DNA of 64,000 nucleotides, taken from positions 186,001-250,000 of the forward strand of contig NZ_CM001440.1 of the NCBI RefSeq assembly GCF_000244975.1, in the 5' to 3' direction. The translations under genes were made by a program, and so were the position numbers. The notes beneath the pieces were generated by a model that made no database searches, was not told the DNA's origin, and saw only the letters and a list, made by a program, of their open reading frames with translations. Positions 1 to 64,000 of this stretch are shown here, piece by piece. This DNA comes from Saccharomonospora cyanea NA-134 (lineage in GTDB: Bacteria; Actinomycetota; Actinomycetes; Mycobacteriales; Pseudonocardiaceae). How positions within the stretch are numbered: the first letter of the stretch is position 1; every line of letters starts with the position of its first letter.

Positions 1-163
1 CCATCAAGAGGCCGTCACTGTCAGGGCAGGATCTCCAGTGAAGGTTCTTGAGCAGTTGACTCAAGTTCTGGCAGACGCCGACCAAGCACTCAAGATTGCT
101 ATGGAGAAATACAAGGAAGCGGAAGGCGACGCTTCAAATCCGTTCAAGTCGGGTCAGGTCTAG
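1..163 (+). CDS. C-terminal part of a small ESX/EspC-like protein
   Basis: The reading frame is open from base 2 to the TAG at 161-163 and gives the last 53 residues of a protein whose start lies outside the window. It is charged and looks helical, with no cysteine or membrane segment. It ends three bases before the next start codon, so it is probably co-transcribed with the DUF3558 lipoprotein and the PPE-like gene. Small helical proteins in this position are often WXG100/EspC-like type VII secretion substrates. That reading rests on context and length only, because no WXG motif lies in the visible part. Confidence 0.5.
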   Translation, partial: HQEAVTVRAGSPVKVLEQLTQVLADADQALKIAMEKYKEAEGDASNPFKSGQV

Positions 164-165
164 CC

Positions 166-741
166 ATGTGCGCCATGCGACGCAGTGTTATCGTTGTCCC
201 GCTGTTTGTGGGTCTGATGTTGGTTGGTTGTACTGCAACTGAACCGGGTTCAGCATCGTCTACCACGCGTAATGAAGGCGGTAGCACCGTTGCGGCTCCG
301 CCAACATCGGGTAATCAGGACCACGAAAATCAGTCAATTAAGCAGGTGGACCCGTGCTCTCTTCTTGTGGAATCTGAACTCGATCGTTTCGGCGAGTTCG
401 GTCAAGGGGAGTATCGGGAGTATGGTACTGGGCGCAACTGCAGATGGCAGGCCGATCGCGAGGGGGCGTCCGAGCAGGTGCCACTCGTGGACCTTATTGT
501 CGAGGACAACGCTGGAATAGGCCTGCTTCCTGACCTCGGCGGGGGTCGGCAAACCGGAAGTGCTGGATCGGGTCGGAGCGTTGTGCGGACATCTAACGAG
601 GATGGCTGCGTCGTGGCTATGGCGGTAGGTGAAAGTGCTCGTGTGGATGTCATCGTTTCGATGATCGAGCTCGACAACGCTTGCTCGATTGCCGAAGAGT
701 TGGTCGACATCATCGACGAAAAGCTGCCTCTGGGTGAGTAG
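166..741 (+). CDS. DUF3558-type lipoprotein
   Basis: 191 residues. The N-terminus is a lipoprotein signal: positive residues (MRR), a hydrophobic stretch and a lipobox LVGC near residue 22, so it is expected to be lipid-anchored outside the membrane. The mature part begins with a Ser/Thr-rich linker and then shows the DUF3558 pattern: a DPCSLL motif, an early 'FG' segment, a 'CRW' and two further cysteines likely to form disulfides. The first ATG has a weak AGG upstream; an ATG nine bases later would remove only MCA. It lies between the small secreted-like protein and the PPE-like gene. Base composition is less G+C-rich than in genes further right. Function unknown; family members are common in Pseudonocardiaceae. 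Confidence 0.75.
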   Translation: MCAMRRSVIVVPLFVGLMLVGCTATEPGSASSTTRNEGGSTVAAPPTSGNQDHENQSIKQVDPCSLLVESELDRFGEFGQGEYREYGTGRNCRWQADREGASEQVPLVDLIVEDNAGIGLLPDLGGGRQTGSAGSGRSVVRTSNEDGCVVAMAVGESARVDVIVSMIELDNACSIAEELVDIIDEKLPLGE

Positions 742-750
742 GGTGGAAGG

Positions 751-2277
751 ATGAGCGGGAGAGCGCCAACGGCGGAAGAATTCGTAACATGGCCGCCTAG
801 TCGTGTCCAGTCATATTTGATGTCGGGGCAAAAGCCCCCAATGCTTTCCGATGAGCAGAAGGCGCAGCTGCATCAGGATGCTCTGCCGCTCTATCTTGCC
901 TCAACGGGAGACCCGCAATATTCTGGGTTGCTTGGTATGTTGCGCGTTGGTGCTGATGCCAACAGGTATCAGGATCAGCGTATTGAACAGTTGCAGTCTG
1001 GCGATCGAGAATACATAGACGGTATACCGCCGTCGGACAACAATTATCCGGCAATCGAGCACCAGAAGCTCAAGCAAGACGTCGACGTGATCCAGGCCGA
1101 GGGGATCGCTTCTTACAAGGATGGCTACGACGATCTGAAGCAGCTTTTCTTCGACTTGTCGAGCGAGCTGAATGAGGCTGTCGGCAAGTCGAAGCAGGGG
1201 TGGGAAGGCGGCGCGGCTGACAATGCCCACGGCTACTTCACGAGCCTAAGCACGTGGGCAGACGCCAACTCGGAGAATGCTGAACTCGCCTCCCGCATCA
1301 TCTCGGAAGAGACAGACGCCGCTATCCGGGCGAGAGACAGCATGCCCGAGCCCATCCCGTTCAACCTGGAACAGGAGATGGACAGCTGGGGCTACAACCC
1401 GTTCACCTTCCACGAGCAGGTCGATCAGACCATCACGAAGATGGCGGAGAGCCGGGCCGCGCACGACGAGGCCGCGCGGGTCATGACCCAGTACGACAGC
1501 GACCTGTATCAAGCTGGTAACAAGCAGCCCGCGTTCGCCGAACCGCCGAAGTTCAACGGCGCCGGTGGGTCCGGTGACACCAGCGCCAGCGGGGTGATCC
1601 AGATCAACGACCCCGGCACGAGTGCGTCCGGGTTCGCGGGTGGTGTCGCCGGTTCTGCCGGGGGCGGAGTGCCTACGGGCGGTGGCTCGGTGAGCGTGCC
1701 TTCCGGTGGCGCACCGTCCGGTGGTGGTTCCTTCACACCGGTGGCGCCCGGTCCGTCCACCGGTGCCGCGATCAGGCCCGGCTCGACCCGGCCGTCGGGG
1801 TTGCAGCCGAACGGATGGCGTCCGTCGATACCTGGCGGGCGTAACAACAACGGCGGTCGCAACACGTTCGGACCGGGCGGTGGGCCCGGCATCGGGCCGA
1901 TGCCGATGGGGCCGGCCGGTGGGTTCGGTCCCGGCGGCGGGGGCGGCGGCTACGGCGGCGGCCGGTTGTCGGCCGGTGGGTTCGGTCCTGGCGGGGGCGG
2001 CGCAGCCGGGCCCGGCGCCGGACCGGGCGCTGGGGCCGCGACCGGCGCGAAGCCGATGGGAGGCCCCGTCGCAGCGGGTCCCGGCGCGGCCGCGCCCGGT
2101 GCGGCAGGAGCCGCCCGCGGCGCCGGTATGGCGGGCGCGCCGATGGGGGCCGGTGGAGGCAAGGGCCAGGGTAGCGAGGACAGCGAGCACCAGCGTCCCA
2201 CCTACCTGGTGGAAGCCGACCCCGACGAAGTCTTCGGCACCAGCCAGCGCACCGCGCCGCCCGTGATCGGCGCCTGA
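751..2277 (+). CDS. PPE/WXG100-like protein with Gly/Pro-rich tail
   Basis: 508 residues. The first ~270 are predicted helical and include a 'GWEGGAADNAHGYF' stretch near residue 150 that resembles the W-x-G turn of WXG100/PPE helical hairpins. Residues ~275-475 are low-complexity Gly/Pro/Ala/Ser, followed by a short charged tail (YLVEADPDEVF). There is no signal peptide, which suits a type VII (ESX) secretion substrate. An AAGG directly precedes the ATG. It is flanked by two DUF3558 lipoproteins, and a strong terminator follows its stop. The 5' part is lower in G+C than the repetitive 3' part. The ESX assignment is inference from fold signals and context; no ESX machinery is in the window. 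Confidence 0.7.
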   Translation: MSGRAPTAEEFVTWPPSRVQSYLMSGQKPPMLSDEQKAQLHQDALPLYLASTGDPQYSGLLGMLRVGADANRYQDQRIEQLQSGDREYIDGIPPSDNNYPAIEHQKLKQDVDVIQAEGIASYKDGYDDLKQLFFDLSSELNEAVGKSKQGWEGGAADNAHGYFTSLSTWADANSENAELASRIISEETDAAIRARDSMPEPIPFNLEQEMDSWGYNPFTFHEQVDQTITKMAESRAAHDEAARVMTQYDSDLYQAGNKQPAFAEPPKFNGAGGSGDTSASGVIQINDPGTSASGFAGGVAGSAGGGVPTGGGSVSVPSGGAPSGGGSFTPVAPGPSTGAAIRPGSTRPSGLQPNGWRPSIPGGRNNNGGRNTFGPGGGPGIGPMPMGPAGGFGPGGGGGGYGGGRLSAGGFGPGGGGAAGPGAGPGAGAATGAKPMGGPVAAGPGAAAPGAAGAARGAGMAGAPMGAGGGKGQGSEDSEHQRPTYLVEADPDEVFGTSQRTAPPVIGA

Positions 2278-2290
2278 CCGACACCGCTGA

Positions 2291-2323
2291 CAGCGGACAC
2301 GCCCTTCCGTGGCGTGTCCGCTG
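2291..2323 (+). terminator. Rho-independent terminator after the PPE-like gene
   Basis: A perfect 13-bp stem (CAGCGGACACGCC at 2291-2303 pairing with 2311-2323) closes a 7-base loop and is followed by TTTC. It starts 13 bases after the PPE-like stop codon. Because it runs to 2323, an upstream ATG start for the next gene at 2314 is unlikely. Confidence 0.8.
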
Positions 2324-2367
2324 TTTCACGTCACCACCATCCGTCGGCCAAAGCCGAAAGGCCAACC

Positions 2368-2877
2368 TTGACGAACCGTCGGCGCAGCGTCAGGACGATC
2401 GCTTCGGTCGCCGCTGCCGGCATGCTGGTCACTGGGTGCTCGCTCTTCGACTCCAGCCGCGACGTCGACCCGTGTGAACTCCTGAGCCCCTCGGAGCTCT
2501 CGTCGTTCGGCGATTATGGGGAGCCGAAGCGGAAGAGCGAGGGGAACCGAACGAAGTGCACCTGGTACAACTCCACCACGGAGCCGCTGAAGACCACGGT
2601 GAAACCGCAGCTCAACATCCAGGTCGCTCACAAGGTGCGTTTCAGCGCCGTGCTGTCCCGCGCCGAGGAGGACGGGCGGCAGGGCAGGACCGCCGCGGGA
2701 CGACCGTTCACGGAGAGGGAGCTCGACAACTCCTGCACGGTGACGATGCCTGTGTTCAAGGAACCTTCGACGAAGCAGACGGGCGTCGTCGATGTCACCG
2801 TGACGATGCCCGACCCGGAGGACAACTGCCCTACGGCCCGCAGGATGGCTGATCTCATCGCCCCGAAGCTGCACTGA
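2368..2877 (+). CDS. DUF3558-type lipoprotein
   Basis: 169 residues from a TTG start at 2368. This start gives a good lipoprotein signal (TNRRRSVRTIASVAAAG followed by lipobox VTGC). An in-frame ATG at 2314 falls inside the terminator hairpin and would add a polar leader, so it is disfavoured. The mature protein carries the DUF3558 signature DPCELLSPSELSSFG, a 'CTWY' segment and a late 'CTV...NCPTA' cysteine pair. It is a paralogue of the first lipoprotein in the window, but the terminator puts it in a separate transcript. It probably sits on the outer face of the membrane. Function unknown. Confidence 0.75.
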   Translation: MTNRRRSVRTIASVAAAGMLVTGCSLFDSSRDVDPCELLSPSELSSFGDYGEPKRKSEGNRTKCTWYNSTTEPLKTTVKPQLNIQVAHKVRFSAVLSRAEEDGRQGRTAAGRPFTERELDNSCTVTMPVFKEPSTKQTGVVDVTVTMPDPEDNCPTARRMADLIAPKLH

Positions 2878-2892
2878 GAGCCGCATCGAAAA

Positions 2893-2936
2893 CCGACGGT
2901 TGCGTGGCCCACTCCTTTCGACCACGCCACCGTCGG
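2893..2936. terminator. Bidirectional terminator between convergent genes
   Basis: Inverted repeat with 15-base arms (2893-2907 and 2922-2936), 14 of 15 pairs matching, and a 14-base loop. It lies between the convergent DUF3558 gene and the galactan gene glfT1 and can serve both. Confidence 0.7.
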
Positions 2937-2943
2937 ACGTCTC

Positions 2944-3855
2944 TCAGTACCGGAAGAAGCGCTCCCTACGGCCTTGCCGCACGAGCCTGAGCCACTGGGC
3001 GAACGCCTTCGGGTCGCGCTTGACTCCCACGAAGTACAGGCCGAAGCGCAGCAGCTCCAGCGCCCCGATCTTGCGCATCCCCGGTTGCGACAGCAGATAG
3101 CCGCGGTTGCGGTAGGTGTAGTACCGCTTGACCTCGTTCTCCGGGTCCTGCGCGTGGAACCGGCCGCCGAGCATGGGCTTGAACTCGTCCGAACCGTTCG
3201 GGTGCAGGTACGCGGTGCGCAGCGAGGTGCCGAACGGAAGACCGGAGCGCACCAGCCTGCGGTGCATCTCCACCTCGTCACCCCGGACGAACAACCTCAG
3301 GTCCGGAACACCGGTCACTTCGAGCGTCGAGGCGCGGAACAGCGCACCGTTCATCAGCGACGCGATACCGGGCAGGAAGTCGGTGCCGAGTTCCGACGCC
3401 GACCGCTTCCACGTCAGGCCACGCCGCAGCGGGAAGGCGAGCTTTCCGGGTGCGTCGATGCTCGCCACCACCGGCGACACCTCGGCGAGGTTGCGCCGCT
3501 CCGCCTCCTCGAGCAGCACCTGGAGCACGTTCTCGTCGGCGGGCCTGCCGTCGTCGTCGGCGAGCCACACCCACTCCGCGCCCATCGCGAGCGCGTGCAG
3601 CATCCCCAGCGCGAATCCGCCCGCGCCGCCCAGGTTGTGGTGCGAGGGCAGGTACGTCGACGGCACGCCACAGTCGGCCACCACGTCCCGCGCGGGTCGG
3701 TCCGGCCCGTTGTCCACCACCACGAGGTGGTCCACGGGCCGGGTCTGGGCAGCGACGATCTTCAGCGACTCCGCGAGCAGGTCACGGCGGTGCCGGGTGA
3801 CCACCACGGCCACCACCGCACCTTCCGGCAAGCGCTTCGCCTCCACGTCAGGCAC
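2944..3855 (-). CDS. glfT1: Galactofuranosyltransferase GlfT1-like (GT2)
   Basis: 303 residues, GTG start. The N-terminus is a GT-A fold: VVAVVVTRHRRDLL, then VVVDNG, NLGGAGGF and the metal-binding WLADDDGRP (DDD near residue 100). C-terminal elements RGDEVEMHRR and KRYYTYRNRGYL are typical of the galactofuranosyltransferase that starts the wall galactan on the decaprenyl-PP-GlcNAc-Rha lipid. It would act at the inner membrane face with UDP-galactofuranose. The start overlaps the ABC ATPase stop by 8 bases, and the order permease, ATPase, GlfT1 forms one operon. In M. tuberculosis the same three functions are adjacent (Rv3781-Rv3783, from memory). Length matches the family. Confidence 0.88.
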   Translation of the reverse strand: MPDVEAKRLPEGAVVAVVVTRHRRDLLAESLKIVAAQTRPVDHLVVVDNGPDRPARDVVADCGVPSTYLPSHHNLGGAGGFALGMLHALAMGAEWVWLADDDGRPADENVLQVLLEEAERRNLAEVSPVVASIDAPGKLAFPLRRGLTWKRSASELGTDFLPGIASLMNGALFRASTLEVTGVPDLRLFVRGDEVEMHRRLVRSGLPFGTSLRTAYLHPNGSDEFKPMLGGRFHAQDPENEVKRYYTYRNRGYLLSQPGMRKIGALELLRFGLYFVGVKRDPKAFAQWLRLVRQGRRERFFRY

Positions 3856-4654
3856 CGCTCGTCGCCGAGGCCTGTTCGAGCCGGTCGAGGGTCTCCTGGC
3901 TGACGTTCTCGAACGGATCCCTGCCCTTGTAGGCGGTGAGGACCTCCCGCAGCGAGCCCTGCATCTTCATGTTTCCCTCGTCCATCCAGATGGCGGACGT
4001 GCACAGTTCCAGCAGCAGGTCGTCCTGGTGGGAAGCGAACACCAGCAGGCCCGACCGGTTCACGAGGTCGACGAGCCGGTCGCGGGCCTTGTTGAGGAAC
4101 GCCGCGTCCACCGCGCCGATGCCCTCGTCGAGCAGCAGGATCTCCGGGTCGATGGAGGTCACCACGCCGAGCGCGAGCCGCACCCGCATGCCCGTGGAGT
4201 AGGTGCGCAGCGGCATCGACAGGTAGTCGCCGAGTTCGGTGAAGTCGGCGATGTCGTCGATCCGCTTTTCCATCTCCTTGCGGGACATGCCCAGGTACAG
4301 GCCACGGATCAGGATGTTCTCGTAGCCGGAGATCTCCTGGTCCATGCCGACACCCAGGTCGAACACGGGCGCCACGCGACCCCGCACGCGGGCCGAACCG
4401 CGGGTGGGTTCGTAGATGCCGGACAGCAGCCGCAGCAGCGTGGACTTGCCCGCGCCGTTGTGGCCGACGAGCGCCACGCGGTCACCGCTCTTCAACGACA
4501 GGTTGATGTCGTGCAGCGCCTCGATGATCGGCACCCGGCTCTCGGTGCCGATCTTGCCGCCGACCTTGCCGAGGACCCGCTTCTTCAGCGACCGCGTCTT
4601 GGCGTCGAAGATCGGGAAGTCGACGTAGGCGTTCCGAACGTCAATGCTGATCAT
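3848..4654 (-). CDS. ABC exporter ATPase, Wzt/RfbE type
   Basis: 268 residues. All ABC motifs are present: Walker A GHNGAGKST near residue 63, signature YSTGMRVRL near 150, Walker B ILLLDEGIG near 171 and the switch histidine in FASHQDD. The N-terminal extension before the core (FDAKTRSLKKRVLG) is typical of polysaccharide-exporting Wzt-like ATPases. There is no extra C-terminal carbohydrate-binding domain. It should power export of the lipid-linked galactan with the permease six bases upstream, and it overlaps GlfT1 by 8 bases downstream. Confidence 0.88.
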   Translation of the reverse strand: MISIDVRNAYVDFPIFDAKTRSLKKRVLGKVGGKIGTESRVPIIEALHDINLSLKSGDRVALVGHNGAGKSTLLRLLSGIYEPTRGSARVRGRVAPVFDLGVGMDQEISGYENILIRGLYLGMSRKEMEKRIDDIADFTELGDYLSMPLRTYSTGMRVRLALGVVTSIDPEILLLDEGIGAVDAAFLNKARDRLVDLVNRSGLLVFASHQDDLLLELCTSAIWMDEGNMKMQGSLREVLTAYKGRDPFENVSQETLDRLEQASATSGA

Positions 4655-4660
4655 GAATTG

Positions 4661-5551
4661 TCACACCCAATACGAGACGCGGGCACGGTAGTTGCGCATG
4701 ACCACGAGAGCGAGTGCCCAGCCGACGACGGTGATGCCACCGACGATGGCGTAGTGGTGCCAGCTCACACTGTTCCCGATGAGCGGCGCCCGCACCACCT
4801 GGATGAAGTGATACAGCGGGTTCAGCTCGGCGACGTAGTCGCGCCAGTCGGCGGTGCCACCGAACTTGTCCTTCAGGATGTCGGTGGTCCACACGATCGG
4901 CGTCATGAAGAACAGCAGGTTGATCAGGCTGGAGACCACCTGCGGGATGTCGCGGAAGCGCGTGGAGGCGATGCCGAACAGCAGCACCACCCAGCCCGCG
5001 TTGATCGCCAGCAGCGCGAAGCCCGGGATGGCGAGCAGCGCGTCCCAGTTCAGGCCCGGATGCGACATGCCGCCTTCGGTCATCGTGTAGTTCGGCGCCG
5101 TGATGTCGTTCCAGAAGATGGCGACCACGATGAAGTAGATCACCATGTTGTGGACGAACATGATGCACTGGCGCCACACCGTGCGCAGCGCGTAGACCGA
5201 CAACGGCGCGGGCAGGTGCTTGATGAGGCCTTCGTTGGCGATGAACGTGTCGGTGCCGTCGGTGAGGCAGCCGAGGATGAAGTTCCAGACGATGAAGCCC
5301 GTGGTGATGTAGGGCAGGAAGGTGCCGACGGAGGCGCCGAAGAGCTGTGAGTACAGCAGGCCGAGCCCCAGCGCGGTGATTCCCATGCTGATGGTGATCC
5401 ATAGCGGACCGAGCACGGAACGCCGGTAGCGCTGCTTGATGTCCTGCCAGGCCAGGTGGCCCCAGAGCTCAGGCTGTTTGAAGCCGTTTCTGATGTCCGA
5501 CAGCGCGCGGCCGAAGGTCCGGCTGTCCGAGGAGGGTGGTGCCGACGTCAT
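4661..5551 (-). CDS. ABC-2 type polysaccharide export permease, Wzm/RfbD type
   Basis: ABC-2 membrane domain with about six hydrophobic segments. The conserved N-terminal coupling region reads WQDIKQRYRRSVLGPLW and the C-terminal part contains PIVW and 'NPLYHFIQVVRAPL', both standard in O-antigen/galactan exporters. I prefer the ATG at 5551; an in-frame GTG at 5593 would add 14 residues, and neither has a strong ribosome site. It is the first gene of the operon with the ATPase and GlfT1, reading away from the pseudaminate genes. The likely substrate is lipid-linked galactan precursor, inferred from GlfT1 linkage. Confidence 0.87.
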   Translation of the reverse strand: MTSAPPSSDSRTFGRALSDIRNGFKQPELWGHLAWQDIKQRYRRSVLGPLWITISMGITALGLGLLYSQLFGASVGTFLPYITTGFIVWNFILGCLTDGTDTFIANEGLIKHLPAPLSVYALRTVWRQCIMFVHNMVIYFIVVAIFWNDITAPNYTMTEGGMSHPGLNWDALLAIPGFALLAINAGWVVLLFGIASTRFRDIPQVVSSLINLLFFMTPIVWTTDILKDKFGGTADWRDYVAELNPLYHFIQVVRAPLIGNSVSWHHYAIVGGITVVGWALALVVMRNYRARVSYWV

Positions 5552-5820
5552 CGATGTCGTCTCTGTGGGGTCGACGGTGCTTGTGGCGTGCACGGCATAT
5601 GAGGGTACTTGCGTCCGCGGACGGCGATCGCGCGGTCTGCCCGAACACCGGACCAGACCGTTTCGGCGGCCGTTGTCGCAGGTGACGGGCTCGCCGTGGT
5701 GGCGTGAGGTCGGTGTGAAGGCAGCGAGCGGCTTCCAGGGCTCGCGCGGCGGTCGACACGTTGCGTCGATCCCGGGTGTACGTGGAGCACACGGGCGCGC
5801 GCCCTGATAACTTCCGCCGC

Positions 5821-6480
5821 ATGACTTCTGGTGTCCTCACGTCGAGCCTGATGGTGAGCCTGCTTCAGGCGTACGCGGACCGCCCGGACCCACGGTCCGT
5901 GGCCGTCGTGGGGAACCAGCCGCTCGCTCCGGACGCCGAACGCGCCAAGGCCATCGACTCGTGTGACCTGGTGATCCGGGTGAACGGCTTCGTGTGCGAC
6001 GAGCCGGGTGCGCCGCCGACCGTGGGGGCGAGGACCCACGTCGTCGTCTTCAACCGCGCACTGCGCGCGACGAAGTGGGTGTTCGCCGACTACCGCTCGA
6101 AGCTCTACCTGATGGTGGAGCCCGGCAGGCTGCACTGGGAACCGGAGGACATTCCGGGGTGGTGGCCCGCCGACCTGGGGTTCGTTCCGGTGTCGAACTG
6201 CGAGGTCACGCTGCCGTTGTCGGAAGCGATGGGCCTGCCCAGCCGTGAGGAGGCGGCCTGGGCGACGACGGGCACGATGGCGGCGTGGATCGCGCGGTCC
6301 TCGTTTCCCGACGCAGACCTCGTGCTGTCGGGTTTCTCCTTCGTGGACGACCCGAACCAGACGTCGTGGCAGCACGCCGCGGGCGACTCGTGCATCGTCG
6401 GCCCGGAACACCGCATCGCGCTGGAGGGCAGGCTCCTCCAGTCGTGGCTCGACGCGGGCTCGGCCCGGCTGCTCCGCTGA
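5821..6480 (+). CDS. GT29-like sialyltransferase-motif protein, candidate pseudaminyltransferase
   Basis: 219 residues from the ATG at 5821; an in-frame TTG at 5761 would add 20 residues without homology-like sequence. It shows an ordered set of motifs like those of GT29 sialyltransferases: VAVVGN...AIDSCDLVIRVN near residues 24-55 (sialylmotif L-like), ATTGTMAAW...DLVLSGFSF near 145-175 (motif S-like), and H-x4-E in the sequence HRIALE near 199 (motif VS). There is no signal peptide or membrane segment, so it is expected in the cytoplasm using a CMP-sugar. It stands first in the pseudaminate locus, 44 bases before the coiled-coil gene. Its donor is probably the CMP-pseudaminate made by the neighbours. 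Family call moderate, substrate inferred. Confidence 0.62.
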   Translation: MTSGVLTSSLMVSLLQAYADRPDPRSVAVVGNQPLAPDAERAKAIDSCDLVIRVNGFVCDEPGAPPTVGARTHVVVFNRALRATKWVFADYRSKLYLMVEPGRLHWEPEDIPGWWPADLGFVPVSNCEVTLPLSEAMGLPSREEAAWATTGTMAAWIARSSFPDADLVLSGFSFVDDPNQTSWQHAAGDSCIVGPEHRIALEGRLLQSWLDAGSARLLR

Positions 6481-6524
6481 CCGTCTTCGTGGACTCACCT
6501 CACGCACCTAAGGAACCGCTGAAC

Positions 6525-7019
6525 ATGACCTCGACGAACCCGCTCGCCATGCTCCGTGCCCGCCTCGGCGACAGACTCGCCCGCCTCGTGGACTTCCGTG
6601 TCGGAGAGCTCACGCGCGGCCGGTTGGACAGCCACGAGGAGCGGATCACCGAGCAGGAGCACTGCACGGTCGACCATCGCCGCCGCCTCGACGAGCTGGA
6701 GGCCGGGCTCGACCGGGTACGTGGTGACCTGTTGTGGACGACGGGTGAGGTGCAGCGGCTCGTCCCGCACGTCGCAGCGCAGGAGGCGCAGCTGGAGGAC
6801 CTGCGCGAGCGGATCGCCCTGACCCCGTCGAGCGACGACAAGCAGGCGGTGGAGGCGCGCACGCTGATCGAGGAGATCCAGCGGCAGCACGCGCAGATCC
6901 GGGTGCGGTTGGCGGGGATCGCGCGCTACGAGGACCGGCTGCGGGTGCTGGAGGAGCGTACGGCCGAGAAGGCCGCCGAGGAGGCGGCAGAGAAGGCAGC
7001 CGAGAAGGCGAATGGCTGA
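6525..7019 (+). CDS. Coiled-coil protein of the pseudaminate locus
   Basis: 164 residues from the ATG at 6525, preceded by AAGGA. Almost the whole protein after residue ~30 is charged heptad-like sequence (RRLDELEAGLDRVRGDL, LEDLRERI, YEDRLRVLEERT) and it ends in an Ala/Glu/Lys repeat. There is no enzyme motif, signal or membrane segment. Its stop overlaps the PseH-like start by 8 bases, so it is translated with the biosynthetic genes. A scaffold or length-measuring partner of the adjacent transferase is possible, but nothing in the sequence proves it. Not recognised as a known family. Confidence 0.6.
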   Translation: MTSTNPLAMLRARLGDRLARLVDFRVGELTRGRLDSHEERITEQEHCTVDHRRRLDELEAGLDRVRGDLLWTTGEVQRLVPHVAAQEAQLEDLRERIALTPSSDDKQAVEARTLIEEIQRQHAQIRVRLAGIARYEDRLRVLEERTAEKAAEEAAEKAAEKANG

Positions 7020-7500
7020 CGGCGTGCCGAGGGTCCGCCTCGCCTCGGAGTCGGACGCCGAGGCGTTGTTGCGCTGGCGCAACGATCCGGACACCCGGCG
7101 CTGGTCACGGAACACGGCCGAGGTCGCACTCGCCGATCACCTCGCCTGGTTGCGCGGGGTGCTGGCGTCGGAGGGCCGGCTGCTGCTGGTCGCGGAGAAC
7201 GACGCGGCGGAACGGGTCGGCATGGTCCGGTTCGACCGGATCGACGCGGGGACGTGGGAGGTCAGCATCACGGTCGCCCCCGAGCACAGGGGTACGCGGC
7301 TCGCCCGCCCGCTGCTCGCCGAGGGTGAGCGGGAGCTCCGCCGTCGCCGGTCACCCGGTACCGTGCTGGCGACCGTGCACCGCGACAACACGGCGTCGGT
7401 GGCGTTGTTCCGCACGGCCGGGTACGCGCCGGACGGCACGGACGGTACGGACACCGGTTTCCTCCGGTTCGTCAAGGCAGTCTCGTCGGAAGGGCAGTGA
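7012..7500 (+). CDS. pseH: GNAT acetyltransferase, PseH-like
   Basis: 162 residues with GNAT features: VRLASESDAEALLRWRNDP at the start, a β4-type VSITVAPEHRGTRLARPLL acetyl-CoA loop near residues 83-101, and the late TVHRDNTASVALFRTAGY near 120-137. The 'RWRNDP..R' opening is common in acetyltransferases of nonulosonic-acid pathways. The predicted reaction is N-4 acetylation of UDP-4-amino-4,6-dideoxy-β-L-AltNAc, the product of PseC. The start overlaps the coiled-coil gene by 8 bases and the stop abuts the PseI ATG. Substrate is inferred from the cluster; the fold call is strong. Confidence 0.75.
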   Translation: MADGVPRVRLASESDAEALLRWRNDPDTRRWSRNTAEVALADHLAWLRGVLASEGRLLLVAENDAAERVGMVRFDRIDAGTWEVSITVAPEHRGTRLARPLLAEGERELRRRRSPGTVLATVHRDNTASVALFRTAGYAPDGTDGTDTGFLRFVKAVSSEGQ

Positions 7501-8550
7501 ATGACGTCGATCCGCATCGGCAGCCACGAGATCGGGCCCGACCACCCACCCTTCGTGATCGCCGAGGTGTCCGGCAACCACAACGGCAGTCTCGACCGGG
7601 CCCTGGCCATCGTGGACGCGGTCGCGGACGCCGGTGCGCAGGCCGTGAAGCTCCAGACCTACCGGCCCGACACGATCACCATCGACGTCGACACGCCCGC
7701 TTTCCGGCTGAGTGACGACCACGAACTGTGGAGCGGCGAGAACCTGTACCGCCTGTACGAGCGCGCGCACACGCCGTGGGAGTGGCACGAGAAGCTGTTC
7801 GCCCGCGCCCGTGAGCGTGGCCTGGAGGTGTTCTCCAGCCCGTTCGACCCCACGGCCGTGGAGTTGCTCGAATCGCTGGACGCGCCCGCGTACAAGATCG
7901 CGTCGTCGGAGATCGTGGACCTGCCGCTCATCGAGCTGTGCGCGCGGACGGGCAAGCCGTTGGTGATCTCCACCGGGATGGCGAGCGTGGGGGAGATCGA
8001 CGCCGCCGTGCGTGCGGCGCGCGCGGCGGGCAACGACCGGATCCTGCTGCTGGGCTGCACCGCGTCGTACCCGGCGCCGCCGAGCGACAGCAACCTGCGC
8101 TCGCTGCCCGTGCTGACGCAGACCTTCGGCACTCCCGTCGGGCTGTCCGACCACACGATGGGTATCGGTGCTCCCGTGGCGGCCGTGGCGTTGGGCGCGT
8201 GCGCGGTCGAGAAGCACGTGACGCTCGCGCGCGACGACGGCGGCGTCGACTCGGCGTTCTCGCTGGAGCCCCACGAACTGGCCGCGCTCGTCACCGAGAC
8301 CCGGCGTGCGTGGGAGGCACTCGGAACGGCGTCGATCGGGCCGAAGGCCAGCGAGCAGGAGGGGCTGCGCCTGCGCCGTTCGCTCTACGTGGTGGAGGAC
8401 GTGAAGGCGGGCGAACCGGTGACCGAGCGCAACGTGCGCTCGATCCGGCCGGCCGGGGGACTTCCGCCCGCGGAGATCACCACCGTGTTGGGCCGCACGT
8501 TCCGTGCCGACGCGGCCAAGGGCACGCCGCTGACCTGGGATTTGCTTTAG
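7501..8550 (+). CDS. pseI: Pseudaminic acid synthase PseI
   Basis: 349 residues. The N-terminal TIM-barrel synthase domain has FVIAEVSGNHNGSL, AVKLQTYRPDT, FSSPFDPTAVELL, YKIASSE and LVISTGMAS. The C-terminal SAF (antifreeze-like) domain has RRSLYVVEDVKAGE and NVRSIRPAGGLPP. It condenses 6-deoxy-AltdiNAc with phosphoenolpyruvate to give pseudaminic acid. The EVSGNHNGS and HTPWEWHEKLF segments favour PseI over a sialic acid synthase NeuB. Length is normal. It starts immediately after the PseH-like stop and ends 3 bases from the convergent pseC stop, so no terminator separates them. Confidence 0.9.
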   Translation: MTSIRIGSHEIGPDHPPFVIAEVSGNHNGSLDRALAIVDAVADAGAQAVKLQTYRPDTITIDVDTPAFRLSDDHELWSGENLYRLYERAHTPWEWHEKLFARARERGLEVFSSPFDPTAVELLESLDAPAYKIASSEIVDLPLIELCARTGKPLVISTGMASVGEIDAAVRAARAAGNDRILLLGCTASYPAPPSDSNLRSLPVLTQTFGTPVGLSDHTMGIGAPVAAVALGACAVEKHVTLARDDGGVDSAFSLEPHELAALVTETRRAWEALGTASIGPKASEQEGLRLRRSLYVVEDVKAGEPVTERNVRSIRPAGGLPPAEITTVLGRTFRADAAKGTPLTWDLL

Positions 8551-8553
8551 TCG

Positions 8554-9690
8554 TCAGGCGCCGAAGAACGACCGTACGGCGTCGATCACGCGGTCGGCGT
8601 CGGAGTCGGTGAGGTCGGCGAACAGCGGCAGTGACAGCTCCTGGGAGTAGTACGCCTCGGCGTTCGGGCACAGTCCACGCCGGTAGCCGAGGTCCTCGAA
8701 CACGGGGTGCCAGTACGCGGGGATGTAGTTCACCTGCACGCCGATGCCGTGGGCGCGCAGGTGGTCGAACAGCTCCCCGCGCCTGCCGTCGAGCACCCGC
8801 AGCGGGTAGAGGTGCCACATCGGGTCGGCCTCGGCCCGGCACACCGGGGTCAGCACGTCCGCCACGTCCTTCAGCCCGGCGTCGTACCGGGCGTGCAGTT
8901 CGGCCCTGCGCTGCTTGAAGGCCGCCAGGCGGCGCAGTTGGCTGGAGCCGAGCGCGCACAGCACGTCGGGTAGCCGGTAGTTCAGCCCGAAGGCGTGGAC
9001 CTCCTGGTGCCACGCGCCCTCGTCCGGGTACCGCTGGCGGTCGCGGTCGCGCACGAGGCCGTGGTTGCGGAACGCGCGGGCGCGCTCCACCAGCTCGGGC
9101 ACGGGGCTGACCACCGCACCGCCCTCGGCGGTGGTGAGGTTCTTCGTGGCGAAGAACGAGAACGTGGTGAGGTCGGCGATCGACCCGACGGGCCTGCCCC
9201 GCCAACTGCCGCCGATGGAGTGGGCCGCGTCCTCCAGCAGCAGCGCGCCCGCCGAGTCGGCCACGTCGCGCAGGGCGTCGAGTTCGGCGGGATGCCCGGC
9301 GTAGTCGACGGCCGCGAGCACCTTCGTGCGTTCGGTGACCGCGGCTCGCGCGGCGGCCGGGTCGAGGTTGCCGGTGTCGGCTTCGGTGTCGGCGAACACG
9401 ACCTTCGCGCCGTGCAGAGCGGCCGTGGCGGCCGTGGCCACGAACGTCAGGGGGCTGGTCACCACCTCGTCGCCGGGGCCGACGCCCGCGGCGGCGTAGG
9501 CCACGTGCAGGGCGGCGGTGCCCGAGGTGACGGCCACGGCGGGCGTGCCACCGGTGTGTTCGGCGAGGTCGGACTCGAACCGGGTCACGGCGGGCCCGGT
9601 GGTCAGCCAGTCGCCGCGCAGTACCTCGGTGACGGCGGCGATGTCGGATTCACTGACCGACTGGCGTCCGTAGGGCAGGAAGTCACTCAT
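8554..9690 (-). CDS. pseC: UDP-4-amino-4,6-dideoxy-L-AltNAc transaminase PseC
   Basis: 378 residues, DegT/DnrJ/EryC1 aminotransferase family. It begins with LPYGRQSVSESDIAAV and WLTTGPAV, has SGTAALHVAY for phosphate binding, LLEDAAHSIGG with the cofactor-ring aspartate, and the PLP lysine in FFATKNLTTAEGG near residue 180. It transfers an amino group from glutamate to the 4-keto sugar made by PseB. The ATG overlaps the upstream pseB stop by 8 bases, so pseB and pseC form a two-gene operon in pathway order, convergent with pseHI. Length is as expected. Confidence 0.9.
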   Translation of the reverse strand: MSDFLPYGRQSVSESDIAAVTEVLRGDWLTTGPAVTRFESDLAEHTGGTPAVAVTSGTAALHVAYAAAGVGPGDEVVTSPLTFVATAATAALHGAKVVFADTEADTGNLDPAAARAAVTERTKVLAAVDYAGHPAELDALRDVADSAGALLLEDAAHSIGGSWRGRPVGSIADLTTFSFFATKNLTTAEGGAVVSPVPELVERARAFRNHGLVRDRDRQRYPDEGAWHQEVHAFGLNYRLPDVLCALGSSQLRRLAAFKQRRAELHARYDAGLKDVADVLTPVCRAEADPMWHLYPLRVLDGRRGELFDHLRAHGIGVQVNYIPAYWHPVFEDLGYRRGLCPNAEAYYSQELSLPLFADLTDSDADRVIDAVRSFFGA

Positions 9691-10666
9691 GCTCGGCGAT
9701 CAGCTTCTTGATGTCGTCGGTGGACAGCCACAGGTCGTTGGTGTCGGACCGGTAGGAGAAGCCGTCCGGCACCGGCACGCCGTCCTCGGGCGGCTCGTAG
9801 CCCCAACCCGCGATGTGGGGCTGCACGACGTAGCGGTCGCCGAGCCGCACGGTGCGGCGCGAGTCGTCGGGCGCGATCATCTCCTCGTGCAGCTTCTCGC
9901 CGGGGCGGATGCCGACCTCGTGCATGGGGCTGCCGGGTGCGATGGCCTGGGCGAGGTCCACGAGCCGCATGCTCGGGATGCGCGGCACGTAGAGCTCACC
10001 GCCGCGCATGAGGTCGAAGGAGTCGACCACGAACTTCACGGCCTGCGGCAACGTGATCCAGAACCGCGTCATGTCCTTGTGCGTGATCGGAAGTGACTCG
10101 CCCCGCTCGGCCAGCGACCGGAAGAACGGGATCACGCTTCCCCGAGAGGCCATCACGTTGCCGTACCGCACGACGGCGAACCGGGCCGGGTGCGTGGCGG
10201 CGTAGTGGTTCGCACTGATGAACATGCGGTCGGCGCACAGCTTCGTGGCGCCGTAGAGGTTGATGGGGCTCGACGCCTTGTCGGTGGACAGCGCGACGAC
10301 CTTCTTCACACCGGTGTCGATGGCCGCCTCGATGACGTTCTGCGAGCCCATCACGTTGGTCTGGACGAACTCGAACGGGTTGTACTCGCCGGTGTCGACC
10401 TGCTTCAACGCGGCGGCGTGCACGACGTAGTCGACGCCGTGCATGGCGCGTTCCAGCCTGCGCCGGTCGCGGACGTCGCCGATGAACCACCGCAGCCTCG
10501 GGTCGTTCCCGAACTGCTGTTTCACCTCGTACTGCTTGAGTTCGTCACGCGAGAGCACCACGAGCCTGCGCGGGTTCAGTTCGGCGAGCGCGTAGTCGAT
10601 GAACGCCTTCCCGAACGAGCCCGTTCCTCCGGTGAGCAGAATGCTGGACCCGTCGAGCTCGGCCAT
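9683..10666 (-). CDS. pseB: UDP-GlcNAc 4,6-dehydratase (5-inverting) PseB
   Basis: 327 residues, extended SDR fold. The NAD(P) loop is LLTGGTGSFGKAF near residue 10, DELKQYEVKQQF follows, and the catalytic segment is STDKASSPINLYGATKL near residues 128-144, with the lysine used by inverting dehydratases. The later MRGGELYVPRIPS and RPGEKLHEEMI are hallmarks of PseB/FlaA1. It makes UDP-2-acetamido-2,6-dideoxy-β-L-arabino-hexos-4-ulose, the first pathway step. It lies head-to-head with the cytidylyltransferase gene with only 39 bases between starts, so the two transcripts share a compact divergent promoter region. Confidence 0.9.
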   Translation of the reverse strand: MAELDGSSILLTGGTGSFGKAFIDYALAELNPRRLVVLSRDELKQYEVKQQFGNDPRLRWFIGDVRDRRRLERAMHGVDYVVHAAALKQVDTGEYNPFEFVQTNVMGSQNVIEAAIDTGVKKVVALSTDKASSPINLYGATKLCADRMFISANHYAATHPARFAVVRYGNVMASRGSVIPFFRSLAERGESLPITHKDMTRFWITLPQAVKFVVDSFDLMRGGELYVPRIPSMRLVDLAQAIAPGSPMHEVGIRPGEKLHEEMIAPDDSRRTVRLGDRYVVQPHIAGWGYEPPEDGVPVPDGFSYRSDTNDLWLSTDDIKKLIAEHE

Positions 10667-10705
10667 CCCTACCTCCGCGGTGATGCGTTGTTGCCGACCG
10701 ACATC

Positions 10706-11461
10706 ATGTCATTCATGTCGTCATCGCCGACCGTGAACGTCGTGATTCAGGCTCGGGCGTCCTCGACCCGGTTGCCGGGCAAGGTGCTGCGTCCGCTGGG
10801 GGAGCGGTCCGTGCTGGGCTGGGTGGTGCGCGCGGCCCGGCGGACGCGCGGTGTGGACACGGTGGTGGTGGCCACCTCGGACGCACCCGACGACGACGCC
10901 GTGGCCGAGGAGGCGCTCCGCCAGGGCGCGCGGGTCGTTCGCGGTCCCCTCGACGACGTGCTCGCGCGGTTTCTCGTGGCGTGTGAGGAGTATCCGGCCG
11001 ACGCCGTGGTGCGGCTGACCGCCGACTGCCCGCTGCACGACCCGGCGTTGCTGACGCAGGTGGTGGCGCTGTGGCGGGCCCAGCCCGAGCTGGACTACGT
11101 GAGCACCACGCTGGTGCGGACGCTGCCGCGAGGGTTCGACGCCGAACTCGTGCGGGTGCCCGTGCTGGCCGAGCAGGCGCGGCGGCCGGAGGGCCCGCAC
11201 CGGGAGCACGTCACCTACGGCGTGGCGAACGACGCCGAGACCTACGCCTGTTCCGGTGTGGTGACGGCGCCGCGTGCCGACGACCTGCGCGTCACGCTCG
11301 ACACCGAGGACGACTGGGCGTTGCTCGAAGCGCTCGTGCGAGAGCTGTCGCGCAGGCACGGCGAAGGTCCGTTCGCGTGGCGCGACGTGGTGGCGGTACT
11401 CCGGGAACGCGCGGATCTCGTGGCCCTGAACGCCCACGTCGAACAGAAGGAGGTCGCGTGA
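10706..11461 (+). CDS. pseF: SpsF/PseF-like cytidylyltransferase
   Basis: 251 residues from the ATG at 10706; a second ATG at 10715 is equally possible. The nucleotidyltransferase opening VNVVIQARASSTRLPGKVLRPLG is followed by VVVATSDAPDDD, RFLVAC and VVRLTADCPLHDP, which is the SpsF-type cytidylyltransferase pattern. In this cluster it should activate pseudaminic acid with CTP to give the CMP-sugar donor. The stop overlaps the PseG ATG (TGATG). It is more like SpsF than the classical NeuA-type PseF, so the gene symbol reflects role by context. Confidence 0.75.
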   Translation: MSFMSSSPTVNVVIQARASSTRLPGKVLRPLGERSVLGWVVRAARRTRGVDTVVVATSDAPDDDAVAEEALRQGARVVRGPLDDVLARFLVACEEYPADAVVRLTADCPLHDPALLTQVVALWRAQPELDYVSTTLVRTLPRGFDAELVRVPVLAEQARRPEGPHREHVTYGVANDAETYACSGVVTAPRADDLRVTLDTEDDWALLEALVRELSRRHGEGPFAWRDVVAVLRERADLVALNAHVEQKEVA

Positions 11462-12468
11462 TGACGCGGCTACTGCTGCGGGCCGACGCGTCGCCGACGA
11501 TCGGTGTCGGGCACGTGTCGAGGATGGTGGCGTTCGCCGAGCAGGCACGGACCCGCGGCTGGCCGGTGACGTTCTCGGGCACGTTGACCGGCGCCGACTG
11601 GTTCGCCGCGCGACTGAAGGATCTCGGGGTCGACGTCGTGCCCCCGACCGAGGTGGACGACGAGCGGGCCCTCCCCGCGCTGGCGCGAGCGGTGGCGGCC
11701 GACGTGGTGCTGGTGGACCACTACGGCATCGGTGAGCAGCGCGCCGCCGTGAACGCCGCGGGCGCGGTGCTGGTGTCGCTGGAGAGCCGGACGTTCGGGC
11801 GCAGGCAGGCCGACGTCGTGGTGGAGTCGGAACTCCACGACCTTCCCCGGCCCGACGACGGCTCTCCCGTGGTGCTTCGGGGGCCGCGCTACGCGCCGTT
11901 GCGTGAGCAGGTGTTGCGGGCGAGACGGCAGCGGGCCGGATCGCGCGAACACCCCGGAGCACCCCGGGTCGTGGTGGTGCTCGGCGGTGGTGCGGTGTGG
12001 CGTGAGGAGGTGACGCGCGTGCTGCGCGCGTTGCGCGACACCGGCCTGGCCTTCGACGCCGACGTCGTTGCCCACGGCGACCCCGACGTTCCCGAACCTG
12101 CGCCGGGTCAGCGGTTCACCGTGTCCACACCGGACACCCACCTGCCGGAGCGGCTGGCCGGGGCCGACCTCGTGGTGAGCGCGGCGGGGGTGACCCTGCT
12201 CGAAGCGTGCTGCATCGGTGTGCCCACCGCGCTGGTGCTGTTGGTGGACAACCAGGAGGCGGGCTACCACGCGGCCGTCCAGAAGCGGCTCGCCGTAGGA
12301 CTGGGGTGGGCCCGGGGCGACTCCGCGCTCGACGGCGCCTCGGCGGCACTGGCGGGCCTGCTCGGCGATCCCGACGGGCGGCGGCGGATGGCGTCCGAGG
12401 CCGCCGCCGCTGTGGACGGTCTCGGGGCGGCGCGAGTGCTCGACGCCGCGGTGAGGGTGACGACATGA
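11461..12468 (+). CDS. pseG: UDP-2,4-diNAc-6-deoxy-L-altrose hydrolase PseG
   Basis: 335 residues. It shows the PseG pattern: LLRADASPTIGVGHVSRM with the G-x-GH-x-x-R motif near the start, VVLVDHYGI, a central glycine loop VVVVLGGG, and the C-terminal LVVSAAGVTLLEACCIGVPT near residue 240, related to GT-B UDP-binding sequences. It removes UDP from the diacetylated sugar before PseI acts. The start overlaps the cytidylyltransferase stop by one base and the stop overlaps the next ATG (ATGA), so the three-gene unit is translationally coupled. Confidence 0.87.
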   Translation: MTRLLLRADASPTIGVGHVSRMVAFAEQARTRGWPVTFSGTLTGADWFAARLKDLGVDVVPPTEVDDERALPALARAVAADVVLVDHYGIGEQRAAVNAAGAVLVSLESRTFGRRQADVVVESELHDLPRPDDGSPVVLRGPRYAPLREQVLRARRQRAGSREHPGAPRVVVVLGGGAVWREEVTRVLRALRDTGLAFDADVVAHGDPDVPEPAPGQRFTVSTPDTHLPERLAGADLVVSAAGVTLLEACCIGVPTALVLLVDNQEAGYHAAVQKRLAVGLGWARGDSALDGASAALAGLLGDPDGRRRMASEAAAAVDGLGAARVLDAAVRVTT

Positions 12469-14051
12469 TCGAGCCCGAGGCGCCACGCGCGAGCCTTCGG
12501 GCCATAGTCGGGAAGGCCGCCCTCTTCCTCGGCCTCGTCGCGGTGTTCGGCGTGGGCACGTGGGCGGCGATCGAGTTCACGGTGGACGACGCCTACATCA
12601 CCTTCCGGTACAGCGAGAACCTCGCCGACGGGCACGGGCCGGTGTGGAACGTCGGTGCCGATCCGGTGGAGGGGTTCACGAACTTCGGCTGGATGCTGCT
12701 GTTCTCGCTGTTCGCCGCGCTCGACTGGCACCTCGACGCCGTGGCGAAGGTGGTGTCGGCTGTGATCGGTGTGGTGACGGCGGGCATGCTGGTGCGCCAC
12801 GGGTACCGGTTCGGCTCCTGGCCCGCCGCGGTGGTCGCGGCCACGGCGTTCGTGGTGTTCCTGCCGACGTACTTCCACGTGGCCGCCGGGTTGGAGACCA
12901 TGGCGTTCGCCGCCGTGGTGCTGCGGGCGAGCGTGGTCGGCCTCGACGCGGTGGAGAAGCGGCGCGTGCGGGTGTGGGAGCCTCCGCTGCTCGTGGTGGT
13001 CGCCGGGATGCTGCGGCCGGAGGGCGTGCTCGTGGCCGCGATTCCGCTGGCGTTGTGGCTGTGGCAGCAGCGTCGTGATCGCGCCGCGTGGTTCTGGACC
13101 GGCCTGGCCGCGGCCGTGGGCCTCGGCTACTTCGGGTGGCGCTGGTCCTTCTACGGGCACCCGTTGCCGAACACGTTCTACGTGAAGTTCGGCGACGTCG
13201 ACGCGGGGCTGCGCTGGATCGAGGACACAGCCGTGGTGATGGGCCCGCTGGTGTCGCTCACGGGGGTGTTGCTCGTGCCCCGCGCGACGCGCAGGTGGGG
13301 GGCGCTGCTGCTCGCCGTCGTCGCGGCCACGTACGTCACGTACGCGCTCTCGGGCCCGACCATGGACTACCTGCACCGGTTCGCCTACCACGCGTTTCCG
13401 GTGATCTGCCTGGGCGCGGGGCTCGGCGTGAGCGTGATCGCCAGGAGGATCGGCGGCAACGCGGTCATCCAGCGCACGCTCGCGGCGGCGACCGGGGTGC
13501 TCGCGGTCGGCTGGATCGGGTTGTGGGGCGTGCTGTCCGACCAGCTGCCCCTGATCGCCAACTACGGTGTCGACCTCCAGCGCGCCCACGTGGCCATCGG
13601 CAAGGCGCTCGCGGAGTCGGACGTCGACGAACGGCACCGCAGCGTCGCCGTCCACGACGCGGGCGCCATCCCCTACTTCAGCGGCTGGGAGACCGTCGAC
13701 TACATCGGGCTCAACGACGAGGCGATCGCGCACGGCGCCGACCCGACGGCGGTCGTGCGGCAGGCCCGACCGACGATGATCGTCGTGCGCGCGTACGGGC
13801 CCTACGTGCCTCAGAACGCCTACGGGCTCCGGGTCGTGGAGGCGACCGCGGGCTACGAGTACGTGGGCAGGGTGCAGATGCGCGACGGGTACTGGTTGAA
13901 CCTGTTCGTGCTGCCGGAATGGGCCGACCCGGTGGCCACCGCCGTGGAACGCCATGCCACCTACGCGCAGGCGACCTACGACCCCGGACGTTACGAGCTG
14001 ACCATCGACCGCTGGGTCGATCGGCTCGCCACCCGCCTCGGCGGCGGCTGA
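12465..14051 (+). CDS. AftB-like membrane arabinofuranosyltransferase (GT-C)
   Basis: 528 residues with about ten hydrophobic segments in the first 360 and a soluble C-terminal domain. The first loop carries VDDAYITFRYSENLADGHGPVWN followed by VEGFTNFGW, the pattern seen in AftB-type arabinofuranosyltransferases that use decaprenyl-phosphoryl-arabinose; the aspartates of VDDAY are the expected catalytic site on the outer face. The start overlaps pseG by ATGA, so it is co-expressed with the pseudaminate genes. A terminator follows. It could cap arabinan or add a sugar to the polymer that receives pseudaminic acid; this function is inference. Confidence 0.75.
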   Translation: MIEPEAPRASLRAIVGKAALFLGLVAVFGVGTWAAIEFTVDDAYITFRYSENLADGHGPVWNVGADPVEGFTNFGWMLLFSLFAALDWHLDAVAKVVSAVIGVVTAGMLVRHGYRFGSWPAAVVAATAFVVFLPTYFHVAAGLETMAFAAVVLRASVVGLDAVEKRRVRVWEPPLLVVVAGMLRPEGVLVAAIPLALWLWQQRRDRAAWFWTGLAAAVGLGYFGWRWSFYGHPLPNTFYVKFGDVDAGLRWIEDTAVVMGPLVSLTGVLLVPRATRRWGALLLAVVAATYVTYALSGPTMDYLHRFAYHAFPVICLGAGLGVSVIARRIGGNAVIQRTLAAATGVLAVGWIGLWGVLSDQLPLIANYGVDLQRAHVAIGKALAESDVDERHRSVAVHDAGAIPYFSGWETVDYIGLNDEAIAHGADPTAVVRQARPTMIVVRAYGPYVPQNAYGLRVVEATAGYEYVGRVQMRDGYWLNLFVLPEWADPVATAVERHATYAQATYDPGRYELTIDRWVDRLATRLGGG

Positions 14052-14069
14052 GGGGGGTGGCGAGACGAG

Positions 14070-14097
14070 GAAGGCCGCCCCGTGCCGGGCGGCCTTC
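14070..14097. terminator. Terminator between the AftB-like gene and bpa
   Basis: A perfect 10-bp stem (AAGGCCGCCC at 14071-14080 pairing with 14087-14096) has a 6-base loop and one extra G-C pair outside. It lies between convergent genes and probably works in both directions. Confidence 0.7.
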
Positions 14098-14124
14098 TCG
14101 CTGTTCGGAGGTACTCGCAGGTAC

Positions 14125-14676
14125 TCAGAGGTACTGGCCGGTGCTGCCGAGGCCGTGGCCGTGCTGCTGGTCGCCGCCGTGTGTGCCCTGCGGGAGGCCG
14201 CGGCGCATCTGTTCGAGCTGCACCCGCGCGGCCATCTGCTGCGCGAACAGGGCCGTCTGGATGCCGTGGAACAGGCCTTCGAGCCACCCCACGAGCTGGG
14301 CCTGAGCGACCCTCAACTCGGCGTCCGACGGGATGCGCTCGGCGGTGAACGGCGCGACGAGCCGTTCCAGCTCCTCCTGGAGTTCCGGCGCCAGTGCCTG
14401 CTCCAGCTCCTTGACCGAGGTGGCGTGGATCTCGCGGAGCCGGTTGCGGCTGGCGTCGTCGAGCGGGGCGGCCCTGACCTCCTCGAGCAGTTGCTTGATC
14501 ATGGTGCCGATCCGCATGACCTTGGCGGGTTCCTCGACCATGTCACCGACCGACTCCCCCTTGTCGTGGTCGGGGTCGATGCGCGCGGCTCCCACCGGCG
14601 ATCCGTCGGGCCCGACCACCACGACGTGCTGCGACCCGTCCGGCTGGTTCATGTCTGTTGGTTTCGGCTCCGTCAT
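14125..14676 (-). CDS. bpa: Bacterial proteasome activator Bpa/PafE
   Basis: 183 residues from the ATG at 14676; an ATG at 14685 would add three residues. The core EEPAKVMRIGTMIKQLLEEV and the helical block through LVGWLEGLFHGIQTALFAQQ match the Bpa (DUF2587) family. The last four residues are GQYL, the tail that docks into the 20S proteasome α-ring and opens its gate. Bpa forms an ATP-independent ring delivering unfolded proteins. No proteasome genes are in the window. It is divergent from the aminotransferase-like gene and lies near the galactan genes, as its homologue does in mycobacteria (Rv3780, from memory). Confidence 0.93.
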   Translation of the reverse strand: MTEPKPTDMNQPDGSQHVVVVGPDGSPVGAARIDPDHDKGESVGDMVEEPAKVMRIGTMIKQLLEEVRAAPLDDASRNRLREIHATSVKELEQALAPELQEELERLVAPFTAERIPSDAELRVAQAQLVGWLEGLFHGIQTALFAQQMAARVQLEQMRRGLPQGTHGGDQQHGHGLGSTGQYL

Positions 14677-14803
14677 GGGCTCCATCCTGGTTCTTGCGCG
14701 ACGCCTCGCTCTGCTTTCAAGGGTAGTGGGGTCCCGGTGTACCGTGACCCGCCGAGGCCAACCCCGAACGCGCTGCGAAATTACTGGTCCGTACGGTGTC
14801 GGC

Positions 14804-16012
14804 ATGGCGTTCGACGTCGCTCGGATACGTGGGTTGTTCCCCGCCTTGGGTGACGGCTGGATCCACTTCGACGGTTCGGCCGGCATGTTGGTGCCCGAAC
14901 AGGTCGCGTCGGCGGTGTCGACGGCGATGCGGGCGCCGGTGTCGGGGCCCGGCGGGGTTTTCCCGGCGTCCCAGCGCGCGGAGAGCATCGTCGGAGCCGC
15001 GCGGCGTGCCGTCGCCGACCTCGCGGGCGCGGAACCCGACGCCGTCGTGCTGGGCCCGAACTCGACCGTGTTGCTCGACCGGCTGGTGGACGCACTGTCG
15101 GACACCTGGACGCTCGGCGACGAAGTGGTGGTCTCACGGCTCGACGAGCAGGCCAACATCGCACCCTGGGTGCGGGCGATGAAGCGCGTCGGCGGGAAGG
15201 TCCGTTGGGGCGAGATCGACATCGAAACGTGCGAGCTGCCCGCCTGGCAGTACGAGGAGCTGGTCGGTCCGCGCACGAAGGTCGTGTCGGTGACTTCCGC
15301 GTCCGGGTCGGTGGGCACCCGGCCCGACGTCGCGACCGTGGTGGAGATCGCGAAGAAGGCCGGAGCTCTCGTGGTGGTCGACGCCACCTACGCGGCGCCG
15401 TTCGTGCCCACCGACATCGCGGCACTCGGTGCCGACGTCGTCGTGCTGTCGGCGCAGGCGTGGGGCGGGCCCTCCGTGGGTGCGTTGGTCTTCCGGGACC
15501 GGCAACTGCTCGACAGCATCCCGGCGGTGGCACTCGACCCGTCGGCCACCGGACCCGAACGGCTGGAACTCGGCCCGCACGCGTACCCGCTGCTGGCCGG
15601 GGTCGTGGCGTCGGTCGACTACCTCGCCGGCCTCGACGACGCCGCCGCGGGTTCCCGGCGGGAACGCCTGCTCACGTCGCTGGGCTCGGCGAAGTCGTAC
15701 CACGCGGGGCTGCTCGCGCAGCTTTCGACGGAGCTGCGTTCCCTGCCGCACGTCATGGTGATCGGCGACGCCACACGGCGCATTCCCGTCGTCGCGTTCA
15801 CGGTGGCCGATCGCAAGGCCACCGACGTGGTGCGGCATCTGGCGGAGAGGAACGTCTGCGCGTTCGCCGACGAGGGCACCACGGGAGTGTTCGCCGCCCT
15901 CGGGGTCGGCGAGGTCGGCGGAGCCGTGCGGATCGGCCTCGCCCACTACTCGAACGTGTTCGAGATCAACCAGCTCGTGCGCGTGCTGGAGGAACTGGCT
16001 CGGAGTTCCTGA
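14804..16012 (+). CDS. Class V aminotransferase-fold protein lacking the PLP lysine
   Basis: 402 residues from the ATG at 14804. The sequence follows the cysteine-desulfurase/class V fold: HFDGSAGMLVPEQV, LGPNSTVLLDRL, VVVSRLDEQANIAPW, ALVVVDATYAAPF and a C-terminal GLAHYSNVFEINQLV. At the position of the usual S-x-H-K Schiff-base motif it reads LSAQAWGGPSVGALVF, so both the histidine and the lysine are absent. It may bind PLP poorly or have a non-catalytic role. It is divergent from bpa and convergent with the quinone oxidoreductase, the order seen around Rv3778c in mycobacteria (from memory). Confidence 0.75.
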   Translation: MAFDVARIRGLFPALGDGWIHFDGSAGMLVPEQVASAVSTAMRAPVSGPGGVFPASQRAESIVGAARRAVADLAGAEPDAVVLGPNSTVLLDRLVDALSDTWTLGDEVVVSRLDEQANIAPWVRAMKRVGGKVRWGEIDIETCELPAWQYEELVGPRTKVVSVTSASGSVGTRPDVATVVEIAKKAGALVVVDATYAAPFVPTDIAALGADVVVLSAQAWGGPSVGALVFRDRQLLDSIPAVALDPSATGPERLELGPHAYPLLAGVVASVDYLAGLDDAAAGSRRERLLTSLGSAKSYHAGLLAQLSTELRSLPHVMVIGDATRRIPVVAFTVADRKATDVVRHLAERNVCAFADEGTTGVFAALGVGEVGGAVRIGLAHYSNVFEINQLVRVLEELARSS

Positions 16013-16062
16013 CGTGTCCCCTGCCGCCGCTTCCCGAGCGAACGCCAGAGGGGCAGGAGCTC

Positions 16063-17037
16063 TCAACGCGCGGTGAGCAGGACCTTCCCGAAGACCCCGC
16101 CTTCGTCAAGCGCCCGGTGCGCGTCGCCCGCGCGGGAGAGCGGGAACACCTGGTCGATCACCGGCTGAACGCTGCCCTGCTCCACCAGCGGCCACAGGTG
16201 TTCGCGCACCTGCGCCACGATCGCGGCCTTCTCGTCGAGGGGCCGGGCACGCAGGGTGGTGGCGGTGACGCTCGCCCGCTTGCCGAGCAGCTTGCCGAGG
16301 TTCAGCTCACCCTTGCGGCCGCCCTGCGTGCCGATGACCACGAGTCTGCCGCCGGTGGTCAGGGTGTCGACGTTGCGGTCGAGGTAGGCCGCGCCCATGT
16401 TGTCGAGGACGACGTCGGCGCCGCCGAACTCGGCCTTCACGACCTCCACGAAGTCCTGCTCGCGGTAGTTGATCGCGAGGTCCGCGCCGAGTTGCCTGCA
16501 CCGCTCGGCCCGCTCGTCGGAGCCCACGGTGACGACGACGGTGGCGCCCAGCGCCTTGCCGACCTGGATCGCGTGGGTGCCGATACCGCCCGCGCCGCCG
16601 TGCACCAGCAGTGTCTCCCCCTCGGCCAGCCGCGCGATCATGACGACGTTCGACCACACCGTGCAGGCCACCTCGGGTAGTGCCGCCGCCGCGACGAGCT
16701 CCACCTCTCCGGGGACGGGCAGGAGCTGACCTGCGGGGACCGCGACCCGCTCCGCGTAGCCGCCGCCCGCGAGCAGCGCGCACACGTGGTCGCCCACCCG
16801 CCAGCCCTCGACCCCCTCGCCCACCTCGGCGATGGTGCCCGAGCATTCGAGACCGAGGATGTCGCTGGCGCCGGGGGGCGGCGGGTATTTGCCCTGTCGC
16901 TGCAGGAGGTCGGCCCGGTTCACGGCGCTCGCCACGACCTCGACGACCACCTCGCCGGGGCCCGCGCTCGGGTCGTCGACCTCCGTCCACGTGAGATTGC
17001 CGGGACCACCCGGTTCGCTGAGCATGATCGCGCGCAT
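16063..17037 (-). CDS. NAD(P)H-quinone oxidoreductase, zinc-independent MDR family
   Basis: 324 residues from the ATG at 17037. It opens MRAIMLSEPGGPGNLTWTEV. The GroES-like domain has VNRADLLQRQGKYPPPPGAS, and the Rossmann domain has LLVHGGAGGIGTHAIQVGKALGA near residues 140-160 and a cofactor-binding VTVGSDERAE. No structural zinc cysteines are visible, and the PPPPGAS segment points to the PIG3/quinone oxidoreductase branch. It presumably reduces quinones with NADPH in the cytoplasm. It is convergent with the aminotransferase-fold gene. Substrate unknown. Confidence 0.85.
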   Translation of the reverse strand: MRAIMLSEPGGPGNLTWTEVDDPSAGPGEVVVEVVASAVNRADLLQRQGKYPPPPGASDILGLECSGTIAEVGEGVEGWRVGDHVCALLAGGGYAERVAVPAGQLLPVPGEVELVAAAALPEVACTVWSNVVMIARLAEGETLLVHGGAGGIGTHAIQVGKALGATVVVTVGSDERAERCRQLGADLAINYREQDFVEVVKAEFGGADVVLDNMGAAYLDRNVDTLTTGGRLVVIGTQGGRKGELNLGKLLGKRASVTATTLRARPLDEKAAIVAQVREHLWPLVEQGSVQPVIDQVFPLSRAGDAHRALDEGGVFGKVLLTAR

Positions 17038-17155
17038 GCGTCGACTGTAGGTCACCGTACGGGCGCCGGCTGAACACGTTCCTACCAATGATGCTTGATT
17101 TCTCGGACGGAACGAACAAAAGTGATCCGTCACCTGTGACGAAGGGGAATTTCAC

Positions 17156-18685
17156 ATGTCATCTCTGCGAGCGAGGTTGAGACCTGCCGTCGCTGTCGCG
17201 GCGTGCGCGAGCCTTGCGTTCGTCGGTGCGGGTACGGCTGTCGCCGAACCGATGGCCAATCCCAAGCTGCCCGACCGGCTGACCAAGCAGGTCGACATCA
17301 AGAAGATGAACCGGCACCTCATCGCGCTGCAGCGGATCGCCGAAACCCACAACGGCAACCGCGCGGCCAGCACGGAGGGGTACGACGCCTCAGCCGAGTA
17401 CATCGCCACCAAGCTGGAGCGGGCCGGATTCGACGTCACGCGCCAGGAGTTTCCGTTCCACTACTCGGAGACGCTGGCCGAGAAGCTCGTCGCCGACGGC
17501 ACCGAGATCCCCGTGACGATCATGAGCTACAGCCCGTCCACTGAGGAGGGTGGAGTCACGGCACCGCTCGCGGCGATCACCCCGGACGACACCCCGGGCT
17601 GCGAGGCGTCGGACTACGGTGACGTGACCGGCAGCATCGCGCTGGTGCAGCGTGGCTCGTGCTCGTTCGCGGAGAAGAGCCTCGCAGCGGCCGAGGCGGG
17701 AGCGGTGGCCGTCCTCGTCTACAACAACGCGGAAGGGCCGGTGAACGGCACTCTCGGCGAGGTGAACGACGGCTACGTGCCCGCCGGTGGCATCACCCGG
17801 GCCGACGGCGAGGCGCTCGCCGCGCTCGACGGCAAGGACATCACGTTGGAGTTGCGCGCCCTGATGGAGGAGCGCACCACCTACAACGTGATCGCCGAGA
17901 CGCAGACCGGCCGCAAGGACAACGTGGTCATGGCGGGGGCGCACCTCGACAGTGCCACGGAGGGCCCCGGCATCAACGACAACGGCACCGGCTCGGTGGC
18001 TCTGCTGGAGACCGCGCTGTCGATGGGGTCGAAGCCGGAGGTCAACAACGCGGTGCGGTTCGCGTGGTGGGGCGCCGAGGAGTTCGGTCTCGTCGGCTCG
18101 ACGCACTACGTCAACTCGCTGAGCTTCGAGCAGCAGCTCGACATCGCGCTGTACCTCAACTTCGACATGATCGGCTCGCCGAACGCCGGCTACTTCGTGT
18201 ACGACGGTGACGACTCCGCGGGTGAGGGTTCGGGCCCCGGCCCGTACGGCTCGGCCCAGATCGAGCGGGCGTTCGTCGACTACCTCGAAGGTGAGATCGG
18301 CGTCGCGACCGGGGAGAAGGACTTCGACGGTCGCTCCGACTACGGCGAGTTCATCGCGGTCGGCATCCCGGCGGGTGGCCTGTTCACCGGTGCCGAGGGC
18401 ATCAAGACCGAGGAGGAGGCCGCGCAGTGGGGCGGTACGGCCGGTGAGGCGTACGACTCCTGCTACCACCAGGCCTGCGACGACCTCGGCAACGTCGACC
18501 GGGTCGCGCTCGACCGCAACGCCGACGCGATGGCGTACGTGACCGGCAAGTACGCGCTGAGCACAGAGGACGTCAACGGGGTCGGGCCCGCGAGCCCGAA
18601 GAACAAGGCCAAGCTCGCGAAGCAGCGTGCAGGCCAGGCCGTGGCGGCCACCACCGCCGCGCACGCTCACGCGGTGACCGCCTGA
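17156..18685 (+). CDS. Secreted M28 family aminopeptidase with PA domain
   Basis: 509 residues with a clear signal peptide cleaved after AVA near residue 31. Residues ~130-225 form a protease-associated domain (IALVQRGSCSFAEK, AVAVLVYNN). The zinc peptidase domain has all ligands: GAHLDS, NDNGTGS, the catalytic and metal glutamates in WWGAEEFG, NFDMIGS, and the last histidine in CYHQACDD. It resembles Streptomyces griseus-type aminopeptidases and should release N-terminal residues from extracellular peptides. AAGGGG lies 10 bases before the ATG. The C-terminus is Ala/Lys-rich. A strong hairpin terminator follows. Confidence 0.9.
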   Translation: MSSLRARLRPAVAVAACASLAFVGAGTAVAEPMANPKLPDRLTKQVDIKKMNRHLIALQRIAETHNGNRAASTEGYDASAEYIATKLERAGFDVTRQEFPFHYSETLAEKLVADGTEIPVTIMSYSPSTEEGGVTAPLAAITPDDTPGCEASDYGDVTGSIALVQRGSCSFAEKSLAAAEAGAVAVLVYNNAEGPVNGTLGEVNDGYVPAGGITRADGEALAALDGKDITLELRALMEERTTYNVIAETQTGRKDNVVMAGAHLDSATEGPGINDNGTGSVALLETALSMGSKPEVNNAVRFAWWGAEEFGLVGSTHYVNSLSFEQQLDIALYLNFDMIGSPNAGYFVYDGDDSAGEGSGPGPYGSAQIERAFVDYLEGEIGVATGEKDFDGRSDYGEFIAVGIPAGGLFTGAEGIKTEEEAAQWGGTAGEAYDSCYHQACDDLGNVDRVALDRNADAMAYVTGKYALSTEDVNGVGPASPKNKAKLAKQRAGQAVAATTAAHAHAVTA

Positions 18686-18710
18686 TCCACGGGCGGGCGC
18701 ACACGGAAAG

Positions 18711-18753
18711 GCCCGGGCGCGGGGAGGCACGTCGCTGCCGTCCGCGCCCGGGC
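18711..18753 (+). terminator. Terminator after the M28 peptidase
   Basis: A perfect 12-bp inverted repeat (GCCCGGGCGCGG at 18711-18722 with 18742-18753) encloses a 19-base loop. It starts 25 bases after the peptidase stop. There is no clear T-run. Confidence 0.65.
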
Positions 18754-19185
18754 TGCTTACCGAGGTTTTCGTGCGAACGCGGTTGCACCGTGTCGCGGGA
18801 CCGGCATCCGACGCCCGAAACGCCAGCGGCGGAGCCGAACGCGGAATGCCGCGAAGACAAGTCCTTCTCGGCCCCGGAACTGCCCTTCGTCACGACCGGC
18901 CGGATCTAGCCACCTCGATCGTGGGGATACAGTTTCCGCTGTCCTGCAGCGGGACGGTCAACCGCGTGGAACTAGCTGCCACCACATCACCTGACCTTTC
19001 CCGGTGGGCGCATCGAACCGGGCTCCGGGCGGAAGCTCCGTCGTTCGGATGCGACCCGCTCGTTGTCGACTGAGTGCCCGGCCCGTGGCACGTTCACACG
19101 CGATTTCGTCCGGTTTGTCAGGGAATCGATGCCCGGACGGATATCCTGCTGACCAGCTGGACCCGGGTGTCTACCCTGCGTGTTC
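18754..19185. other. Intergenic region without a recognisable gene
   Basis: 432 bases between the peptidase terminator and the MarR gene. Short open frames exist but none has a ribosome site, conserved motif or consistent codon pattern. It presumably holds the MarR promoter; I could not place it. Confidence 0.5.
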
Positions 19186-19662
19186 ATGAGCGAGGAACCC
19201 CGCGAGGTGCGCTGGTTGACCGACACGGAGATGCTGGTGTGGCGCTCGTACATCGTGTCGACGCTGATGCTGCGGCAGCGGCTGCACAGGGAGCTCGCCG
19301 AGCGGCAGGACGTGTCGCTCATCGACTACGAGGTGCTGGTGTGCCTGGCGGATGCCGACGGCGGCGCCATGCGCATGACCGAACTCGCGACGATGCTCGG
19401 GTCCACGAAGAGCAGGCTGTCCCACCAGATCGCCCGCATGGAGTCCGCGGGCCTCGTGCGCAGGATTCGTCAGGCCGGCGACCGCAGAGGCGTCGCTGCG
19501 GAGCTGACCGAGCAGGGCGCGGAGTTGCTGCGGCGCTCGGCACCGACCCACGTGAACGGGGTGCGCGCCCACTTCGTGAACCTGCTGACCGAACAGGAGC
19601 AACAGGTCATGGGTCGCGCGTTCTCGCGGATCCTCGCACACCTGTCGGAGTCGGGAGACTGA
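19186..19662 (+). CDS. MarR family transcriptional regulator
   Basis: 158 residues from the ATG at 19186; a GTG six bases earlier is possible. The winged helix-turn-helix is complete: VSLIDYEVLVCLADADGGAMRMTELATMLG, recognition helix STKSRLSHQIARMESAGLV, and a wing with the MarR signature D-R-R-G (AGDRRGVAAELTEQG). It is likely a dimer binding a palindromic operator and responding to a small phenolic or oxidative signal. The next gene downstream is a tRNA, so its target is not evident from position. Confidence 0.88.
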   Translation: MSEEPREVRWLTDTEMLVWRSYIVSTLMLRQRLHRELAERQDVSLIDYEVLVCLADADGGAMRMTELATMLGSTKSRLSHQIARMESAGLVRRIRQAGDRRGVAAELTEQGAELLRRSAPTHVNGVRAHFVNLLTEQEQQVMGRAFSRILAHLSESGD

Positions 19663-19683
19663 GACGTTAGGCTAGGCGCGCAG

Positions 19684-19768
19684 GGAAGCGTGGCAGAGCG
19701 GCCGAATGCACTCGCCTTGAAAGCGAGCGACCCGCGAGGGTCCGGGGGTTCAAATCCCTCCGCTTCCG
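19684..19768 (+). tRNA. tRNA-Ser (anticodon TGA)
   Basis: Acceptor stem GGAAGCG/CGCTTCC, anticodon stem CTCGC/GCGAG with loop CTTGAAA (anticodon TGA), a long class II variable arm and a T-loop GGTTCAAATCC. The discriminator is G and the encoded 3' end is GCA, so CCA is added post-transcriptionally. It decodes UCA and related serine codons. Confidence 0.95.
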
Positions 19769-19888
19769 CAGCCGTGACCAGGGCGAACGCCGGTCGGTCC
19801 GGATCGCTCCGGCTGGTCGGTGGTCGCCCTGGCCTCGTTTTCCGGTCTCGTTCGCGTTCGGTTCGGGGGACGGCATCCGCCGTGGGTG

Positions 19889-20284
19889 TCAGGCGCTCCG
19901 CGGATGCGGCACCGAGGCATCGGCTCGGCAGCGGGCCACCTCCTCCAGGTACTCCGTCATGGCGTCACGGTTGCGGATCAGCAACTCGATGCGTTCGGAG
20001 AGTTTGTCGCGTTCGGCGGTGAGCATCGCCAGCATCTCGGGGGTGGCATCCGGGAAATGGATGGACCGGGGCTTGTCCAGACACGGAAGGATCTGCTTGA
20101 TCATCCGGGTCGGTAACCCGACAGCCAGCAGTCCCTGGATCTGCTTGACGCGATCGACATAGCGGGCGTCGTAGTCGCGGTACCCGTTCGGCGACCGGTC
20201 AGGAACGATCAAACCCTGCTCCTCGTAGTAGCGCAGCAGCCTTCGTGAGACCCCGGTCAGCCGTGACAGTTCACCGATCCTCAT
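19889..20284 (-). CDS. MerR family transcriptional regulator
   Basis: 131 residues from the ATG at 20284. It opens MRIGELSRLTGVSRRLLRYYEEQGLI, the MerR helix-turn-helix, then the wing segment GYRDYDARYVDRVKQI and a dimerisation coiled coil (LTAERDKLSERIELLIRNRD). The two cysteines (in LPCLDK and VARCRA) are not in a metal-binding arrangement typical of CueR or MerR. It is divergent from an MFS exporter with 67 bases between starts, and the exporter promoter carries a MerR-type dyad, so it very likely controls that pump in response to an organic effector. Confidence 0.87.
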   Translation of the reverse strand: MRIGELSRLTGVSRRLLRYYEEQGLIVPDRSPNGYRDYDARYVDRVKQIQGLLAVGLPTRMIKQILPCLDKPRSIHFPDATPEMLAMLTAERDKLSERIELLIRNRDAMTEYLEEVARCRADASVPHPRSA

Positions 20285-20312
20285 GGCCTGATGATAAGTA
20301 CGACACACCGAC

Positions 20313-20345
20313 TTGACCTTCACATCCATGTGAGGGTTTCACGAT
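20313..20345 (+). promoter_or_regulatory. MerR-type operator and promoter of the MFS gene
   Basis: A -35 TTGACC (20313-20318) overlaps a dyad ACCTTCACAT (20316-20325) / ATGTGAGGGT (20328-20337), 9 of 10 pairs matching. A -10-like CACGAT or TTCACG lies 19-21 bases from the -35, the stretched spacer typical of MerR-activated promoters. The start codon at 20352 is so close that the transcript would be leaderless. Confidence 0.6.
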
Positions 20346-20351
20346 CCGCGC

Positions 20352-21560
20352 ATGACATCGACCTCGACGCTTCCACGCGCCGACGCGACGCTCCCGTGGG
20401 CCGCGTTGCTTGCTCTCGGCACCGCCGTGTTCATCACCAGCCTGACCGAGACCATCCCCGCCGGGGTGCTTCCTCACATGGCGTCCAGCCTGGACATCAC
20501 CGCGGGTGAGGCCGGGCAGTCAGTCACCGCCTACGCGGCGGGGACGGCCTTGACGGCCATCCCCTTGGTCACCGCCACCGCACACTGGGCACGCAAACCC
20601 CTTCTGCTGGGGGCGCTGCTGGTGTTCACCGTCGCCAACACCCTGACCGCGGTCACGCCGAACTACCCCGTGCTGTTGGTCTCCAGGGTGTTGGCCGGTG
20701 TCGCAGCCGGGCTGGCCTGGGCGCTACTGGCCGGATATGCGCGACGTATCGCGCCCGAGGGTCTGGAAGGCCGCGCCATCGCCGTCACGATGGTCGGTAT
20801 CCCTCTCGCGCTGTCACTGGGGGTTCCTGCGGGAACGTTGATCGGACAGCAGATCGGTTGGCGTGTCACCTTCGGGGCGATCACCGGGCTCACCGTCATC
20901 GTGATGCTGTGGACCGTGATCAGCGTTCCCTCTGTCCCCGCCGCGTCGGGTACCCAGCGCGGTCGAGTCACCGCCCGCACAGCGCTGAGCGTTCCAGGAA
21001 TGGCGGCGATCATGGCGGTGGTCGTCACCTTCGTCCTGGGCCACACCGTCATCTACGCCTACGTCGCGCCCTACCTCGAGCACGCCGAACTCGGGTCCTC
21101 GACAGACCTCGTCCTGTTGGTCTTCGGCGCTGTCTGCCTGGTCAGCATCTGGTACACGGGGCGCCACATCGACACGGCACTACGGCATCTCACGATCACG
21201 GCCGCTGTCCTGTTCACCGTGGCCGTGGCCGCGTTCTCCGTCACCACGGCCACGGCCGTCGTCTGGGCGGCCGCGGTCCTCTGGGGACTCGGCTGGGGCG
21301 GCGTTCCCACGTTGCTTCAAACAGCAGCGGGCCAACTAGGAGGGAAACACAGTCCCGCCACCGCCGACGCAGCCCAGGCGATCCTCGTGACTCTGTGGAA
21401 CGCCGCCATGGCCGCCGGAGGCGTCATCGGGGGAATCCTGCTGCAAGGCATCGACATCACGGCGGTGCCGATCACCGCAGCCGCGCTCGGACTGCTGAGC
21501 CTCGTCGTCGTCCTCGTGGCGCGACGGGGATTCCCCTCCGACCACGGGGATGCCGCGTGA
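20352..21560 (+). CDS. MFS transporter (DHA1 family)
   Basis: 402 residues, 12 hydrophobic segments. The first two helices contain TSLTETIPAGVLPHMASSLDIT, typical of SotB/NepI/AraJ-like DHA1 exporters, and loop 2-3 has the reduced motif 'HWARKPLLLG'. RVLAGVAAGLAWALLAGYARRI corresponds to motif B and helix 5 has the antiporter-like GIPLALSLGVPAGTLIG. It probably exports drugs, sugars or purines by proton antiport. No ribosome site precedes the ATG, in line with leaderless translation from the MerR-type promoter. Confidence 0.85.
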   Translation: MTSTSTLPRADATLPWAALLALGTAVFITSLTETIPAGVLPHMASSLDITAGEAGQSVTAYAAGTALTAIPLVTATAHWARKPLLLGALLVFTVANTLTAVTPNYPVLLVSRVLAGVAAGLAWALLAGYARRIAPEGLEGRAIAVTMVGIPLALSLGVPAGTLIGQQIGWRVTFGAITGLTVIVMLWTVISVPSVPAASGTQRGRVTARTALSVPGMAAIMAVVVTFVLGHTVIYAYVAPYLEHAELGSSTDLVLLVFGAVCLVSIWYTGRHIDTALRHLTITAAVLFTVAVAAFSVTTATAVVWAAAVLWGLGWGGVPTLLQTAAGQLGGKHSPATADAAQAILVTLWNAAMAAGGVIGGILLQGIDITAVPITAAALGLLSLVVVLVARRGFPSDHGDAA

Positions 21561-21605
21561 CACTCGCTCGCCGTTCCGGTGCAGCCGCCGGCCGCACCGG
21601 ACGTG

Positions 21606-22106
21606 TCACGGAGTCGCGCGCGGGAGCGCGAGCCAGTCCTGCCACGTGATGTCGCGACCCAGGTACCTGGGTCGCTGGAAGGGCCAGTCGGCGGCGATCC
21701 ACTGCGGCACGAACGCGTCGAGCGCGCGCTCCACCTCGCCGCCGGCGAGGTCGTCCACCACCCACCAGGAGATCTCGCCGTCCGAGCCGGTGCGTTCGGG
21801 TGGGTCGATGTAGACACAGCCGAAGAGCGCCGTCTCCTCCTGGTCCAGCAGCGCGTAGTTGAACGACTGGTGCGCGGCTATCTCCTTCTCGTGCCGCAGC
21901 AGGTCGATTCGGTCCTCCTCATAGGTCATCGTCTCCCCGGGCCAGGCCCAGGCCGGGCCGAAGATCTCCCACAAGCGCTCCCTGGAGCCCATCACGGCGG
22001 GGTAGTCGAGTGCGGTGTCCGCCTCCCGGATCGGCCGCAGGCGAAGCGAGGTGCCGGGCACGGGCACGGAGACGGGGTGGACGAAGTCGTCAGGCAGCCA
22101 GCTCAT
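21606..22106 (-). CDS. GNAT-like N-acetyltransferase domain protein
   Basis: 166 residues. The opening MSWLPDDFVHPVSVPVPGTSLRLRPI leads to a GNAT-like READTALDY, and FNYALLDQEETALFGCVYIDPPE then EISWWVVDDLAGGEVERALD fit strands 2-5 of the fold. The acetyl-CoA loop R/Q-x-x-G-x-G/A is not obvious, so activity is uncertain. It stands alone on the minus strand, convergent with the MFS gene and ahead of the guanidinium exporter. Substrate unknown. Confidence 0.7.
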   Translation of the reverse strand: MSWLPDDFVHPVSVPVPGTSLRLRPIREADTALDYPAVMGSRERLWEIFGPAWAWPGETMTYEEDRIDLLRHEKEIAAHQSFNYALLDQEETALFGCVYIDPPERTGSDGEISWWVVDDLAGGEVERALDAFVPQWIAADWPFQRPRYLGRDITWQDWLALPRATP

Positions 22107-22212
22107 AGGAGAGCGAGGCTACAGACGGACGACCGGTTGGCCCACCGAAATGCGAGGTGGGCGGGAAGAGCCCCCGCCCACCTCGCAACGGTTGGCCGTC
22201 ACCGGTCGCGTT

Positions 22213-22527
22213 CTAGTGGACCAGCTTGAGTCCGACCACGCCTCCGACGATCATGGCCAGGAACAGCACCTTCAGCGCCGAGGCCGGTTCCTCCCCGGTG
22301 GCCATCGAGTACACGACGGTGAGCACCGCACCGATTCCCACCCAGACGGCGTAGGACGTGCCGACGGGCAGCTCCCGCATCGCGTAGGCGAGCCCTGCCA
22401 TGCTCGCGGCCAGGCCGGCGAAGAACACCACCGACGGACCGAGCCGGCTGAAGCCCTCGGATTTGCCCAACGCGATGGCCCACACGGCCTCCAGCACACC
22501 GGAGAGCACCAGGACGAGCCAGGACAT
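22213..22527 (-). CDS. gdx: Guanidinium exporter Gdx/SugE (SMR family)
   Basis: 104 residues from the ATG at 22527, four membrane helices. It starts SWLVLVLSGVLEAVWAIALGKSEGF, with the membrane-embedded glutamate of helix 1 (near residue 13) and the W-A-I-A-L-G-K-S-x-G-F pattern of the SugE/Gdx branch. YAVWVGIGAVLTVVYSM follows in helix 3. Gdx proteins form antiparallel dimers exchanging guanidinium for two protons. An upstream guanidine-III riboswitch confirms the substrate class. GGGAGG lies 5 bases before the ATG. Older annotations would call it a quaternary-ammonium pump. Confidence 0.93.
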   Translation of the reverse strand: MSWLVLVLSGVLEAVWAIALGKSEGFSRLGPSVVFFAGLAASMAGLAYAMRELPVGTSYAVWVGIGAVLTVVYSMATGEEPASALKVLFLAMIVGGVVGLKLVH

Positions 22528-22539
22528 GACAGCCTCCCG

Positions 22540-22583
22540 CGGGCCGTCTTGTCGCACACCGGGTACGGCGCCCCTCGTCCGGG
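22540..22583 (-). promoter_or_regulatory. Guanidine-III riboswitch
   Basis: Read on the minus strand, the leader contains CCGGACGAGG, then GCGCCGTACCCGG, then GACAAGACGG, in the order and spacing of the guanidine-III (ykkC-III) aptamer as I recall it from Thermobifida fusca. CCGG can pair with CCGG to close P1, and GCCGT can pair with ACGGC to form the pseudoknot. The 3' half directly abuts the GGGAGG ribosome site (22533-22538) of the exporter, so control is most likely translational, switching on when guanidine binds. Confidence 0.88.
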
Positions 22584-22775
22584 AACCCGCCTGATCGGGC
22601 TCTGATTCCACGCTCGCACACGCTTCGGCGGGGCGGCAACCCCTTCGTTTCCGCTGGGGTGGACGGCCGATGAGTCCTGCCTCGCTCATGCGGCGGGGAG
22701 GCTGGTCTCGCCGGTCACCGTAAGACGCGCTGTCAGGAAGTGCGTCACCACATCGAACCGGTCCGGAGCGTGCGG

Positions 22776-23369
22776 TCAGTCGCCGTCGGCGGAGAACACG
22801 CCGAGAGCTCGGGCCAGGACACCGCGAATGTGCTCGGGGTCCGGTTCGATGCACTCCAGCAGGATCGCCGCGCAGAGACCATCGGCGGCGACGACCAGCG
22901 CCTCGACGTGCATCGGGTCCGACGTGTACCGGTGGGCGATACCGGTGACCGCGTCACGCCAGTAGCGGGCCTTGGGGCGCAGTGCGGGGCGCCGGGCGGC
23001 GAGCGTGGACAGTTCGCGCTCCGCCACGGCGCGTCGGCGACCACTGCTGCCTGTACTGGCGATGAGCTCGGCGAACCCGGTGAGCGGGTCGGCGCTCTCG
23101 GCGATCTTTCGTAGTTGTGCCACGTACTCGTCGGCCACGGCGGAGAGCGCGGCCACGAGCAGTTCTTCCAAGCTGGCGAAGTAGTACGTGAGCAGGCCGG
23201 GGGGCACCCCGGCTTCGCGGGCGACGCTTCGGTGGGTGACACCGTCCGCGCCGTCGCGTTCGACGACACGAAGAGTGGCGTCGATGATCTCGGCCTTGCG
23301 TCGTTCACCCCGGGCACGCCTGCCGTCGGTGCCCGGGGGTCTCGTCCGATCCGCCGCACGCCGACCCAC
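22776..23369 (-). CDS. TetR family repressor
   Basis: 197 residues. After a basic leader comes the TetR helix-turn-helix: RRKAEIIDATLRVVERDGADGVTHRSVAREAGVPPGLLTYYFASLEELLVAAL, residues ~24-75. The C-terminal ligand domain is helical with AVAERELSTLAARRPALRP and resembles the BetI/AcrR-like group. It lies 37 bases downstream of the MFS gene on the same strand, so it is the second gene of an operon that it probably represses through the palindrome at 24970-25002. The inducer is unknown, presumably a substrate of the pump. Confidence 0.88.
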   Translation of the reverse strand: MGRRAADRTRPPGTDGRRARGERRKAEIIDATLRVVERDGADGVTHRSVAREAGVPPGLLTYYFASLEELLVAALSAVADEYVAQLRKIAESADPLTGFAELIASTGSSGRRRAVAERELSTLAARRPALRPKARYWRDAVTGIAHRYTSDPMHVEALVVAADGLCAAILLECIEPDPEHIRGVLARALGVFSADGD

Positions 23370-23406
23370 GCCAACACCATAACGGTAGCCCCACGGTCGA
23401 CCAGCT

Positions 23407-24948
23407 CTATCCGTGTCTCGCGTCGAGCGGTGCGTCCACGTGGCCGGGCCCGTCTGCAGGGGATCGGCGCAGGGTGGTGGCCGCGAGGACGGCCACCACC
23501 ACGGTGATGACGCAGGTGAGGACCGCGGTCGAGTTGAGGCCCGACGTGAACGCGAGCTTCGCCTGTGTCAACAGTTGCGTGGGTGGCGACACCGCAGTGG
23601 CATCGGCGAGGCTGTCCCGGACCGCCGCGTCGACGTGGTCCGGAAGACCCGCAGGCAGGTGCTCGGCGACCTGGCTGCGATAGACGGCCGTGGTGAGCGT
23701 GCCCAGGAAGGCCACTCCCACGGCGATGCCGAGCTCCTGGACGGTCTCCGAGAGCGCGGCCGCCGATCCTGCCTTTCCCCGTGGCGCTGCGCCGACCACG
23801 AGGTCGGTGCCGAGCGCGGCGATGGCACCCAACCCGAGGTAGACGAGTCCGAAACCGGACACGACGAGGAGTGTCCGGCCGGGGCCGTCCACCTGTGTCA
23901 GCAGGATGTGGCCGATCGCGGAGAGGCCGAGCGCGCCAGCCACGACGTGGCCCGGAGGAACGCGGCGCGCGACCAGGGGTGCGGCGAGCGCGGCCACGAA
24001 CATCAGGAGTGCGGGCGGGCCGAGCCAGGCTCCGGCGATGAGTGGACTCAGTTCGTCGACGAGTTGGAGATACTGGGTGACCACGTACATCACGCCGCCG
24101 ACGCAGACCAGCCCGAGCAGGAGGACGGTGAGCGCCGAGGCCAGGGCGCGGTTCGTGAGCAGGCTGAGATCCAGCAGGGGCTCGGCGAGCGTCCGTTGCC
24201 GCCGGACGAACACGACGGCGCAGACCAGCCCGCCCGCGAGGAGCACCAGGATCGGCGGCCGCACGCCATCGGCGGCCAGATGCTTCACCGTGTAGACCAG
24301 CGGCAGCATCGCGCCGAGGGAGAGGGCCACGCTGAACAGGTCGATGCGTCCGCCGTGACGGGCTCGGTGGTCCGGCAGCAGGAGCGGGGCGAGCGCCACC
24401 ACGAGCACGACGACGGGGAGTGCGACGAGGAAGGCCGCGCCCCACCAGAAGTGCTCCAGGAGCACTCCTCCCACGACGGGGCCTGCCGCCATGCCCAGGG
24501 CGAACATCGTGGCCCATATCCCGATCGCCACCCCTCGCTGGCGGGTGTCCGTGAACATGGTTCTCACCAGCGCGAGTGTCGACGGCATCAGGGTCGCTCC
24601 CGCGATGCCCAGTGCGGCCCTCGCGGCGATGAGCATGCCCGCGTTCACTGAGTAAGCGGCGACGACGGACGTCGCGCCGAAGACCAGGCTTCCGATGAGC
24701 AACATCCGGCGATGCCCGTAGCGGTCTCCCAGCGATCCCATGGTGATCAGGAATCCGGCGATCAGCAACCCGTAGCTGTCCATGATCCACAGCGTCTGTG
24801 TGCCACTGGGGCGCAGATCCGCCGAAAGGACGGGAACAGCCTGGTAGAGCACGGTGGCGTCCAGGCCGAGCAGCAAGGTCGGTAGAGCGAGGACTCCGAG
24901 ACCGGCCCATTCCGTGCGGCCCGCACGCCCGGTGGTTCCAGGCTTCAT
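23407..24948 (-). CDS. MFS drug exporter (DHA2, EmrB/QacA type)
   Basis: 513 residues with 14 hydrophobic segments. The DHA2 features are LGLDATVLYQAVPVLSADL in helix 1, SYGLLIAGFLITMGSLGDRYGHRRMLLIG (motif A) after helix 2, AALGIAGATLMPSTLALVRTMF (motif B) and GPVVGGVLLEHFWWGAAFLV (motif C/antiporter). It resembles QacA/Stp-type multidrug pumps. The ATG at 24948 has GGGAG 9 bases upstream. Transcription starts downstream of, or within, a near-perfect 33-bp palindrome. It forms an operon with the TetR gene. Confidence 0.9.
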   Translation of the reverse strand: MKPGTTGRAGRTEWAGLGVLALPTLLLGLDATVLYQAVPVLSADLRPSGTQTLWIMDSYGLLIAGFLITMGSLGDRYGHRRMLLIGSLVFGATSVVAAYSVNAGMLIAARAALGIAGATLMPSTLALVRTMFTDTRQRGVAIGIWATMFALGMAAGPVVGGVLLEHFWWGAAFLVALPVVVLVVALAPLLLPDHRARHGGRIDLFSVALSLGAMLPLVYTVKHLAADGVRPPILVLLAGGLVCAVVFVRRQRTLAEPLLDLSLLTNRALASALTVLLLGLVCVGGVMYVVTQYLQLVDELSPLIAGAWLGPPALLMFVAALAAPLVARRVPPGHVVAGALGLSAIGHILLTQVDGPGRTLLVVSGFGLVYLGLGAIAALGTDLVVGAAPRGKAGSAAALSETVQELGIAVGVAFLGTLTTAVYRSQVAEHLPAGLPDHVDAAVRDSLADATAVSPPTQLLTQAKLAFTSGLNSTAVLTCVITVVVAVLAATTLRRSPADGPGHVDAPLDARHG

Positions 24949-24969
24949 GCCATGTCTCCCGCAATCATG

Positions 24970-25002
24970 TTGGACTTCCGTACAATTAGTACGTTAGTCC
25001 AA
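24970..25002 (-). promoter_or_regulatory. Palindromic operator of the MFS-TetR operon
   Basis: The arms TTGGACTTCCGTAC (24970-24983) and GTACGTTAGTCCAA (24989-25002) match in 12 of 14 positions around a central AATTA. The site is 22 bases upstream of the MFS start codon. TTGGAC at its distal end (minus strand) could be the -35. It is the natural binding site for the co-transcribed TetR protein. Confidence 0.72.
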
Positions 25003-25053
25003 ACTCTGTCCCGGTGTCGAGGCGCGGTCAGGCGGCGAGTACATCCCGCAGTC

Positions 25054-25152
25054 GGCGTGTCGACGCTGCGGGACGATCGCATCGCGGCGGTGACGGCGTT
25101 CCTCGACGCCGACCACTCCCGTCTCCTCGGCCTGCCGGAGGTCCTCGCGTGA
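25054..25152 (+). pseudogene. C-terminal remnant of a SigJ-like ECF sigma factor
   Basis: About 30 codons ending in TGA read STLRDDRIAAVTAFLDADHSRLLGLPEVLA. This resembles the tail of the SnoaL-like domain at the end of ECF41/SigJ sigma factors (typically 'G-R-I-A-x-V-T-x-F-L-D ... F-x-L-P-x-x-L'). Nothing upstream encodes sigma regions 2 and 4; that space is taken by the TetR operator and the MFS promoter. It looks like a decayed gene end left by a rearrangement. Confidence 0.5.
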
Positions 25153-25161
25153 CGGGCCGGT

Positions 25162-27771
25162 TCACTCGTCGAGGAGGCCGAGTTCCCTCGCGCGGCGGAC
25201 GGCCGCGTAGCGACGGTTGACGCCGAGTTTGCGGAGGATGCCGCGCACGTGGGTGCGGACGGTGTTGACGGACACCACCATGGCTTCGGCGATCTCCTCG
25301 GTGGTGAGCAGCTCGGTGAGGTAGCCCAGCACCTCGCGTTCCCTCGCGGTGAGCGTCTCCACGCGTGCCGTCTCGGACGCATCGCCGGCACGGCCGAGCC
25401 AGTTGTGCGCGCCCCTCGCCTCGGTGGCCAGCAGATGTCGGACCTCCCGACCGGCCTGCCGAAACGGCAGCCGGAGCCGTTCCGGCGCGGCGAGTCGCAG
25501 CGAGGCGTCCAGAACGGTCGCCGCGCGCGTCGGCGAATGGTGCCTCAGGCGTCGCTCCGCCTCCACGAGCAGGGCTTCCACGCGTGGCCGCAGTGGTGGG
25601 AACCCGTCCAGCACCGCTGCCAGCGCTCGTTGTGCGGGGCCGTCCTCGTTGCGTCGCGTGTGGGCGGCGGCCCTCACCACGACCGCGTCGAGGTGGGTGG
25701 GGGCGTGGGGGTTGCCGAGCTGCCCCAGTTCGTGGAGGGCGAGACCCGGGTGTCCCTCCACCAGGGCGAGCCGGGCGGCCTCGACGCGCAGGTGGTCGGC
25801 CGTCCACGGGTCCGTCGCCGTGGCCTCGGCGAGTGCGGCGTGCAGGCGGCTCGCCGCCGCCGTGGGATGTCCTTCGGCCGCCTCGACTCCGGCGGTGACC
25901 TGCTGGGCGAGGTGCCGGGTGAGCGGTTCCGGCGCCGGTTCGGCCGCGGTGGCGTGGTGCCAGGCCGTCCCTGGTTCGCAGCGATCGAGGGCCACGAGTG
26001 CGAGCGCGACGTGCGCGGCGGCCTGCCCGCCGAACGGTGTGCCCGGGTTGTCCGGCGTGAGCGCTGCGAGTGCTGTGAGCGCTTCGGTGGCCGTGTGCTC
26101 CGCTCTCGCCAGGTAACCCTCCAGCGCGTCGGTGAGCGCCAGGTGTGCGAGGCAGTCGGCGTGTGGGGCGGAGAGGCTGCGCCCGTCCTGCCGGGCCGCC
26201 GTCTCCTCGAACGCCGCGCGGGCGAGGTCGAACGCGCCGTGCCGCAGCAGCGCGACCCCGCGCGCGAGGCGGACCAGCGTGGGCAGGGGCCCCACCGGGT
26301 GGAACGTCCCGGTTTCGCCGAGCTCACGCTGTGCCGCTTCGGCCGCCGCCAGGGCGCTGTCCGCATCGGACGCCAGGCGGGCTCGCACGGCGTCGAGCGC
26401 GGCCACACAGCCCCGCAACGCGGTGTCGGTGGGGGCGCCCGGTATGCGGGTCAGCGCGTCGGCGCAGCCTGCCGCGTCCCCGGCCGCGAGCCGGGTGGCC
26501 GCACGCACCACCAGGTCGGCCCTGCTCGCGGTTCCCAACAGGGGAGCACTGTAGGCGCGCACCACGCCGTCCGGTCCTTCCGAGAGCAGCCGCCCGACGA
26601 GTTGGTCCTCGATCAGCAGCTCGGCCGCCTCGTCCCACGCGCCCGCGGTGACGAACTCCCGCAGCGCCGCGTCCCTCGCGCCGTCGCGACGCAGTCGGCG
26701 CGCGACGATCGTCCGCACTTCCGCCTGCTCTCCGGGGGTCTCGTGCGTGAGTTGCCTGCGGAGCGCGTCGCGGACCACGGGCGGGTAGGCGTGGTGCCCG
26801 CCGTTCGTGGCGGCGGCGAACGCGCAACACTCGACCAGCCGCACCAAGCGGTCGGCGGCAGGCCCGGCGAGGTCGTGTGCGAGCTCGCCGTCGAACTCGC
26901 CTGCCACGCACGTGCCCAGCAGCAACCGGCGCGCCTGCGGGGGAAGCGGGTCGAGCACCTCACGGCACACGTAGTCGTCGATGTCCGAGCCGATGTCCGA
27001 GCCTGCCGTGCCGCCGGGGGCGCCGCCCTCGCGCCGCCGCCTTCCCGTGAGGAGGAGGCCGGCCGCCCAGCCTCCGTGGTAGGCGTTCAGCGCGCCGACC
27101 TCGGATGCCTCCGGTGACTCGCCCAGCGCGTCCAACAACGCCGCCGCTTCGGCGTCGTCGAAGGCCAGCTCCGGGAACCCGAGCTCGACCACCGTGCCGG
27201 CCACACGGTACCGGTACAGGGGGAGAGCCGGCGCCCGACGACCCGCGAACACCAGCCGGAGGTGGCCGTTCGCAAGCCGCAGCAGCAGGTCCACGTCGTC
27301 GGCGACGTCGGCGGTGACGAGGTGATGGTCGTCGAGCACGATGGTCAACCGCCGTCCCGCGGCGACGACCGCCGCCGCGACCGACGGCAACCACGTCCAC
27401 GACGGCCACGCCTGGCGGTACGGGGGGACGTCCACCCCGAGTTCGGCCAGGCAGCGGACGACGCAGGCCCAGAACGTGGCCGGCTCGCCGAGACCTTCCC
27501 CCGGACCGTCGAACGTGACCCACGCCGTGTCGCCCGAACGGCCCTCGGCCTTCACCCACTCCGCGACGAGCGTGGTCTTGCCCGTACCCGCGGGGGCGGC
27601 CACCACCACGAGCGGAACCGCGTCCGCCCGTGCGAGCAGCCTCGACGCCCGTTCGCGGTGCACGTGGTGACGGGGCGGTCCGGGCGCACCGAACCGGCAT
27701 GCCGACACCGGATCCGCCGTGGTCACCGGGGTCACCGGGGTGGGATGGAGAACTCGCGTGGTGGCCTTCAC
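25162..27771 (-). CDS. LuxR-type regulator with STAND ATPase domain (LAL/MalT-like)
   Basis: 869 residues, GTG start. The N-terminal NTPase has Walker A APAGTGKTTL near residue 58 and a Walker B-like LTIVLDDHHL near 145. The middle ~400 residues are Ala/Leu-rich helices resembling tetratricopeptide repeats. The last ~65 residues are a LuxR/GerE helix-turn-helix: LTAREREVLGYLTELLTTEEIAEAMVVSVNTVRTHVRGILRKLGV. Such large ATP-binding regulators activate catabolic or antibiotic genes when an inducer binds the repeat region. Its targets are unknown; the divergent neighbour is a small membrane protein. Confidence 0.9.
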   Translation of the reverse strand: MKATTRVLHPTPVTPVTTADPVSACRFGAPGPPRHHVHRERASRLLARADAVPLVVVAAPAGTGKTTLVAEWVKAEGRSGDTAWVTFDGPGEGLGEPATFWACVVRCLAELGVDVPPYRQAWPSWTWLPSVAAAVVAAGRRLTIVLDDHHLVTADVADDVDLLLRLANGHLRLVFAGRRAPALPLYRYRVAGTVVELGFPELAFDDAEAAALLDALGESPEASEVGALNAYHGGWAAGLLLTGRRRREGGAPGGTAGSDIGSDIDDYVCREVLDPLPPQARRLLLGTCVAGEFDGELAHDLAGPAADRLVRLVECCAFAAATNGGHHAYPPVVRDALRRQLTHETPGEQAEVRTIVARRLRRDGARDAALREFVTAGAWDEAAELLIEDQLVGRLLSEGPDGVVRAYSAPLLGTASRADLVVRAATRLAAGDAAGCADALTRIPGAPTDTALRGCVAALDAVRARLASDADSALAAAEAAQRELGETGTFHPVGPLPTLVRLARGVALLRHGAFDLARAAFEETAARQDGRSLSAPHADCLAHLALTDALEGYLARAEHTATEALTALAALTPDNPGTPFGGQAAAHVALALVALDRCEPGTAWHHATAAEPAPEPLTRHLAQQVTAGVEAAEGHPTAAASRLHAALAEATATDPWTADHLRVEAARLALVEGHPGLALHELGQLGNPHAPTHLDAVVVRAAAHTRRNEDGPAQRALAAVLDGFPPLRPRVEALLVEAERRLRHHSPTRAATVLDASLRLAAPERLRLPFRQAGREVRHLLATEARGAHNWLGRAGDASETARVETLTAREREVLGYLTELLTTEEIAEAMVVSVNTVRTHVRGILRKLGVNRRYAAVRRARELGLLDE

Positions 27772-27958
27772 CGTGGAGTGCCTTCTGACGGCTGGGAGCT
27801 TCGATACGAAACTAGCGAGTGCCCGCTTCGGCCCACCACGGACGAAAGACCCCGCTGAGCCGGGCCGTCGGCCCGGAGTTCATCCGCTGCGCATGATGTG
27901 TGACCGACCCACCCGGTCCACGGTGGAAGGACATCCGTGGTCGTAGGCGGGAGGAAGC

Positions 27959-28492
27959 ATGAGCGAGACGTCACAGGCCCGATCCGGGGCCCAGGAGGCG
28001 ACCGACACGCAACGGGTGCCCCCGCAGACGCGTGGTCGCATGGAAGAAGGCAGGGAAGAGGGTTACGAGCGGCCCATGACCGGCCAGTCCATGCCCACGC
28101 GGATGGCCGACGGGAGCATGGGCGGCATCGCGTTCGCCTCCACGCTGTTGTTCCTGGCGGGCGCCTACCAGATCATCGTGGGGCTCACCACGCTCCTCAA
28201 CAGCGACTTCTACGTCGTCACCGAGAGCGGCCTGGCCCTCAACGTCAACTACACGGCGTGGGGTTGGGTGCACCTCGCGCTCGGCGCCGCTGCGGTGGCC
28301 GCGGCACTCGGCCTGCTGACCGGGCAGACGTGGGCCCGAGCCCTCGGTATCACCCTGGCCGCTCTCAGCGCGATCGTGAACCTCGCGTTCATCCCCGCCT
28401 ACCCGCTGTGGGCACTGGTGGTGATCGCACTCGACATCGTGGTGATCTACGCGATCGCCGTGCACGGCGGCAAGGCTCGCACCACGAGCTGA
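27959..28492 (+). CDS. DUF7144-like four-helix membrane protein
   Basis: 177 residues. The first ~55 are hydrophilic and disordered (Arg/Glu/Met-rich). Four hydrophobic helices follow: GIAFASTLLFLAGAYQIIVGL, WVHLALGAAAVAAALGLLTG, ALGITLAALSAIVNLAFI, and ALVVIALDIVVIYAIAVHG. An NSDFYVV...NYTAWGWVH segment between helices 1 and 2 is typical of small actinobacterial membrane proteins now grouped as DUF7144. GGGAGGAA precedes the ATG. Divergent from the LuxR-type regulator, 187 bases away. Function unknown. Confidence 0.75.
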   Translation: MSETSQARSGAQEATDTQRVPPQTRGRMEEGREEGYERPMTGQSMPTRMADGSMGGIAFASTLLFLAGAYQIIVGLTTLLNSDFYVVTESGLALNVNYTAWGWVHLALGAAAVAAALGLLTGQTWARALGITLAALSAIVNLAFIPAYPLWALVVIALDIVVIYAIAVHGGKARTTS

Positions 28493-28506
28493 CCCTTCGA
28501 CGACAC

Positions 28507-29151
28507 TCAGCGGCCGCCCGGACCCACGCCCAGGGCGGCCCTGACGGTGGCCGCCTCGGCGAGCATGTCGAGCATCGCGCGGGCCAGATCACCGCGTGGC
28601 AGGCTGCCACCCGGCACACTGGCGTCGACCGCCGTGCGATACCGCCCGGTGGCGGGCTTGTCCGTCAGGTACGGAGGCCGTAGCACCGTCCATTCCGTGC
28701 CGCTCGCGCGCAGGACCTCCTCCATCCGCTCCAGGTCGGCGTACACGGTGCGGTAGAGCGCCCGCACCAACGGCCTTGTCGTCGCCCGGAACCACAGGGG
28801 CTCGCCCGCGCCGGAGCGGAGCACGGGTTGTGCGCTCACGGCGACGATGCGCGTGGTGCCCGTGCGGCGCATGACCTCCACGACGTTGCGCACCGCGGTC
28901 GAACACACCGCGGAGGTGTCCCTGCGGCCGCGTGGCCCGAGTGCGGACAGCACCGCGTCCGAGCCCGCGACGGCGGATTCGAGCGAGGTGGCGTCGAACA
29001 CGTCCGCCACCACCTCGCGCAGTGCCTTGTGCGTGAGACCCAGCGCGTCCCGTCCGCGGACCACTGCGGTCACCGCGTGCCCGGCGTCGAGCGCCTGGGA
29101 GACCACCGACCGCCCCGTGCCTCCGGTGGCTCCGAGAACCGTCAGTTTCAC
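28507..29151 (-). CDS. NAD(P)-binding atypical SDR / NmrA-like protein
   Basis: 214 residues from a GTG at 29151. The Rossmann opening KLTVLGATGGTGRSVVSQAL is complete and is followed by VTAVVRG, DVFDATSLESAV and DAVLSALGP, the NAD(P)-binding NmrA/atypical-SDR pattern. RIVAVSAQPVL and WTVLRPPYL are further family marks; no catalytic Tyr-x-x-x-Lys is evident. It may be a reductase or a redox sensor. The start overlaps the upstream membrane-protein stop (GTGA), so the two are coupled. Confidence 0.82.
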   Translation of the reverse strand: MKLTVLGATGGTGRSVVSQALDAGHAVTAVVRGRDALGLTHKALREVVADVFDATSLESAVAGSDAVLSALGPRGRRDTSAVCSTAVRNVVEVMRRTGTTRIVAVSAQPVLRSGAGEPLWFRATTRPLVRALYRTVYADLERMEEVLRASGTEWTVLRPPYLTDKPATGRYRTAVDASVPGGSLPRGDLARAMLDMLAEAATVRAALGVGPGGR

Positions 29152-29561
29152 GTCGCCCTCCCGTACCACCGCAGACCCGCCGACGTCAGCGTGGCGAAGG
29201 CCGCCACCCAGGCCACGCCCGCGAGCAGGAACCCCTCGCCGAGGTGGGTCAACGGAAGGGCTCCGGTGGTCAGCAGCCCCAGCATCGAAAGCCCTGCCAC
29301 GGCGTCGCCGCCGACCGCCACCACGGCGCCCCGCGTCGACCTCGGCACGCGCCGCGCGACGAGTTCCAGTGCCGCGGCGCCCGCCAGCATGGTGATGCCC
29401 ACGGGCACGAAGACGGCGGCCGGGAGCCCCAGCGGGGCACTCAACCACGGTGCGCCCGTGAGCATGAGAACCCCGAAGGCCCCCGTTCCCACGGCGTCGA
29501 GCCGCAGGCTGGTCAGCAGCGGACCGCTCCGCCGCGGTGCGTTCCCATCCTCGTGGTGCAT
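29148..29561 (-). CDS. Small four-helix membrane protein
   Basis: 137 residues from the ATG at 29561. After a short charged start come four hydrophobic segments (LDAVGTGAFGVLMLTGAPWL, AVFVPVGITMLAGAAALELVA, GAVVAVGGDAVAGLSMLGLL, LLAGVAWVAAFATLTSAGL). No enzymatic motif is present. It is the first gene of a two-gene operon with the NAD(P)-binding protein and is divergent from an XRE regulator across a perfect 17-bp palindrome, which suggests control by that regulator. Similar proteins beside NmrA-like genes are common in actinomycetes; role unknown. Confidence 0.75.
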   Translation of the reverse strand: MHHEDGNAPRRSGPLLTSLRLDAVGTGAFGVLMLTGAPWLSAPLGLPAAVFVPVGITMLAGAAALELVARRVPRSTRGAVVAVGGDAVAGLSMLGLLTTGALPLTHLGEGFLLAGVAWVAAFATLTSAGLRWYGRAT

Positions 29562-29622
29562 GTGACGACTCCTATTCCGTCGGTCTGCCGTGGACGGTGA
29601 CACGGTGCGGTGTTCGGGCTCA

Positions 29623-29639
29623 ATGACCTCCGAGGTCAT
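29623..29639. promoter_or_regulatory. Perfect 17-bp palindrome in a divergent promoter region
   Basis: ATGACCTC-C-GAGGTCAT is a perfect 8-bp inverted repeat with one central base. It lies between the membrane-protein operon (start 29561, minus) and the XRE regulator (start 29676, plus). It is a likely operator for the XRE regulator. Confidence 0.6.
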
Positions 29640-29675
29640 GGCCGCGATGACGGGCGGGCCGCTACGGTCACCGGC

Positions 29676-30548
29676 GTGAGCGAACGGGACCAGGCCCGGG
29701 TCGGGGTACTGCTGCGGAAGTGGCGGCAACGCCGCAAGCTCAGCCAGCTCGAACTGGCGTTGAAGGCGGGGAGCTCCGCCCGGCACGTCTCCTGCGTCGA
29801 GACCGGACGTGCGCAGCCGAGTCGCGAGATGGTGTTGCGGCTGGCGGCCACCCTCGACGTCCCGCTGCGCGAACGCAACACGCTGCTGCTCGCGGCGGGG
29901 TACGCGCCCGCGTACCGCGAGAGCGGCCTCGACGACGACGGCTTCGCGGCGGTGCGGGCGGCGCTCGACACGATGCTCACCGCGCACGAGCCCTACCCGG
30001 CCGTCGTGGTGGACCGGTGGTGGAACGTGCGGCTCGGCAACCGCGCGATGACCGTGCTGACCGGCGACACGCCGGAGCACCTGCTGGCACCGGCGCCCAA
30101 CGTGTTCCGGCTCGTGCTCCACCCCGACGGCCTGGCTCCGAAGCTGGTGAACTACGGGCAGGTCCGGTCGTTGTTCCTGGAACGCCTGCACCGGCAGGTG
30201 GAGGAGACCGGCGATCCCCACCTGGAGGCGCTGCTGTCCGAGGTCAGGGGCTATCCCGCCCCGCCCGGGGCCGAGGGGAGCGCCGGCGCCGACCCGGTGC
30301 TGCGCAGTCCCGTGGAGGTGCCGCTGCGGGTACGCACGCCCCACGGCGAACTCGCGATGTTCAGCACGATGGCGACGTTCGGCGCACCCGGTGACGTGAC
30401 GTTGTCCGAGCTGGCGATCGAGCTGTTCTACCCGTTGGACGACGCGACGGCGGCGCTGCTGCGTGGGCTCGGCGACGTCACGCTCGGACCGCCACCGGAC
30501 ACGGCGGGCGTTCCCGCGAGCGTCGGGCGATCCGGCGGGCCCCGGTGA
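29676..30548 (+). CDS. XRE family regulator with MmyB-like ligand domain
   Basis: 290 residues from a GTG at 29676. The N-terminal helix-turn-helix is LRKWRQRRKLSQLELALKAGSSARHVSCVETGRAQPSREMVLRLA, residues ~10-55. The rest is the MmyB-type domain: AAGYAPAYRESGL, YPAVVVDRWWNVRLGN, a central RSLFLERLHRQV and a C-terminal LAMFSTMATFGAPGDVTLSELAIELFYP. Such regulators sense a small ligand, possibly a fatty acid or polyketide. It probably controls the divergent membrane-protein/NmrA operon. Its 3' end overlaps the opposite-strand peptidase gene by 71 bases. Confidence 0.88.
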   Translation: MSERDQARVGVLLRKWRQRRKLSQLELALKAGSSARHVSCVETGRAQPSREMVLRLAATLDVPLRERNTLLLAAGYAPAYRESGLDDDGFAAVRAALDTMLTAHEPYPAVVVDRWWNVRLGNRAMTVLTGDTPEHLLAPAPNVFRLVLHPDGLAPKLVNYGQVRSLFLERLHRQVEETGDPHLEALLSEVRGYPAPPGAEGSAGADPVLRSPVEVPLRVRTPHGELAMFSTMATFGAPGDVTLSELAIELFYPLDDATAALLRGLGDVTLGPPPDTAGVPASVGRSGGPR

Positions 30549-31086
30549 CGTTCATGCGCCACCGGGCCATGCGTTCGCTGATCCGGAAGTAGCGCGCGAC
30601 GCTCGCGTCGGTCCAGTCGCGGAACGCGGCCGTCCTCGCGGCGTCGCTCGGGAGCAGCAGCTCGGCCGACAGCTCCGCGGCCTCCTGCTCCACGGTCGAG
30701 CGTGGCCTGTCGTGCCGGTCGTCACCGGACCGGCACGACAGGCCGCCGGCGACGAGCACGTCGAACTCGTGTTCCAGCAGCACGTGGGCCATCTCGTGCG
30801 CCACGGTCGAGCGGCGGCGGGTCCGCTCGTGCACGTGGTTCTCGACGATCACGCAACCCGTGCCGACCTGGATCAGCGCGCCCGAGAACGATTCGAGGGC
30901 CGGACCGGTGAAGTGGGTGACGGCCCGGACGGGCAACCACGGCTCGTCGAGGGTGAGCACCTCGATGCCGTACAGGCGGGCCAGCGCGTACGGGTCGAGA
31001 GGCTGGAAGGTGCGGATGCCGAGTTCCTCACGCACCTCGGCCGCGAGCCGTCTGGCCTCCGCCTTGAAGCCGCGCCGCAGCGCCAC
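30478..31086 (-). CDS. ImmA/IrrE family metallopeptidase
   Basis: 202 residues. The zinc-peptidase motif is VAHEMAHVLLEHEF (HExxH near residue 97), preceded by a mixed domain (LDPYALARLYGIEVLTLDE) and followed by VEQEAAELSAELLLPSDA, the standard ImmA/IrrE layout. These proteases cleave or inactivate a partner XRE repressor; the partner is almost certainly the gene one base upstream on the same strand. The C-terminal ~20 residues lie in sequence that also encodes the end of the convergent XRE regulator, so this tail is basic and may be poorly conserved. Confidence 0.88.
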   Translation of the reverse strand: MALRRGFKAEARRLAAEVREELGIRTFQPLDPYALARLYGIEVLTLDEPWLPVRAVTHFTGPALESFSGALIQVGTGCVIVENHVHERTRRRSTVAHEMAHVLLEHEFDVLVAGGLSCRSGDDRHDRPRSTVEQEAAELSAELLLPSDAARTAAFRDWTDASVARYFRISERMARWRMNVTGARRIARRSRERPPCPVAVRA

Positions 31087-31087
31087 G

Positions 31088-31459
31088 TCAGCTCTCCCGT
31101 CGGTCCGCCTTGATGCGCCGCATGGTGGCGCCCACGATGTCGAGGAGGTATTCCCGGTCGGCTTCGCTCAGGTCGTCCCTCGCGCGCAGGAGCAGGGCCA
31201 ACTGGGTCTCCAGTGCTGGCTGCTCCCCGGAACGAGTGGCCTCGCCGGGCCACACCATGAACTCCTCGGCCGGCGCTCCGAGCCACTGCACCAGCGCGAT
31301 GAAACCGTCCAGGTCGGGGCGTTGCCCGTTGCCCATCCTGCTGAGCAGCGAGGGGCTCACCCCGGCCTGCTCGGCGAGCTGCCTCCACGACAGGTCGCGA
31401 GCCCGCCGCTGGGCGTCGAGCGCGTCGTAGAGGCGCCGCGCGTCCATCCGGCCTTCCAT
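31088..31459 (-). CDS. XRE family repressor paired with ImmA/IrrE
   Basis: 123 residues; an ATG at 31447 is an alternative start. The helix-turn-helix is DLSWRQLAEQAGVSPSLLSRMGNGQRPDLDGFIAL, residues ~22-56. The C-terminal half is helical and contains LLLRARDDLSEADREYLLDIVGATMRRI, a likely oligomerisation region. The stop is one base from the peptidase start. The pair resembles stress-response or integrative-element switches in which the peptidase cleaves the repressor. Targets unknown; the divergent neighbour is a small DUF2188-like gene. Confidence 0.85.
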   Translation of the reverse strand: MEGRMDARRLYDALDAQRRARDLSWRQLAEQAGVSPSLLSRMGNGQRPDLDGFIALVQWLGAPAEEFMVWPGEATRSGEQPALETQLALLLRARDDLSEADREYLLDIVGATMRRIKADRRES

Positions 31460-31595
31460 GTCGCCGCCTCAACGCCCTCCATGTCACTGCTGTCCGTGCG
31501 TCCTCTTTCACTATCACAGGGGTGTGTCACACCTGCCACGGCGTTGCTCGACCAATACACTGTTCCTCCTCTGCAACACGCAAGGGGGTTCGCTG

Positions 31596-31871
31596 GTGTG
31601 CACGTCCTACTCCGTGGTCTTCCGGTTCTCGCCCGACTCGCTGACCTGGCTGGTGAGCAGGGGCCCGACCGCGTTGTCCCGGCACTGCCGTAAGCGGGAC
31701 GCCGTCCGTGAGGCCGCGCGGCTCGCCCGCGCCTCCGGCCACGCGGAGCTGACCGTCGAACGCGTCGACGGAAGCGTCCAGTGCGTGCGCCGTTACGGGC
31801 GGACGATCCCGGCGGTTCGCGGAGGCGGTGATGGGCGAGCCTCCGCCGACGGCGATAGCGTGGCGGGGTGA
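31596..31871 (+). CDS. DUF2188-like small protein
   Basis: 91 residues from a GTG at 31596 with AAGGGGG seven bases upstream. The core VVFRFSPDSLTWLVSRGPTALSRHCRKRDAVREAARLARASGHAELTVERVDGSVQCVRRYG shows the DUF2188 arrangement: a β-strand, an 'AVREAARLA' helix and a 'V-R-x-D-G' strand. There is no signal or membrane segment. Its TGA overlaps the ATG of the downstream GH3 lipoprotein (GTGATG), so the two are translationally coupled despite unrelated localisation. Function unknown. Confidence 0.6.
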   Translation: MCTSYSVVFRFSPDSLTWLVSRGPTALSRHCRKRDAVREAARLARASGHAELTVERVDGSVQCVRRYGRTIPAVRGGGDGRASADGDSVAG

Positions 31872-33034
31872 TGAAGCGAACGGTGCTCGCGGCGGCTTGT
31901 GTCGCCGCCCTCGCGACGGCGGCATGCGGTGGTGACGACCAGGCGGGCGACGGCGACGGCGCCTCACCACGGCCGGGGCCGACGGGAACGCAGCAGGCCT
32001 CACCGAGGCCCTCGCCCTCGGCCACGCAGCCGCCGGGTGGCGAGTGCGCGAGCGTGATCGAGGGCCTGTCGCCCCGGGAACGTGCGGCCCAACTGCTCGT
32101 GGTGGGCGTCGAGCCGAGCGATCCCGCCTCCACCGTCGCGCTCGTGCGCGACAACCAGGTGGGCGGCATCTTCATCGGCGGCAACGCCACCGAGGTGTTC
32201 ACCGGCGACGCGCTGGAGCAGGTGCAGCAGGCCGCCGACCTCCCCGTGTCGGTGGCGGTGGACGACGAGGGCGGCCGGGTGCAGCGCATCGACGAGCTCG
32301 TCGGGTCCATTCCCAGTGCCAGGGAGATGGCGGCGACGATGACGCCCGAGCAGGTGCGGGAGCTCGCGGCCGAACGCGGCCGTCAGTTGCGGGAGCTCGG
32401 GGTCACGGTGGACTACGCGCCCGTGGTCGACCTCACCGACGGCCCCGCGGGCGGGGTGATCGGCGACCGGTCGTTCAGCGCCGATCCCCAGGAGGCCACC
32501 GAGTACGCCGCCGCGTTCGCCGGGGGGCTGTCCGAAGCCGGGGTGCACCCGGTCATCAAGCACTTTCCCGGACACGGCCGCGCCAGCGGCGACTCCCACC
32601 AGGGGTTGGTGCAGACGCCGCCGCTGGAGGACCTCCGTCAAACCGACCTCGTGCCCTACGAGGACCTCGGGGTCTATCCCGACGACACCGAGGTCATGGT
32701 GGGCCACCTCGCCGTGCCCGGCCTCACCGAGGGACAGCCCGCTTCGCTGTCCCCGGCGGCGTACCGGCTGCTGCGCGAGGACTACGGCTACGACGGCGTG
32801 GTCCTCACCGACGACCTCGGAGCGATGAGGGCCATCTCGGACAACTACACGCTCGACGAGGCGGTGCTGATCGCGCTCAAGGCCGGTGCCGACCAGCCGT
32901 TGTGGTCGGCCGGCGGTGACGTGGGCCCGGTGCTCGACCGGCTGGAGGCCGCGATGGCCGATGGCGAGTTGCCGCAGGAACGCGTCAACGACGCGCTCAC
33001 CCGCGTGCTGACCGCCAAGGGCGCCTGCGGCTGA
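31871..33034 (+). CDS. GH3 family lipoprotein, β-N-acetylglucosaminidase-like (NagZ/LpqI type)
   Basis: 387 residues. A lipoprotein signal (MKRTVLAAACVAALATAACGG, lipobox TAAC) is followed by a Pro/Ser/Thr linker to residue ~55. The GH3 domain has VGVEPSDPASTVALVRDNQVGGIFI, VAVDDEGGRVQRI, VIKHFPGHGRASGDSH with the NagZ-type His loop near residue 235, and the nucleophile aspartate in GVVLTDDLGAM. It is expected to remove GlcNAc from muropeptides outside the membrane in wall recycling, like mycobacterial LpqI. It overlaps the upstream small gene by one base. Confidence 0.88.
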   Translation: MKRTVLAAACVAALATAACGGDDQAGDGDGASPRPGPTGTQQASPRPSPSATQPPGGECASVIEGLSPRERAAQLLVVGVEPSDPASTVALVRDNQVGGIFIGGNATEVFTGDALEQVQQAADLPVSVAVDDEGGRVQRIDELVGSIPSAREMAATMTPEQVRELAAERGRQLRELGVTVDYAPVVDLTDGPAGGVIGDRSFSADPQEATEYAAAFAGGLSEAGVHPVIKHFPGHGRASGDSHQGLVQTPPLEDLRQTDLVPYEDLGVYPDDTEVMVGHLAVPGLTEGQPASLSPAAYRLLREDYGYDGVVLTDDLGAMRAISDNYTLDEAVLIALKAGADQPLWSAGGDVGPVLDRLEAAMADGELPQERVNDALTRVLTAKGACG

Positions 33035-33047
33035 GCCGCGAGCGTGC

Positions 33048-33530
33048 TCAGGGGCGCGCGGTGGTCAGGTTGGTGATCACCGCGTCGATGTCGAGCCGGT
33101 CGGACTCGTACCCCAGGGGCACGCGCGTCAGCGTGGCGTCGACGAACGCCTTGACGTCACCCTTGTTGATCTCCACGGCCGCGTAGCCGTCCGGCGACTC
33201 CAGCTCGATGACGAGCACGTCGTCGTCGGACGGCGACAGGTCGGGCCGGATGCGGACGTCGCCGATTCCCGCAGGCGCGTGCAGCCCGGTGATGAGCAGG
33301 TCGCGGGAGAACTCCCACTCCACCCATTCGCCCGGCTCGACCCGGAAGGCGAGCGCGACGGTGAAAGGCGCGCTCGGCGCGTAGGTCAGCCTGGACAACA
33401 CGGGCGTCTCGCACCCGCTGAGGTACACGAACTGGTTCTGATGTACGGCGTTGTTGTCCACGGCACGCTCCCGTCCATCCGTGGCGCCCGCCTGGCGCGT
33501 GCGGTCGTTCCCTTTGATGAAGACGTCCAT
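33048..33530 (-). CDS. SsgA family sporulation/cell division regulator
   Basis: 160 residues. The SsgA-like core runs from about residue 33: FVYLSGCETPVLSRLTYAPSAPFTVALAFRVEPGEWVEWEFSRDLLITGLHAPAGIGDVRIRP, with the F-x-Y-D/A-P-x-x-P-F-A/T-V pattern and the WEFSRDLL segment characteristic of the family. Streptomyces SsgA-like proteins guide septum placement and wall remodelling and are restricted to actinobacteria. The real start could be an internal GTG near residue 24, since the first ~30 residues are polar and unlike the family. It is convergent with the GH3 gene. Confidence 0.85.
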   Translation of the reverse strand: MDVFIKGNDRTRQAGATDGRERAVDNNAVHQNQFVYLSGCETPVLSRLTYAPSAPFTVALAFRVEPGEWVEWEFSRDLLITGLHAPAGIGDVRIRPDLSPSDDDVLVIELESPDGYAAVEINKGDVKAFVDATLTRVPLGYESDRLDIDAVITNLTTARP

Positions 33531-33808
33531 CTGCCATCAAAGTGATGCGCCGTTCGGGCGAATCTTGATGATCGAGACGGACAGTAGAGCAGGTGCGGTG
33601 ATGCGCTGTCGGGGTGGGTGCCTCTTCTGGGCCGACCGGGCGGTCGAGGGTGGGCCGGACGCACGCCGAGTGTCACACGATCGAGTCGTCTTGGGTCTGG
33701 AACGGTCGTTGTTTGGTGACAGGCACAGGCTACGCGCGGTAGACACCAGTGAGATCGATCTTGCTGTGGGTGACCGCGCTGGGGACCGTTGATGGAGGGA
33801 CGAGGCTG

Positions 33809-34495
33809 ATGGCCCCCGACGTCCTGCGCCGCACGCCGCACGAGGCCGGAATGCTCGACCGCACGGGCATCATCTCCTCGAGCGCGCCCTGCGTGCCGGA
33901 CGCGTTCGACGTTCCACCCGACGCCTACCGGCACAGGGGGCTCCGGGCCCAGTTCGGCGCACTGGTCGCCGTCGTGTTGATGGCGGCCGTCCTGGTCACC
34001 GGTGTGCGCGAGCGCCACGACAGCCCCACCGAGATCGCCCGGACCACGACCGGCGGTTCCCAGGTGGTCGAGGGGGTTCCGGTCGCGTCGAGCCTGCGCT
34101 CGTCACCTCCGGTGCTGCTGGACGGCGAGCCGGACGCCACCGAGCGGACGACGTCGTCGCCCGTCCCGGAGGACACGACGAGCCGGACGAGTCCCATGCC
34201 GAGTTCCTCGGTGGAGCCGACCCTGCGGAAGGTGGTGCCGTCGGTCGTGCCCGCCGACCCCGACCGGCGGCGCGACTCCGCCGACAGTTGGCGCGACGAT
34301 CGTGGGGAACTGCCCGTGCCGATCGACGTCCCGCGTGACGAGCCGGGCGGGCCCAGCCTCGATGCCCTGCCGATGTCGACCGTGTTCACCCCACCATCGC
34401 CTGCCGACGAGGCGTTGAGGGCGCGCAGCGACGAGCAACGTCGGAGCGACGCGCCTTCGGTGAGGCCGACCCGGGACAGGCCCCACACCGAATAG
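33809..34495 (+). CDS. Single-pass membrane protein with Ser/Thr/Pro-rich extracellular part
   Basis: 228 residues from the ATG at 33809 with GGAGGGA upstream. Residues ~1-46 are cytoplasmic, one helix (FGALVAVVLMAAVLVTGV) spans the membrane, and residues ~70-228 are rich in Ser, Thr, Pro, Asp and Arg with no fold signal (disordered). It contains no cysteine after the membrane and no enzymatic motif. It lies alone, convergent with the AlkZ-like gene. Function unknown; a wall-spanning or glycosylated stalk is conceivable. Confidence 0.6.
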   Translation: MAPDVLRRTPHEAGMLDRTGIISSSAPCVPDAFDVPPDAYRHRGLRAQFGALVAVVLMAAVLVTGVRERHDSPTEIARTTTGGSQVVEGVPVASSLRSSPPVLLDGEPDATERTTSSPVPEDTTSRTSPMPSSSVEPTLRKVVPSVVPADPDRRRDSADSWRDDRGELPVPIDVPRDEPGGPSLDALPMSTVFTPPSPADEALRARSDEQRRSDAPSVRPTRDRPHTE

Positions 34496-34503
34496 CGGGT
34501 GGC

Positions 34504-35601
34504 TCAGGGCTCCCTCACCACGACGTCGCCGTCGGCCGCCTCGGAGAACCACAGCAGTCGCTCACCCTCGTCCCGCAGTTCGCGGACGTCCACGCGGGTC
34601 AGCGGCCGGAACGGCTCGATCTCCAGGGTGGTGTGCTTCTTCTCGCGAACGGTCCTCCAGCGGCCCGACACGAAGCCGTCGACGAGAAAGAGCCCGGGTT
34701 GCACGCCGTTGGGGGTCCGGATGCGGCGACGGTCGTCGTCGCTGATGACGCGCGTGCGTTCGGCGTGGGAGACCAGCAGGTTGTCGAAGTCGGGGAGGAA
34801 GCGCACCGGCGCGGGCACGTCCTGCTCCGGGCGTGGCGCGTCGGGCAGGTCGAACAGCTCCCGCCCCGCCTCGTCGCGGAACGTCACGAGCGCCGGCCGG
34901 AGCCGGTCGACCACGGCGGAGAGCCTGGTCAGGCCGCACCAGGTCTGGATGTCGCGCACGGTGGCGGGTCCGAAGGCGGCGAGATAGCGGCGGACGATCC
35001 CCTCGACGTCCGGGACGTCGACCGATGGAAGGCCGAGGTAGTCGTGCGCGACGGCGTAGGTGGGAAGACCGCTGCGGCCCCACACCGCCCTGGGTGGCAC
35101 CTGGACGAGCGGCTGGGTGTTCCGGGCGGCGAAGACCAGACTGGTCGGTTCGGTGTCGGGCCAGCGCTCGGCCAACCGGCGGCCGAGCGCACGGTGGTCG
35201 AGCGGCCCGTCGGCGAGCACCTTCCTGACCGTGTCGGCGAGTTCGTCGAGGTCCACCCCGGTGAGTCGGGACGTGTGCGTCGTGTTGCCCCGCAGGTCGG
35301 CGTCCATCACCGGTTGCGTGAACGCGCGCAGCTCCAGCGCGTCGCCGGCGGTGATGAGGTGCACGGTCCCGCGCAGGCAGACGAGCCGTACCACCTCACG
35401 GTCGAGCAGCAGCCGGGACAACTCCTCGGGCCGGAAGCCGGCCAGCCGTGTCCACAGGCCGAAGTACGGGGAGAACGGGGCCTGCGCCTGCATGCCCACG
35501 AGGTGCCGAACCGCGTCCAGCGCCGGTATCGCCGTGCGTTCGAGCAGAAACTGGCGGGCGAGCAGGGCGCGGTTCAGTGCGCGTCTTCCGAGGACCGTCA
35601 T
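34504..35601 (-). CDS. AlkZ-like winged-helix DNA glycosylase (HTH_42)
   Basis: 365 residues. It matches the HTH_42 family: RRALNRALLARQFLLER, then VRHLVGMQAQAPFSPYFGLWTRL, VVRLVCLRGTVHLI, and C-terminal VRFLPDFDNLLVSHAERTRVI and LFLVDGFVSGRWR. The QAQ in VGMQAQAP near residue 38 corresponds to the QΦQ catalytic motif of AlkZ, the Streptomyces glycosylase that unhooks azinomycin interstrand crosslinks. The YcaQ/AlkX branch has QΦD instead. This suggests repair of bulky alkylated bases or self-resistance to an alkylating metabolite. No such biosynthesis genes are in the window. Family call strong, substrate open. Confidence 0.82.
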   Translation of the reverse strand: MTVLGRRALNRALLARQFLLERTAIPALDAVRHLVGMQAQAPFSPYFGLWTRLAGFRPEELSRLLLDREVVRLVCLRGTVHLITAGDALELRAFTQPVMDADLRGNTTHTSRLTGVDLDELADTVRKVLADGPLDHRALGRRLAERWPDTEPTSLVFAARNTQPLVQVPPRAVWGRSGLPTYAVAHDYLGLPSVDVPDVEGIVRRYLAAFGPATVRDIQTWCGLTRLSAVVDRLRPALVTFRDEAGRELFDLPDAPRPEQDVPAPVRFLPDFDNLLVSHAERTRVISDDDRRRIRTPNGVQPGLFLVDGFVSGRWRTVREKKHTTLEIEPFRPLTRVDVRELRDEGERLLWFSEAADGDVVVREP

Positions 35602-35775
35602 GAGGTAGTCCTAGCCGTTAGGTATGACCGTTCCTTTCCGCAATCACCCAGTTGGGCCTGGCTGTAGAGACAAGAATCACATGTAAATCTCTTACCCTCT
35701 GGTAGCCCATAGAAGTTTGGGAGGGGCCGTTTTCACCACTCGTTGTTCCCGTCGTCGGCCCGTGGAGGAGTGCAG

Positions 35776-36798
35776 GTGTCCACGCAGGACGCGCGTGGTG
35801 TGGCGGTGCTGGCCGGCCTCGGTGGCTGGCTGCCGCCCCGCGTGGTCGACAACGACGAACTCAGCCGACGCCTCGACACGTCGGACGAGTGGATCCGCAC
35901 CAGGACGGGAATCGCGAAACGTCACGTTGTCCACACTGGGCTGTCCACTGTCGACATGGCGGTGGAGGCGGGCCGGAGGGCGCTCGAGTCGGCGGGGCCG
36001 TACGGCGAGAACGTCGACGCCGTCGTCCTCGCCACCAGCACCCCCGACCACGTGTGCCCGGCGAGCGCGCCCCAGGTGGCCGCCGAGCTCGGGTTGTCCG
36101 GCGCCGCGGCGTTCGACGTCAACGCGGTCTGCAGTGGCTTCGTCTACGCGCTCGCGACGGCCTCCGGGCTCATCTCTGGCGGCGTGGCGAAGCGGGTGCT
36201 GCTCGTCGGCGCCGACGCCTTCACCACGCTGCTCGACCCGGACGACCGCACCACCGTCCCGATCTTCGGCGACGGCGCGGGGGCCGTGGTGCTGCGGGAG
36301 GGCAGCGCCGACGAGTTGGGCGCTGTGGGGCCGTTCGACCTGCACAGCGACGGCGAGTTGGCGGAACTGTTGATCGTGCCGGCGGGCGGCTCGCGACGGA
36401 AGAAGTCCGAGAACGCGAGCGACCACTTCCTGAAGATGCAGGGTCCTGCCGTGTTCCGCCACGCGACCGCGCGCATGGCGTCCTCGTCGCGAGCGGTGCT
36501 GGAGAAGGCCGGGTGGACCACCTCGGACGTCGACCGGTTCGTCGGGCACCAGGCCAACGTTCGCATCCTCACGGCCACGGCCAAGAACCTCGGCCTGCCC
36601 GCCGACAGCCTCGTGGTGAACATCGGGCACACTGGCAACACGAGCGCGGCCTCCATCCCGCTCGCCATGGTCGACGCCGCCGTCGACGGCATGCTGCAGC
36701 CGGGCGACCGCGTGCTCGTCACCGCGTTCGGCGCGGGTCTCACCTGGGGTTCGACGGTGCTGCGCTGGCCGGAACTGGCGTGCGCACCGCTGCCGTGA
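35776..36798 (+). CDS. 3-oxoacyl-ACP synthase III (FabH-like)
   Basis: 340 residues from a GTG at 35776 with GGAGG eight bases upstream. The thiolase fold carries the full triad: Cys119 in NAVCSGF, His in FVGHQANVRI near residue 255, and Asn in NIGHTGNTSAAS near 285. The opening GWLPPRVVDNDELSRRLDTSDEWIRTRTGI is diagnostic of KAS III. It would condense an acyl-CoA starter with malonyl-ACP. It stands alone, convergent with the adenylate cyclase, with no other fatty acid or polyketide genes nearby, so it may prime a specialised lipid rather than be the housekeeping FabH. Confidence 0.88.
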   Translation: MSTQDARGVAVLAGLGGWLPPRVVDNDELSRRLDTSDEWIRTRTGIAKRHVVHTGLSTVDMAVEAGRRALESAGPYGENVDAVVLATSTPDHVCPASAPQVAAELGLSGAAAFDVNAVCSGFVYALATASGLISGGVAKRVLLVGADAFTTLLDPDDRTTVPIFGDGAGAVVLREGSADELGAVGPFDLHSDGELAELLIVPAGGSRRKKSENASDHFLKMQGPAVFRHATARMASSSRAVLEKAGWTTSDVDRFVGHQANVRILTATAKNLGLPADSLVVNIGHTGNTSAASIPLAMVDAAVDGMLQPGDRVLVTAFGAGLTWGSTVLRWPELACAPLP

Positions 36799-36801
36799 CC
36801 G

Positions 36802-38283
36802 TCAGGACGTAGTGGTCCAGGTGGCCGTGGGCACGGGCCTGCCACGCAGGCGAACGGCCTCGTGTTCGGTCCAGTGGCCGCGTTCGGACCGTGTCGCCGC
36901 CTCGACCGTCGGCCCGCTCGCGAGCACCCGGCCCGGGACCTGCTTGGCGTGTTCGGTGAGCCGGGCCGCCTCGTTCACGGCGTCCCCGATCACGGTGTAC
37001 TCGAGCCTGCTCGGCGAGCCGAGCTGACCGGCGAAGACCTGCCCCGTGGCCACCCCGATGCCGAGGTCCAGCTCGCCGAGTTCGCGGACGGCGTCTCGGA
37101 TCACCCTGGCGGTGCGCAGAGCCGAGGACGCCGGGTCGGCGTGTCGCGTGGGCGCGCCGAACACGCACAACGCGGCGTCACCCTGGAACTTGTTGACCAG
37201 CCCGCCGTGGGCGTTCGTGGCCGCGACGACCACCTCGAACAGCCGGTTCAGCCTGCGGACGACCTCGTCGGGTGGCAGTTCGGAGGCCAGGGCGGTCGAG
37301 TCGGCGACGTCCACGAAGAGCGCACACACGTCGCGTACGTCGCCGGACAGGGAGACCCCGTGTTCCAGCACGTGCTGGACGACGTCGTCACCGACGTGGC
37401 GGCCGAACAGGTCGCGTAGCCGCTCCTGTTCCCTCAGCCCCGCGGCGAGGTCGTTGACGGAGGCCTGGAGCATGCCGATCTCGCCCGCCTCGTCGATGCC
37501 CACCGCGACGTCGCGGCGTCCCGCGCGGATGTCGTCGAGCACCACCCGTAACCGGTGCAGCGGCGCGGCCACGGCCCTGGCGAACAACGCCGTCGCCAGC
37601 GCGCCGACCACCAACCCGATCAGTGCCAGCACCAGCAGACTCGGGGCCGGGTCGTTGCGGCCGATGTGGGGCGGCAGCACCAGGAACAGCACACCGACGA
37701 GTGGCACCCCGCTGGACAGGCCCCAGGTCACGACGAGTCGGGTGAGCACGGTGGTCGCGCCGCGCGGACCCGCCACCTTCAGCGACGCCGACAGAAGGGG
37801 GCGGGCGACCCGTTCGGCCGCCAGGTACGTCAGGCCGACGGTGGCCAGGCCGCCGAGGACGATCGTCAGCAGGACTCCCAGCCCTGAGAGCCAGGTGCTG
37901 AACACGGCGCTGAGCACGCCGAAGAGCACGGACCCCGCCGCCCACAGGGTGCCGCTGACCACGGCGAGGTCCACGGGGATGCGCAGGGCTCTCGCCGCCT
38001 CCTGCGCCGTGGGGGCGCGCCCCGCGAGGAACCACAGCACCGTCCGCCGTTGCAGGTAGCCCGCCCACACCGTGCCGACGACCAACGCGAGCACCACGTA
38101 GGCGAGCGCGCTCGCGAGGATGGCCCAGCGTCCCGGCCCGAGATCGTCGGGGAGTCCCTGCAACGTCAACAGCAGCAACACCAGCCCTGCGCCGCAGACA
38201 CTGGTGCCCAGTCCGATCGTGGCGAAACCGAGGCTGGTACGGAGCACGATGCCCACCCGCGCGGAGACTCGCCCTTTGGCCAC
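36802..38283 (-). CDS. Membrane adenylate cyclase, class III with HAMP
   Basis: 493 residues. About six hydrophobic helices occupy residues ~15-235, then a HAMP linker (FARAVAAPLHRLRVVLDDIRAGRRDVAV), then a class III cyclase domain from ~310. Metal site one is in CALFVDVADSTALA, the adenine-selecting lysine and aspartate are in FQGDAALCVFGAP (preceded by NK), and TVIGDAVNEAARL carries the transition-state asparagine. The layout is that of mycobacterial Rv1318c-Rv1320c cyclases. It should make cAMP in response to a membrane or pH cue. It is convergent with the FabH-like gene, with only 3 bases between stops. Confidence 0.9.
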   Translation of the reverse strand: MAKGRVSARVGIVLRTSLGFATIGLGTSVCGAGLVLLLLTLQGLPDDLGPGRWAILASALAYVVLALVVGTVWAGYLQRRTVLWFLAGRAPTAQEAARALRIPVDLAVVSGTLWAAGSVLFGVLSAVFSTWLSGLGVLLTIVLGGLATVGLTYLAAERVARPLLSASLKVAGPRGATTVLTRLVVTWGLSSGVPLVGVLFLVLPPHIGRNDPAPSLLVLALIGLVVGALATALFARAVAAPLHRLRVVLDDIRAGRRDVAVGIDEAGEIGMLQASVNDLAAGLREQERLRDLFGRHVGDDVVQHVLEHGVSLSGDVRDVCALFVDVADSTALASELPPDEVVRRLNRLFEVVVAATNAHGGLVNKFQGDAALCVFGAPTRHADPASSALRTARVIRDAVRELGELDLGIGVATGQVFAGQLGSPSRLEYTVIGDAVNEAARLTEHAKQVPGRVLASGPTVEAATRSERGHWTEHEAVRLRGRPVPTATWTTTS

Positions 38284-38352
38284 CTCAGGATCGTAGGGTT
38301 CTACGTGCCCGGATGGTATGTCCGGACGGCGATCGGCAGTGACGCCGCTGCT

Positions 38353-39411
38353 TCAGGAGGCGCGGCGCCGCCGTTCCTGCCGCCGGTTCGCGTTCCTGAC
38401 GGCCTTCTCCAGCTCGGCGCGGTTCATCTTGGACCGGCCCTTGATGTCGAGGTCACGGGCCATCCGGTCGAGGTCACCCTTGGTGAGCTCCGACAGGGCG
38501 ACCTCGGACCGCTTGCCCCGGGACGCCGTCGTGCGGCGGACCTGCTTGTCGCGACCCGCCGCACGACCCCGGCGGGGCTTCTCCTCGGTCTCCTTCGTGC
38601 GGCTTCCGGCGCGCTTCGAGGGTTTCCCGGCTTCCTGCCTGCGGCCCTCGATGCTGCGGGACAGCGCTTCGAACAGATCCACGATCTTCGTGGCCGCACG
38701 CGGTTCCTCTGCGGGGGTGATGGTCCGGCCCGCGCGCTTGTCCTCGATGAGCTGCATGACGCGCTCGGTGTAGGTGTCGTGGTAGTCCTCGGGCTCCCAC
38801 TTCTCCGCCATCGACTCGATCAGGCTCACGGCCATGTCGATCTCCCTCTCCCCGGCCTGGCCCGTCTCGGGGAGTTCGGTGACCTCGTGGGGTTCCTTGA
38901 TGTCCTCGGGGAAGAGCAGCGTGTTGAGCATGAGCACGCCGTCGCCCGCGCGTACCGCGGCGATGTACTCCTTGCCCCGCATCACGAGCCTCGCGAGCCC
39001 GACCCTGTTGGTCTTGGTCAGGGCTTCGAGGAGCAGGGAGTAGGACCGGCCGAACTCCTCCTTGGTCGGGGCGAGCCAGTAGGTCTTCTGGAAGTAGATC
39101 GGGTCGATCTCCTCCAGGCCGACGAAGGCGTCGATGTCGATGGTCCGCGACCGGCCGGGTGCGATCTCGTCCAGCTCCTGCGGTTCGAGGATCACGTACT
39201 CCTCGCCGCCGAGGTCGTAGCCCTTGACGATCTCGTCGTACGGGACTTCCTCACCCGTTCGCTCGTTCACCCTGCGATAGCGGATGCGGTCGGGCGTACC
39301 GCGTTGGAACTGCCTGAAGTGGATGGTGTGGTCCTGGGTGGCGCTGTAGAGCTCGACGGGCACCGTCACCAGGCCGAAGTTGAGAGCTCCGCTCCAGATC
39401 GCTCGTGCCAC
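38353..39411 (-). CDS. ku: Ku DNA end-binding protein of NHEJ
   Basis: 352 residues. The Ku core covers ~1-250: MARAIWSGALNFGLVTVPVELYSAT, RIRYRRVNERTGEEVPYDEIVKGYDLG and YWLAPTKEEFGRSYSLLLEALTKTNRVGLARLVMRGKEY. The C-terminus is extended: a Lys/Arg-rich linker (~270-315) and then LSELTKGDLDRMARDLDIKGRSKMNRAELEKAVR, a SAP/Rho-N-like DNA-binding module. Ku rings hold broken DNA ends and recruit LigD. The upstream gene on the same strand is a LigD phosphoesterase-like domain, 79 bases away, but no LigD ligase or polymerase is present in the window. Confidence 0.95.
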   Translation of the reverse strand: MARAIWSGALNFGLVTVPVELYSATQDHTIHFRQFQRGTPDRIRYRRVNERTGEEVPYDEIVKGYDLGGEEYVILEPQELDEIAPGRSRTIDIDAFVGLEEIDPIYFQKTYWLAPTKEEFGRSYSLLLEALTKTNRVGLARLVMRGKEYIAAVRAGDGVLMLNTLLFPEDIKEPHEVTELPETGQAGEREIDMAVSLIESMAEKWEPEDYHDTYTERVMQLIEDKRAGRTITPAEEPRAATKIVDLFEALSRSIEGRRQEAGKPSKRAGSRTKETEEKPRRGRAAGRDKQVRRTTASRGKRSEVALSELTKGDLDRMARDLDIKGRSKMNRAELEKAVRNANRRQERRRRAS

Positions 39412-39490
39412 GGCTCCTCCTGGACTGACGTCCGTCGTGTCATCCGAGCATGCCGCAGGTCACCGATGCCGGCCACTCGGACGGAGTACT

Positions 39491-39985
39491 TCATCGCTGT
39501 TCCTCGGCGGAGGCGGTCACGGCGCGCACACCCGGGGCGTGACCGTGGCCGGCCTCCTTCGTGATGAGCAGCCACTGTTCCTGGTCGGGGCTGCGGTGGG
39601 CGCGCACCATGACGAAGACGCCGTGGAGCCGCCCGCCGGTCAGGCGCAACGCCAGCCGCCCCTCCGCGAGCGCGTGCTGCCACGCCAGGTCGCCGAGGTT
39701 CTCGACGGTGCCCGTGTCCCACACGGCACCGCGGCCGGACCCGGGCTCCGCGTCGCGGATGGCGAGCCGCTTGTCGCCCGGGGTCTGCGACGGGTGCTCG
39801 GGGATCGCCCAGCACACGGCCACGCCATCGAGTTGTAGCCGGAAGTCGTAGTGAAGGCCGCATTCGTGCTCTTCGACTACGAAGAGTGACTGATTTGGGC
39901 GCGCTTCGACCCGTCCACCGACTTCCACCGCCCGTCGTGGGTGGAGTTTCGGGGGCGTGGTGCCATGCACGTCCCGGTTCGCCAT
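39491..39985 (-). CDS. Reduced LigD 3'-phosphoesterase-domain protein
   Basis: 164 residues from the ATG at 39985. The domain start FVVEEHECGLHYDFRLQLDGVAVCWAIPEHPSQTPGDKRLAIRD matches the LigD phosphoesterase (H and HYDFRL metal ligands, residues ~32-43). After KRLAIRD the usual VEDHP...DFEG...GEYGAG segment is missing and the sequence jumps to GRGAVWDTGTVENL. One expected catalytic histidine (His84 in Pseudomonas LigD, from memory) is therefore absent. It precedes ku on the same strand, so a role in end trimming is suggested but activity is doubtful. Confidence 0.75.
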   Translation of the reverse strand: MANRDVHGTTPPKLHPRRAVEVGGRVEARPNQSLFVVEEHECGLHYDFRLQLDGVAVCWAIPEHPSQTPGDKRLAIRDAEPGSGRGAVWDTGTVENLGDLAWQHALAEGRLALRLTGGRLHGVFVMVRAHRSPDQEQWLLITKEAGHGHAPGVRAVTASAEEQR

Positions 39986-40221
39986 GTCCGCGAAGATACC
40001 CGCGCGGAACTGCGAAAACACTGAGGCTCGCCGGGGTGTCGCGAACCGGACTTCCACGCGACCCGACGGGGGGACGGCCACGGCCGACGAGCGATTCCGG
40101 CAAGCCTCGGTAAGTGCGCCGTTCAGTGCATCAAGACGACGGATTATCACTGTGAGTGACAATCCTGTTGGGTGACCGAGCGCTGGAGCCGCATTACGCC
40201 GAAGGCGTGAAGACACCGGGA

Positions 40222-40253
40222 CGCTCCGGGCACCGGAAACCGGGCCCGGAGCG
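40222..40253 (-). terminator. Terminator of the sigF operon
   Basis: A 10-bp stem (GCTCCGGGC at 40223-40231 with 40244-40252, plus one outer C-G pair) and a 12-base loop lie directly downstream of the sigF stop codon on the minus strand. Confidence 0.65.
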
Positions 40254-40254
40254 G

Positions 40255-41058
40255 TCAGCCGATGTTGTCCTCCTCGGCGAGGCCGTCACGCAGCTTCTTC
40301 AGCGTGCGGGCGAGCAGCCGTGAGACGTGCATCTGGGAGATCCCGACGCGCTCGGCGATCTGGGTCTGCGTCATGTTGTGGACGAACCGCAGCGCGAGGA
40401 TGGTGCGTTCGCGTTCGGGCAGCTGCCTGACCAGCGGTTGGAGCGTTTCGTGGTTCTCCACGCCCGCCAGTGCCGCGTCCTCTTCCCCCAGGGTGTCGCC
40501 GAGAGCGAGGTTCTCGGTGTCGGCGGAGAGAACCTCGTCCAGTGACATCGAGTGGTAGGCGTTGCCCGCTTCCAAGCCCTCGTAGACCTCTTCGGGGGTG
40601 AGTCCGAGGTGCTCGGCGATCTCGCTGGGCGTCGGCGCCCTGCCGAGACGCTGGGACAGCTGGGTGCTGGCGCTGTTGATCGAAAGGTGCAGTTCCTTCA
40701 ACCGCCGGGGCACCCGGATGACCCAACCGGTGTCCCTGAAGTGCCTGCGTACCTCGCCCATCACCGTGGGTACGGCGAAAGACAGGAAATCGGACCCTCG
40801 TGCGGGGTCGAAGCGGTCCACCGCGTTGATCAGACCCACCCGGGCCACCTGTACCAGGTCTTCCTTGGCCACGCCCCGGCCGGAGAACCGCTGCGCGATG
40901 TGCTCGGCCAGCGGGAGGTGGCCCGTGACGAGCTTGTCGCGCAGTTCGCTTCTGCGCGGGTCGTCCCCGGCGAGCGAGGCGAATTCGTGGAACAGCGGCG
41001 TCAGGTGCTGGTAGTCGTCCGACGCGGTCCGCGATCCGTGTGTGGTCGATTCGGTCAC
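40255..41058 (-). CDS. sigF: RNA polymerase sigma factor, SigF/SigB family
   Basis: 267 residues with regions 2, 3 and 4: region 2 HIAQRFSGRGVAKEDLVQVARVGLINAVDRFDPARGSDFLSFAVPTVMGEVRRHFRD, region 3 RLKELHLSINSASTQLSQRLGRAPTPSEIAEHLG, and region 4 LPERERTILALRFVHNMTQTQIAERVGISQMHVSRLLARTLKKL. The whole matches actinobacterial SigF/SigB general-stress and sporulation factors. Its ATG overlaps the anti-sigma stop by 4 bases, the usual partner-switching arrangement. A SigF-type promoter (GTTT-N15-GGGTAG) sits before the neighbouring Vms1-like gene. Confidence 0.92.
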   Translation of the reverse strand: MTESTTHGSRTASDDYQHLTPLFHEFASLAGDDPRRSELRDKLVTGHLPLAEHIAQRFSGRGVAKEDLVQVARVGLINAVDRFDPARGSDFLSFAVPTVMGEVRRHFRDTGWVIRVPRRLKELHLSINSASTQLSQRLGRAPTPSEIAEHLGLTPEEVYEGLEAGNAYHSMSLDEVLSADTENLALGDTLGEEDAALAGVENHETLQPLVRQLPERERTILALRFVHNMTQTQIAERVGISQMHVSRLLARTLKKLRDGLAEEDNIG

Positions 41059-41516
41059 GTAAAAGCCGGCTTCCGTTTCGCGAGCTCGATGTGAATCCAG
41101 GTGCCCTGCCCGTTCTGGCTGTTCTCCTCCGCCCAGGCCGATGCCGAGTCCGCGAGCGTGGTCAACACCTTCCAGCCGAACGACGTGGTGCTGGGTGCTT
41201 CCGTCTCACCCGATGAGACGGCGCCGCGGAACAGCAGTTGGTCCTCGCTGATCGTGAAGCGGCAGATCATCGTGCTGCCGGGTACGGCGCGGGTGATGAG
41301 AGTGGAACACGCCTCGTCCACCGCGAGCCGGAGATCGGCGATGGAGTCGAGGTCGAAGTCCACCCGCATCGCGATACTCGCCGCGACCGACCGGATGATG
41401 GGTAGGTGCACCAGGCTCGCGCCGAGCCGGAGTTCGATGTCGTCCTGCGCGCCGATGCTGCTCGTCGGCGGCTTCGTCTCGGTCACTGTCACCTCGGTGT
41501 TCTGCCGACCGTTCAA
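41055..41516 (-). CDS. Anti-sigma factor, RsbW/UsfX-like kinase fold
   Basis: 153 residues. A polar N-terminus is followed by the GHKL fold: VHLPIIRSVAASIAMRVDFDLDSIADLRLAVDEACSTLI, with the N-box LRLAVDEACS near residue 65, and a C-terminal GWKVLTTLADSASAW. The G1/G2 ATP-lid motifs are weak, with no clear D-x-G-x-G, as in mycobacterial UsfX. It should hold the SigF protein in unstressed cells. It overlaps sigF by 4 bases, so the two are made in equal amounts. No anti-anti-sigma gene is in the window. Confidence 0.85.
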   Translation of the reverse strand: MNGRQNTEVTVTETKPPTSSIGAQDDIELRLGASLVHLPIIRSVAASIAMRVDFDLDSIADLRLAVDEACSTLITRAVPGSTMICRFTISEDQLLFRGAVSSGETEAPSTTSFGWKVLTTLADSASAWAEENSQNGQGTWIHIELAKRKPAFT

Positions 41517-41566
41517 AGTTCCCCGCCCACAGTAGCGACGGTTGTGGCCATCCTTGTTCTTCTTTC

Positions 41567-42667
41567 CTAGTCGTGGCGCAAAATCGCGCCGAATCCATCG
41601 GTGAGTTCCGTTTCCCCGCCCACGTGGACCACGTCGGCGCTCACGGTCGCCGCCGCCACCACGAGGGCCTCGTCGGCTCGCGCGTGTCCGATCTCGTCGA
41701 CCCCGTGGGCCGCCGTGAGCTCTTCCTCCTGCACGGCGAGCAACGAGGGGTCGGGACCCGTGAGCACTTCCGCCTCGCCGGGATCGCCGACGAGGAGTGT
41801 CTCGACGTTGTGTTCCCGCAACGCGGTGGTGACGGCTTCGAGGCCCTGCACGGCGAGTCCGGTCGGTTTGGCCAGCGCCGCTTCGAACCGCTTCGTCACC
41901 TCGGCCCTGCGCCTGCGAGTGGCCTCGGCGAGCAGCTCGTCGATGCGCGCGTCGAGTTCGGCGTTGCCCGAGCCCTCCTTGCGCCCGCCGGGTTCGACCT
42001 CCTCGGCGTGGTCACGCACCGCCTGCGGCAGGGCTTCGACGAGGGTCTTGCGGGCCTGGGAGTCGCCTGCGACGACGACGAGTGTGGCGCCGATCCGGCG
42101 GGCGACGGTGCCGACGTGTTCGGCGGCCTTCTCGATGTTGCTCCTGACGAGTTCCTCGGTGTGGGCCTGGATGTTGCGGTGTGCCCAGCCCCCACCGGGC
42201 ACCTTGTGCACCTGCGAGTCCGAACCCTCGACCGTCCGGGAGTCGACGACCGTGCCGTGCTCGTCGACGGCCGTGACGTCCGCTCCCACGCTGTCGACCA
42301 CGGCGACGACGTGCGGGGGAGGGAGTTCGCCGTGTTCGGCGAGCGGCAACAGGTAGGGCATCCGGGAGACGCGGGCCACCGGTCTGGCGGGAGGCTCGGG
42401 AAGCCACTGGTCGAGCAGCACCTTCTGGTCGGTGGCCACCACCGCGCGCCCGGCGGGCCCCGCGGGCGGCTCACCGCCGAGGACCGCGCCCTCGAGCGTG
42501 GCGAGCGTCTGTTCTCCCGCGCCCTGCTCGGCGAGTTCGCCGCGCAGCTCCCGCCACGTCAGTTCGCGCTGTTTGGCCGCGTCCTCGGTGTTGTGGGTGT
42601 CGTCGAAGTAGATCGAGACGAACGGGCCGTCGGACGTGGTCAGCTCGCGCAACCTCGTCGTGTCCAC
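41567..42667 (-). CDS. Vms1/eRF1-like (baeRF, Rv2629-type) protein
   Basis: 366 residues. The pattern is that of bacterial eRF1-like proteins: TSDGPFVSIYFDDTHNTEDA at the start, VVAVVDSVGADVTAVDEHG, a central HKVPGGGWAHRNIQ with H-R-x-x-Q, then ATLVVVAGDSQARKTL, and a C-terminal L30e-like VETLLVGDP...HARADEALVVAAATVSADV. These are Vms1/Ankzf1-family peptidyl-tRNA-cleaving candidates in stalled-ribosome rescue; the mycobacterial relative Rv2629 is a dormancy gene (from memory). It lies behind a SigF-type promoter next to sigF itself, which fits a stress role. Confidence 0.82.
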   Translation of the reverse strand: MDTTRLRELTTSDGPFVSIYFDDTHNTEDAAKQRELTWRELRGELAEQGAGEQTLATLEGAVLGGEPPAGPAGRAVVATDQKVLLDQWLPEPPARPVARVSRMPYLLPLAEHGELPPPHVVAVVDSVGADVTAVDEHGTVVDSRTVEGSDSQVHKVPGGGWAHRNIQAHTEELVRSNIEKAAEHVGTVARRIGATLVVVAGDSQARKTLVEALPQAVRDHAEEVEPGGRKEGSGNAELDARIDELLAEATRRRRAEVTKRFEAALAKPTGLAVQGLEAVTTALREHNVETLLVGDPGEAEVLTGPDPSLLAVQEEELTAAHGVDEIGHARADEALVVAAATVSADVVHVGGETELTDGFGAILRHD

Positions 42668-42703
42668 TCGTGCCTCCTCGTGCGCCGACCTGTTGGTCGT
42701 TGA

Positions 42704-42728
42704 CTACCCGATACGGGTGAGGCGAAAC
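42704..42728 (-). promoter_or_regulatory. SigF-type promoter of the Vms1-like gene
   Basis: On the minus strand GTTT (42725-42728) and GGGTAG (42704-42709) are separated by exactly 15 bases. This is the GTTT-N15-GGGTA form recognised by SigF/SigB. The -10 is about 37 bases upstream of the start codon. An AGGAGG-like site follows. Confidence 0.6.
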
Positions 42729-42839
42729 GCGATCGGAGATCCACAACGGGGACGTGTGTGGTGACTCTGCCCACCCTTTCCGGGCCTGAGAAGACTGCGC
42801 ACCCCTTCGCTGCCTATCGTCAGCCCGCGTGAGTGCAGC

Positions 42840-43625
42840 ATGATCTGGTGGCATGCCGTCCTGATCGCCATGGCGGGTGTCTGGGCGGGAATGATCAATA
42901 CGGTCGTCGGCTCGGGGACGCTCGTGACGTTCCCCGTACTCGTGGCACTCGGCTACCCGCCGGTGACGGCGACGACGTCGAACGCGATCGGGCTGGCGCC
43001 GGGCAGCATCAGCGGCGCCATCGGCTACCGGCACGAACTGCGCGGGCAGCGTAAGCGGCTGCTGAGCTTCGCTCCGGCTTCCCTGGTCGGCGCCATCGTC
43101 GGGGCGATCCTGCTGCTGTCGCTGCCTGCCGACGCCTTCGAGACCGTGGTGCCCGCGCTCGTCGGCCTCGCGGTGGTGCTGGTCATCGTGCAGCCGAAGG
43201 TGTCGAGCTGGGTCCTGCGTCGCCGGGAGGAGCGCAGCGAGGCGGACGCTTCGGGGTCCGGGCTCGGTGGCTCGCTGCTCGTACTCGTGCTGATCTTCCT
43301 GATCGGCGTGTACGGCGGGTACTTCACCGCCGCGCAGGGCGTGATGTTGATGGCCGTGATGGGCATGCTGATCAACGAGACGATGCAGCGCCTCAACGCC
43401 GTGAAGAACGTGCTGTCGGCCGTGGTCAACGTCGTCGCGGGCACCTTCTACGCGTTCGTGGCGCCGGTGAACTGGGTGGTCGTCGCGTTGCTTGCCGTGG
43501 GCTCGGTCGCGGGCGGCCTGCTCGGCGCCAGGATCGGGCGCAGACTCTCGCCCACGGCGCTGCGGACGGTGATCGTGGTCGTCGGTGTCGCCGCGATGGT
43601 GCAGCTCGTCGTCAGGCAGCTCTGA
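42840..43625 (+). CDS. TauE/SafE family membrane transporter
   Basis: 261 residues, about eight membrane helices in two repeats. The repeat starts are GVWAGMINTVVGSGTLVTFPVLVALGYPPVTATTSNAIGL and FLIGVYGGYFTAAQGVMLMAVMGMLINETMQRLNAVKN, both with the G-x-x-x-G/T-P-V and 'N' pattern of the TauE/SafE (DUF81) family. Members export sulfite, sulfoacetate or related organic anions. No sulfur-metabolism genes are adjacent, so the substrate is open. Divergent from the Vms1-like gene; a strong terminator follows. Confidence 0.9.
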   Translation: MIWWHAVLIAMAGVWAGMINTVVGSGTLVTFPVLVALGYPPVTATTSNAIGLAPGSISGAIGYRHELRGQRKRLLSFAPASLVGAIVGAILLLSLPADAFETVVPALVGLAVVLVIVQPKVSSWVLRRREERSEADASGSGLGGSLLVLVLIFLIGVYGGYFTAAQGVMLMAVMGMLINETMQRLNAVKNVLSAVVNVVAGTFYAFVAPVNWVVVALLAVGSVAGGLLGARIGRRLSPTALRTVIVVVGVAAMVQLVVRQL

Positions 43626-43634
43626 CGGTCGCGC

Positions 43635-43663
43635 CGCCGGGGCGGGCACACGCCGCCCCGGCG
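43635..43663. terminator. Terminator between tauE-like and hisC-like genes
   Basis: A perfect 11-bp stem (core GCCGGGGCGG at 43636-43645 with 43653-43662) and a 7-base loop lie between the convergent genes; it can serve both strands. Confidence 0.7.
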
Positions 43664-43679
43664 TCCTCGCGGTGGCGAC

Positions 43680-44735
43680 TCACGCCAGGAAGGCTCGCGC
43701 CGCTTCCAGGAAGGTGTCGTTCTCCTCCCGCGTCCCGATGGTGACGCGCACACCCTCGCCCGCGAACGGGCGCACCACCACCTTGTGCTCCAGCGAGTGT
43801 TCGGCGAACGCGGTCGTGCGCTCACCGAGCGGGAGCCACACGAAGTTGGCTAGCGTCTCGGGCACCTCGTAACCCAGGTCCCGCAGGGTCTCGTGCACGC
43901 GGGTGCGCTCGGCCACGATGTCGGCGCAGCGGGCCAGCAGCTCGTCCTTCGCGTCGAGGGAGGCCAGCGCGGCCGTCTGGGCGAGCGCGTTGACGCTGAA
44001 CGCCACGTACACCTTGCGGACGGCCTCGATCACCTCGTCGGCAGCGACCGCGTACCCCACACGGAGACCGGCCAGCCCGTACGCCTTCGAGAACGTGCGC
44101 AGCACGGCCACGTTGGGCCGGGTGCGCGCGAACTCCAGGCCGTCGGGCACGTCCGCGTCGGTGACGAACTCCCGGTACGCCTCGTCGAGCACCACGACGA
44201 CGTCGGAGGGCACGTTGTCGAGGAACCGCGTGAGTTCGGCCCTGCGCACGGCCGTGCCCGTGGGGTTGTTCGGGTTGCACACGAACACCAGCCGGGTCTT
44301 CGGCGTGATGGCCGCCAGCATCGCGTCGAGGTCGTGGGTGTGGGAGGGCGTCAGCGGCACGCGCACCGGCGTCGCGTTGCCGACCTGCGTGACGATCGGA
44401 TACGCCTCGAACGAGCGCCAGGCGAACAGCACCTCGTCACCCGGGGCGCAGAGTGCCTGCACGAACTGCTGGCACAGCGACACGGAACCGCAGCCCACGG
44501 CCACCTGGGACGTCGGGACGTCGAGCTCGCGCGACAGGCGGTCGACGAGGGCCCAGGCGCCCATGTCGGGGTAACGGTTGATCTCCCGGCTGGCCCTGGC
44601 GATGGCGTCGGCGACGCTCGGCAGTGGACCGCCGGGCACCTCGTTGCTGGCGAGTTTGACGGCCCCCGGGACGGTCCGTCCCGGTACGTAGGCGGGGAGG
44701 GCGGCGAGGTCGGCACGTGTCGGGATCGCGGACAT
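43680..44735 (-). CDS. HisC-like histidinol-phosphate/aromatic aminotransferase
   Basis: 351 residues from the ATG at 44735 with GAGGAG upstream. It is a class I/II aminotransferase: [13 protein letters not shown] at the start, [16 protein letters not shown] near residue 155, [11 protein letters not shown], and the PLP lysine in [16 protein letters not shown] near residue 220. The N-terminal 'Y-x-P-G-R' and overall length fit HisC/Pat, which converts imidazole-acetol phosphate or aromatic 2-oxo acids. No other his genes are near, so it is probably a second, Pat-like enzyme. Divergent from the dienelactone-hydrolase-like gene. Confidence 0.88.
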
Positions 44736-44839
44736 GACGGCTCCTCGGCATCGAGAACGGGTCGCGACAAACCTACCGTGCTCCGGTATCTGCGAACTCA
44801 CGTTGACCGGGGGTATACCGACGGTGGTTGAGTAGGTAC

Positions 44840-45499
44840 ATGACGCAGACGCACACGCAGGACTACGAGCGAGCAGACGGACGCCGGCTGAGGTTGACCT
44901 ACGCCGAACCGGACGGCGCCGTGCGTGGCGGTCTCGTGGTCCTTCACGAGGTGGGCGGCGTGACCGACGGGACACGCCTGCTCGTCGCCTCGCTCGCGGC
45001 GGAGGGTTGGCTCGCGGCGGCGCCCCACATCGTCGATGTCGACACCGACGAAGGGCAGGGGACGGGCCCCTCGTTGCTCGCCGCCACCGACACCACGCTC
45101 GCGTGGCTCGTCGACCACGGGGTGCGCGGGGATCAGGTGGGAGTCGTCGGGTTCGACCTCGGCGGCACGGCGGCGCTGGTCGTGGCCGCCAACCGGGAGC
45201 TGGGCGCCGCCGTGAGCGTCGGCGGTCGTGGCATCAGCGAGCCGGCCACCGGCGGGCTGCCCGCGCTCATGGACATCGCGGGCGGACTCGTGAGCCCGTG
45301 GCTGGGGCTCTACGGCGACAACGGTGACGAGGTCGGACAGGCCGAGATCGACAAGCTGAAGGAGGAGGCGGGCAAGTCGAAGGTCGCCACCAACGTGGTG
45401 TGTTACGCCGGTGCGAGCCATCGCTTCGACACCGATCCCGAGGCCGCGGCGGAGGCGTGGCAGCGCACGCTGTCCTGGTTCGACGCCCACCTGCGCTGA
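44840..45499 (+). CDS. Dienelactone-hydrolase-like protein with Asp at the nucleophile site
   Basis: 219 residues from the ATG at 44840. The α/β-hydrolase of DLH type is seen in [35 protein letters not shown], a nucleophile elbow [17 protein letters not shown] near residue 107, an acid LYGDNGDEV near 160, and the catalytic histidine in [10 protein letters not shown] near 195. In the family the elbow reads G-F-C-x-G-G with a cysteine; here it is aspartate. This could turn the enzyme towards dehalogenase/epoxide-hydrolase-like chemistry or abolish activity. It ends ~185 bases before acetoacetate-CoA ligase. Confidence 0.78.
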
Positions 45500-45683
45500 C
45501 CGCCGGGGAAGGCTGAGGAGGCCGGGGAACGGCCGGGAAAGGCACTGACCGCAAGGGGAAGCGCGGACCGGTGACCTCGTCGCTCCCGGGCAGTGACACG
45601 CCGTGTGGGACACACTTCCGCCCGGCCGAATGTGTGACCAAACGACGACGCGATCGGGTGCTTTTTTGTCTTAGGCTGCGGCC

Positions 45684-47687
45684 ATGAGTGCTGACAGTAC
45701 TGGCAACGACGCAGTTGACGGCGCGGACGCTCCCGAGGTGTTGTGGCAGCCCACCTCGGAGCAGACGGAGGGCACCCGTATCGCCGACTTCCGGCGCTGG
45801 CTGCGCGAGAACCGCGGTGTGGACGCCGCCGACTACGGCGAGCTGTGGTCGTACTCGGTGGACTCGATGCCGGAGTTCTGGTCGGCGATGACGGAGTACT
45901 TCGGCGTGCGGTGGCACGACACCCCGCGCGAGGTGCTGTCGGACGAGCGCATGCCGGGAGCGCGGTGGTTCACCGGCGGCACGCTCAACTACGCCGAGCA
46001 CGCTCTGCGCGGCGTCGCGGGCGCCGAGAAGGGCGACGACGACCTCGCCGTGGTCTTCAGCCGGGAGGACGGTGTCGAGCGGCAGCTCACCTACGGCACG
46101 CTGCGCGCCGAGGTGGCGGCGGCGCGGGCGGCGTTGCGCGAGCTCGGCGTCGGCAAGGGCGACCGGGTGGTGGCGCTCGCCCCGAACTCCCCGCAGACGC
46201 TGGTGGCGTTCCTCGCCGCGGCGAGCCTGGGCGCGACGTGGTCGTCGTGCTCTCCCGACTTCGGTGTGCGGGCCGTGGCCGACCGCTTCACCCAGATCGA
46301 GCCGAAGGTTCTGATCGCCGTCAACGGCTACGTCTACAACGGGCGGGCGTTCGACGTGCGGCCGACCATCGAGCAGCTGCGGTCGCAGCTTCCCAGCCTG
46401 GCGGCCACCGTGGTGGTGGACTACGAGGGCGGCGGCCGGGTCCAGGGCACTCTCGACTGGGACACGCTGCTGGCCGAGCACGCCGGTGCGGAGCTTCAGT
46501 TCGAGCCGGTGGAGTTCGACCACCCGCTGTGGGTGCTGTACTCGTCGGGCACCACGGGGCTGCCGAAGGGCATCGTGCAGGGGCACGGCGGGATCACCGT
46601 GGAGCACCTGAAGGCGCTGGCCCTGCACTGCGACCTCGGTCCGGGTGAGCGGTTCTTCTGGTTCACCACCACGGGCTGGATGATGTGGAACTTCCTCGTC
46701 TCCGGCCTGCTCGTGGGAACCACCGTGGTGCTGTACGACGGCAGCCCGGGGCATCCGGACCTGCGGACGCTCTGGCGGTTGGCGGAGCGGCACGGCGTGA
46801 CCTACTTCGGCACCTCCGCGCCGTTCGTGCAGAGCTGTCTGAAGGAGCGGCTGCGGCCCGCGGCGGAGTTCGACCTGTCCGCCCTGAGGGCGCTGGGTTC
46901 CACGGGCGCGCCGCTGTCGGTAGAGGGGTTCCGTTGGATCGCCGACGAGGTGGGCCACCACGTGCAGATCTGCTCGGTTTCCGGTGGGACGGACCTGTGC
47001 ACGGCGTTCGTGGGCTCGGCGCCCGACGTGCCGGTGTGGCTGGGCGAGCTGTCGTGCCGCGCGCTCGGCGCGGCGGTGGAGGCGTACGACGACGCGGGCA
47101 GGCCGGTGACCGACCAGGTGGGCGAGCTGGTGATCACCAAGCCGATGCCGTCGATGCCGGTGTTCTTCTGGAACGACCCCGACGGCACGAGGCTGCGGGA
47201 GGCGTACTTCGAGGACTTCCCCGGCGTGTGGCGGCACGGCGACTGGATCAAGATCACCGGCCGCGGTTCGGCGATCATCTACGGCCGCAGTGACTCGACC
47301 CTCAACCGCGGCGGCGTGCGCATGGGTACGGCCGAGTTCTACCGCGTCGTCGAGGGGTTCGACGAGGTGCTCGACTCGCTCGTGATCGACACGTCGGCGG
47401 GCGAGGAGGGGGAGCTGCTGTGCTTCCTCGTGCTGGCCGAGGGGGCGTCGCTGGACGAACTCGAACAGCGGCTGCGCAAGGAGCTGCGCAAGGCCCTGTC
47501 GCCGCGCCACGTGCCCGACCGGTTCGTGCCAGTGGAGGCGGTGCCGAGGACCCTGAACGGCAAGAAGTGCGAGGTGCCGGTGAAGAAGATCCTGAAGGGC
47601 GTCGACCCCGACCGCGCAGTGAGCCGCGACGCACTGGTGAACCCGGAGGCGTTGCAGCCCTTCGTGGCGTTCGCGGGCGGGAAATGA
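45684..47687 (+). CDS. Acetoacetate-CoA ligase
   Basis: 667 residues of the acyl-AMP ligase superfamily. The N-terminus APEVLWQPTSEQTEGTRIADFRRWLRE and WFTGGTLNYAEHAL are typical of AacS. The P-loop is YSSGTTGLPKGIVQGHGG near residue 286, followed by FFWFTTTGWMMWNFLVSGLL, SVSGGTDLCTAFVG, YGRSDSTLNRGGVRMGTAEFY and the C-terminal catalytic lysine region LNGKKCEVPVKKIL. It activates acetoacetate with ATP and CoA for lipid synthesis or ketone-body use. Length is normal. Monocistronic, followed by a small hairpin. Confidence 0.92.
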   Translation: MSADSTGNDAVDGADAPEVLWQPTSEQTEGTRIADFRRWLRENRGVDAADYGELWSYSVDSMPEFWSAMTEYFGVRWHDTPREVLSDERMPGARWFTGGTLNYAEHALRGVAGAEKGDDDLAVVFSREDGVERQLTYGTLRAEVAAARAALRELGVGKGDRVVALAPNSPQTLVAFLAAASLGATWSSCSPDFGVRAVADRFTQIEPKVLIAVNGYVYNGRAFDVRPTIEQLRSQLPSLAATVVVDYEGGGRVQGTLDWDTLLAEHAGAELQFEPVEFDHPLWVLYSSGTTGLPKGIVQGHGGITVEHLKALALHCDLGPGERFFWFTTTGWMMWNFLVSGLLVGTTVVLYDGSPGHPDLRTLWRLAERHGVTYFGTSAPFVQSCLKERLRPAAEFDLSALRALGSTGAPLSVEGFRWIADEVGHHVQICSVSGGTDLCTAFVGSAPDVPVWLGELSCRALGAAVEAYDDAGRPVTDQVGELVITKPMPSMPVFFWNDPDGTRLREAYFEDFPGVWRHGDWIKITGRGSAIIYGRSDSTLNRGGVRMGTAEFYRVVEGFDEVLDSLVIDTSAGEEGELLCFLVLAEGASLDELEQRLRKELRKALSPRHVPDRFVPVEAVPRTLNGKKCEVPVKKILKGVDPDRAVSRDALVNPEALQPFVAFAGGK

Positions 47688-47693
47688 CCTGGT

Positions 47694-47713
47694 CACCCCC
47701 ATGACGGGGGGTG
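47694..47713 (+). terminator. Hairpin after acetoacetate-CoA ligase
   Basis: CACCCCC (47694-47700) and GGGGGTG (47707-47713) form a 7-bp stem with a 6-base loop just after the stop codon. Short, so moderate confidence. Confidence 0.5.
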
Positions 47714-47768
47714 GGTGAAACGGCCCCGGTGGAGGTGTGTAACCTATGGAGGCAGTGGTCGCGACCTG

Positions 47769-47858
47769 GGAGGCTTCGCCTAGTCTGGTCTATGGCGCCG
47801 CACTGCTAATGCGGTTGGGGGTAACCCCCCCTCCCGGGTTCAAATCCCGGAGCCTCCG
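47769..47858 (+). tRNA. tRNA-Ser (anticodon GCT)
   Basis: Acceptor stem GGAGGCT/AGCCTCC, anticodon stem CCGCA/TGCGG with loop CTGCTAA (anticodon GCT), a long variable arm and a T-arm GGGTTCAAATCCC. Class II serine tRNA decoding AGC/AGU. The 3' CCA is not fully encoded. Confidence 0.95.
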
Positions 47859-47918
47859 CCGGGGCTCGGTACCCACCGAGCACCACCCCGACCCCGGTCG
47901 GGTATAACTGAAGATGAT

Positions 47919-47991
47919 GCGCCCGTAGCTCAACGGATAGAGCATCTGACTACGGATCAGAAGGTTTGGGGTTCGAATCCCTACGGGCGCG
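47919..47991 (+). tRNA. tRNA-Arg (anticodon ACG)
   Basis: Acceptor GCGCCCG/CGGGCGC, D-arm GCTCAACGGATAGAGC, anticodon stem TCTGA/TCAGA with loop CTACGGA (anticodon ACG), T-arm GGGGTTCGAATCCCT. It decodes CGU/CGC/CGA. Its 3' end faces a tyrosine integrase about 110 bases away, marking it as the probable integration target. Confidence 0.95.
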
Positions 47992-48005
47992 CAAGGAAAG
48001 TCCAG

Positions 48006-48050
48006 GTCAAGGCCTTGTTCTCAGTAATGAGACGAGGCCTTGACTGCTTT
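48006..48050. terminator. Terminator between tRNA-Arg and the integrase
   Basis: A perfect 10-bp stem (GTCAAGGCCT at 48006-48015 with 48035-48044), extended by wobble pairs, is followed by TGCTTTT. It can end the tRNA transcript and, in reverse, the integrase message. Confidence 0.75.
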
Positions 48051-48099
48051 TCGGCGGCCGATCGTCTCACAGCTTCTCACGTACGTTCGTACTGCTTGC

Positions 48100-49332
48100 T
48101 CAGGTGCTCTTGTAGATCCTGCCGAGGGCGTCGGTTCCGGTCTGGAGATCCTCCTCGGTGGCGTGTACGTAGGTCGAGTATGTGAACGCGGTGTCGTAGT
48201 GCCCGGCCCACTTGCTGACGATGGAGATCGGGACTCCGGCCTTCTCCATCAGGCTCAGTGCCGTGTGGCGGCCCTCGTGCAGCACGATCCGCTTGACTCC
48301 CGCTCGCTTGGCGAGGCGACCGAATTCGTCGGAGTACCACTCGGGGTGAACTGGCTCACCCAGTTCGTCGACCACGACGTAGCCACTGTTGGTGTACGCC
48401 TTTCCCGCGGCGAGCCTTTCAGCGTTCTGAGCGACCTTGAGCTGGTGCAGCGCCGATGCGGCTGTGGCATCGAGAGGCAGGGTCCGGAAGCCGTTGCGCG
48501 ACTTGGGCGGCACGACCTGGGTCGTGCCCTCGACGAGCACACGGGCCTGCTGCACGCGGATCGTCGCGGGTTTGTACGTCGACCCCGTGCCGTAGCAGTC
48601 ACCGCACCATGGTTTCTTGTGGGTTCGGCATGGTTCTGCGAAGGAACCGAAGTCGATGTCTTCCCGCCAGCGGAGTCCGAGGACTTCGCCTCTCCGCAGC
48701 CCGTAGAGGGACAGCCGCCATCCGGCGTGGAGCCGGTCGGTCTTGGCCTTGTCGAGGAACTTCCGGACTTCCTCGGCCGTCCACGTGTTTCGCGGAGTCG
48801 GGGCGTACTTCGGCGGCTTGACGAGCTTGGCCACGTTGCGGGGGAGCAGCCCTTCCAGGACCGCCATCTCGAAGGCCGCTGTGAGCCGCCCGAGGGTCAG
48901 CCGCACGCTCCGGGGGCCGAGTCCGGTACCGGGCTTGCCTCCACGACGGCGGCCGGAGGTCTCCATCCACGTGACCATTCGCTCGATGTCGGCTTTGCCG
49001 ACCTTCTGGATCGGCATGGAGCCGAGCCGCTCGTGGACTGGCCGTAGTGCGTCCTGGTAGCTCCGCTTGCTGGAGTCCCGCAGGTCCCGTGCCGCACCTT
49101 CCAGCCAGCCGTCCAGGTACTCGGACACCGTGATGTTCGTGGGCCGGATGTAGGTGCCCTCGTTCAGCTGGTGCCGGATCTTGTCGTACTCGGCGCGTGC
49201 CTCGCGTTTGGTGTCGAAGGTGAACGTCTTCTGCTGGCGGCGTCCGGTTTCCGGGTCGCGACCGATGTCGACGACGAACCGATAGCGGACGGTCCCGTCC
49301 TTGAGCGTGATCTTCTTGATCGGATCTGCCAT
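48100..49332 (-). CDS. int: Tyrosine site-specific integrase
   Basis: 410 residues from the ATG at 49332 with AGGAG upstream. The N-terminal arm-binding domain (KDGTVRYRFVVDIGRDPETGRRQQKTF) is followed by a SAM-like core-binding domain (TVSEYLDGWLEGAARDLRDSSKRSYQDALRP). The catalytic domain has the first arginine in SLYGLRRGEVLGLRW, His-x-x-Arg in VLHEGRHTALSLM, then WAGH and the nucleophile Tyr in FTYSTYVH. It is typical of actinomycete integrative elements (pSAM2/phage type) inserting at tRNA genes. It points towards the adjacent tRNA-Arg. An extra zinc-like C-x-C pair (CRTHKKPWCGDC) lies in the middle. Confidence 0.93.
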   Translation of the reverse strand: MADPIKKITLKDGTVRYRFVVDIGRDPETGRRQQKTFTFDTKREARAEYDKIRHQLNEGTYIRPTNITVSEYLDGWLEGAARDLRDSSKRSYQDALRPVHERLGSMPIQKVGKADIERMVTWMETSGRRRGGKPGTGLGPRSVRLTLGRLTAAFEMAVLEGLLPRNVAKLVKPPKYAPTPRNTWTAEEVRKFLDKAKTDRLHAGWRLSLYGLRRGEVLGLRWREDIDFGSFAEPCRTHKKPWCGDCYGTGSTYKPATIRVQQARVLVEGTTQVVPPKSRNGFRTLPLDATAASALHQLKVAQNAERLAAGKAYTNSGYVVVDELGEPVHPEWYSDEFGRLAKRAGVKRIVLHEGRHTALSLMEKAGVPISIVSKWAGHYDTAFTYSTYVHATEEDLQTGTDALGRIYKST

Positions 49333-49345
49333 TCGTTGCTGCTCC

Positions 49346-49864
49346 TCATCCTTCCTGCTGCGGATCCGGTGTGGGCAGTAATCCCAGTTCGCGTGCACGG
49401 CGCACGTACCGGGACGCCTGTGCGCGGGAGCGGTTCATGGTGTGAGCGACGGCCATCGTCGGCGCCCTGCTGCCTGTCGCTACCGCCTCGAGGTAGATGC
49501 GTGCCGCCAGTTCGGCCTCCTCATCGACCTTCCGGCGGTGCCGGGGTTGGTCGGTCGGTTCCCTTGGCACGGTGGCTTCCGCGAGCGCTCTGCTCAGTAG
49601 CTGGTCTACGAGTACGCGCCGCAACACAGATGTGGTGATCGGTTCCTTCGCGTTCGCGCGAATGGCCAGATCGACGACGACCGGCCGTAGGTCAGCGCCG
49701 ACGCACACCTCGATCGTGACACTCGCCGGTGGCTGCTCCAACGCGAACGATGCGAGGAAGTTCGTCGGTACGGCAGTGTCTGGACCAGTGGGCAGATAGC
49801 CGGTCGGGCTCAGTGGCTCTACGGAGACCCAGGCGATGCTGAAGTTCTTCGGCTGGCGCGGCAT
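49346..49864 (-). CDS. Hypothetical protein of the integrated element
   Basis: 172 residues from the ATG at 49864; an upstream start at 49921 would add 19. The N-terminal part (IAWVSVEPLSPTGYLPTGPD) is unlike known domains. The C-terminal ~75 residues are helical with EEAELAARIYLEAVATGSRAPTMAVAHTMNRSRAQASRYVRRARELGLL, which resembles a helix-turn-helix that pairs 'AxxMxxSRxxAxRxVxxAR', as seen in small actinomycete plasmid/ICE proteins. It ends 13 bases before the integrase start. Probably DNA-binding; the precise role is unknown. Confidence 0.6.
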   Translation of the reverse strand: MPRQPKNFSIAWVSVEPLSPTGYLPTGPDTAVPTNFLASFALEQPPASVTIEVCVGADLRPVVVDLAIRANAKEPITTSVLRRVLVDQLLSRALAEATVPREPTDQPRHRRKVDEEAELAARIYLEAVATGSRAPTMAVAHTMNRSRAQASRYVRRARELGLLPTPDPQQEG

Positions 49865-50009
49865 GCCGGGACGATACGGCTGGCGACTCTCTCGGACCAA
49901 AGCGCGAGACACCCTGGACACCTCCCCTCGTGCATGGATGACACGGCAATGTCATTGACTGTATCGTAATTGGTGCCCGTTGGGGGACGAGGCGAATACA
50001 GGGGGAACC

Positions 50010-50234
50010 GTGGAGACCAGGATTCAGGGAGCATCCAGCGCGCCAACACTGGCGGAGATCAGGGACAACTGGCCGGCCAGCGTGGATGTGGCCAAGGCGG
50101 CGACCGCGTTCGGGATCTCCCGAAGCCACGCCTACGAGCTGGTGGCGAGGGGTGAGTTTCCCGCAAGGGTCATCAAGGTCGGTGGCCGATATCGAGTGAT
50201 CACCGCGTCAGTGATCGGTGTCCTCTCGGCATAG
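50010..50234 (+). CDS. AlpA/excisionase-like HTH protein
   Basis: 74 residues from a GTG at 50010 with AGGGGGA seven bases upstream; an in-frame TTG at 49980 is less convincing. The sequence WPASVDVAKAATAFGISRSHAYELVARGEFPARVIKVGGRYRVITASVIGVL is a MerR-like winged helix of the excisionase/AlpA class (helix ISRSHAYELVARGE, wing FPARVIKVGGRYRV). It likely acts as the recombination directionality factor of the integrase. It is divergent from the unknown gene and the integrase. Confidence 0.75.
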   Translation: METRIQGASSAPTLAEIRDNWPASVDVAKAATAFGISRSHAYELVARGEFPARVIKVGGRYRVITASVIGVLSA

Positions 50235-51195
50235 CAGCGAAGCGGAGCAGACCGGCGACCGGCATACCTGGTCACGCAGTTGGTGTCTGGCTTTCCATCG
50301 GACTGCTCCCGCACCCTCGCCGCCTGGTGTCTGAAGCATTCACCGGTGGTTCCGCACATGGGTGATCGATGATCTGTGGACCTCATGGCTTGAACGGCAG
50401 GGCACAACGACGTGAGTACCTTGAGTGTGGCTGAGCTGATGGGACCAAAGCCGAGGCCAGCCGCCCAGCATGCCTGTGGTCTGATTTACAAATACTGCGC
50501 CGATGCGCTTTGACTTGCGAAGACGCGCTGTAGGGGCCGAACATCGCGGCTTACCAGGCGCGACCGTCGGCAAGCCTTGCCAACGAGGATGTGTGGATCC
50601 ACAGCGGCTACTTCTCCTTTGGTCTCACAGCACCGCGGGCGAGGGGCATGCCAGCACACGGCTCTTTAACACGCCGGTATCGGCTGAGCATTTCAGCAAC
50701 GGATGTCTCGTTTGGTAGGACGTGGCTATCAGTGGCTCGGTGTCGTGTTGCAGCCTCGTGTGACGTGAAGATGGTGTATCTCGTGGAAGACGGCCTGCGG
50801 CCCGAATCCGCCAGCTCCACTCGGATTGGACGCAGGTTTATCGCAGCGCGGAGCAGCCCGCGCTGCCGTGGAGCAGGACGTCCATCGTCGCGGGCTCGCC
50901 CCGATGACCTGGGTTGAGCACGGCACGGGCCCTTCGCTCACACGCTACAGCTCCGGAGCTGTAGCGTGTGGTTCCGCTGCGGGTTGAGGCTTGAGGAACG
51001 TCCGTGCCGACCGCGCGGTCGCTGACCTCCTGCCCGTCGACGCGAAAAAGCTCCCGAAGAACAGGACCGGGACTCCTGCCACACTCGTCGTCAAGCGACA
51101 CAGCCATTGCCGACAGGGCTCATTTCGGCTGCGGCGGTTCCGGGTCATCGTGCCCGTACCCCGCAACACGAGTTCGGTCGAGGAGGAAACACGCC
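50235..51195. other. Gene-poor region right of the integrase module
   Basis: About 960 bases without a convincing gene on either strand: short open frames lack ribosome sites and family motifs, and codon bias differs from the neighbours. It holds a perfect 32-bp palindrome. I looked for a second copy of the tRNA-Arg 3' end (attR) here and did not see one. It may be a decayed part of the integrated element. Confidence 0.5.
50939..50970. repeat. Perfect 32-bp palindrome
   Basis: The left arm CACACGCTACAGCTCC (50939-50954) is followed directly by its exact reverse complement (50955-50970) with no spacer. No gene start lies within 250 bases. Possible roles: a regulator-binding site, a replication or recombination site of the element, or a hairpin. 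Confidence 0.85.
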
Positions 51196-51241
51196 ACAGC
51201 CGACGTTGGTCCGCCGGTTTCGCGCGGTCAACGTCGGCTGT
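51196..51241 (-). terminator. Terminator of the copper operon
   Basis: A perfect 13-bp stem (ACAGCCGACGTTG at 51196-51208 with 51229-51241) and a 20-base loop lie 22 bases downstream of the copA stop on the minus strand, followed by GGCGTGTTTCC. Confidence 0.75.
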
Positions 51242-51263
51242 CGCGGTTTTGGTGTGTCCGTAG

Positions 51264-53609
51264 TCAGGCTGCTGTGACTCGCTCCTTCACCGGTTCCTCC
51301 TGGTCCTCCGACTTCACCGAGGGTGGGGTGTTGGTGATGCCGCTGCGGAAAGCCTTCAGCCGGAGGCTGTTGCTGACGACGAAGACCGAGCTGAACGCCA
51401 TGGCCGCGCCAGCGATCATCGGGTTGAGCAGTCCGGCCGCGGCCAGCGGCAGGGCCGCCACGTTGTATGCGAACGCCCAGAACAGGTTGCCCTTGATCGT
51501 GCGCAGCGTGCGCCGGGAAAGCCGAATCGCGTCGGCCGCCACCCGGAGGTCACCACGCACCAAGGTGAGGTCGCTGGCCTCGATGGCGACGTCGGTGCCG
51601 GTGCCCATGGCCAGGCCGAGGTCAGCCTGGGCGAGCGCGGCGGCGTCGTTGACACCGTCGCCGACCATCGCCACGACCCGCCCCTGGGCCTGCAGCCGCT
51701 TGACCACGTCGACCTTGTCCTGCGGCAGCACCTCCGCGATCACCTCGTCGATGCTGACCTCGGCCGCGACCGCCTTGGCGACGGCTTCGTTGTCGCCGGT
51801 GAGCAGCACCGGTGTCAGCCCGAGCTTCCGCAGCTGCGCGATCGCTTCGGCGGAGGTCGGTTTCACGGTGTCGGCGACCACCAGCACACCACGGGCCTGC
51901 CCGTCCCAGGCGACGGCGACGGCGGTCTTGCCCCGTGCCTCCGCGGCGGCCTTGGTCTTGGCCAGTTCGGGTGTGAGGCGCTGGCTCCAGTCCTCCAGCA
52001 ACGCGGTCCGCCCGACGAGCACCGCGTGCCCGTCGACGATCCCTTGAACACCCAGACCCTCGATGTTGGTGAAGCCCTCGACAGCGGGCAGCGCACCGAC
52101 CCGCTCAGCCGCGCCCCGGGCGATGGCCTGCGCGATCGGGTGCTCGGAGGCGTTCTCCAGCGCGCCCGCCAGCCGCAGCATCTCGTCGGCGTCCACCCCG
52201 TCGACGGTGTGGACCTCGGCCAGGGCCATCCGGCCGGTGGTGACCGTGCCGGTCTTGTCGAGGACGACGGTGTCGATGCGCCGCGTCGACTCCAGCACCT
52301 CCGGTCCCTTGATCAGGATGCCGAGCTGGGCACCTCGCCCGGTCCCGACCAGCAACGCCGTGGGTGTGGCCAGGCCGAGCGCGCACGGGCAGGCGATGAT
52401 GAGCACCGCCACCGCGGCGGTGAACGCGGCCGACACCGTACCACCGGCACCCAGCCAGAACGCGAGCGTTCCGATGGACAGCGCGATCACGATCGGGACG
52501 AACACACCCGAGATCCGGTCGGCAAGGCGCTGTACCTGCGCCTTGCCCGTCTGCGCCTCCTCCACCAGCTTGGCCATCTGCGCCAGCTGGGTGTCCGAGC
52601 CGATGCGGGTGGCCCGCACGACCAGGCGTCCACCGGAGTTCACCGTGGCTCCGACCACGCTGTCGCCGGGGCCGACCTCGACGGGAACCGACTCGCCGGT
52701 GAGCATGCTGGCGTCGACCGCCGAACTGCCCTCCTCGATCACACCGTCGGTGGCGATCTTCTCCCCCGGTCGGACCACGAACAGGTCGCCCACCGCCAGC
52801 TGCTCGACAGGAATGCGTTCTTCCCGGCCGTCACGCAGGACCGCCACGTCCTTGGCCCCGAGTTCCAGCAACGCCCGCAGGGCGGCACCGGCCCGGCGCT
52901 TGGAGCGCGCCTCGAAATACCGCCCGGCCAGGATGAACGTGGTCACCCCAGCCGCGACCTCGAGGTAGATGTTGCCGTCACCGCTGATGCGCTCGATGGT
53001 GAGTTCGAAGGGGTGCGTCATCCCCGGCTCGCCCGCGCTGCCAAACAGCAGCGCGTACAGCGACCACAGGAACGCCGCGATCGTGCCCATGGAGATCAGG
53101 GTGTCCATGGTGGCCGCGCCGTGCCGCAGGTTGGTCCAGGCCGCCTTGTGGAACGGCCACGCCGCCCACACGATCACCGGCGCGGCCAGTGTCAGCGAGA
53201 TCCACTGCCAGTAGATGAACTGCAGCGCCGGCACCATCGCCAGCACGATCACGGGCACCGACAGGACCAATGACCCGATCAGCCGGTGCCGCAGCGACCG
53301 TGTCGGATCCTCGTCCTCGCTGTCCGTCGCAGCGGCCGGTTCGGTCACCGCTTTGGGTTGTGGCAGGGTCGCGGTGTAGCCAGCGGCTTCCACCTGCGCC
53401 ACGAGCTGGTGGGGTTCGACACCATCGGCGTAGACGACCTTCGCCTTCTCGGTGGCGTAGTTGACGGTGGCGCTCACCCCGTCGAGCTTGTTGAGCTTGC
53501 GCTCGATCCGGTTCGCGCAGGACGCGCAGGTCATGCCGCCGATCGCAAGTTCGATCTCCTGGGCCGCGGTCGACTGTGGGGTCTCGACCTGGGATGTCTC
53601 GGATGTCAC
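51264..53609 (-). CDS. copA: Copper-exporting P1B-1 ATPase CopA
   Basis: 781 residues. One N-terminal HMA domain carries [16 protein letters not shown] (residues ~18-80). Eight membrane helices include the CPC motif ([15 protein letters not shown]), and the phosphorylation site is DKTGTVTTG, the nucleotide site has [11 protein letters not shown] and the hinge [17 protein letters not shown] and [15 protein letters not shown] in the last helices complete the Cu(I) signature. It pumps Cu+ out at the expense of ATP. It is the last gene of the csoR-copZ-(His-rich protein)-copA operon, 18 bases after the previous stop, and ends at a terminator. Confidence 0.95.
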
Positions 53610-53627
53610 TGTGCTGCTCCTTCCCGG

Positions 53628-54581
53628 TCAGCCGTGGCCGCCGTGGCCGTCGTCGGTGGCGGAGGTAGGTGCCGAGCCGGATGCCCGGCCGGCCGGTTCG
53701 GCTCGCAGGGTGAACTCCGCGGTGCGGACCTCGCCCTCGTGCTGGAACTCGAAGAACAGCCGGTAAATGCCGGCGGAGGGCACATCGGCGTGGAAAGTGA
53801 TGGTGGGCCCCGGTTTCGTGCCGCCGTCGCCCGGCCCGCCGTCGGGGTGGACGTGGAGGTAGGCGAGGTCGCCGCCGCGCAGTGCCACGAGGTGGCCGTA
53901 GGCGCCGAGGTAGGGCTGCAGGTCGGTGACCTCCTCGCCGTTGCGGGTGACAGTGAGTGTCACCGTGGAGGTCCGGCCTGGTGCGAGGTCGCCGTCGAGG
54001 CGGACCTCGTAGTCGCCGACGGCCACGACGCGGGAGGGTGCGTAGGTGGCGGGCCGGAAGTCGCCCGGCACGGCCAGATCGACACCGAGCGTGGTGGCCT
54101 CGCCGCCGGCGGGGACGAAGTCGGCGAAAGCCCGGTAGCTTCCCGGCCGGTTGACGTCGACGGCAACGTTCCACGTCCCGTCGGCTGTCATCTCCGGATG
54201 GAGGTGCTGGAAACCGGCGGTGTCGCGCCGCACGACGATCAGGTGCATCCGCTTCTCATGCTCGACTTCGAAGCGGGTCACCGGCTCGCCGTCCGGTCCG
54301 ACGATCCGGAAGGAGAACTCCTCGTCGGCCCCGGGGGTCAGCGTCGTGCTGGTGGGCGTGAGGGTGTAGCCGCCCCTGGACGACGCCAGCCCGCCGGGCT
54401 GGTCGGGGTGCGCGGTCTCCGCGACGGTGCCGCTGTGGGCGTCCCCGTGCGCGGCGTCCTCATCGCCGTGCGCGCCGGCCGAACCGGCGAAGGGACCGAC
54501 AGCGTTGCCGATCACCCAGCCGCCACCGGCGACCAGGGCGAGCGCCACACCGTAGGCGGAGAGCTTCCCTGCAGTGTTCAT
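53628..54581 (-). CDS. Secreted/anchored His-rich copper-associated protein
   Basis: 317 residues. The N-terminus has one hydrophobic helix (LSAYGVALALVAGGGWVIGNAVG) acting as a signal anchor. It is followed by a His/Asp-rich linker (GAHGDEDAAHGDAHSG) and two immunoglobulin-like β-domains. Metal-like clusters occur in HEKRMHLIVV...GFQHLHPEM near residues 108-130 and in HLVALRGGDLAYLHVHPDGG near 230-250, and the tail ends DDGHGGHG. It lies between copZ and copA, so an extracytoplasmic copper-binding or sensing role is likely. Similar proteins accompany copA in many actinomycetes; none is recognised as characterised. Confidence 0.78.
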   Translation of the reverse strand: MNTAGKLSAYGVALALVAGGGWVIGNAVGPFAGSAGAHGDEDAAHGDAHSGTVAETAHPDQPGGLASSRGGYTLTPTSTTLTPGADEEFSFRIVGPDGEPVTRFEVEHEKRMHLIVVRRDTAGFQHLHPEMTADGTWNVAVDVNRPGSYRAFADFVPAGGEATTLGVDLAVPGDFRPATYAPSRVVAVGDYEVRLDGDLAPGRTSTVTLTVTRNGEEVTDLQPYLGAYGHLVALRGGDLAYLHVHPDGGPGDGGTKPGPTITFHADVPSAGIYRLFFEFQHEGEVRTAEFTLRAEPAGRASGSAPTSATDDGHGGHG

Positions 54582-54609
54582 CTCGATCCTTACGTGGAGG
54601 GCCGCCCGC

Positions 54610-54816
54610 TCAGGCGGTCAGGCTGTATCCGGCTTCTTCCACAGCGGCACGCACCTCGTCCATGCCGAGGTCCCGGTCGCTGGTGACGGTGACCTTGCCG
54701 GTGGGCAGGTCGACCGCCACGTCGGTCACACCGTTGATCTCGCTGACCTCCTCGGTCACCGAGAGCACGCAGTGCTGGCAGGTCATGCCGGTCACCGTGT
54801 ACGTCTGCTGAGCCAT
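54610..54816 (-). CDS. copZ: Copper chaperone CopZ (HMA domain)
   Basis: 68 residues forming one ferredoxin-like HMA fold: TYTVTGMTCQHCVLSVTEEVSEINGVTDVAVDLPTGKVTVTSD, with the Cu(I)-binding M-x-C-x-x-C in loop 1, and EEAGYSLTA at the end. It carries cytoplasmic Cu+ to CopA and CsoR. GAGGAGAAG precedes the ATG. It lies between csoR and the His-rich protein in one operon. Confidence 0.93.
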   Translation of the reverse strand: MAQQTYTVTGMTCQHCVLSVTEEVSEINGVTDVAVDLPTGKVTVTSDRDLGMDEVRAAVEEAGYSLTA

Positions 54817-54850
54817 CTCTTCTCCTCCTCGTTCTGTAGGACTGTGGTGG

Positions 54851-55132
54851 TCAGGAGCGGACGAGCCGGGCGATGGCGTCGCTGGCCTCCCGCACCTTCT
54901 CCTCTGCCGTGTCGCCGCCTTGGTTGATGGCCTCGGCCACGCAGTGCCGCAGGTGCTCGTCCATCAGCCCGAGGGACACCGACTGCAGCGCCTTCGTGGC
55001 GGCGGCGATCTGGGTGAGGATGTCGATGCAGTACTGATCGCCCTCCACCATTCGCTGCAGCCCGCGAATCTGCCCCTCGATGCGGCGCAGCCGCTTGAGG
55101 TAGGCGTCCTTGTCTCCGTGGTATCCCGGCAT
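54851..55132 (-). CDS. csoR: Copper-sensing repressor CsoR
   Basis: 93 residues from the ATG at 55132; the longer frame to 55189 runs through an operator and is rejected. The DUF156 fold is KDAYLKRLRRIEGQIRGLQRMVEGDQYCIDILTQIAAATKALQSVSLGLMDEHLRHCV. The Cu(I) ligands Cys (QYCIDIL), His and Cys (DEHLRHC) are all present, as in M. tuberculosis CsoR. It represses by binding G/C-tract operators; two lie within 115 bases upstream and others across the island. First gene of the copper operon, divergent from ferredoxin. Confidence 0.94.
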   Translation of the reverse strand: MPGYHGDKDAYLKRLRRIEGQIRGLQRMVEGDQYCIDILTQIAAATKALQSVSLGLMDEHLRHCVAEAINQGGDTAEEKVREASDAIARLVRS

Positions 55133-55170
55133 CTCACTCCTCCTCTGTGTCGTACTAGTCCGGGCCAGCT

Positions 55171-55185
55171 TACCCCCGTGGGGTA
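55171..55185. promoter_or_regulatory. CsoR-type operator (csoR side)
   Basis: TACCCC-CGT-GGGGTA is a perfect 6-bp dyad with three central bases, located 39 bases upstream of the csoR start codon. The form matches CsoR/RicR G/C-tract operators. Confidence 0.7.
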
Positions 55186-55222
55186 CCACCGGATGATCCC
55201 TGGACGCCGCGCTTGGAACAAG

Positions 55223-55244
55223 TATACCCTACCCCCGTACCCCA
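55223..55244. promoter_or_regulatory. CsoR-type operator (ferredoxin side)
   Basis: TATACCCTACCCCC followed by GTACCCC lies 20 bases upstream of the ferredoxin start codon and shares the TACCC...ACCCC core with the other sites in the island. Confidence 0.55.
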
Positions 55245-55262
55245 ATCAAGAGGAGGTTGAGG

Positions 55263-55463
55263 ATGCGGATCACGATCGACTACGAGCGCTGCGAGGGGCA
55301 CGGCTTGTGTGCCCTGACAGCTCCAGGGGTTTTCCAGCTGGACGACCAGGGTCTTACCCGGTACGTCGCCAAGCCCGCCGACAGCGAGCGGGACAACGTC
55401 ATGCAGGCCATCCAGGACTGCCCTGTTCAGGCCATTCGGGTTTCGTCGGAGAACCAGCCGTGA
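55263..55463 (+). CDS. [3Fe-4S]/[4Fe-4S] ferredoxin, P450-partner type
   Basis: 66 residues from the ATG at 55263, AGGAGG seven bases upstream. The single-cluster ferredoxin pattern is RITIDYERCEGHGLCALTAPGVFQL, with cysteines at ~10 and 16 and the cluster site between them held by a glycine/histidine, and a third cysteine in DCPVQAIRV. This C-x-x-H/G-x-x-C...C-P arrangement is that of actinobacterial [3Fe-4S] ferredoxins. Its stop overlaps the reductase GTG (GTGA). No cytochrome P450 is in the window; a CsoR-like operator precedes it. Confidence 0.88.
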   Translation: MRITIDYERCEGHGLCALTAPGVFQLDDQGLTRYVAKPADSERDNVMQAIQDCPVQAIRVSSENQP

Positions 55464-56626
55464 GCCCGCTGCTGCGACGCATCGTCATCGTCGGCGGAGG
55501 CGTTGCGGGGCTTCGCACGGCAGAAGCGCTCCGTCGCAACGGTTTCTCCGGCGAGCTGGTCGGGATCAACGCGGAGAATCGACTCCCGTACGCCCGCCCA
55601 TCACTGTCGAAGGATGCGCTGTTCCGATCTGACTGGGAGTGCGTGCCCCTCGAGACCACAGCCGGCGTGCGATGGCAGATCGGTGTAGCGGCGTCCGGCT
55701 TGGACCTCGAGCAGCGTCGTGTCGAACTCGATGACGGCTCTACCGTCGCGTTCGACGCGGCGGTAGTGGCCACCGGGGTCCGAGCCAGGGTGCTACGCGG
55801 TACCGAAGCTGGGTTGACACTGCGGACGGCTGACGACGCGGAAGTCCTGCACGGCATCCTTCACGGGGATCGCGGACATCTGGTGATCGTCGGCGCGGGT
55901 TTCATCGGCTCGGAGGTCGCCGTCACGGCACACTCGCTGGGATGGGCGGTGACCATCGTGGATTCGGATCCCACCCCACTGGCCCGGGCTCTCGGACCCG
56001 GCCCGGCGCGCTGGCTGTGGGAGCAGCACCGGGTCCGGGGAGTCCGCACCCGCTTCGGCCAACCGGTCCAATCGATTCAACGCTCGGGCGCGGGCTATCA
56101 TGTGACGTTCGCCCACGACTCCGTCATCCAGGCCGATGCCGTGGTGGCCAGCCTGGGAGCCGTGCCGAACACCGAATGGCTACGCGGCAGTGGCGTGGAC
56201 ATCACTGACGGCGTGCTTACCGACCCTGCGGGGAGAGCCATCACCGTGACGGGCACGGTGGTCGACGGTGTGGTCGCTGTCGGGGACGTCGCGAGAACGC
56301 CGTCACGGACACCGGATGGCCGCGCGGTTCGCCACGAACACTGGGCAGTGGCGACCACCAGCGCACAACGCGCAGCCGCGACGCTGACCGGACGGCAGCC
56401 ACCGGTTGAGCTGCCGCCCGTGTTCTGGACCGACGTCTACGAGCACCGCGTACAAGTGGTCGGACATCCGAGCGGAGTGGAGTCCGAGCCGGAGCCGGGA
56501 CCGCGTGGCTTCTGCCTCCGATACGAGGGCGGCGATGGCACACTGACCGGCGCCGTGGTTGTCAATTGGCCACAGCTACTCCCAGTGTTGAGTCGCCGGG
56601 TCGCACAAGCGGCGCTGACAGCATGA
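55460..56626 (+). CDS. FAD-dependent ferredoxin reductase
   Basis: 388 residues from a GTG at 55460. The FAD loop RIVIVGGGVAGLRTAEALRRNGF, the second Rossmann loop HLVIVGAGFIGSEVAVTAHSLG near residue 140 for NAD(P)H, RLPYARPSLSKDALF, and VVAVGDVARTP near 280 are the marks of putidaredoxin/rhodocoxin reductase-type enzymes. A reductase C-terminal domain follows (VFWTDVYEHRVQVVGHP). It is coupled to the ferredoxin by a 4-base overlap, so together they form an NAD(P)H-to-ferredoxin chain whose acceptor is not in the window. Confidence 0.9.
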   Translation: MSPLLRRIVIVGGGVAGLRTAEALRRNGFSGELVGINAENRLPYARPSLSKDALFRSDWECVPLETTAGVRWQIGVAASGLDLEQRRVELDDGSTVAFDAAVVATGVRARVLRGTEAGLTLRTADDAEVLHGILHGDRGHLVIVGAGFIGSEVAVTAHSLGWAVTIVDSDPTPLARALGPGPARWLWEQHRVRGVRTRFGQPVQSIQRSGAGYHVTFAHDSVIQADAVVASLGAVPNTEWLRGSGVDITDGVLTDPAGRAITVTGTVVDGVVAVGDVARTPSRTPDGRAVRHEHWAVATTSAQRAAATLTGRQPPVELPPVFWTDVYEHRVQVVGHPSGVESEPEPGPRGFCLRYEGGDGTLTGAVVVNWPQLLPVLSRRVAQAALTA

Positions 56627-56936
56627 GCGAGCTGTGGCGAAAACATCGCGCTACCCGGGCCCGCAGCTGGCGACTGTCGGTGGACGTGGCGGTGCGACTC
56701 TGCTGTCGATTTCTGGTCCCGACCTTGGCCGCCACCGCCCGCCGAAGCGGTCGTCTCGGCAGTTTCAAGGCCGCCGTGGAGGTCGCGGGACCGAGCCGCT
56801 GTCGTCAGCCGCGCAGACCGAACAGCTCCGCCGAGAAGTAACTCCGTTGCGCTGCGGCGGCGGTGGGAGCCTTGTCTGTTATACCCTCCGGGGGTAGGGT
56901 AAAAGTATTGGTGTCAACCAAGGAAAGGACGAAACA
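56627..56936. other. Intergenic region before the second copZ-like gene
   Basis: 310 bases. Open frames here lack family signals and ribosome sites. The only clear element is the CsoR-type operator at 56879-56901 close to the next gene; a small Arg-rich frame at 56634-56897 is not convincing. Confidence 0.5.
56879..56901 (+). promoter_or_regulatory. CsoR-type operator of the copZ-like/CDGSH unit
   Basis: TTATACCCTCCGGGGGTAGGGTA contains TACCCT and AGGGTA in inverted orientation around a G/C tract. It lies about 35 bases upstream of the GTG start at 56937, positioned to block the promoter. Confidence 0.65.
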
Positions 56937-57143
56937 GTGGACAACAATGTGTACGTCGTGAAGGGAATGACCTGCTCCGGGTGTATGGCCAAGGTGACCA
57001 ACGCCGTGACGTCTGTGGCTGGCGTCGATGACGTCGACGTCGACATCACCACGGGAGAGGTCACCGTCCTCAGCGACGCACCGGTCGACGACCGCCTGGT
57101 CCGCGCCGCGATCAACCAGGCAGGCTACGAGGTGGCCAGCTGA
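56937..57143 (+). CDS. Second HMA-domain metal chaperone (CopZ-like)
   Basis: 68 residues from a GTG at 56937 with AAGGAAAGG upstream. It forms one HMA domain: YVVKGMTCSGCMAKVTNAVTSVAGVDDVDVDITTGEVTVLSD with the M-T-C-x-x-C loop, ending NQAGYEVAS. It differs from the first CopZ mainly in the acidic DDVDVDI strand, so the two may serve different partners. It is followed one base later by the CDGSH gene and is preceded by a CsoR-type operator. Cu+ is the likely metal. Confidence 0.88.
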   Translation: MDNNVYVVKGMTCSGCMAKVTNAVTSVAGVDDVDVDITTGEVTVLSDAPVDDRLVRAAINQAGYEVAS

Positions 57144-57144
57144 T

Positions 57145-57387
57145 ATGCCCCAGGATCAGCAACCGGGTCCCGCTGTGGTGATCAAAGTCGTGGACAACGG
57201 GCCGTACCAGGTCAAGGGACCTGTCCGAGTGGTCGATCACGACAACAACGCCTTCGACCTCGGCCCCGGCCGCACTCAGCTGCTCTGTCGCTGCGGCAGG
57301 TCGGCGCGGAAACCGTTCTGCGACGGCTCGCATGTCAGAGCCGGATTTCAAGCGTCCGAACGCTCTACGTCGGATACTGAAACATGA
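57145..57387 (+). CDS. CDGSH iron-sulfur protein
   Basis: 80 residues from the ATG at 57145. The CDGSH signature is complete: LLCRCGRSARKPFCDGSH, with three cysteines and one histidine ligating a [2Fe-2S] cluster (C-x-C-x9-C-D-G-S-H pattern, residues ~48-65). Before it come β-strands NGPYQVKGPVRVVDHDNNAF, typical of bacterial single-CDGSH proteins. Two-gene operon with the HMA protein, under a CsoR-type operator, ending at a strong hairpin. Such clusters are redox-active and can be lost to copper, so a role in copper stress is plausible but unproven. Confidence 0.9.
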   Translation: MPQDQQPGPAVVIKVVDNGPYQVKGPVRVVDHDNNAFDLGPGRTQLLCRCGRSARKPFCDGSHVRAGFQASERSTSDTET

Positions 57388-57392
57388 TGCGA

Positions 57393-57431
57393 GCGGCGGG
57401 GATCAGTGGCGAAGCCACCGGTCCCCGCCGC
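57393..57431 (+). terminator. Terminator after the CDGSH gene
   Basis: GCGGCGGGGA (57393-57402) pairs perfectly with 57422-57431, and an inner GTGGC/GCCAC pair extends it to a long two-part stem with a GAA loop. It begins six bases after the stop codon. Confidence 0.8.
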
Positions 57432-57554
57432 GGGCTACATCGGACAACCGTCCGTTCCGCCGCAGCCGAGAATCGAGATGTAGCGGCGCGACAGCTCTAG
57501 AGGCAGCCAGATCATGCGTACCGGGCGAGTATGTGAATGGGCCGCCTCCACACC

Positions 57555-58136
57555 TCAGTGGTGGTATGCATGGGCAATGGCGTGCCCCTTACCCCGGCCG
57601 ATCAGCCACTTGTTCACCGGCGTGGTGACCAGGAATGCGACGATGAACGCGAAGGCAAGCGCTCCCCAGAACAGTAGCGAGCTCAAGGGCGCGTCCATCG
57701 CACCAGGAACCACGACCATCACGCCGTTGTCGACAACTTCCATGACCGCGATGGAGACGGTGTCGGCGGCGAGGGCCACCTTCAGCGCCTGCTTGAAGCC
57801 CACACCGGCACGCAGGATCCCGCGCATGCTGAGCGCATAGCCGAAGACGAAGGCGAGGGCGACGGCCAGCACGATCGTGGCGACGTTGCCCCAGCCGAGT
57901 GCCGTGCCAATGACCATCCCGAGAACCTCGCCAATGGCGCAGCCGGTGAGGCAGTGCAAGGTGGCTGATGCCGCCATGCGCCAGGTCGCCGGGTGACTGC
58001 CGTGCCCCGCATGCCCCACGTGGTGACCATGGTGGTGACTGTGGTCCTCGTGTGACGCATGGTGGTCATGGTCGGCGCCGTGGTCTTCGTGATCGTGAGT
58101 TGCGTGCTGGTGCACCTTGGGGTGCGCTTCGGACAC
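57555..58136 (-). CDS. His-rich DUF4396 membrane protein
   Basis: 193 residues. The first ~50 are extremely His/Asp/Glu-rich (HQHATHDHEDHGADHDHH and similar), a cytoplasmic-type metal-binding tail. About four to five membrane helices follow, with the DUF4396 features SATLHCLTGCAIGEVLGMVIG and FGYALSMRGILRAGVGFKQALKVALAADTVSIAVMEVVDN. GC and TDTVS-type polar residues lie within the helices and may carry a metal. It is divergent from the MFS gene with CsoR-like sites between, so it is probably a copper- or metal-induced transporter or storage protein. The transport role is inference. Confidence 0.8.
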   Translation of the reverse strand: MSEAHPKVHQHATHDHEDHGADHDHHASHEDHSHHHGHHVGHAGHGSHPATWRMAASATLHCLTGCAIGEVLGMVIGTALGWGNVATIVLAVALAFVFGYALSMRGILRAGVGFKQALKVALAADTVSIAVMEVVDNGVMVVVPGAMDAPLSSLLFWGALAFAFIVAFLVTTPVNKWLIGRGKGHAIAHAYHH

Positions 58137-58169
58137 GTGGACCTCCCTCTACTCGGCTCCACATCCTGC

Positions 58170-58186
58170 TACGGGGTAGGGGTACT
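58170..58186 (-). promoter_or_regulatory. CsoR-type operator before the DUF4396 gene
   Basis: On the minus strand the sequence reads GTACCCCTACCCCGTAG, close to the ferredoxin-side operator (TACCCTACCCCCGTACC). It lies 34-50 bases upstream of the DUF4396 start codon. Confidence 0.55.
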
Positions 58187-58258
58187 TCACAAGTATTTCC
58201 CAGCGGTTGCTTACGCGGCTCTGTGGCTCGGCGTATAGCCTCTGATCAACATTCTCCT

Positions 58259-58323
58259 ATATACCCCCCTGGTGTATCTTCGATTGGCGTGCTACGTTGC
58301 TCTCTCATACCCCCTATAGGTAT
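58259..58323 (+). promoter_or_regulatory. Two CsoR-type operators in the MFS promoter
   Basis: TATACCCCCCTGGTGTAT (58260-58277) and ATACCCCCTATAGGTAT (58307-58323) are both inverted ATACC/GGTAT-type dyads. A -35-like TTGGCG (58284-58289) lies between them, so binding at the second site would cover the -10 region. AGGAG directly follows the second site. Confidence 0.6.
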
Positions 58324-58336
58324 AGGAGTGAACGTC

Positions 58337-59782
58337 ATGAGAAGCATGGCAGCGGGTGCCTCTCGCAGGTGGTGGGCGCTCGCGCTGATCGCCACAGCGC
58401 AGTTCATCGTCATCATGGACACCTCGATCATCGGTGTCGCACTGCCACGGATTCAGGTCGACCTCGGCTTCACTCAGGAGGGGTTGTCCTGGGTGTTCAA
58501 CGCCTACGTGGTCGCCTTCGGTGGGTTGCTGCTGTTGGGTGGCCGTCTGTCGGATCTGCTCGGGGCACGGCGCGTCTTCATGACCGGCTGGCTGGTCCTG
58601 CTGGCTGGCTCGGCGGTTGCCGGTGCCGCCGGAGAGGCCTGGGTCGAGCTCGCCGGACGGGCGGTACAGGGAGCGGGCGCCGCGCTGATCGCGCCCTCGG
58701 CTCTCACGCTGTTGATGACGCTCTTCGGCGGTGAACCGCGCGAGCTGACGAAGGCACTGTCGCTCTACGGTGCCGCGGCACCGGCAGGCGGCACGGCGGG
58801 CGTCTTCCTCGGCGGCGTGATCACCGAGTACCTGAGCTGGCCGTGGGTGTTCTACCTCAACATCCCGATCGCCCTCGTGGCACTGTTCGCCGCCCCCGTG
58901 CTGATGCCTGCGGGTTCGGCACAGCGTGGTTCCGTCGACGTGCTCGGCGCGGTGACGGTCACCGCGGGCCTGGCGCTGGCGGTCTACGCGATCGTCCGCG
59001 CCCCCGAAGCGGGCTGGGGCTCGGCGGAGATCCTCGGCACGCTGGCCGCGGCCGTCGTCCTGCTCGCCGGTTTCCTGGTCGTCCAGTCCAAGCGCCGCGT
59101 GCCGCTGGTGCGACTCGGTATCTTCCGGACACCGGGGCTGGGAGCGGCCAACGTGGCACAACTGCTGCTCGCCGGAGCCTGGATTCCCATGTGGTTCTTC
59201 CTGAACCTCTACCTGCAGCAGGTGCTGGGGCTCGGAGCGTTCGCCAGCGGCTCGGCACTGGTGCCGATGACCACCGTCATCATGCTCGGCATGATCGCGG
59301 TGGGACCGCGCCTGACCGCCAGGTTCGGCGCGAGGCCGATGGTCGTCACCGGACTGCTCGTGCTGGCCGCGGGCCTGGGCTGGCTGTCGTTGGTGCGGCC
59401 GGACGGAACCTTCTGGGTGGACGTGCTGCCCGCGTCGCTCGTCGCCGCCGCCGGTATGGCGCTGGCCTTCGTCCCCTCGCTGGGCACCGCCATCTCCAGC
59501 GCCCGTCCCGAGGAAGGCGGCCTGGCCTCCGGCATCGTCAACACCAGCTACCAGGTCGGTTCGGCACTGGGGCTGGCCGCGATGACCGCGCTGGCGACGT
59601 CGCTGGGCTCCGGGCAGGTCGGTGACGCTCACGCGGTGACGGACGGCCTGTCCGCCGCCTTCGTCGGCGCCGGCGGCATCGCACTCGCAGGCGGCCTGAT
59701 CGCCATGGCCACGTTGCGGAACCGACGCCCCCAGCAGGATGGGCGGGCAGCCGCCCCGGCCCCGAGCACCACGAGCGCGTGA
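58337..59782 (+). CDS. MFS drug exporter (DHA2, 14-helix type)
   Basis: 481 residues from the ATG at 58337 with AGGAG eight bases upstream. Helix 1 has FIVIMDTSIIGVALPRIQVDLGF, loop 2-3 motif A is GGRLSDLLGARRVFMTG, motif B is GRAVQGAGAALIAPSALTLLM, and helix 5 has GGTAGVFLGGVITEYLSWPWVFYLNIPI. It resembles EmrB/LfrA-type exporters. Its promoter holds two CsoR-like operators, unusual for an organic-drug pump, and it is followed 30 bases later by an AhpD-like gene, so it belongs to the metal/redox stress regulon. Substrate unknown. Confidence 0.88.
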   Translation: MRSMAAGASRRWWALALIATAQFIVIMDTSIIGVALPRIQVDLGFTQEGLSWVFNAYVVAFGGLLLLGGRLSDLLGARRVFMTGWLVLLAGSAVAGAAGEAWVELAGRAVQGAGAALIAPSALTLLMTLFGGEPRELTKALSLYGAAAPAGGTAGVFLGGVITEYLSWPWVFYLNIPIALVALFAAPVLMPAGSAQRGSVDVLGAVTVTAGLALAVYAIVRAPEAGWGSAEILGTLAAAVVLLAGFLVVQSKRRVPLVRLGIFRTPGLGAANVAQLLLAGAWIPMWFFLNLYLQQVLGLGAFASGSALVPMTTVIMLGMIAVGPRLTARFGARPMVVTGLLVLAAGLGWLSLVRPDGTFWVDVLPASLVAAAGMALAFVPSLGTAISSARPEEGGLASGIVNTSYQVGSALGLAAMTALATSLGSGQVGDAHAVTDGLSAAFVGAGGIALAGGLIAMATLRNRRPQQDGRAAAPAPSTTSA

Positions 59783-59812
59783 TCCCGAGCCAGACGAGCA
59801 GGAGAGAACGAC

Positions 59813-60355
59813 ATGAGAAACCTCGAAGCGCTCGAACCCGGCGAGGCCCCCGCCAAGTCCCGGCAGTTGCTGGAGGACATCGCCGCCCGCCGAGGCTCGG
59901 TCGGCGAGATGATCAGCACGATGGCCCACTCACCCGCGTTGCTCGAAGGGTTCCTGGCCCTGTCGCGGTCGATGAAGCGCAGCAAACTACCCCGCACGAC
60001 CAGCGAGAAGATATCCCTCGCCGTCCAGCAGTGGATAGGGTGCGCCGCGTGCCTCCAGGCACACGGCGAAGCCGCCCGCGGTCTCGGACTGAGCGACGCC
60101 GACATCGAGCTCGCACGGCAGGGCACGGCCACCGACGCCAGGGAAGCCGCTCTCGTCCAGTTCGCGCTGCAGGTGCTCGCCGAGCCGTCGGCCATCATCC
60201 CGGCCGACGTCGACGCCCTGCGGCACCACGGTTGGAACGACAGGGCGATCGCCGAGGTCGTGGGTGTCGTCGCCCTCAACCAGTTGACCGGATCGTTCAA
60301 CCTCGTCGCCGGCATCGAACCGGCCCCGGCAGGGCTCGACCCCGCGACTCGCTGA
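59813..60355 (+). CDS. AhpD-like carboxymuconolactone decarboxylase family protein
   Basis: 180 residues. The CMD/AhpD helix bundle includes SKLPRTTSEKISLAVQQWIGCAACLQAHGEAARGLGLSD, with the redox C-x-x-C (CAAC) and the following His near residues 78-85, as in AhpD thiol-disulfide enzymes. VGVVALNQLTGSFNLVAG is the conserved C-terminal helix. It likely reduces peroxides or a thiol partner. It lies 30 bases after the MFS stop, so the two form an operon, and a long hairpin follows. GGAGAG precedes the ATG. Confidence 0.88.
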   Translation: MRNLEALEPGEAPAKSRQLLEDIAARRGSVGEMISTMAHSPALLEGFLALSRSMKRSKLPRTTSEKISLAVQQWIGCAACLQAHGEAARGLGLSDADIELARQGTATDAREAALVQFALQVLAEPSAIIPADVDALRHHGWNDRAIAEVVGVVALNQLTGSFNLVAGIEPAPAGLDPATR

Positions 60356-60372
60356 CACCTCCACCGGACGAC

Positions 60373-60412
60373 GCCGGGCCGCCTTCACGAGAGTGTGAAG
60401 CAGCGGCCCGGC
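60373..60412 (+). terminator. Terminator after the AhpD-like gene
   Basis: GCCGGGCCGC (60373-60382) pairs perfectly with 60403-60412, and an inner CTTCAC/GTGAAG stem closes a 6-base loop. It starts 17 bases after the stop codon. Confidence 0.8.
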
Positions 60413-60689
60413 GCGGGTCCCGGCAAAACCTGCCGACGCGCGGGGCACCACGCACAGCTCGTCGTGGTCGCCGACCCCGGACGCACCGAAAGCTCCGAGC
60501 GAGCACCGGGCAGGCGTTCGACGCTCCGAGAGCCCGGGAACCGAACGACCTCCCGGCCACCACTGGTCGAAGCCCCTCCTGCGACCGCCCTGATTCGCTC
60601 CCGAGACGCGGCCCGGCCCGCCGCGGTCGTTACGGACGTGCGGGATCGGGAACCCTCTTCGGCATGGTTCCGGCTGACGGGAGAGTGTG

Positions 60690-63159
60690 ATGGGGGCGAA
60701 GTCCGCGACCGCGGTGCTGGAGGTTTCGCGGCTGCACCGGGCCTCCTCCAAGGCGGTCGTCGAAGCCGCGTTGTCCCGCCGACCGGGGGTGGCGGCGGTG
60801 GAGATGAACCCGGTAGCCCAGACCGCCACGGTGACCTACGACCCGGCTCGGACGTCGGTGGCCGAGCTTGCGGAGTGGGTCCGGGAGTGCGGTTATCACT
60901 GCGAGGGCCGGTCGGTGCCGGAGCATGTGTGCCATCCGATGGAGGAGCCGCTGCCCGACCCCGATGGGAAGGCGGCCCCCACGGCTGTGCGCGACGCCCA
61001 CCGGGAGGCGTTCGCGGCCGGTGGCGCACCTCCGGTGCGGGGGGGCCGACCAGGAACACGCGGGGCACGAAGCGCCCGAGGACCGCTCGCCGCAGGAGGT
61101 GATGGGGCACGGCGGTGCCCACGCGGGGATGTCGATGGACGCCATGGTCCGCGACATGCGCAATCGGTTCCTGGTGGCGGCGGTGTTGTCTGTGCCGATC
61201 GTGCTGTGGTCCCCGATCGGCCGGGAGGTGCTTGGGTTCACCGCCCCGGCGCCGTTGGGGTTGCGCGACGACGTGTTCTCACTGTTGCTGAGCCTGCCGG
61301 TGGTCTTCTACTCGGCGTGGATCTTCTTCGACGGCGCGTACCGGGCGTTGCGGGCGCGGACGTTGGACATGATGGTGCTGGTCGCGGTGGCGATCGGTGC
61401 GGGCTGGTCGTACAGCCTGTGGGTGACCCTCACCGGTGGTGGCGAGGTGTTCTACGAGGCGGCTACGGTGCTGGCCGCGTTCGTACTCCTGGGGCACTGG
61501 TTCGAGATGCGCGCCCGTGGCGGGGCCAACGACGCCATCCGCACGCTGCTGGAGCTGGCGCCGCCGAAGGCGGTCGTGTTGCGTGACGGTCGCGAGGTCG
61601 AGGTGCCCACCACCGAGGTGCGGGTGGGCGATTTGTTGTTGGTTCGGCCGGGCGCGAAGACCCCGGTGGACGGTGTGGTGGAGGACGGCCGGTCCGATGT
61701 CGACGAGTCGATGGTGACCGGCGAGAGCCTGCCGGTGAGCAAGGCTCCGGGGACCGAGGTGATCGGCGCGTCGATCAACGTGACCGGCACGCTGCGGGTG
61801 CGGGCGACCAAGGTCGGCTCGGACACCGCGCTCGCACAGATCGTCGCGATGGTGCAGGAGGCGCAGAACTCCAAGGCGCCGGGGCAGCGGCTGGCGGACC
61901 GGGCGGCGTTCTGGCTGGTGTTCGTCGCGTTGATCGGTGGCGGTGCCACGTTCGCGGCCTGGGCGCTGTTCTCCACCCGGCCGCTGACGACGGCGCTGCT
62001 GTTCGCCATCACCGTCGTGGTGATCACCTGTCCGGACGCACTCGGGCTGGCCACCCCGACCGCGATCATGGTGGGTGCCGGGCTGGGCGCCAGGCGCGGT
62101 GTGCTGTTCAAGAACGCCACCGCGCTGGAGACCGTGGCGCGGATCGACACGGTGGTGATGGACAAGACCGGCACGCTGACCAAGGGTGAGCCAGAGGTCA
62201 CCGACGTGGTGGCGGACGGGATTCCCGATGCGGACCTGCTGGCGCTGACCGCGGCGGTGGAGCGGGAGTCGGAACACCCGCTGGCCGCGGCGATCGTCCG
62301 GTACGCCGAGGAGCGGGGTGTTCCCTCGCTCGACGTGGCTGACTTCCGTAACGTGCCGGGCCACGGTGCCGACGCGCGGGTCGCGGGGCGGCGGGTGCTG
62401 GTGGGCAACCGCAAGCTGATGGTGGCCGAGGGCGTCGAGGTCGGATCCCTGGTCGCGCGGCGGGACGAGTTGGCCGAGGCGGGACGGACCGCGGTGCTCG
62501 TCGCGGTCGACGGGCGCGCGGTCGGGGTGATCGCGCTGGCCGACGCGCCCCGGGAGACGTCGGCCGCGGCGGTGGCGGAGCTGCACTCGCTGGCTGTCGA
62601 GGTGGTCATGCTCAGCGGGGACAACGAGGCGACCGCACGCCGGATCGCCGGTCGGTTGGGCATCGACACGGTGATCGCCGAGGTGCTCCCGGGGGACAAG
62701 GCCGCGAAGATCGCTGAGTTGCAGCGGGCCGGCAAGCGGGTGGCGATGGTCGGTGACGGGGTGAACGACGCACCGGCGCTGGCGCAAGCCGACCTGGGGG
62801 TGGCCATCGGCGCGGGCACCGACGTGGCCATCGAGACCGCCGACGTGGTGCTGATGCGCTCGGACCCGCTGGACGTGCCGATCGCGCTACGCATCGGCAA
62901 GGGGACGCTGCGCAAGATGCGGCAGAACCTGGGCTGGGCGATCGGCTACAACGCGGTGGCCCTGCCCATCGCGGCGGGCGTGTTCGCGCCCGCGTTAGGG
63001 CTGGTGCTGCGCCCGGAGATCGCCGCGTTGTCGATGTCGGGGTCGAGCCTGATCGTGGCGGTGAACGCGCTGCTGCTCAAGTGGCTGCGGCTGCCGGAAC
63101 CTCCGGCGCCGACCTCGGTGCCGGCGCGCCCGGAGGGGGAGCCGGTGGTCCAGCGGTGA
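60690..63159 (+). pseudogene. CPD-type P1B heavy-metal ATPase (CopB-like), frameshifted
   Basis: The frame from the ATG at 60690 encodes a degenerate HMA domain (~1-75) and a His/Cys linker, then runs out of frame at a run of seven G (61039-61045). The protein continues in another frame as [27 protein letters not shown] and a full P-type ATPase to 63159. Deleting one G restores ~822 residues. The ATPase has [17 protein letters not shown] (CPD instead of CPC), [31 protein letters not shown], and YN and [17 protein letters not shown] in the last helices. The His-rich linker and MSxSS fit the P1B-3/CopB side. The N-terminal HMA lacks GMxCxxC. Either a real inactivation or a sequencing error in the homopolymer. 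Confidence 0.82.
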
Positions 63160-63250
63160 CTGAGCGCCGGAGCCGGCGGCACCTCGTCCTCGGCCATCGG
63201 GGTGGGCAGGGGTCGGAGTGTGATCCACCCGATAAGGCAAGGTAAGGAGG

Positions 63251-63850
63251 GTGAAACGGCACCTGATCGCGGCGGGCGCGCTTCTCCTGGCGCTCGCCGG
63301 CTGCTCCACCACCGCGCCCGAGACCGACCAGGCGTCGCCCGGCGCACCGACCGTCACCACCGACAAGGCGGCCTTCCTCGCCGAACACGGCCTGGAAGGC
63401 ATGGACGGGGCGCAGATCATCGACCATCTCGACCAGGTACCCCTGGCCCAGCGCTCGACCGACCTCATGGCTTCCGTGCGCGCCGACCACCTCCTCCTCG
63501 CCGACGCCGAGCGGGAGTTCACGATCCCGCTCCCCGAGGACCGGTTCTATCTCGCCGTCGCTCCCTACGTCGACCACACCCACGAGTGCTACTACCACTC
63601 CCTGACCACCTGTCGTGGCGAGCTGGCCGGCGAAGAGCTCCGGATTCGCATCGTCGACGACGCCACCGGTGAGACTCTCGTCGAGGAGCAGGTCACCACC
63701 TTCGACAACGGTTTCGTCGGCTTCTGGCTTCCTCAGGGCGTCAACGGCACCATCGAGGCCGGTTACCAGGGGCGCACCGGCCGAAGTGCCTTCTCCACCA
63801 CGGACGAGGGAGCCACCTGCCTCACCACCCTCCAGCTCACCGAAGCCTGA
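63251..63850 (+). CDS. CueP family copper-binding lipoprotein
   Basis: 199 residues from a GTG at 63251 with AAGGAGG upstream. The lipoprotein signal is MKRHLIAAGALLLALAGCSTT (lipobox LAGC). The mature protein has FLAEHGLEGMDGAQIIDHLDQVPLAQRSTDLMASVRADHLLL and the conserved YVDHTHECYYHSLTTCRGELAGEE near residues 96-120, in which His/Cys residues form the CueP copper site. A further cysteine pair end sits in GATCLTT. Members hold periplasmic copper and can supply it to superoxide dismutase. It ends the copper island on this side, 91 bases after the P1B ATPase. Confidence 0.9.
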   Translation: MKRHLIAAGALLLALAGCSTTAPETDQASPGAPTVTTDKAAFLAEHGLEGMDGAQIIDHLDQVPLAQRSTDLMASVRADHLLLADAEREFTIPLPEDRFYLAVAPYVDHTHECYYHSLTTCRGELAGEELRIRIVDDATGETLVEEQVTTFDNGFVGFWLPQGVNGTIEAGYQGRTGRSAFSTTDEGATCLTTLQLTEA

Positions 63851-64000
63851 GAGGCAGGCACCGAGCGGCGACTTGAGCGTCCAGATCGCGATCGACTATT
63901 CCGAGATCACTCGCAACCTCCTTGAACGGCCCGTCGAAGATCAGGTCCCGAGCCGCCGGTCGCTGGCCAGCTCCAAGACGCCGCCCGTCCTTGCCCTGCG
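63851..64000. other. Window end without a supported gene
   Basis: 150 bases. A TTG-started frame (63874 onward, MSVQIAIDYSEITRNLLERP) and an opposite-strand frame (GKDGRR...LIFDGPFKEVASDLGI) are both open to the window edge; neither is recognised and I cannot choose between them. Confidence 0.35.

Follow-up and report, generated by a model that had tools for sequence, protein, structure and literature searches.

The window analyzed here, a stretch of 64,000 nucleotides from Saccharomonospora cyanea NA-134, carries on its reverse strand the genes for the galactofuranosyltransferase GlfT1 (2944..3855) and for the ATPase and the permease of galactan export, Wzt (3848..4654) and Wzm (4661..5593). 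All three proteins score above the equivalog cut-offs of their models, with 510.2 bits vs 330, 466.1 vs 400 and 441.2 vs 380, respectively. Just upstream of the window, Glf, a phosphoribosyltransferase, DprE1 and DprE2 likewise exceed their cut-offs, and Emb-type (PF04602) and GlfT2-like genes are found alongside them. A GT29-like, sialyltransferase-type glycosyltransferase gene, the gene of its partner protein and a sugar cassette thus sit inside an arabinogalactan locus. The cassette is directly followed on the forward strand by the gene for a hydrophobic, GT-C-like membrane protein (12465..14051) that has a sub-threshold match to an NCBIfam glycosyltransferase model and is 23% identical to one of the membrane proteins encoded upstream; proteins of this type are present in only part of the relatives' loci. 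Arabinogalactan is a core wall polymer of mycobacteria, and wall polymers containing pseudaminic acid (Pse) have been reported in actinomycetes such as Kribbella. According to PMC6194230, some Pseudonocardiales also make arabinogalactan.

A preliminary description had assigned six adjacent genes to a complete pseudaminic acid pathway, each with its family motifs, and all of these reading frames are indeed present; a gene caller based on codon usage recovered the six with identical stops, placing the starts slightly further upstream for the cytidylyltransferase (10688) and for PseG (11458). We scored the proteins against NCBIfam models with curated cut-offs and searched for their closest PDB entries by sequence. 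PseB, the inverting UDP-GlcNAc 4,6-dehydratase (9683..10666, reverse strand), reached 482.5 bits vs a cut-off of 407.75 and is closest to 2gn4, 'UDP-GlcNAc C6 dehydratase' (E 1.7e-107), while PseI, the pseudaminic acid synthase (7501..8550, forward strand), reached 464.8 bits vs 340.25 and is closest to 8h2c, 'Pseudaminic acid synthase' (E 4.6e-72). The aminotransferase (8554..9690, reverse strand) has PseC as its best model, at 411.7 bits just under the cut-off of 423.5, with an ArnB-type model as runner-up (281.6) and an ArnB-type aminotransferase as closest structure. The remaining three proteins, all encoded on the forward strand, are clearly under the cut-offs of their Pse models. The PseH-like GNAT acetyltransferase (7012..7500) scores 37.6 bits vs 93.1 and belongs to the GNAT superfamily by Pfam, and the PseG-like UDP-sugar hydrolase (11461..12468) scores 85.4 bits vs 153.55 and has no PDB match at E<=0.01 in the sequence search. 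The cytidylyltransferase (10706..11461), the likely source of CMP-Pse, scores 27.5 bits vs 205.7 with the PseF model; its top NCBIfam model is KDO cytidylyltransferase (54.5 bits vs 193), its match to Pfam CTP_transf_3 reaches 79.2 bits, and its closest structure is 6oew, 'Cytidylyltransferase' (E 5.3e-30). This divergent enzyme and PseG are of the SpsF/SpsG-like type. The motifs claimed for every enzyme are therefore strong for PseB, PseI and PseC and weak for PseG, PseH and the cytidylyltransferase. A legionaminic acid or Neu cassette was rejected on the NCBIfam scores, the LegB, LegC and NeuB models being far lower: PseI has 281.0 bits as NeuB, under the cut-off of 399.65, and PseB only 55.9 bits as LegB. 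As judged from sequence, the analysis confirms the six adjacent frames as a predicted CMP-pseudaminic acid pathway with divergent PseG, PseH and cytidylyltransferase.

What goes beyond the preliminary description is the identification of the GT29-like transferase and of its partner, the setting in an arabinogalactan locus and the exchange of cassettes among relatives. Bacterial GT29 sialyltransferases were reported in 2018 (PMC5811610). The candidate nonulosonic acid transferase of the window (5821..6480, forward strand) matches Pfam GT29 (PF00777) with 19.7 bits, under the gathering cut-off of 23, and the same model matches 13 of 41 relatives at E<=0.01, the best at 1.7e-6. Conversely, a profile built from the 41 relatives retrieved sialyltransferases in all eight PDB rows up to E=10 (best E 0.01); with a profile from a smaller alignment, one of six rows was an unrelated dockerin. 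Ten listed residues are invariant in 78/78 intact copies; N32, R53, H185, H197 and E202, invariant in all 78, correspond to residues of sialylmotifs L, III and VS. The motif L region of the profile aligns to ST6Gal1 and ST8SiaIII, and motif VS was aligned only within a negative-scoring stretch. The family thus shares the conserved H and HxxxxE with GT29 sialyltransferases, from which it differs in being short (about 210-240 aa), mostly without a strongly hydrophobic anchor, accompanied by an adjacent partner, and found with Pse as well as Neu-type cassettes. As the window protein has no strongly hydrophobic segment (3/80 copies exceed a hydrophobicity of 1.6), it is probably cytoplasmic. With individual GT29 matches that are marginal, the protein appears to be a relative of the animal-type sialyltransferases.

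The charged protein encoded next to it (6525..7019, forward strand) accompanies the GT29-like gene in 77/80 loci, as evidenced by BLAST. Its alignment has a hydrophobicity periodicity peak at 3.50, and the partner is probably a coiled-coil protein. Note that the heptad test on the window copy alone was negative, its score being reached by 262/500 shuffles, so that a coil is not supported from this copy alone; for the partners at loci L126 and L110 the corresponding numbers of shuffles were 143 and 5. We also considered that the partner might serve other systems and rejected this, as only 2/71 genomes with a partner match are without a GT29 match. In one of them (G141), which is not among the NeuB genomes, the galactan locus keeps a remnant consisting of partner and PseG, and in the other (G317) the gene caller shows no partner gene at the matched place.

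We further studied the co-occurrence of these genes in 297 sampled genomes of Pseudonocardiaceae and compared 80 loci of named relatives. NeuB was found in 67/67 family genomes with an intact GT29 gene, within 10 kb of it in 63. Three family genomes, 82-91% complete, have GT29 without NeuB, and there the GT29 copies are missing both invariant histidines; decayed copies show dN/dS values of 0.45 and 0.64 vs 0.14-0.18 in intact pairs, indicating relaxed selection. Within the family, 16/83 genomes with NeuB are without a GT29 match, so that nonulosonic acids have other users too. At the 80 loci the pair of GT29-like protein and partner is kept while the sugar cassette switches between three types, Pse, NeuB-NeuC-NeuA, and NeuB with a NeuA-phosphatase. 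GlfT1, Wzt and Wzm are all present in 62 of these loci, over all three types, and at one locus (G036) Neu-type genes directly adjoin a GlfT2-like gene and Wzm. The pair occurs in a stretch without galactan export genes in 14 loci, all outside the Pseudonocardiaceae, and at L125, L127 and L129, and the acceptor hence need not be galactan everywhere.

From the enzyme families, UDP-GlcNAc would be converted to CMP-pseudaminic acid in the cytoplasm by PseB, PseC, PseH, PseG, PseI and the SpsF-like enzyme, and the GT29-like protein with its partner would take the nonulosonic acid off CMP and attach it to an acceptor. The case for this step lies in distant homology, in the regular company of NeuB-family genes and in joint decay, and the predicted roles of donor and transferase are well supported. 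Genomic location points to the lipid-linked galactan that GlfT1 and GlfT2 synthesize as the most likely acceptor, which would be decorated or capped, exported by Wzm/Wzt and arabinosylated outside. That a cytoplasmic nonulosonic acid transferase decorates, and possibly caps, galactan before Wzm/Wzt export is a reading to which we give not quite an even chance. In relatives a Neu-type or Kdn-like cassette would feed the pair in place of Pse. The broader proposal, that arabinogalactan of Pseudonocardiaceae is capped or decorated by a GT29-type enzyme and coiled-coil partner with Pse, Neu or a Kdn-like sugar according to an exchangeable cassette, is tentative and somewhat doubtful. In the open literature, including the accessible part of PMC9561416, we found no arabinogalactan joined to a nonulosonic acid, a link that may exist in print.

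Pair and cassette might also build a separate wall or surface glycan, for example a teichulosonic acid, and merely neighbor the arabinogalactan genes. Kdn teichulosonic acids are described in Streptomyces walls and teichulosonic acids in Kribbella (PMC11481543, PMC6113628), and the loci without galactan export genes as well as the GT-C-like membrane protein directly after the cassette fit such a polymer. The presence of the pair at galactan export genes in most loci and with every cassette type speaks against it, however, and polymerase or export genes of its own were not recognized on inspection of the gene block in the window. We regard a separate glycan as possible, with the balance against it. 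In the published cases the nonulosonic acid in the wall is demonstrated, whereas here it is predicted, and Kdn lies there within a galactose-containing polymer, while the window genes sit with arabinogalactan genes. Teichulosonic acid together with pseudaminic acid was not found in the open literature, where subscription papers are mostly missing.

O-glycosylation of proteins, with the GT29-like enzyme acting on a protein- or peptide-linked glycan, is very improbable. The best-known use of Pse is on flagellin, via Maf-type transferases (PMC4065374), and the galactan neighborhood of GT29 is missing in some NeuB genomes, but the flagellin family (PF00669) has no match in the whole genome, the GT29 members among the PDB matches act on glycans, and the galactan neighborhood would be left unexplained. 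The earlier expectations that flagellar genes are absent and that a wall or surface polymer is the likelier product hold for the flagellin family and for the gene neighborhood, respectively, and a predicted destination in such a polymer, not a flagellum, is supported; according to PMC3910552, S. cyanea lacks motility. A third question concerns the sugar itself, which could be a stereoisomer of Pse5Ac7Ac or a differently acylated Pse and would be compatible with transfer by the GT29-like enzyme. PseC, PseG, PseH and the cytidylyltransferase are under curated cut-offs, and the GNATs at the PseH position form two unlike clusters (20 and 14 of 34 collected sequences), two members of the cluster without the window copy reaching 76.4 and 78.2 bits as PseH, under the cut-off but well above the window copy. 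Nevertheless, the inverting PseB and PseI pass their models, and we consider another product unlikely.

Returning to a galactan-decorating transferase, the closest parallel would be the O-antigen chain terminators (WbdD, WbbB, GT137; PMC11231755), which share a CMP-ulosonate-type donor, a coiled-coil-like protein and ABC export of a lipid-linked glycan. There the coil is fused, whereas in the window it is a separate adjacent gene, and termination is only putative here; the window Wzt (268 aa) matches ABC_tran and P-loop families, and its Pfam matches include no carbohydrate-binding (Wzt C-terminal) domain. The Gram-negative Pse pathway (PseB/C/H/G/I/F) has the same six enzyme types, from which the window differs by the divergent SpsF/SpsG-like proteins and the lack of flagellin, and where that pathway uses Maf or the GT118 enzyme KpsS1 (PMC12887879), the window cassette adjoins a GT29-like transferase. 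The genes suggest a wall polysaccharide decorated with a sialic-acid-like sugar in the soil actinomycete S. cyanea NA-134. If true, actinobacteria would have a counterpart to O-antigen chain termination, together with a GT29 enzyme using Pse, and the loci would allow wall function and GT29 donor specificity to be compared across natural variants (Pse, Neu, Kdn-like, none). The bacterial GT29-like group gains a directly testable candidate donor and acceptor.

Sampling across the phylum did not show a wide spread of the GT29-like family, which was present in 1/396 genomes, the window's own, and spread by plasmids was rejected, as tblastn of the GT29-like protein against 72,556 plasmid records gave zero matches. 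Outside the Pseudonocardiaceae its members are scattered, and they make up the 14 loci of that origin among the 80 compared.

The genes around the pseudaminic acid (Pse) pathway form three blocks, the first on the plus strand with a GT29-like gene (5821-6480), its partner (6525-7019), PseH (7012-7500) and PseI (7501-8550), the second on the minus strand with PseC (8554-9690) and PseB (9683-10666), and the third on the plus strand with a cytidylyltransferase (10706-11461), PseG (11461-12468) and a GT-C-like membrane protein (12465-14051). The preliminary description had claimed six adjacent Pse-pathway genes, and an ORF check and gene calling confirmed all of them at these positions in the single-contig genome of 5,408,301 bases. 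With Pse/Neu/Leg profiles, the check proposed there, PseB and PseI scored above curated NCBIfam cut-offs and competing models far lower, LegB reaching only 55.9 bits on PseB and NeuB 281.0 bits on PseI against a cut-off of 399.65. PseC fell just below its cut-off, with the competing LegC-type model at only 184.8 bits, and PseG, PseH and the cytidylyltransferase were clearly below theirs. The closest solved structures in a sequence search were consistent with the assignment for PseB (2gn4), PseI (8h2c) and the cytidylyltransferase (6oew); PseC was closer to ArnB-type structures, and PseG matched no solved structure at E<=0.01. Taken alone, the Pse annotation is correct and rather routine, and what appears to be new is the combination of a transferase pair, exchangeable sugar cassettes and a place in the arabinogalactan locus. 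Note that the PseH position (7012-7500 and its counterparts in relatives) holds two unlike GNAT clusters, with 20 and 14 of the 34 sequences collected, which hints at different acyl groups.

The ORF at 5821-6480 matched the Pfam sialyltransferase family GT29 with a sub-threshold 19.7 bits (cut-off 23). Of 41 relatives, 13 matched it at E<=0.01 (best 1.7e-6), and Pfam yielded no other family for the protein or these relatives. A PDB search with a 41-row profile returned eight rows up to E=10, all sialyltransferases (best E 0.01), and an earlier 13-row profile returned six up to E=1, five sialyltransferases and one dockerin. Each match alone is marginal, and it is their agreement that points to GT29. 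The PDB alignments cover the sialylmotif L region; a further stretch, with a negative score, pairs the motif VS residues H...E with ST6Gal1 and ST8SiaIII. Ten residues, N32, R53, R103, W106, G151, G171, S173, H185, H197 and E202, are invariant throughout the 78 intact copies, which are the window's and those of 77 of the 80 named loci. The window protein has no strongly hydrophobic segment (Kyte-Doolittle maximum 1.12, versus 2.23 for Wzm), and 3 of 80 other copies exceed 1.6. A 2018 paper reported GT29 sequences from bacteria; its main text, in the portion available, does not contain the word "actinobacteria" (PMC5811610).

The product of the partner gene (6525-7019) is charged and has a conserved stretch at its C-terminus. 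By BLAST the gene adjoins GT29 in 77 of 80 loci; at the exceptions, L121, L122 and L124, a small ORF adjoins GT29, and two of these ORFs are in alignment A3. Where a next ORF was called, it overlaps the end of the GT29 gene in 14 of 75 loci. Averaged hydrophobicity of the partner alignment peaked at a period of 3.50, a height that 21 of 1000 shuffles also attained. The C-terminal part alone gave no periodicity signal (492/1000), and the window copy by itself was negative in a heptad test. Pfam matches among partner relatives were scattered, any family in at most 4 of 26 members, and two are described as coiled-coil regions. The partner is probably a coiled-coil protein.

Scanning named genomes with GT29 alignment A1 found 85 relatives, and strict labelling of the best 80 gave 46 Pse cassettes, 15 NeuB-NeuC-NeuA cassettes, 9 with NeuB and a NeuA-phosphatase-like fusion, and 10 unlabelled loci. 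A NeuB-type match was present in all 70 labelled loci. Among the unlabelled ones, PseI lies close to the end of the contig at L088 and L119, NeuA is present at L129 and L134, L124 has PseB with a NeuB-type match, and no cassette was seen at L107, L108, L135, L139 and L142. Whole-genome searches found NeuB for L107, L108, L124, L088, L134 and L119 (a partial match for L119), for L129 (genome G028) on another contig than the GT29 locus (C51), and none for L135, L139 and L142. One example genome was scanned per cassette type. In G020 NeuC was above its cut-off (331.8 vs 235.9) and NeuB below (354.2 vs 399.65). In G036 NeuB scored 267.7 and the domain fused to NeuA matched KdsC-type and KDN-9-phosphatase models, and because these matches lie below cut-offs the cassette is termed only putatively "Kdn-like". 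At this locus (L064:9822-11878) a NeuB of 289 aa, versus 349 aa for the window PseI, adjoins the NeuA fused to the KdsC/KDN-9-phosphatase-like domain, a layout that presumably resembles animal CMP-sialic acid synthetase. At L060:5658-6395 (G020), and also at L110, a Neu cassette with its own NeuA still has the SpsF-like cytidylyltransferase (71% identical) next to it, so this enzyme may have a further role. In a maximum-likelihood GT29 tree, rooted for drawing only, one side of 22 rows held 11 NeuB-NeuC-NeuA, 9 NeuA-phosphatase and 2 unlabelled loci, and the other, of 59 rows, 47 Pse loci including the window, 4 NeuB-NeuC-NeuA and 8 unlabelled. Across cassette types, GT29 identity reached 86.8% between L119 (PseI adjacent) and L120 (Neu), and 84.0% between L077 (Pse) and L110 (Neu). 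The transferase mostly follows its donor cassette, but can survive a cassette change.

Among 297 sampled Pseudonocardiaceae genomes, GT29 was found in 70 (E<=1e-10) and a NeuB-family gene in 83 (E<=1e-30); 67 genomes had both, 3 only GT29, 16 only NeuB and 211 neither (Fisher's p 6e-47, no true probability as the genomes are related). The two lie within 10 kb in 63 of the 67. The partner profile matched 71 genomes. These include 69 of the 70 GT29 genomes; in the remaining one, G284, gene calling supplied the partner. The 16 NeuB-only genomes, for example G013 (locus L066), have a nonulosonic acid synthase and no GT29-like match; two Sciscionella genomes carry an intact GT29, no adjacent cassette and NeuB elsewhere. 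The GT29-only genomes are all Saccharomonospora, G007 (L142, S. iraqiensis subsp. paurometabolica), G008 (L135, S. halophila) and G011 (L139, S. iraqiensis), and PF03102 had no match in them, though their completeness is only 91, 83 and 82%. Their GT29 is altered at N32, N55, R103, W106, S173, Q180, H185 and H197 and retains R53, G171 and E202; dN/dS was 0.64 and 0.45 among these copies and 0.39 against the intact L075, versus 0.14, 0.14 and 0.18 in three comparisons between intact copies. These decayed copies, which lack both invariant histidines (L055, L056, L059 / L142, L135, L139, near 10001-10690), still have the partner gene. Genome G141 matched neither GT29 nor NeuB in these searches and retains partner and PseG at the galactan locus; this remnant (L161, 8353-10059) adjoins a protein of 392 aa that looks, on inspection by eye, like a polysaccharide pyruvyl transferase. 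The altered GT29 copies without NeuB, together with the G141 remnant, indicate that the sugar pathway and the transferase residues are lost together.

S. cyanea NA-134T, a soil member of the Pseudonocardiaceae, is described as non-motile, and its type IV wall contains arabinose and galactose (PMC3910552); some Pseudonocardiales have arabinogalactan (PMC6194230). GlfT1 (2944-3855), Wzt (3848-4654) and Wzm (4661-5593), all on the minus strand of the window, exceed equivalog cut-offs. Within 20 kb upstream, Glf, decaprenyl-phosphate phosphoribosyltransferase, DprE2 and DprE1 also exceed their cut-offs, in a stretch that further encodes an Emb-type PF04602 protein and a protein 81% identical to one with GlfT2 as best PDB match (4fix, E 1.1e-106). 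A second Emb-type PF04602 protein lies far away (G000:C1:996990-998360). In the fetched stretches of the best 80 of 85 relatives, GlfT1, Wzt and Wzm occur together in 62 loci and none of them in 18, namely 14 outside the Pseudonocardiaceae (L111-L124) and L125, L127, L129 and L134; the last is truncated by a contig end and retains BPA, CysDS and ADH, the genes that come after the cassette in the window. In G036 the NeuB and NeuA-phosphatase genes have the GT29/partner pair on one side and, on the other, a GlfT2-like gene that adjoins Wzm; its product shares 52% identity with the GlfT2-like protein from G020.

Gene set, co-occurrence, joint decay, cassette exchange and location are established at the level of sequence. 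CMP-sugars are made in the cytoplasm; the pathway would supply CMP-Pse, which the GT29-like protein would use there, with lipid-linked galactan as the putative acceptor. The nearest working model comes from ABC-exported O antigens, whose chains are ended by a terminator paired with a coiled-coil ruler, the resulting cap being read by the exporter; in O4 the terminator is CMP-Kdo-dependent (PMC11231755). Unlike in those systems, the probable coil protein here is separate from the transferase, and the Pfam matches of the window Wzt include no carbohydrate-binding domain; for these two reasons the galactan is more probably decorated than given a strictly checked cap. Known Pse transferases include Maf (PMC4065374) and the KpsC-like KpsS1 of family GT118 (PMC12887879), and the literature searched on Pse transferases contained no Pse-using GT29 enzyme. 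A nonulosonic-acid-bearing arabinogalactan is a directly testable prediction. Near the galactan genes, DUF3558 proteins (166-741 and 2314-2877) stand on either side of a longer protein whose PPE match is below threshold, and relatives carry DUF3558/PPE-like genes at the same place in varying number.
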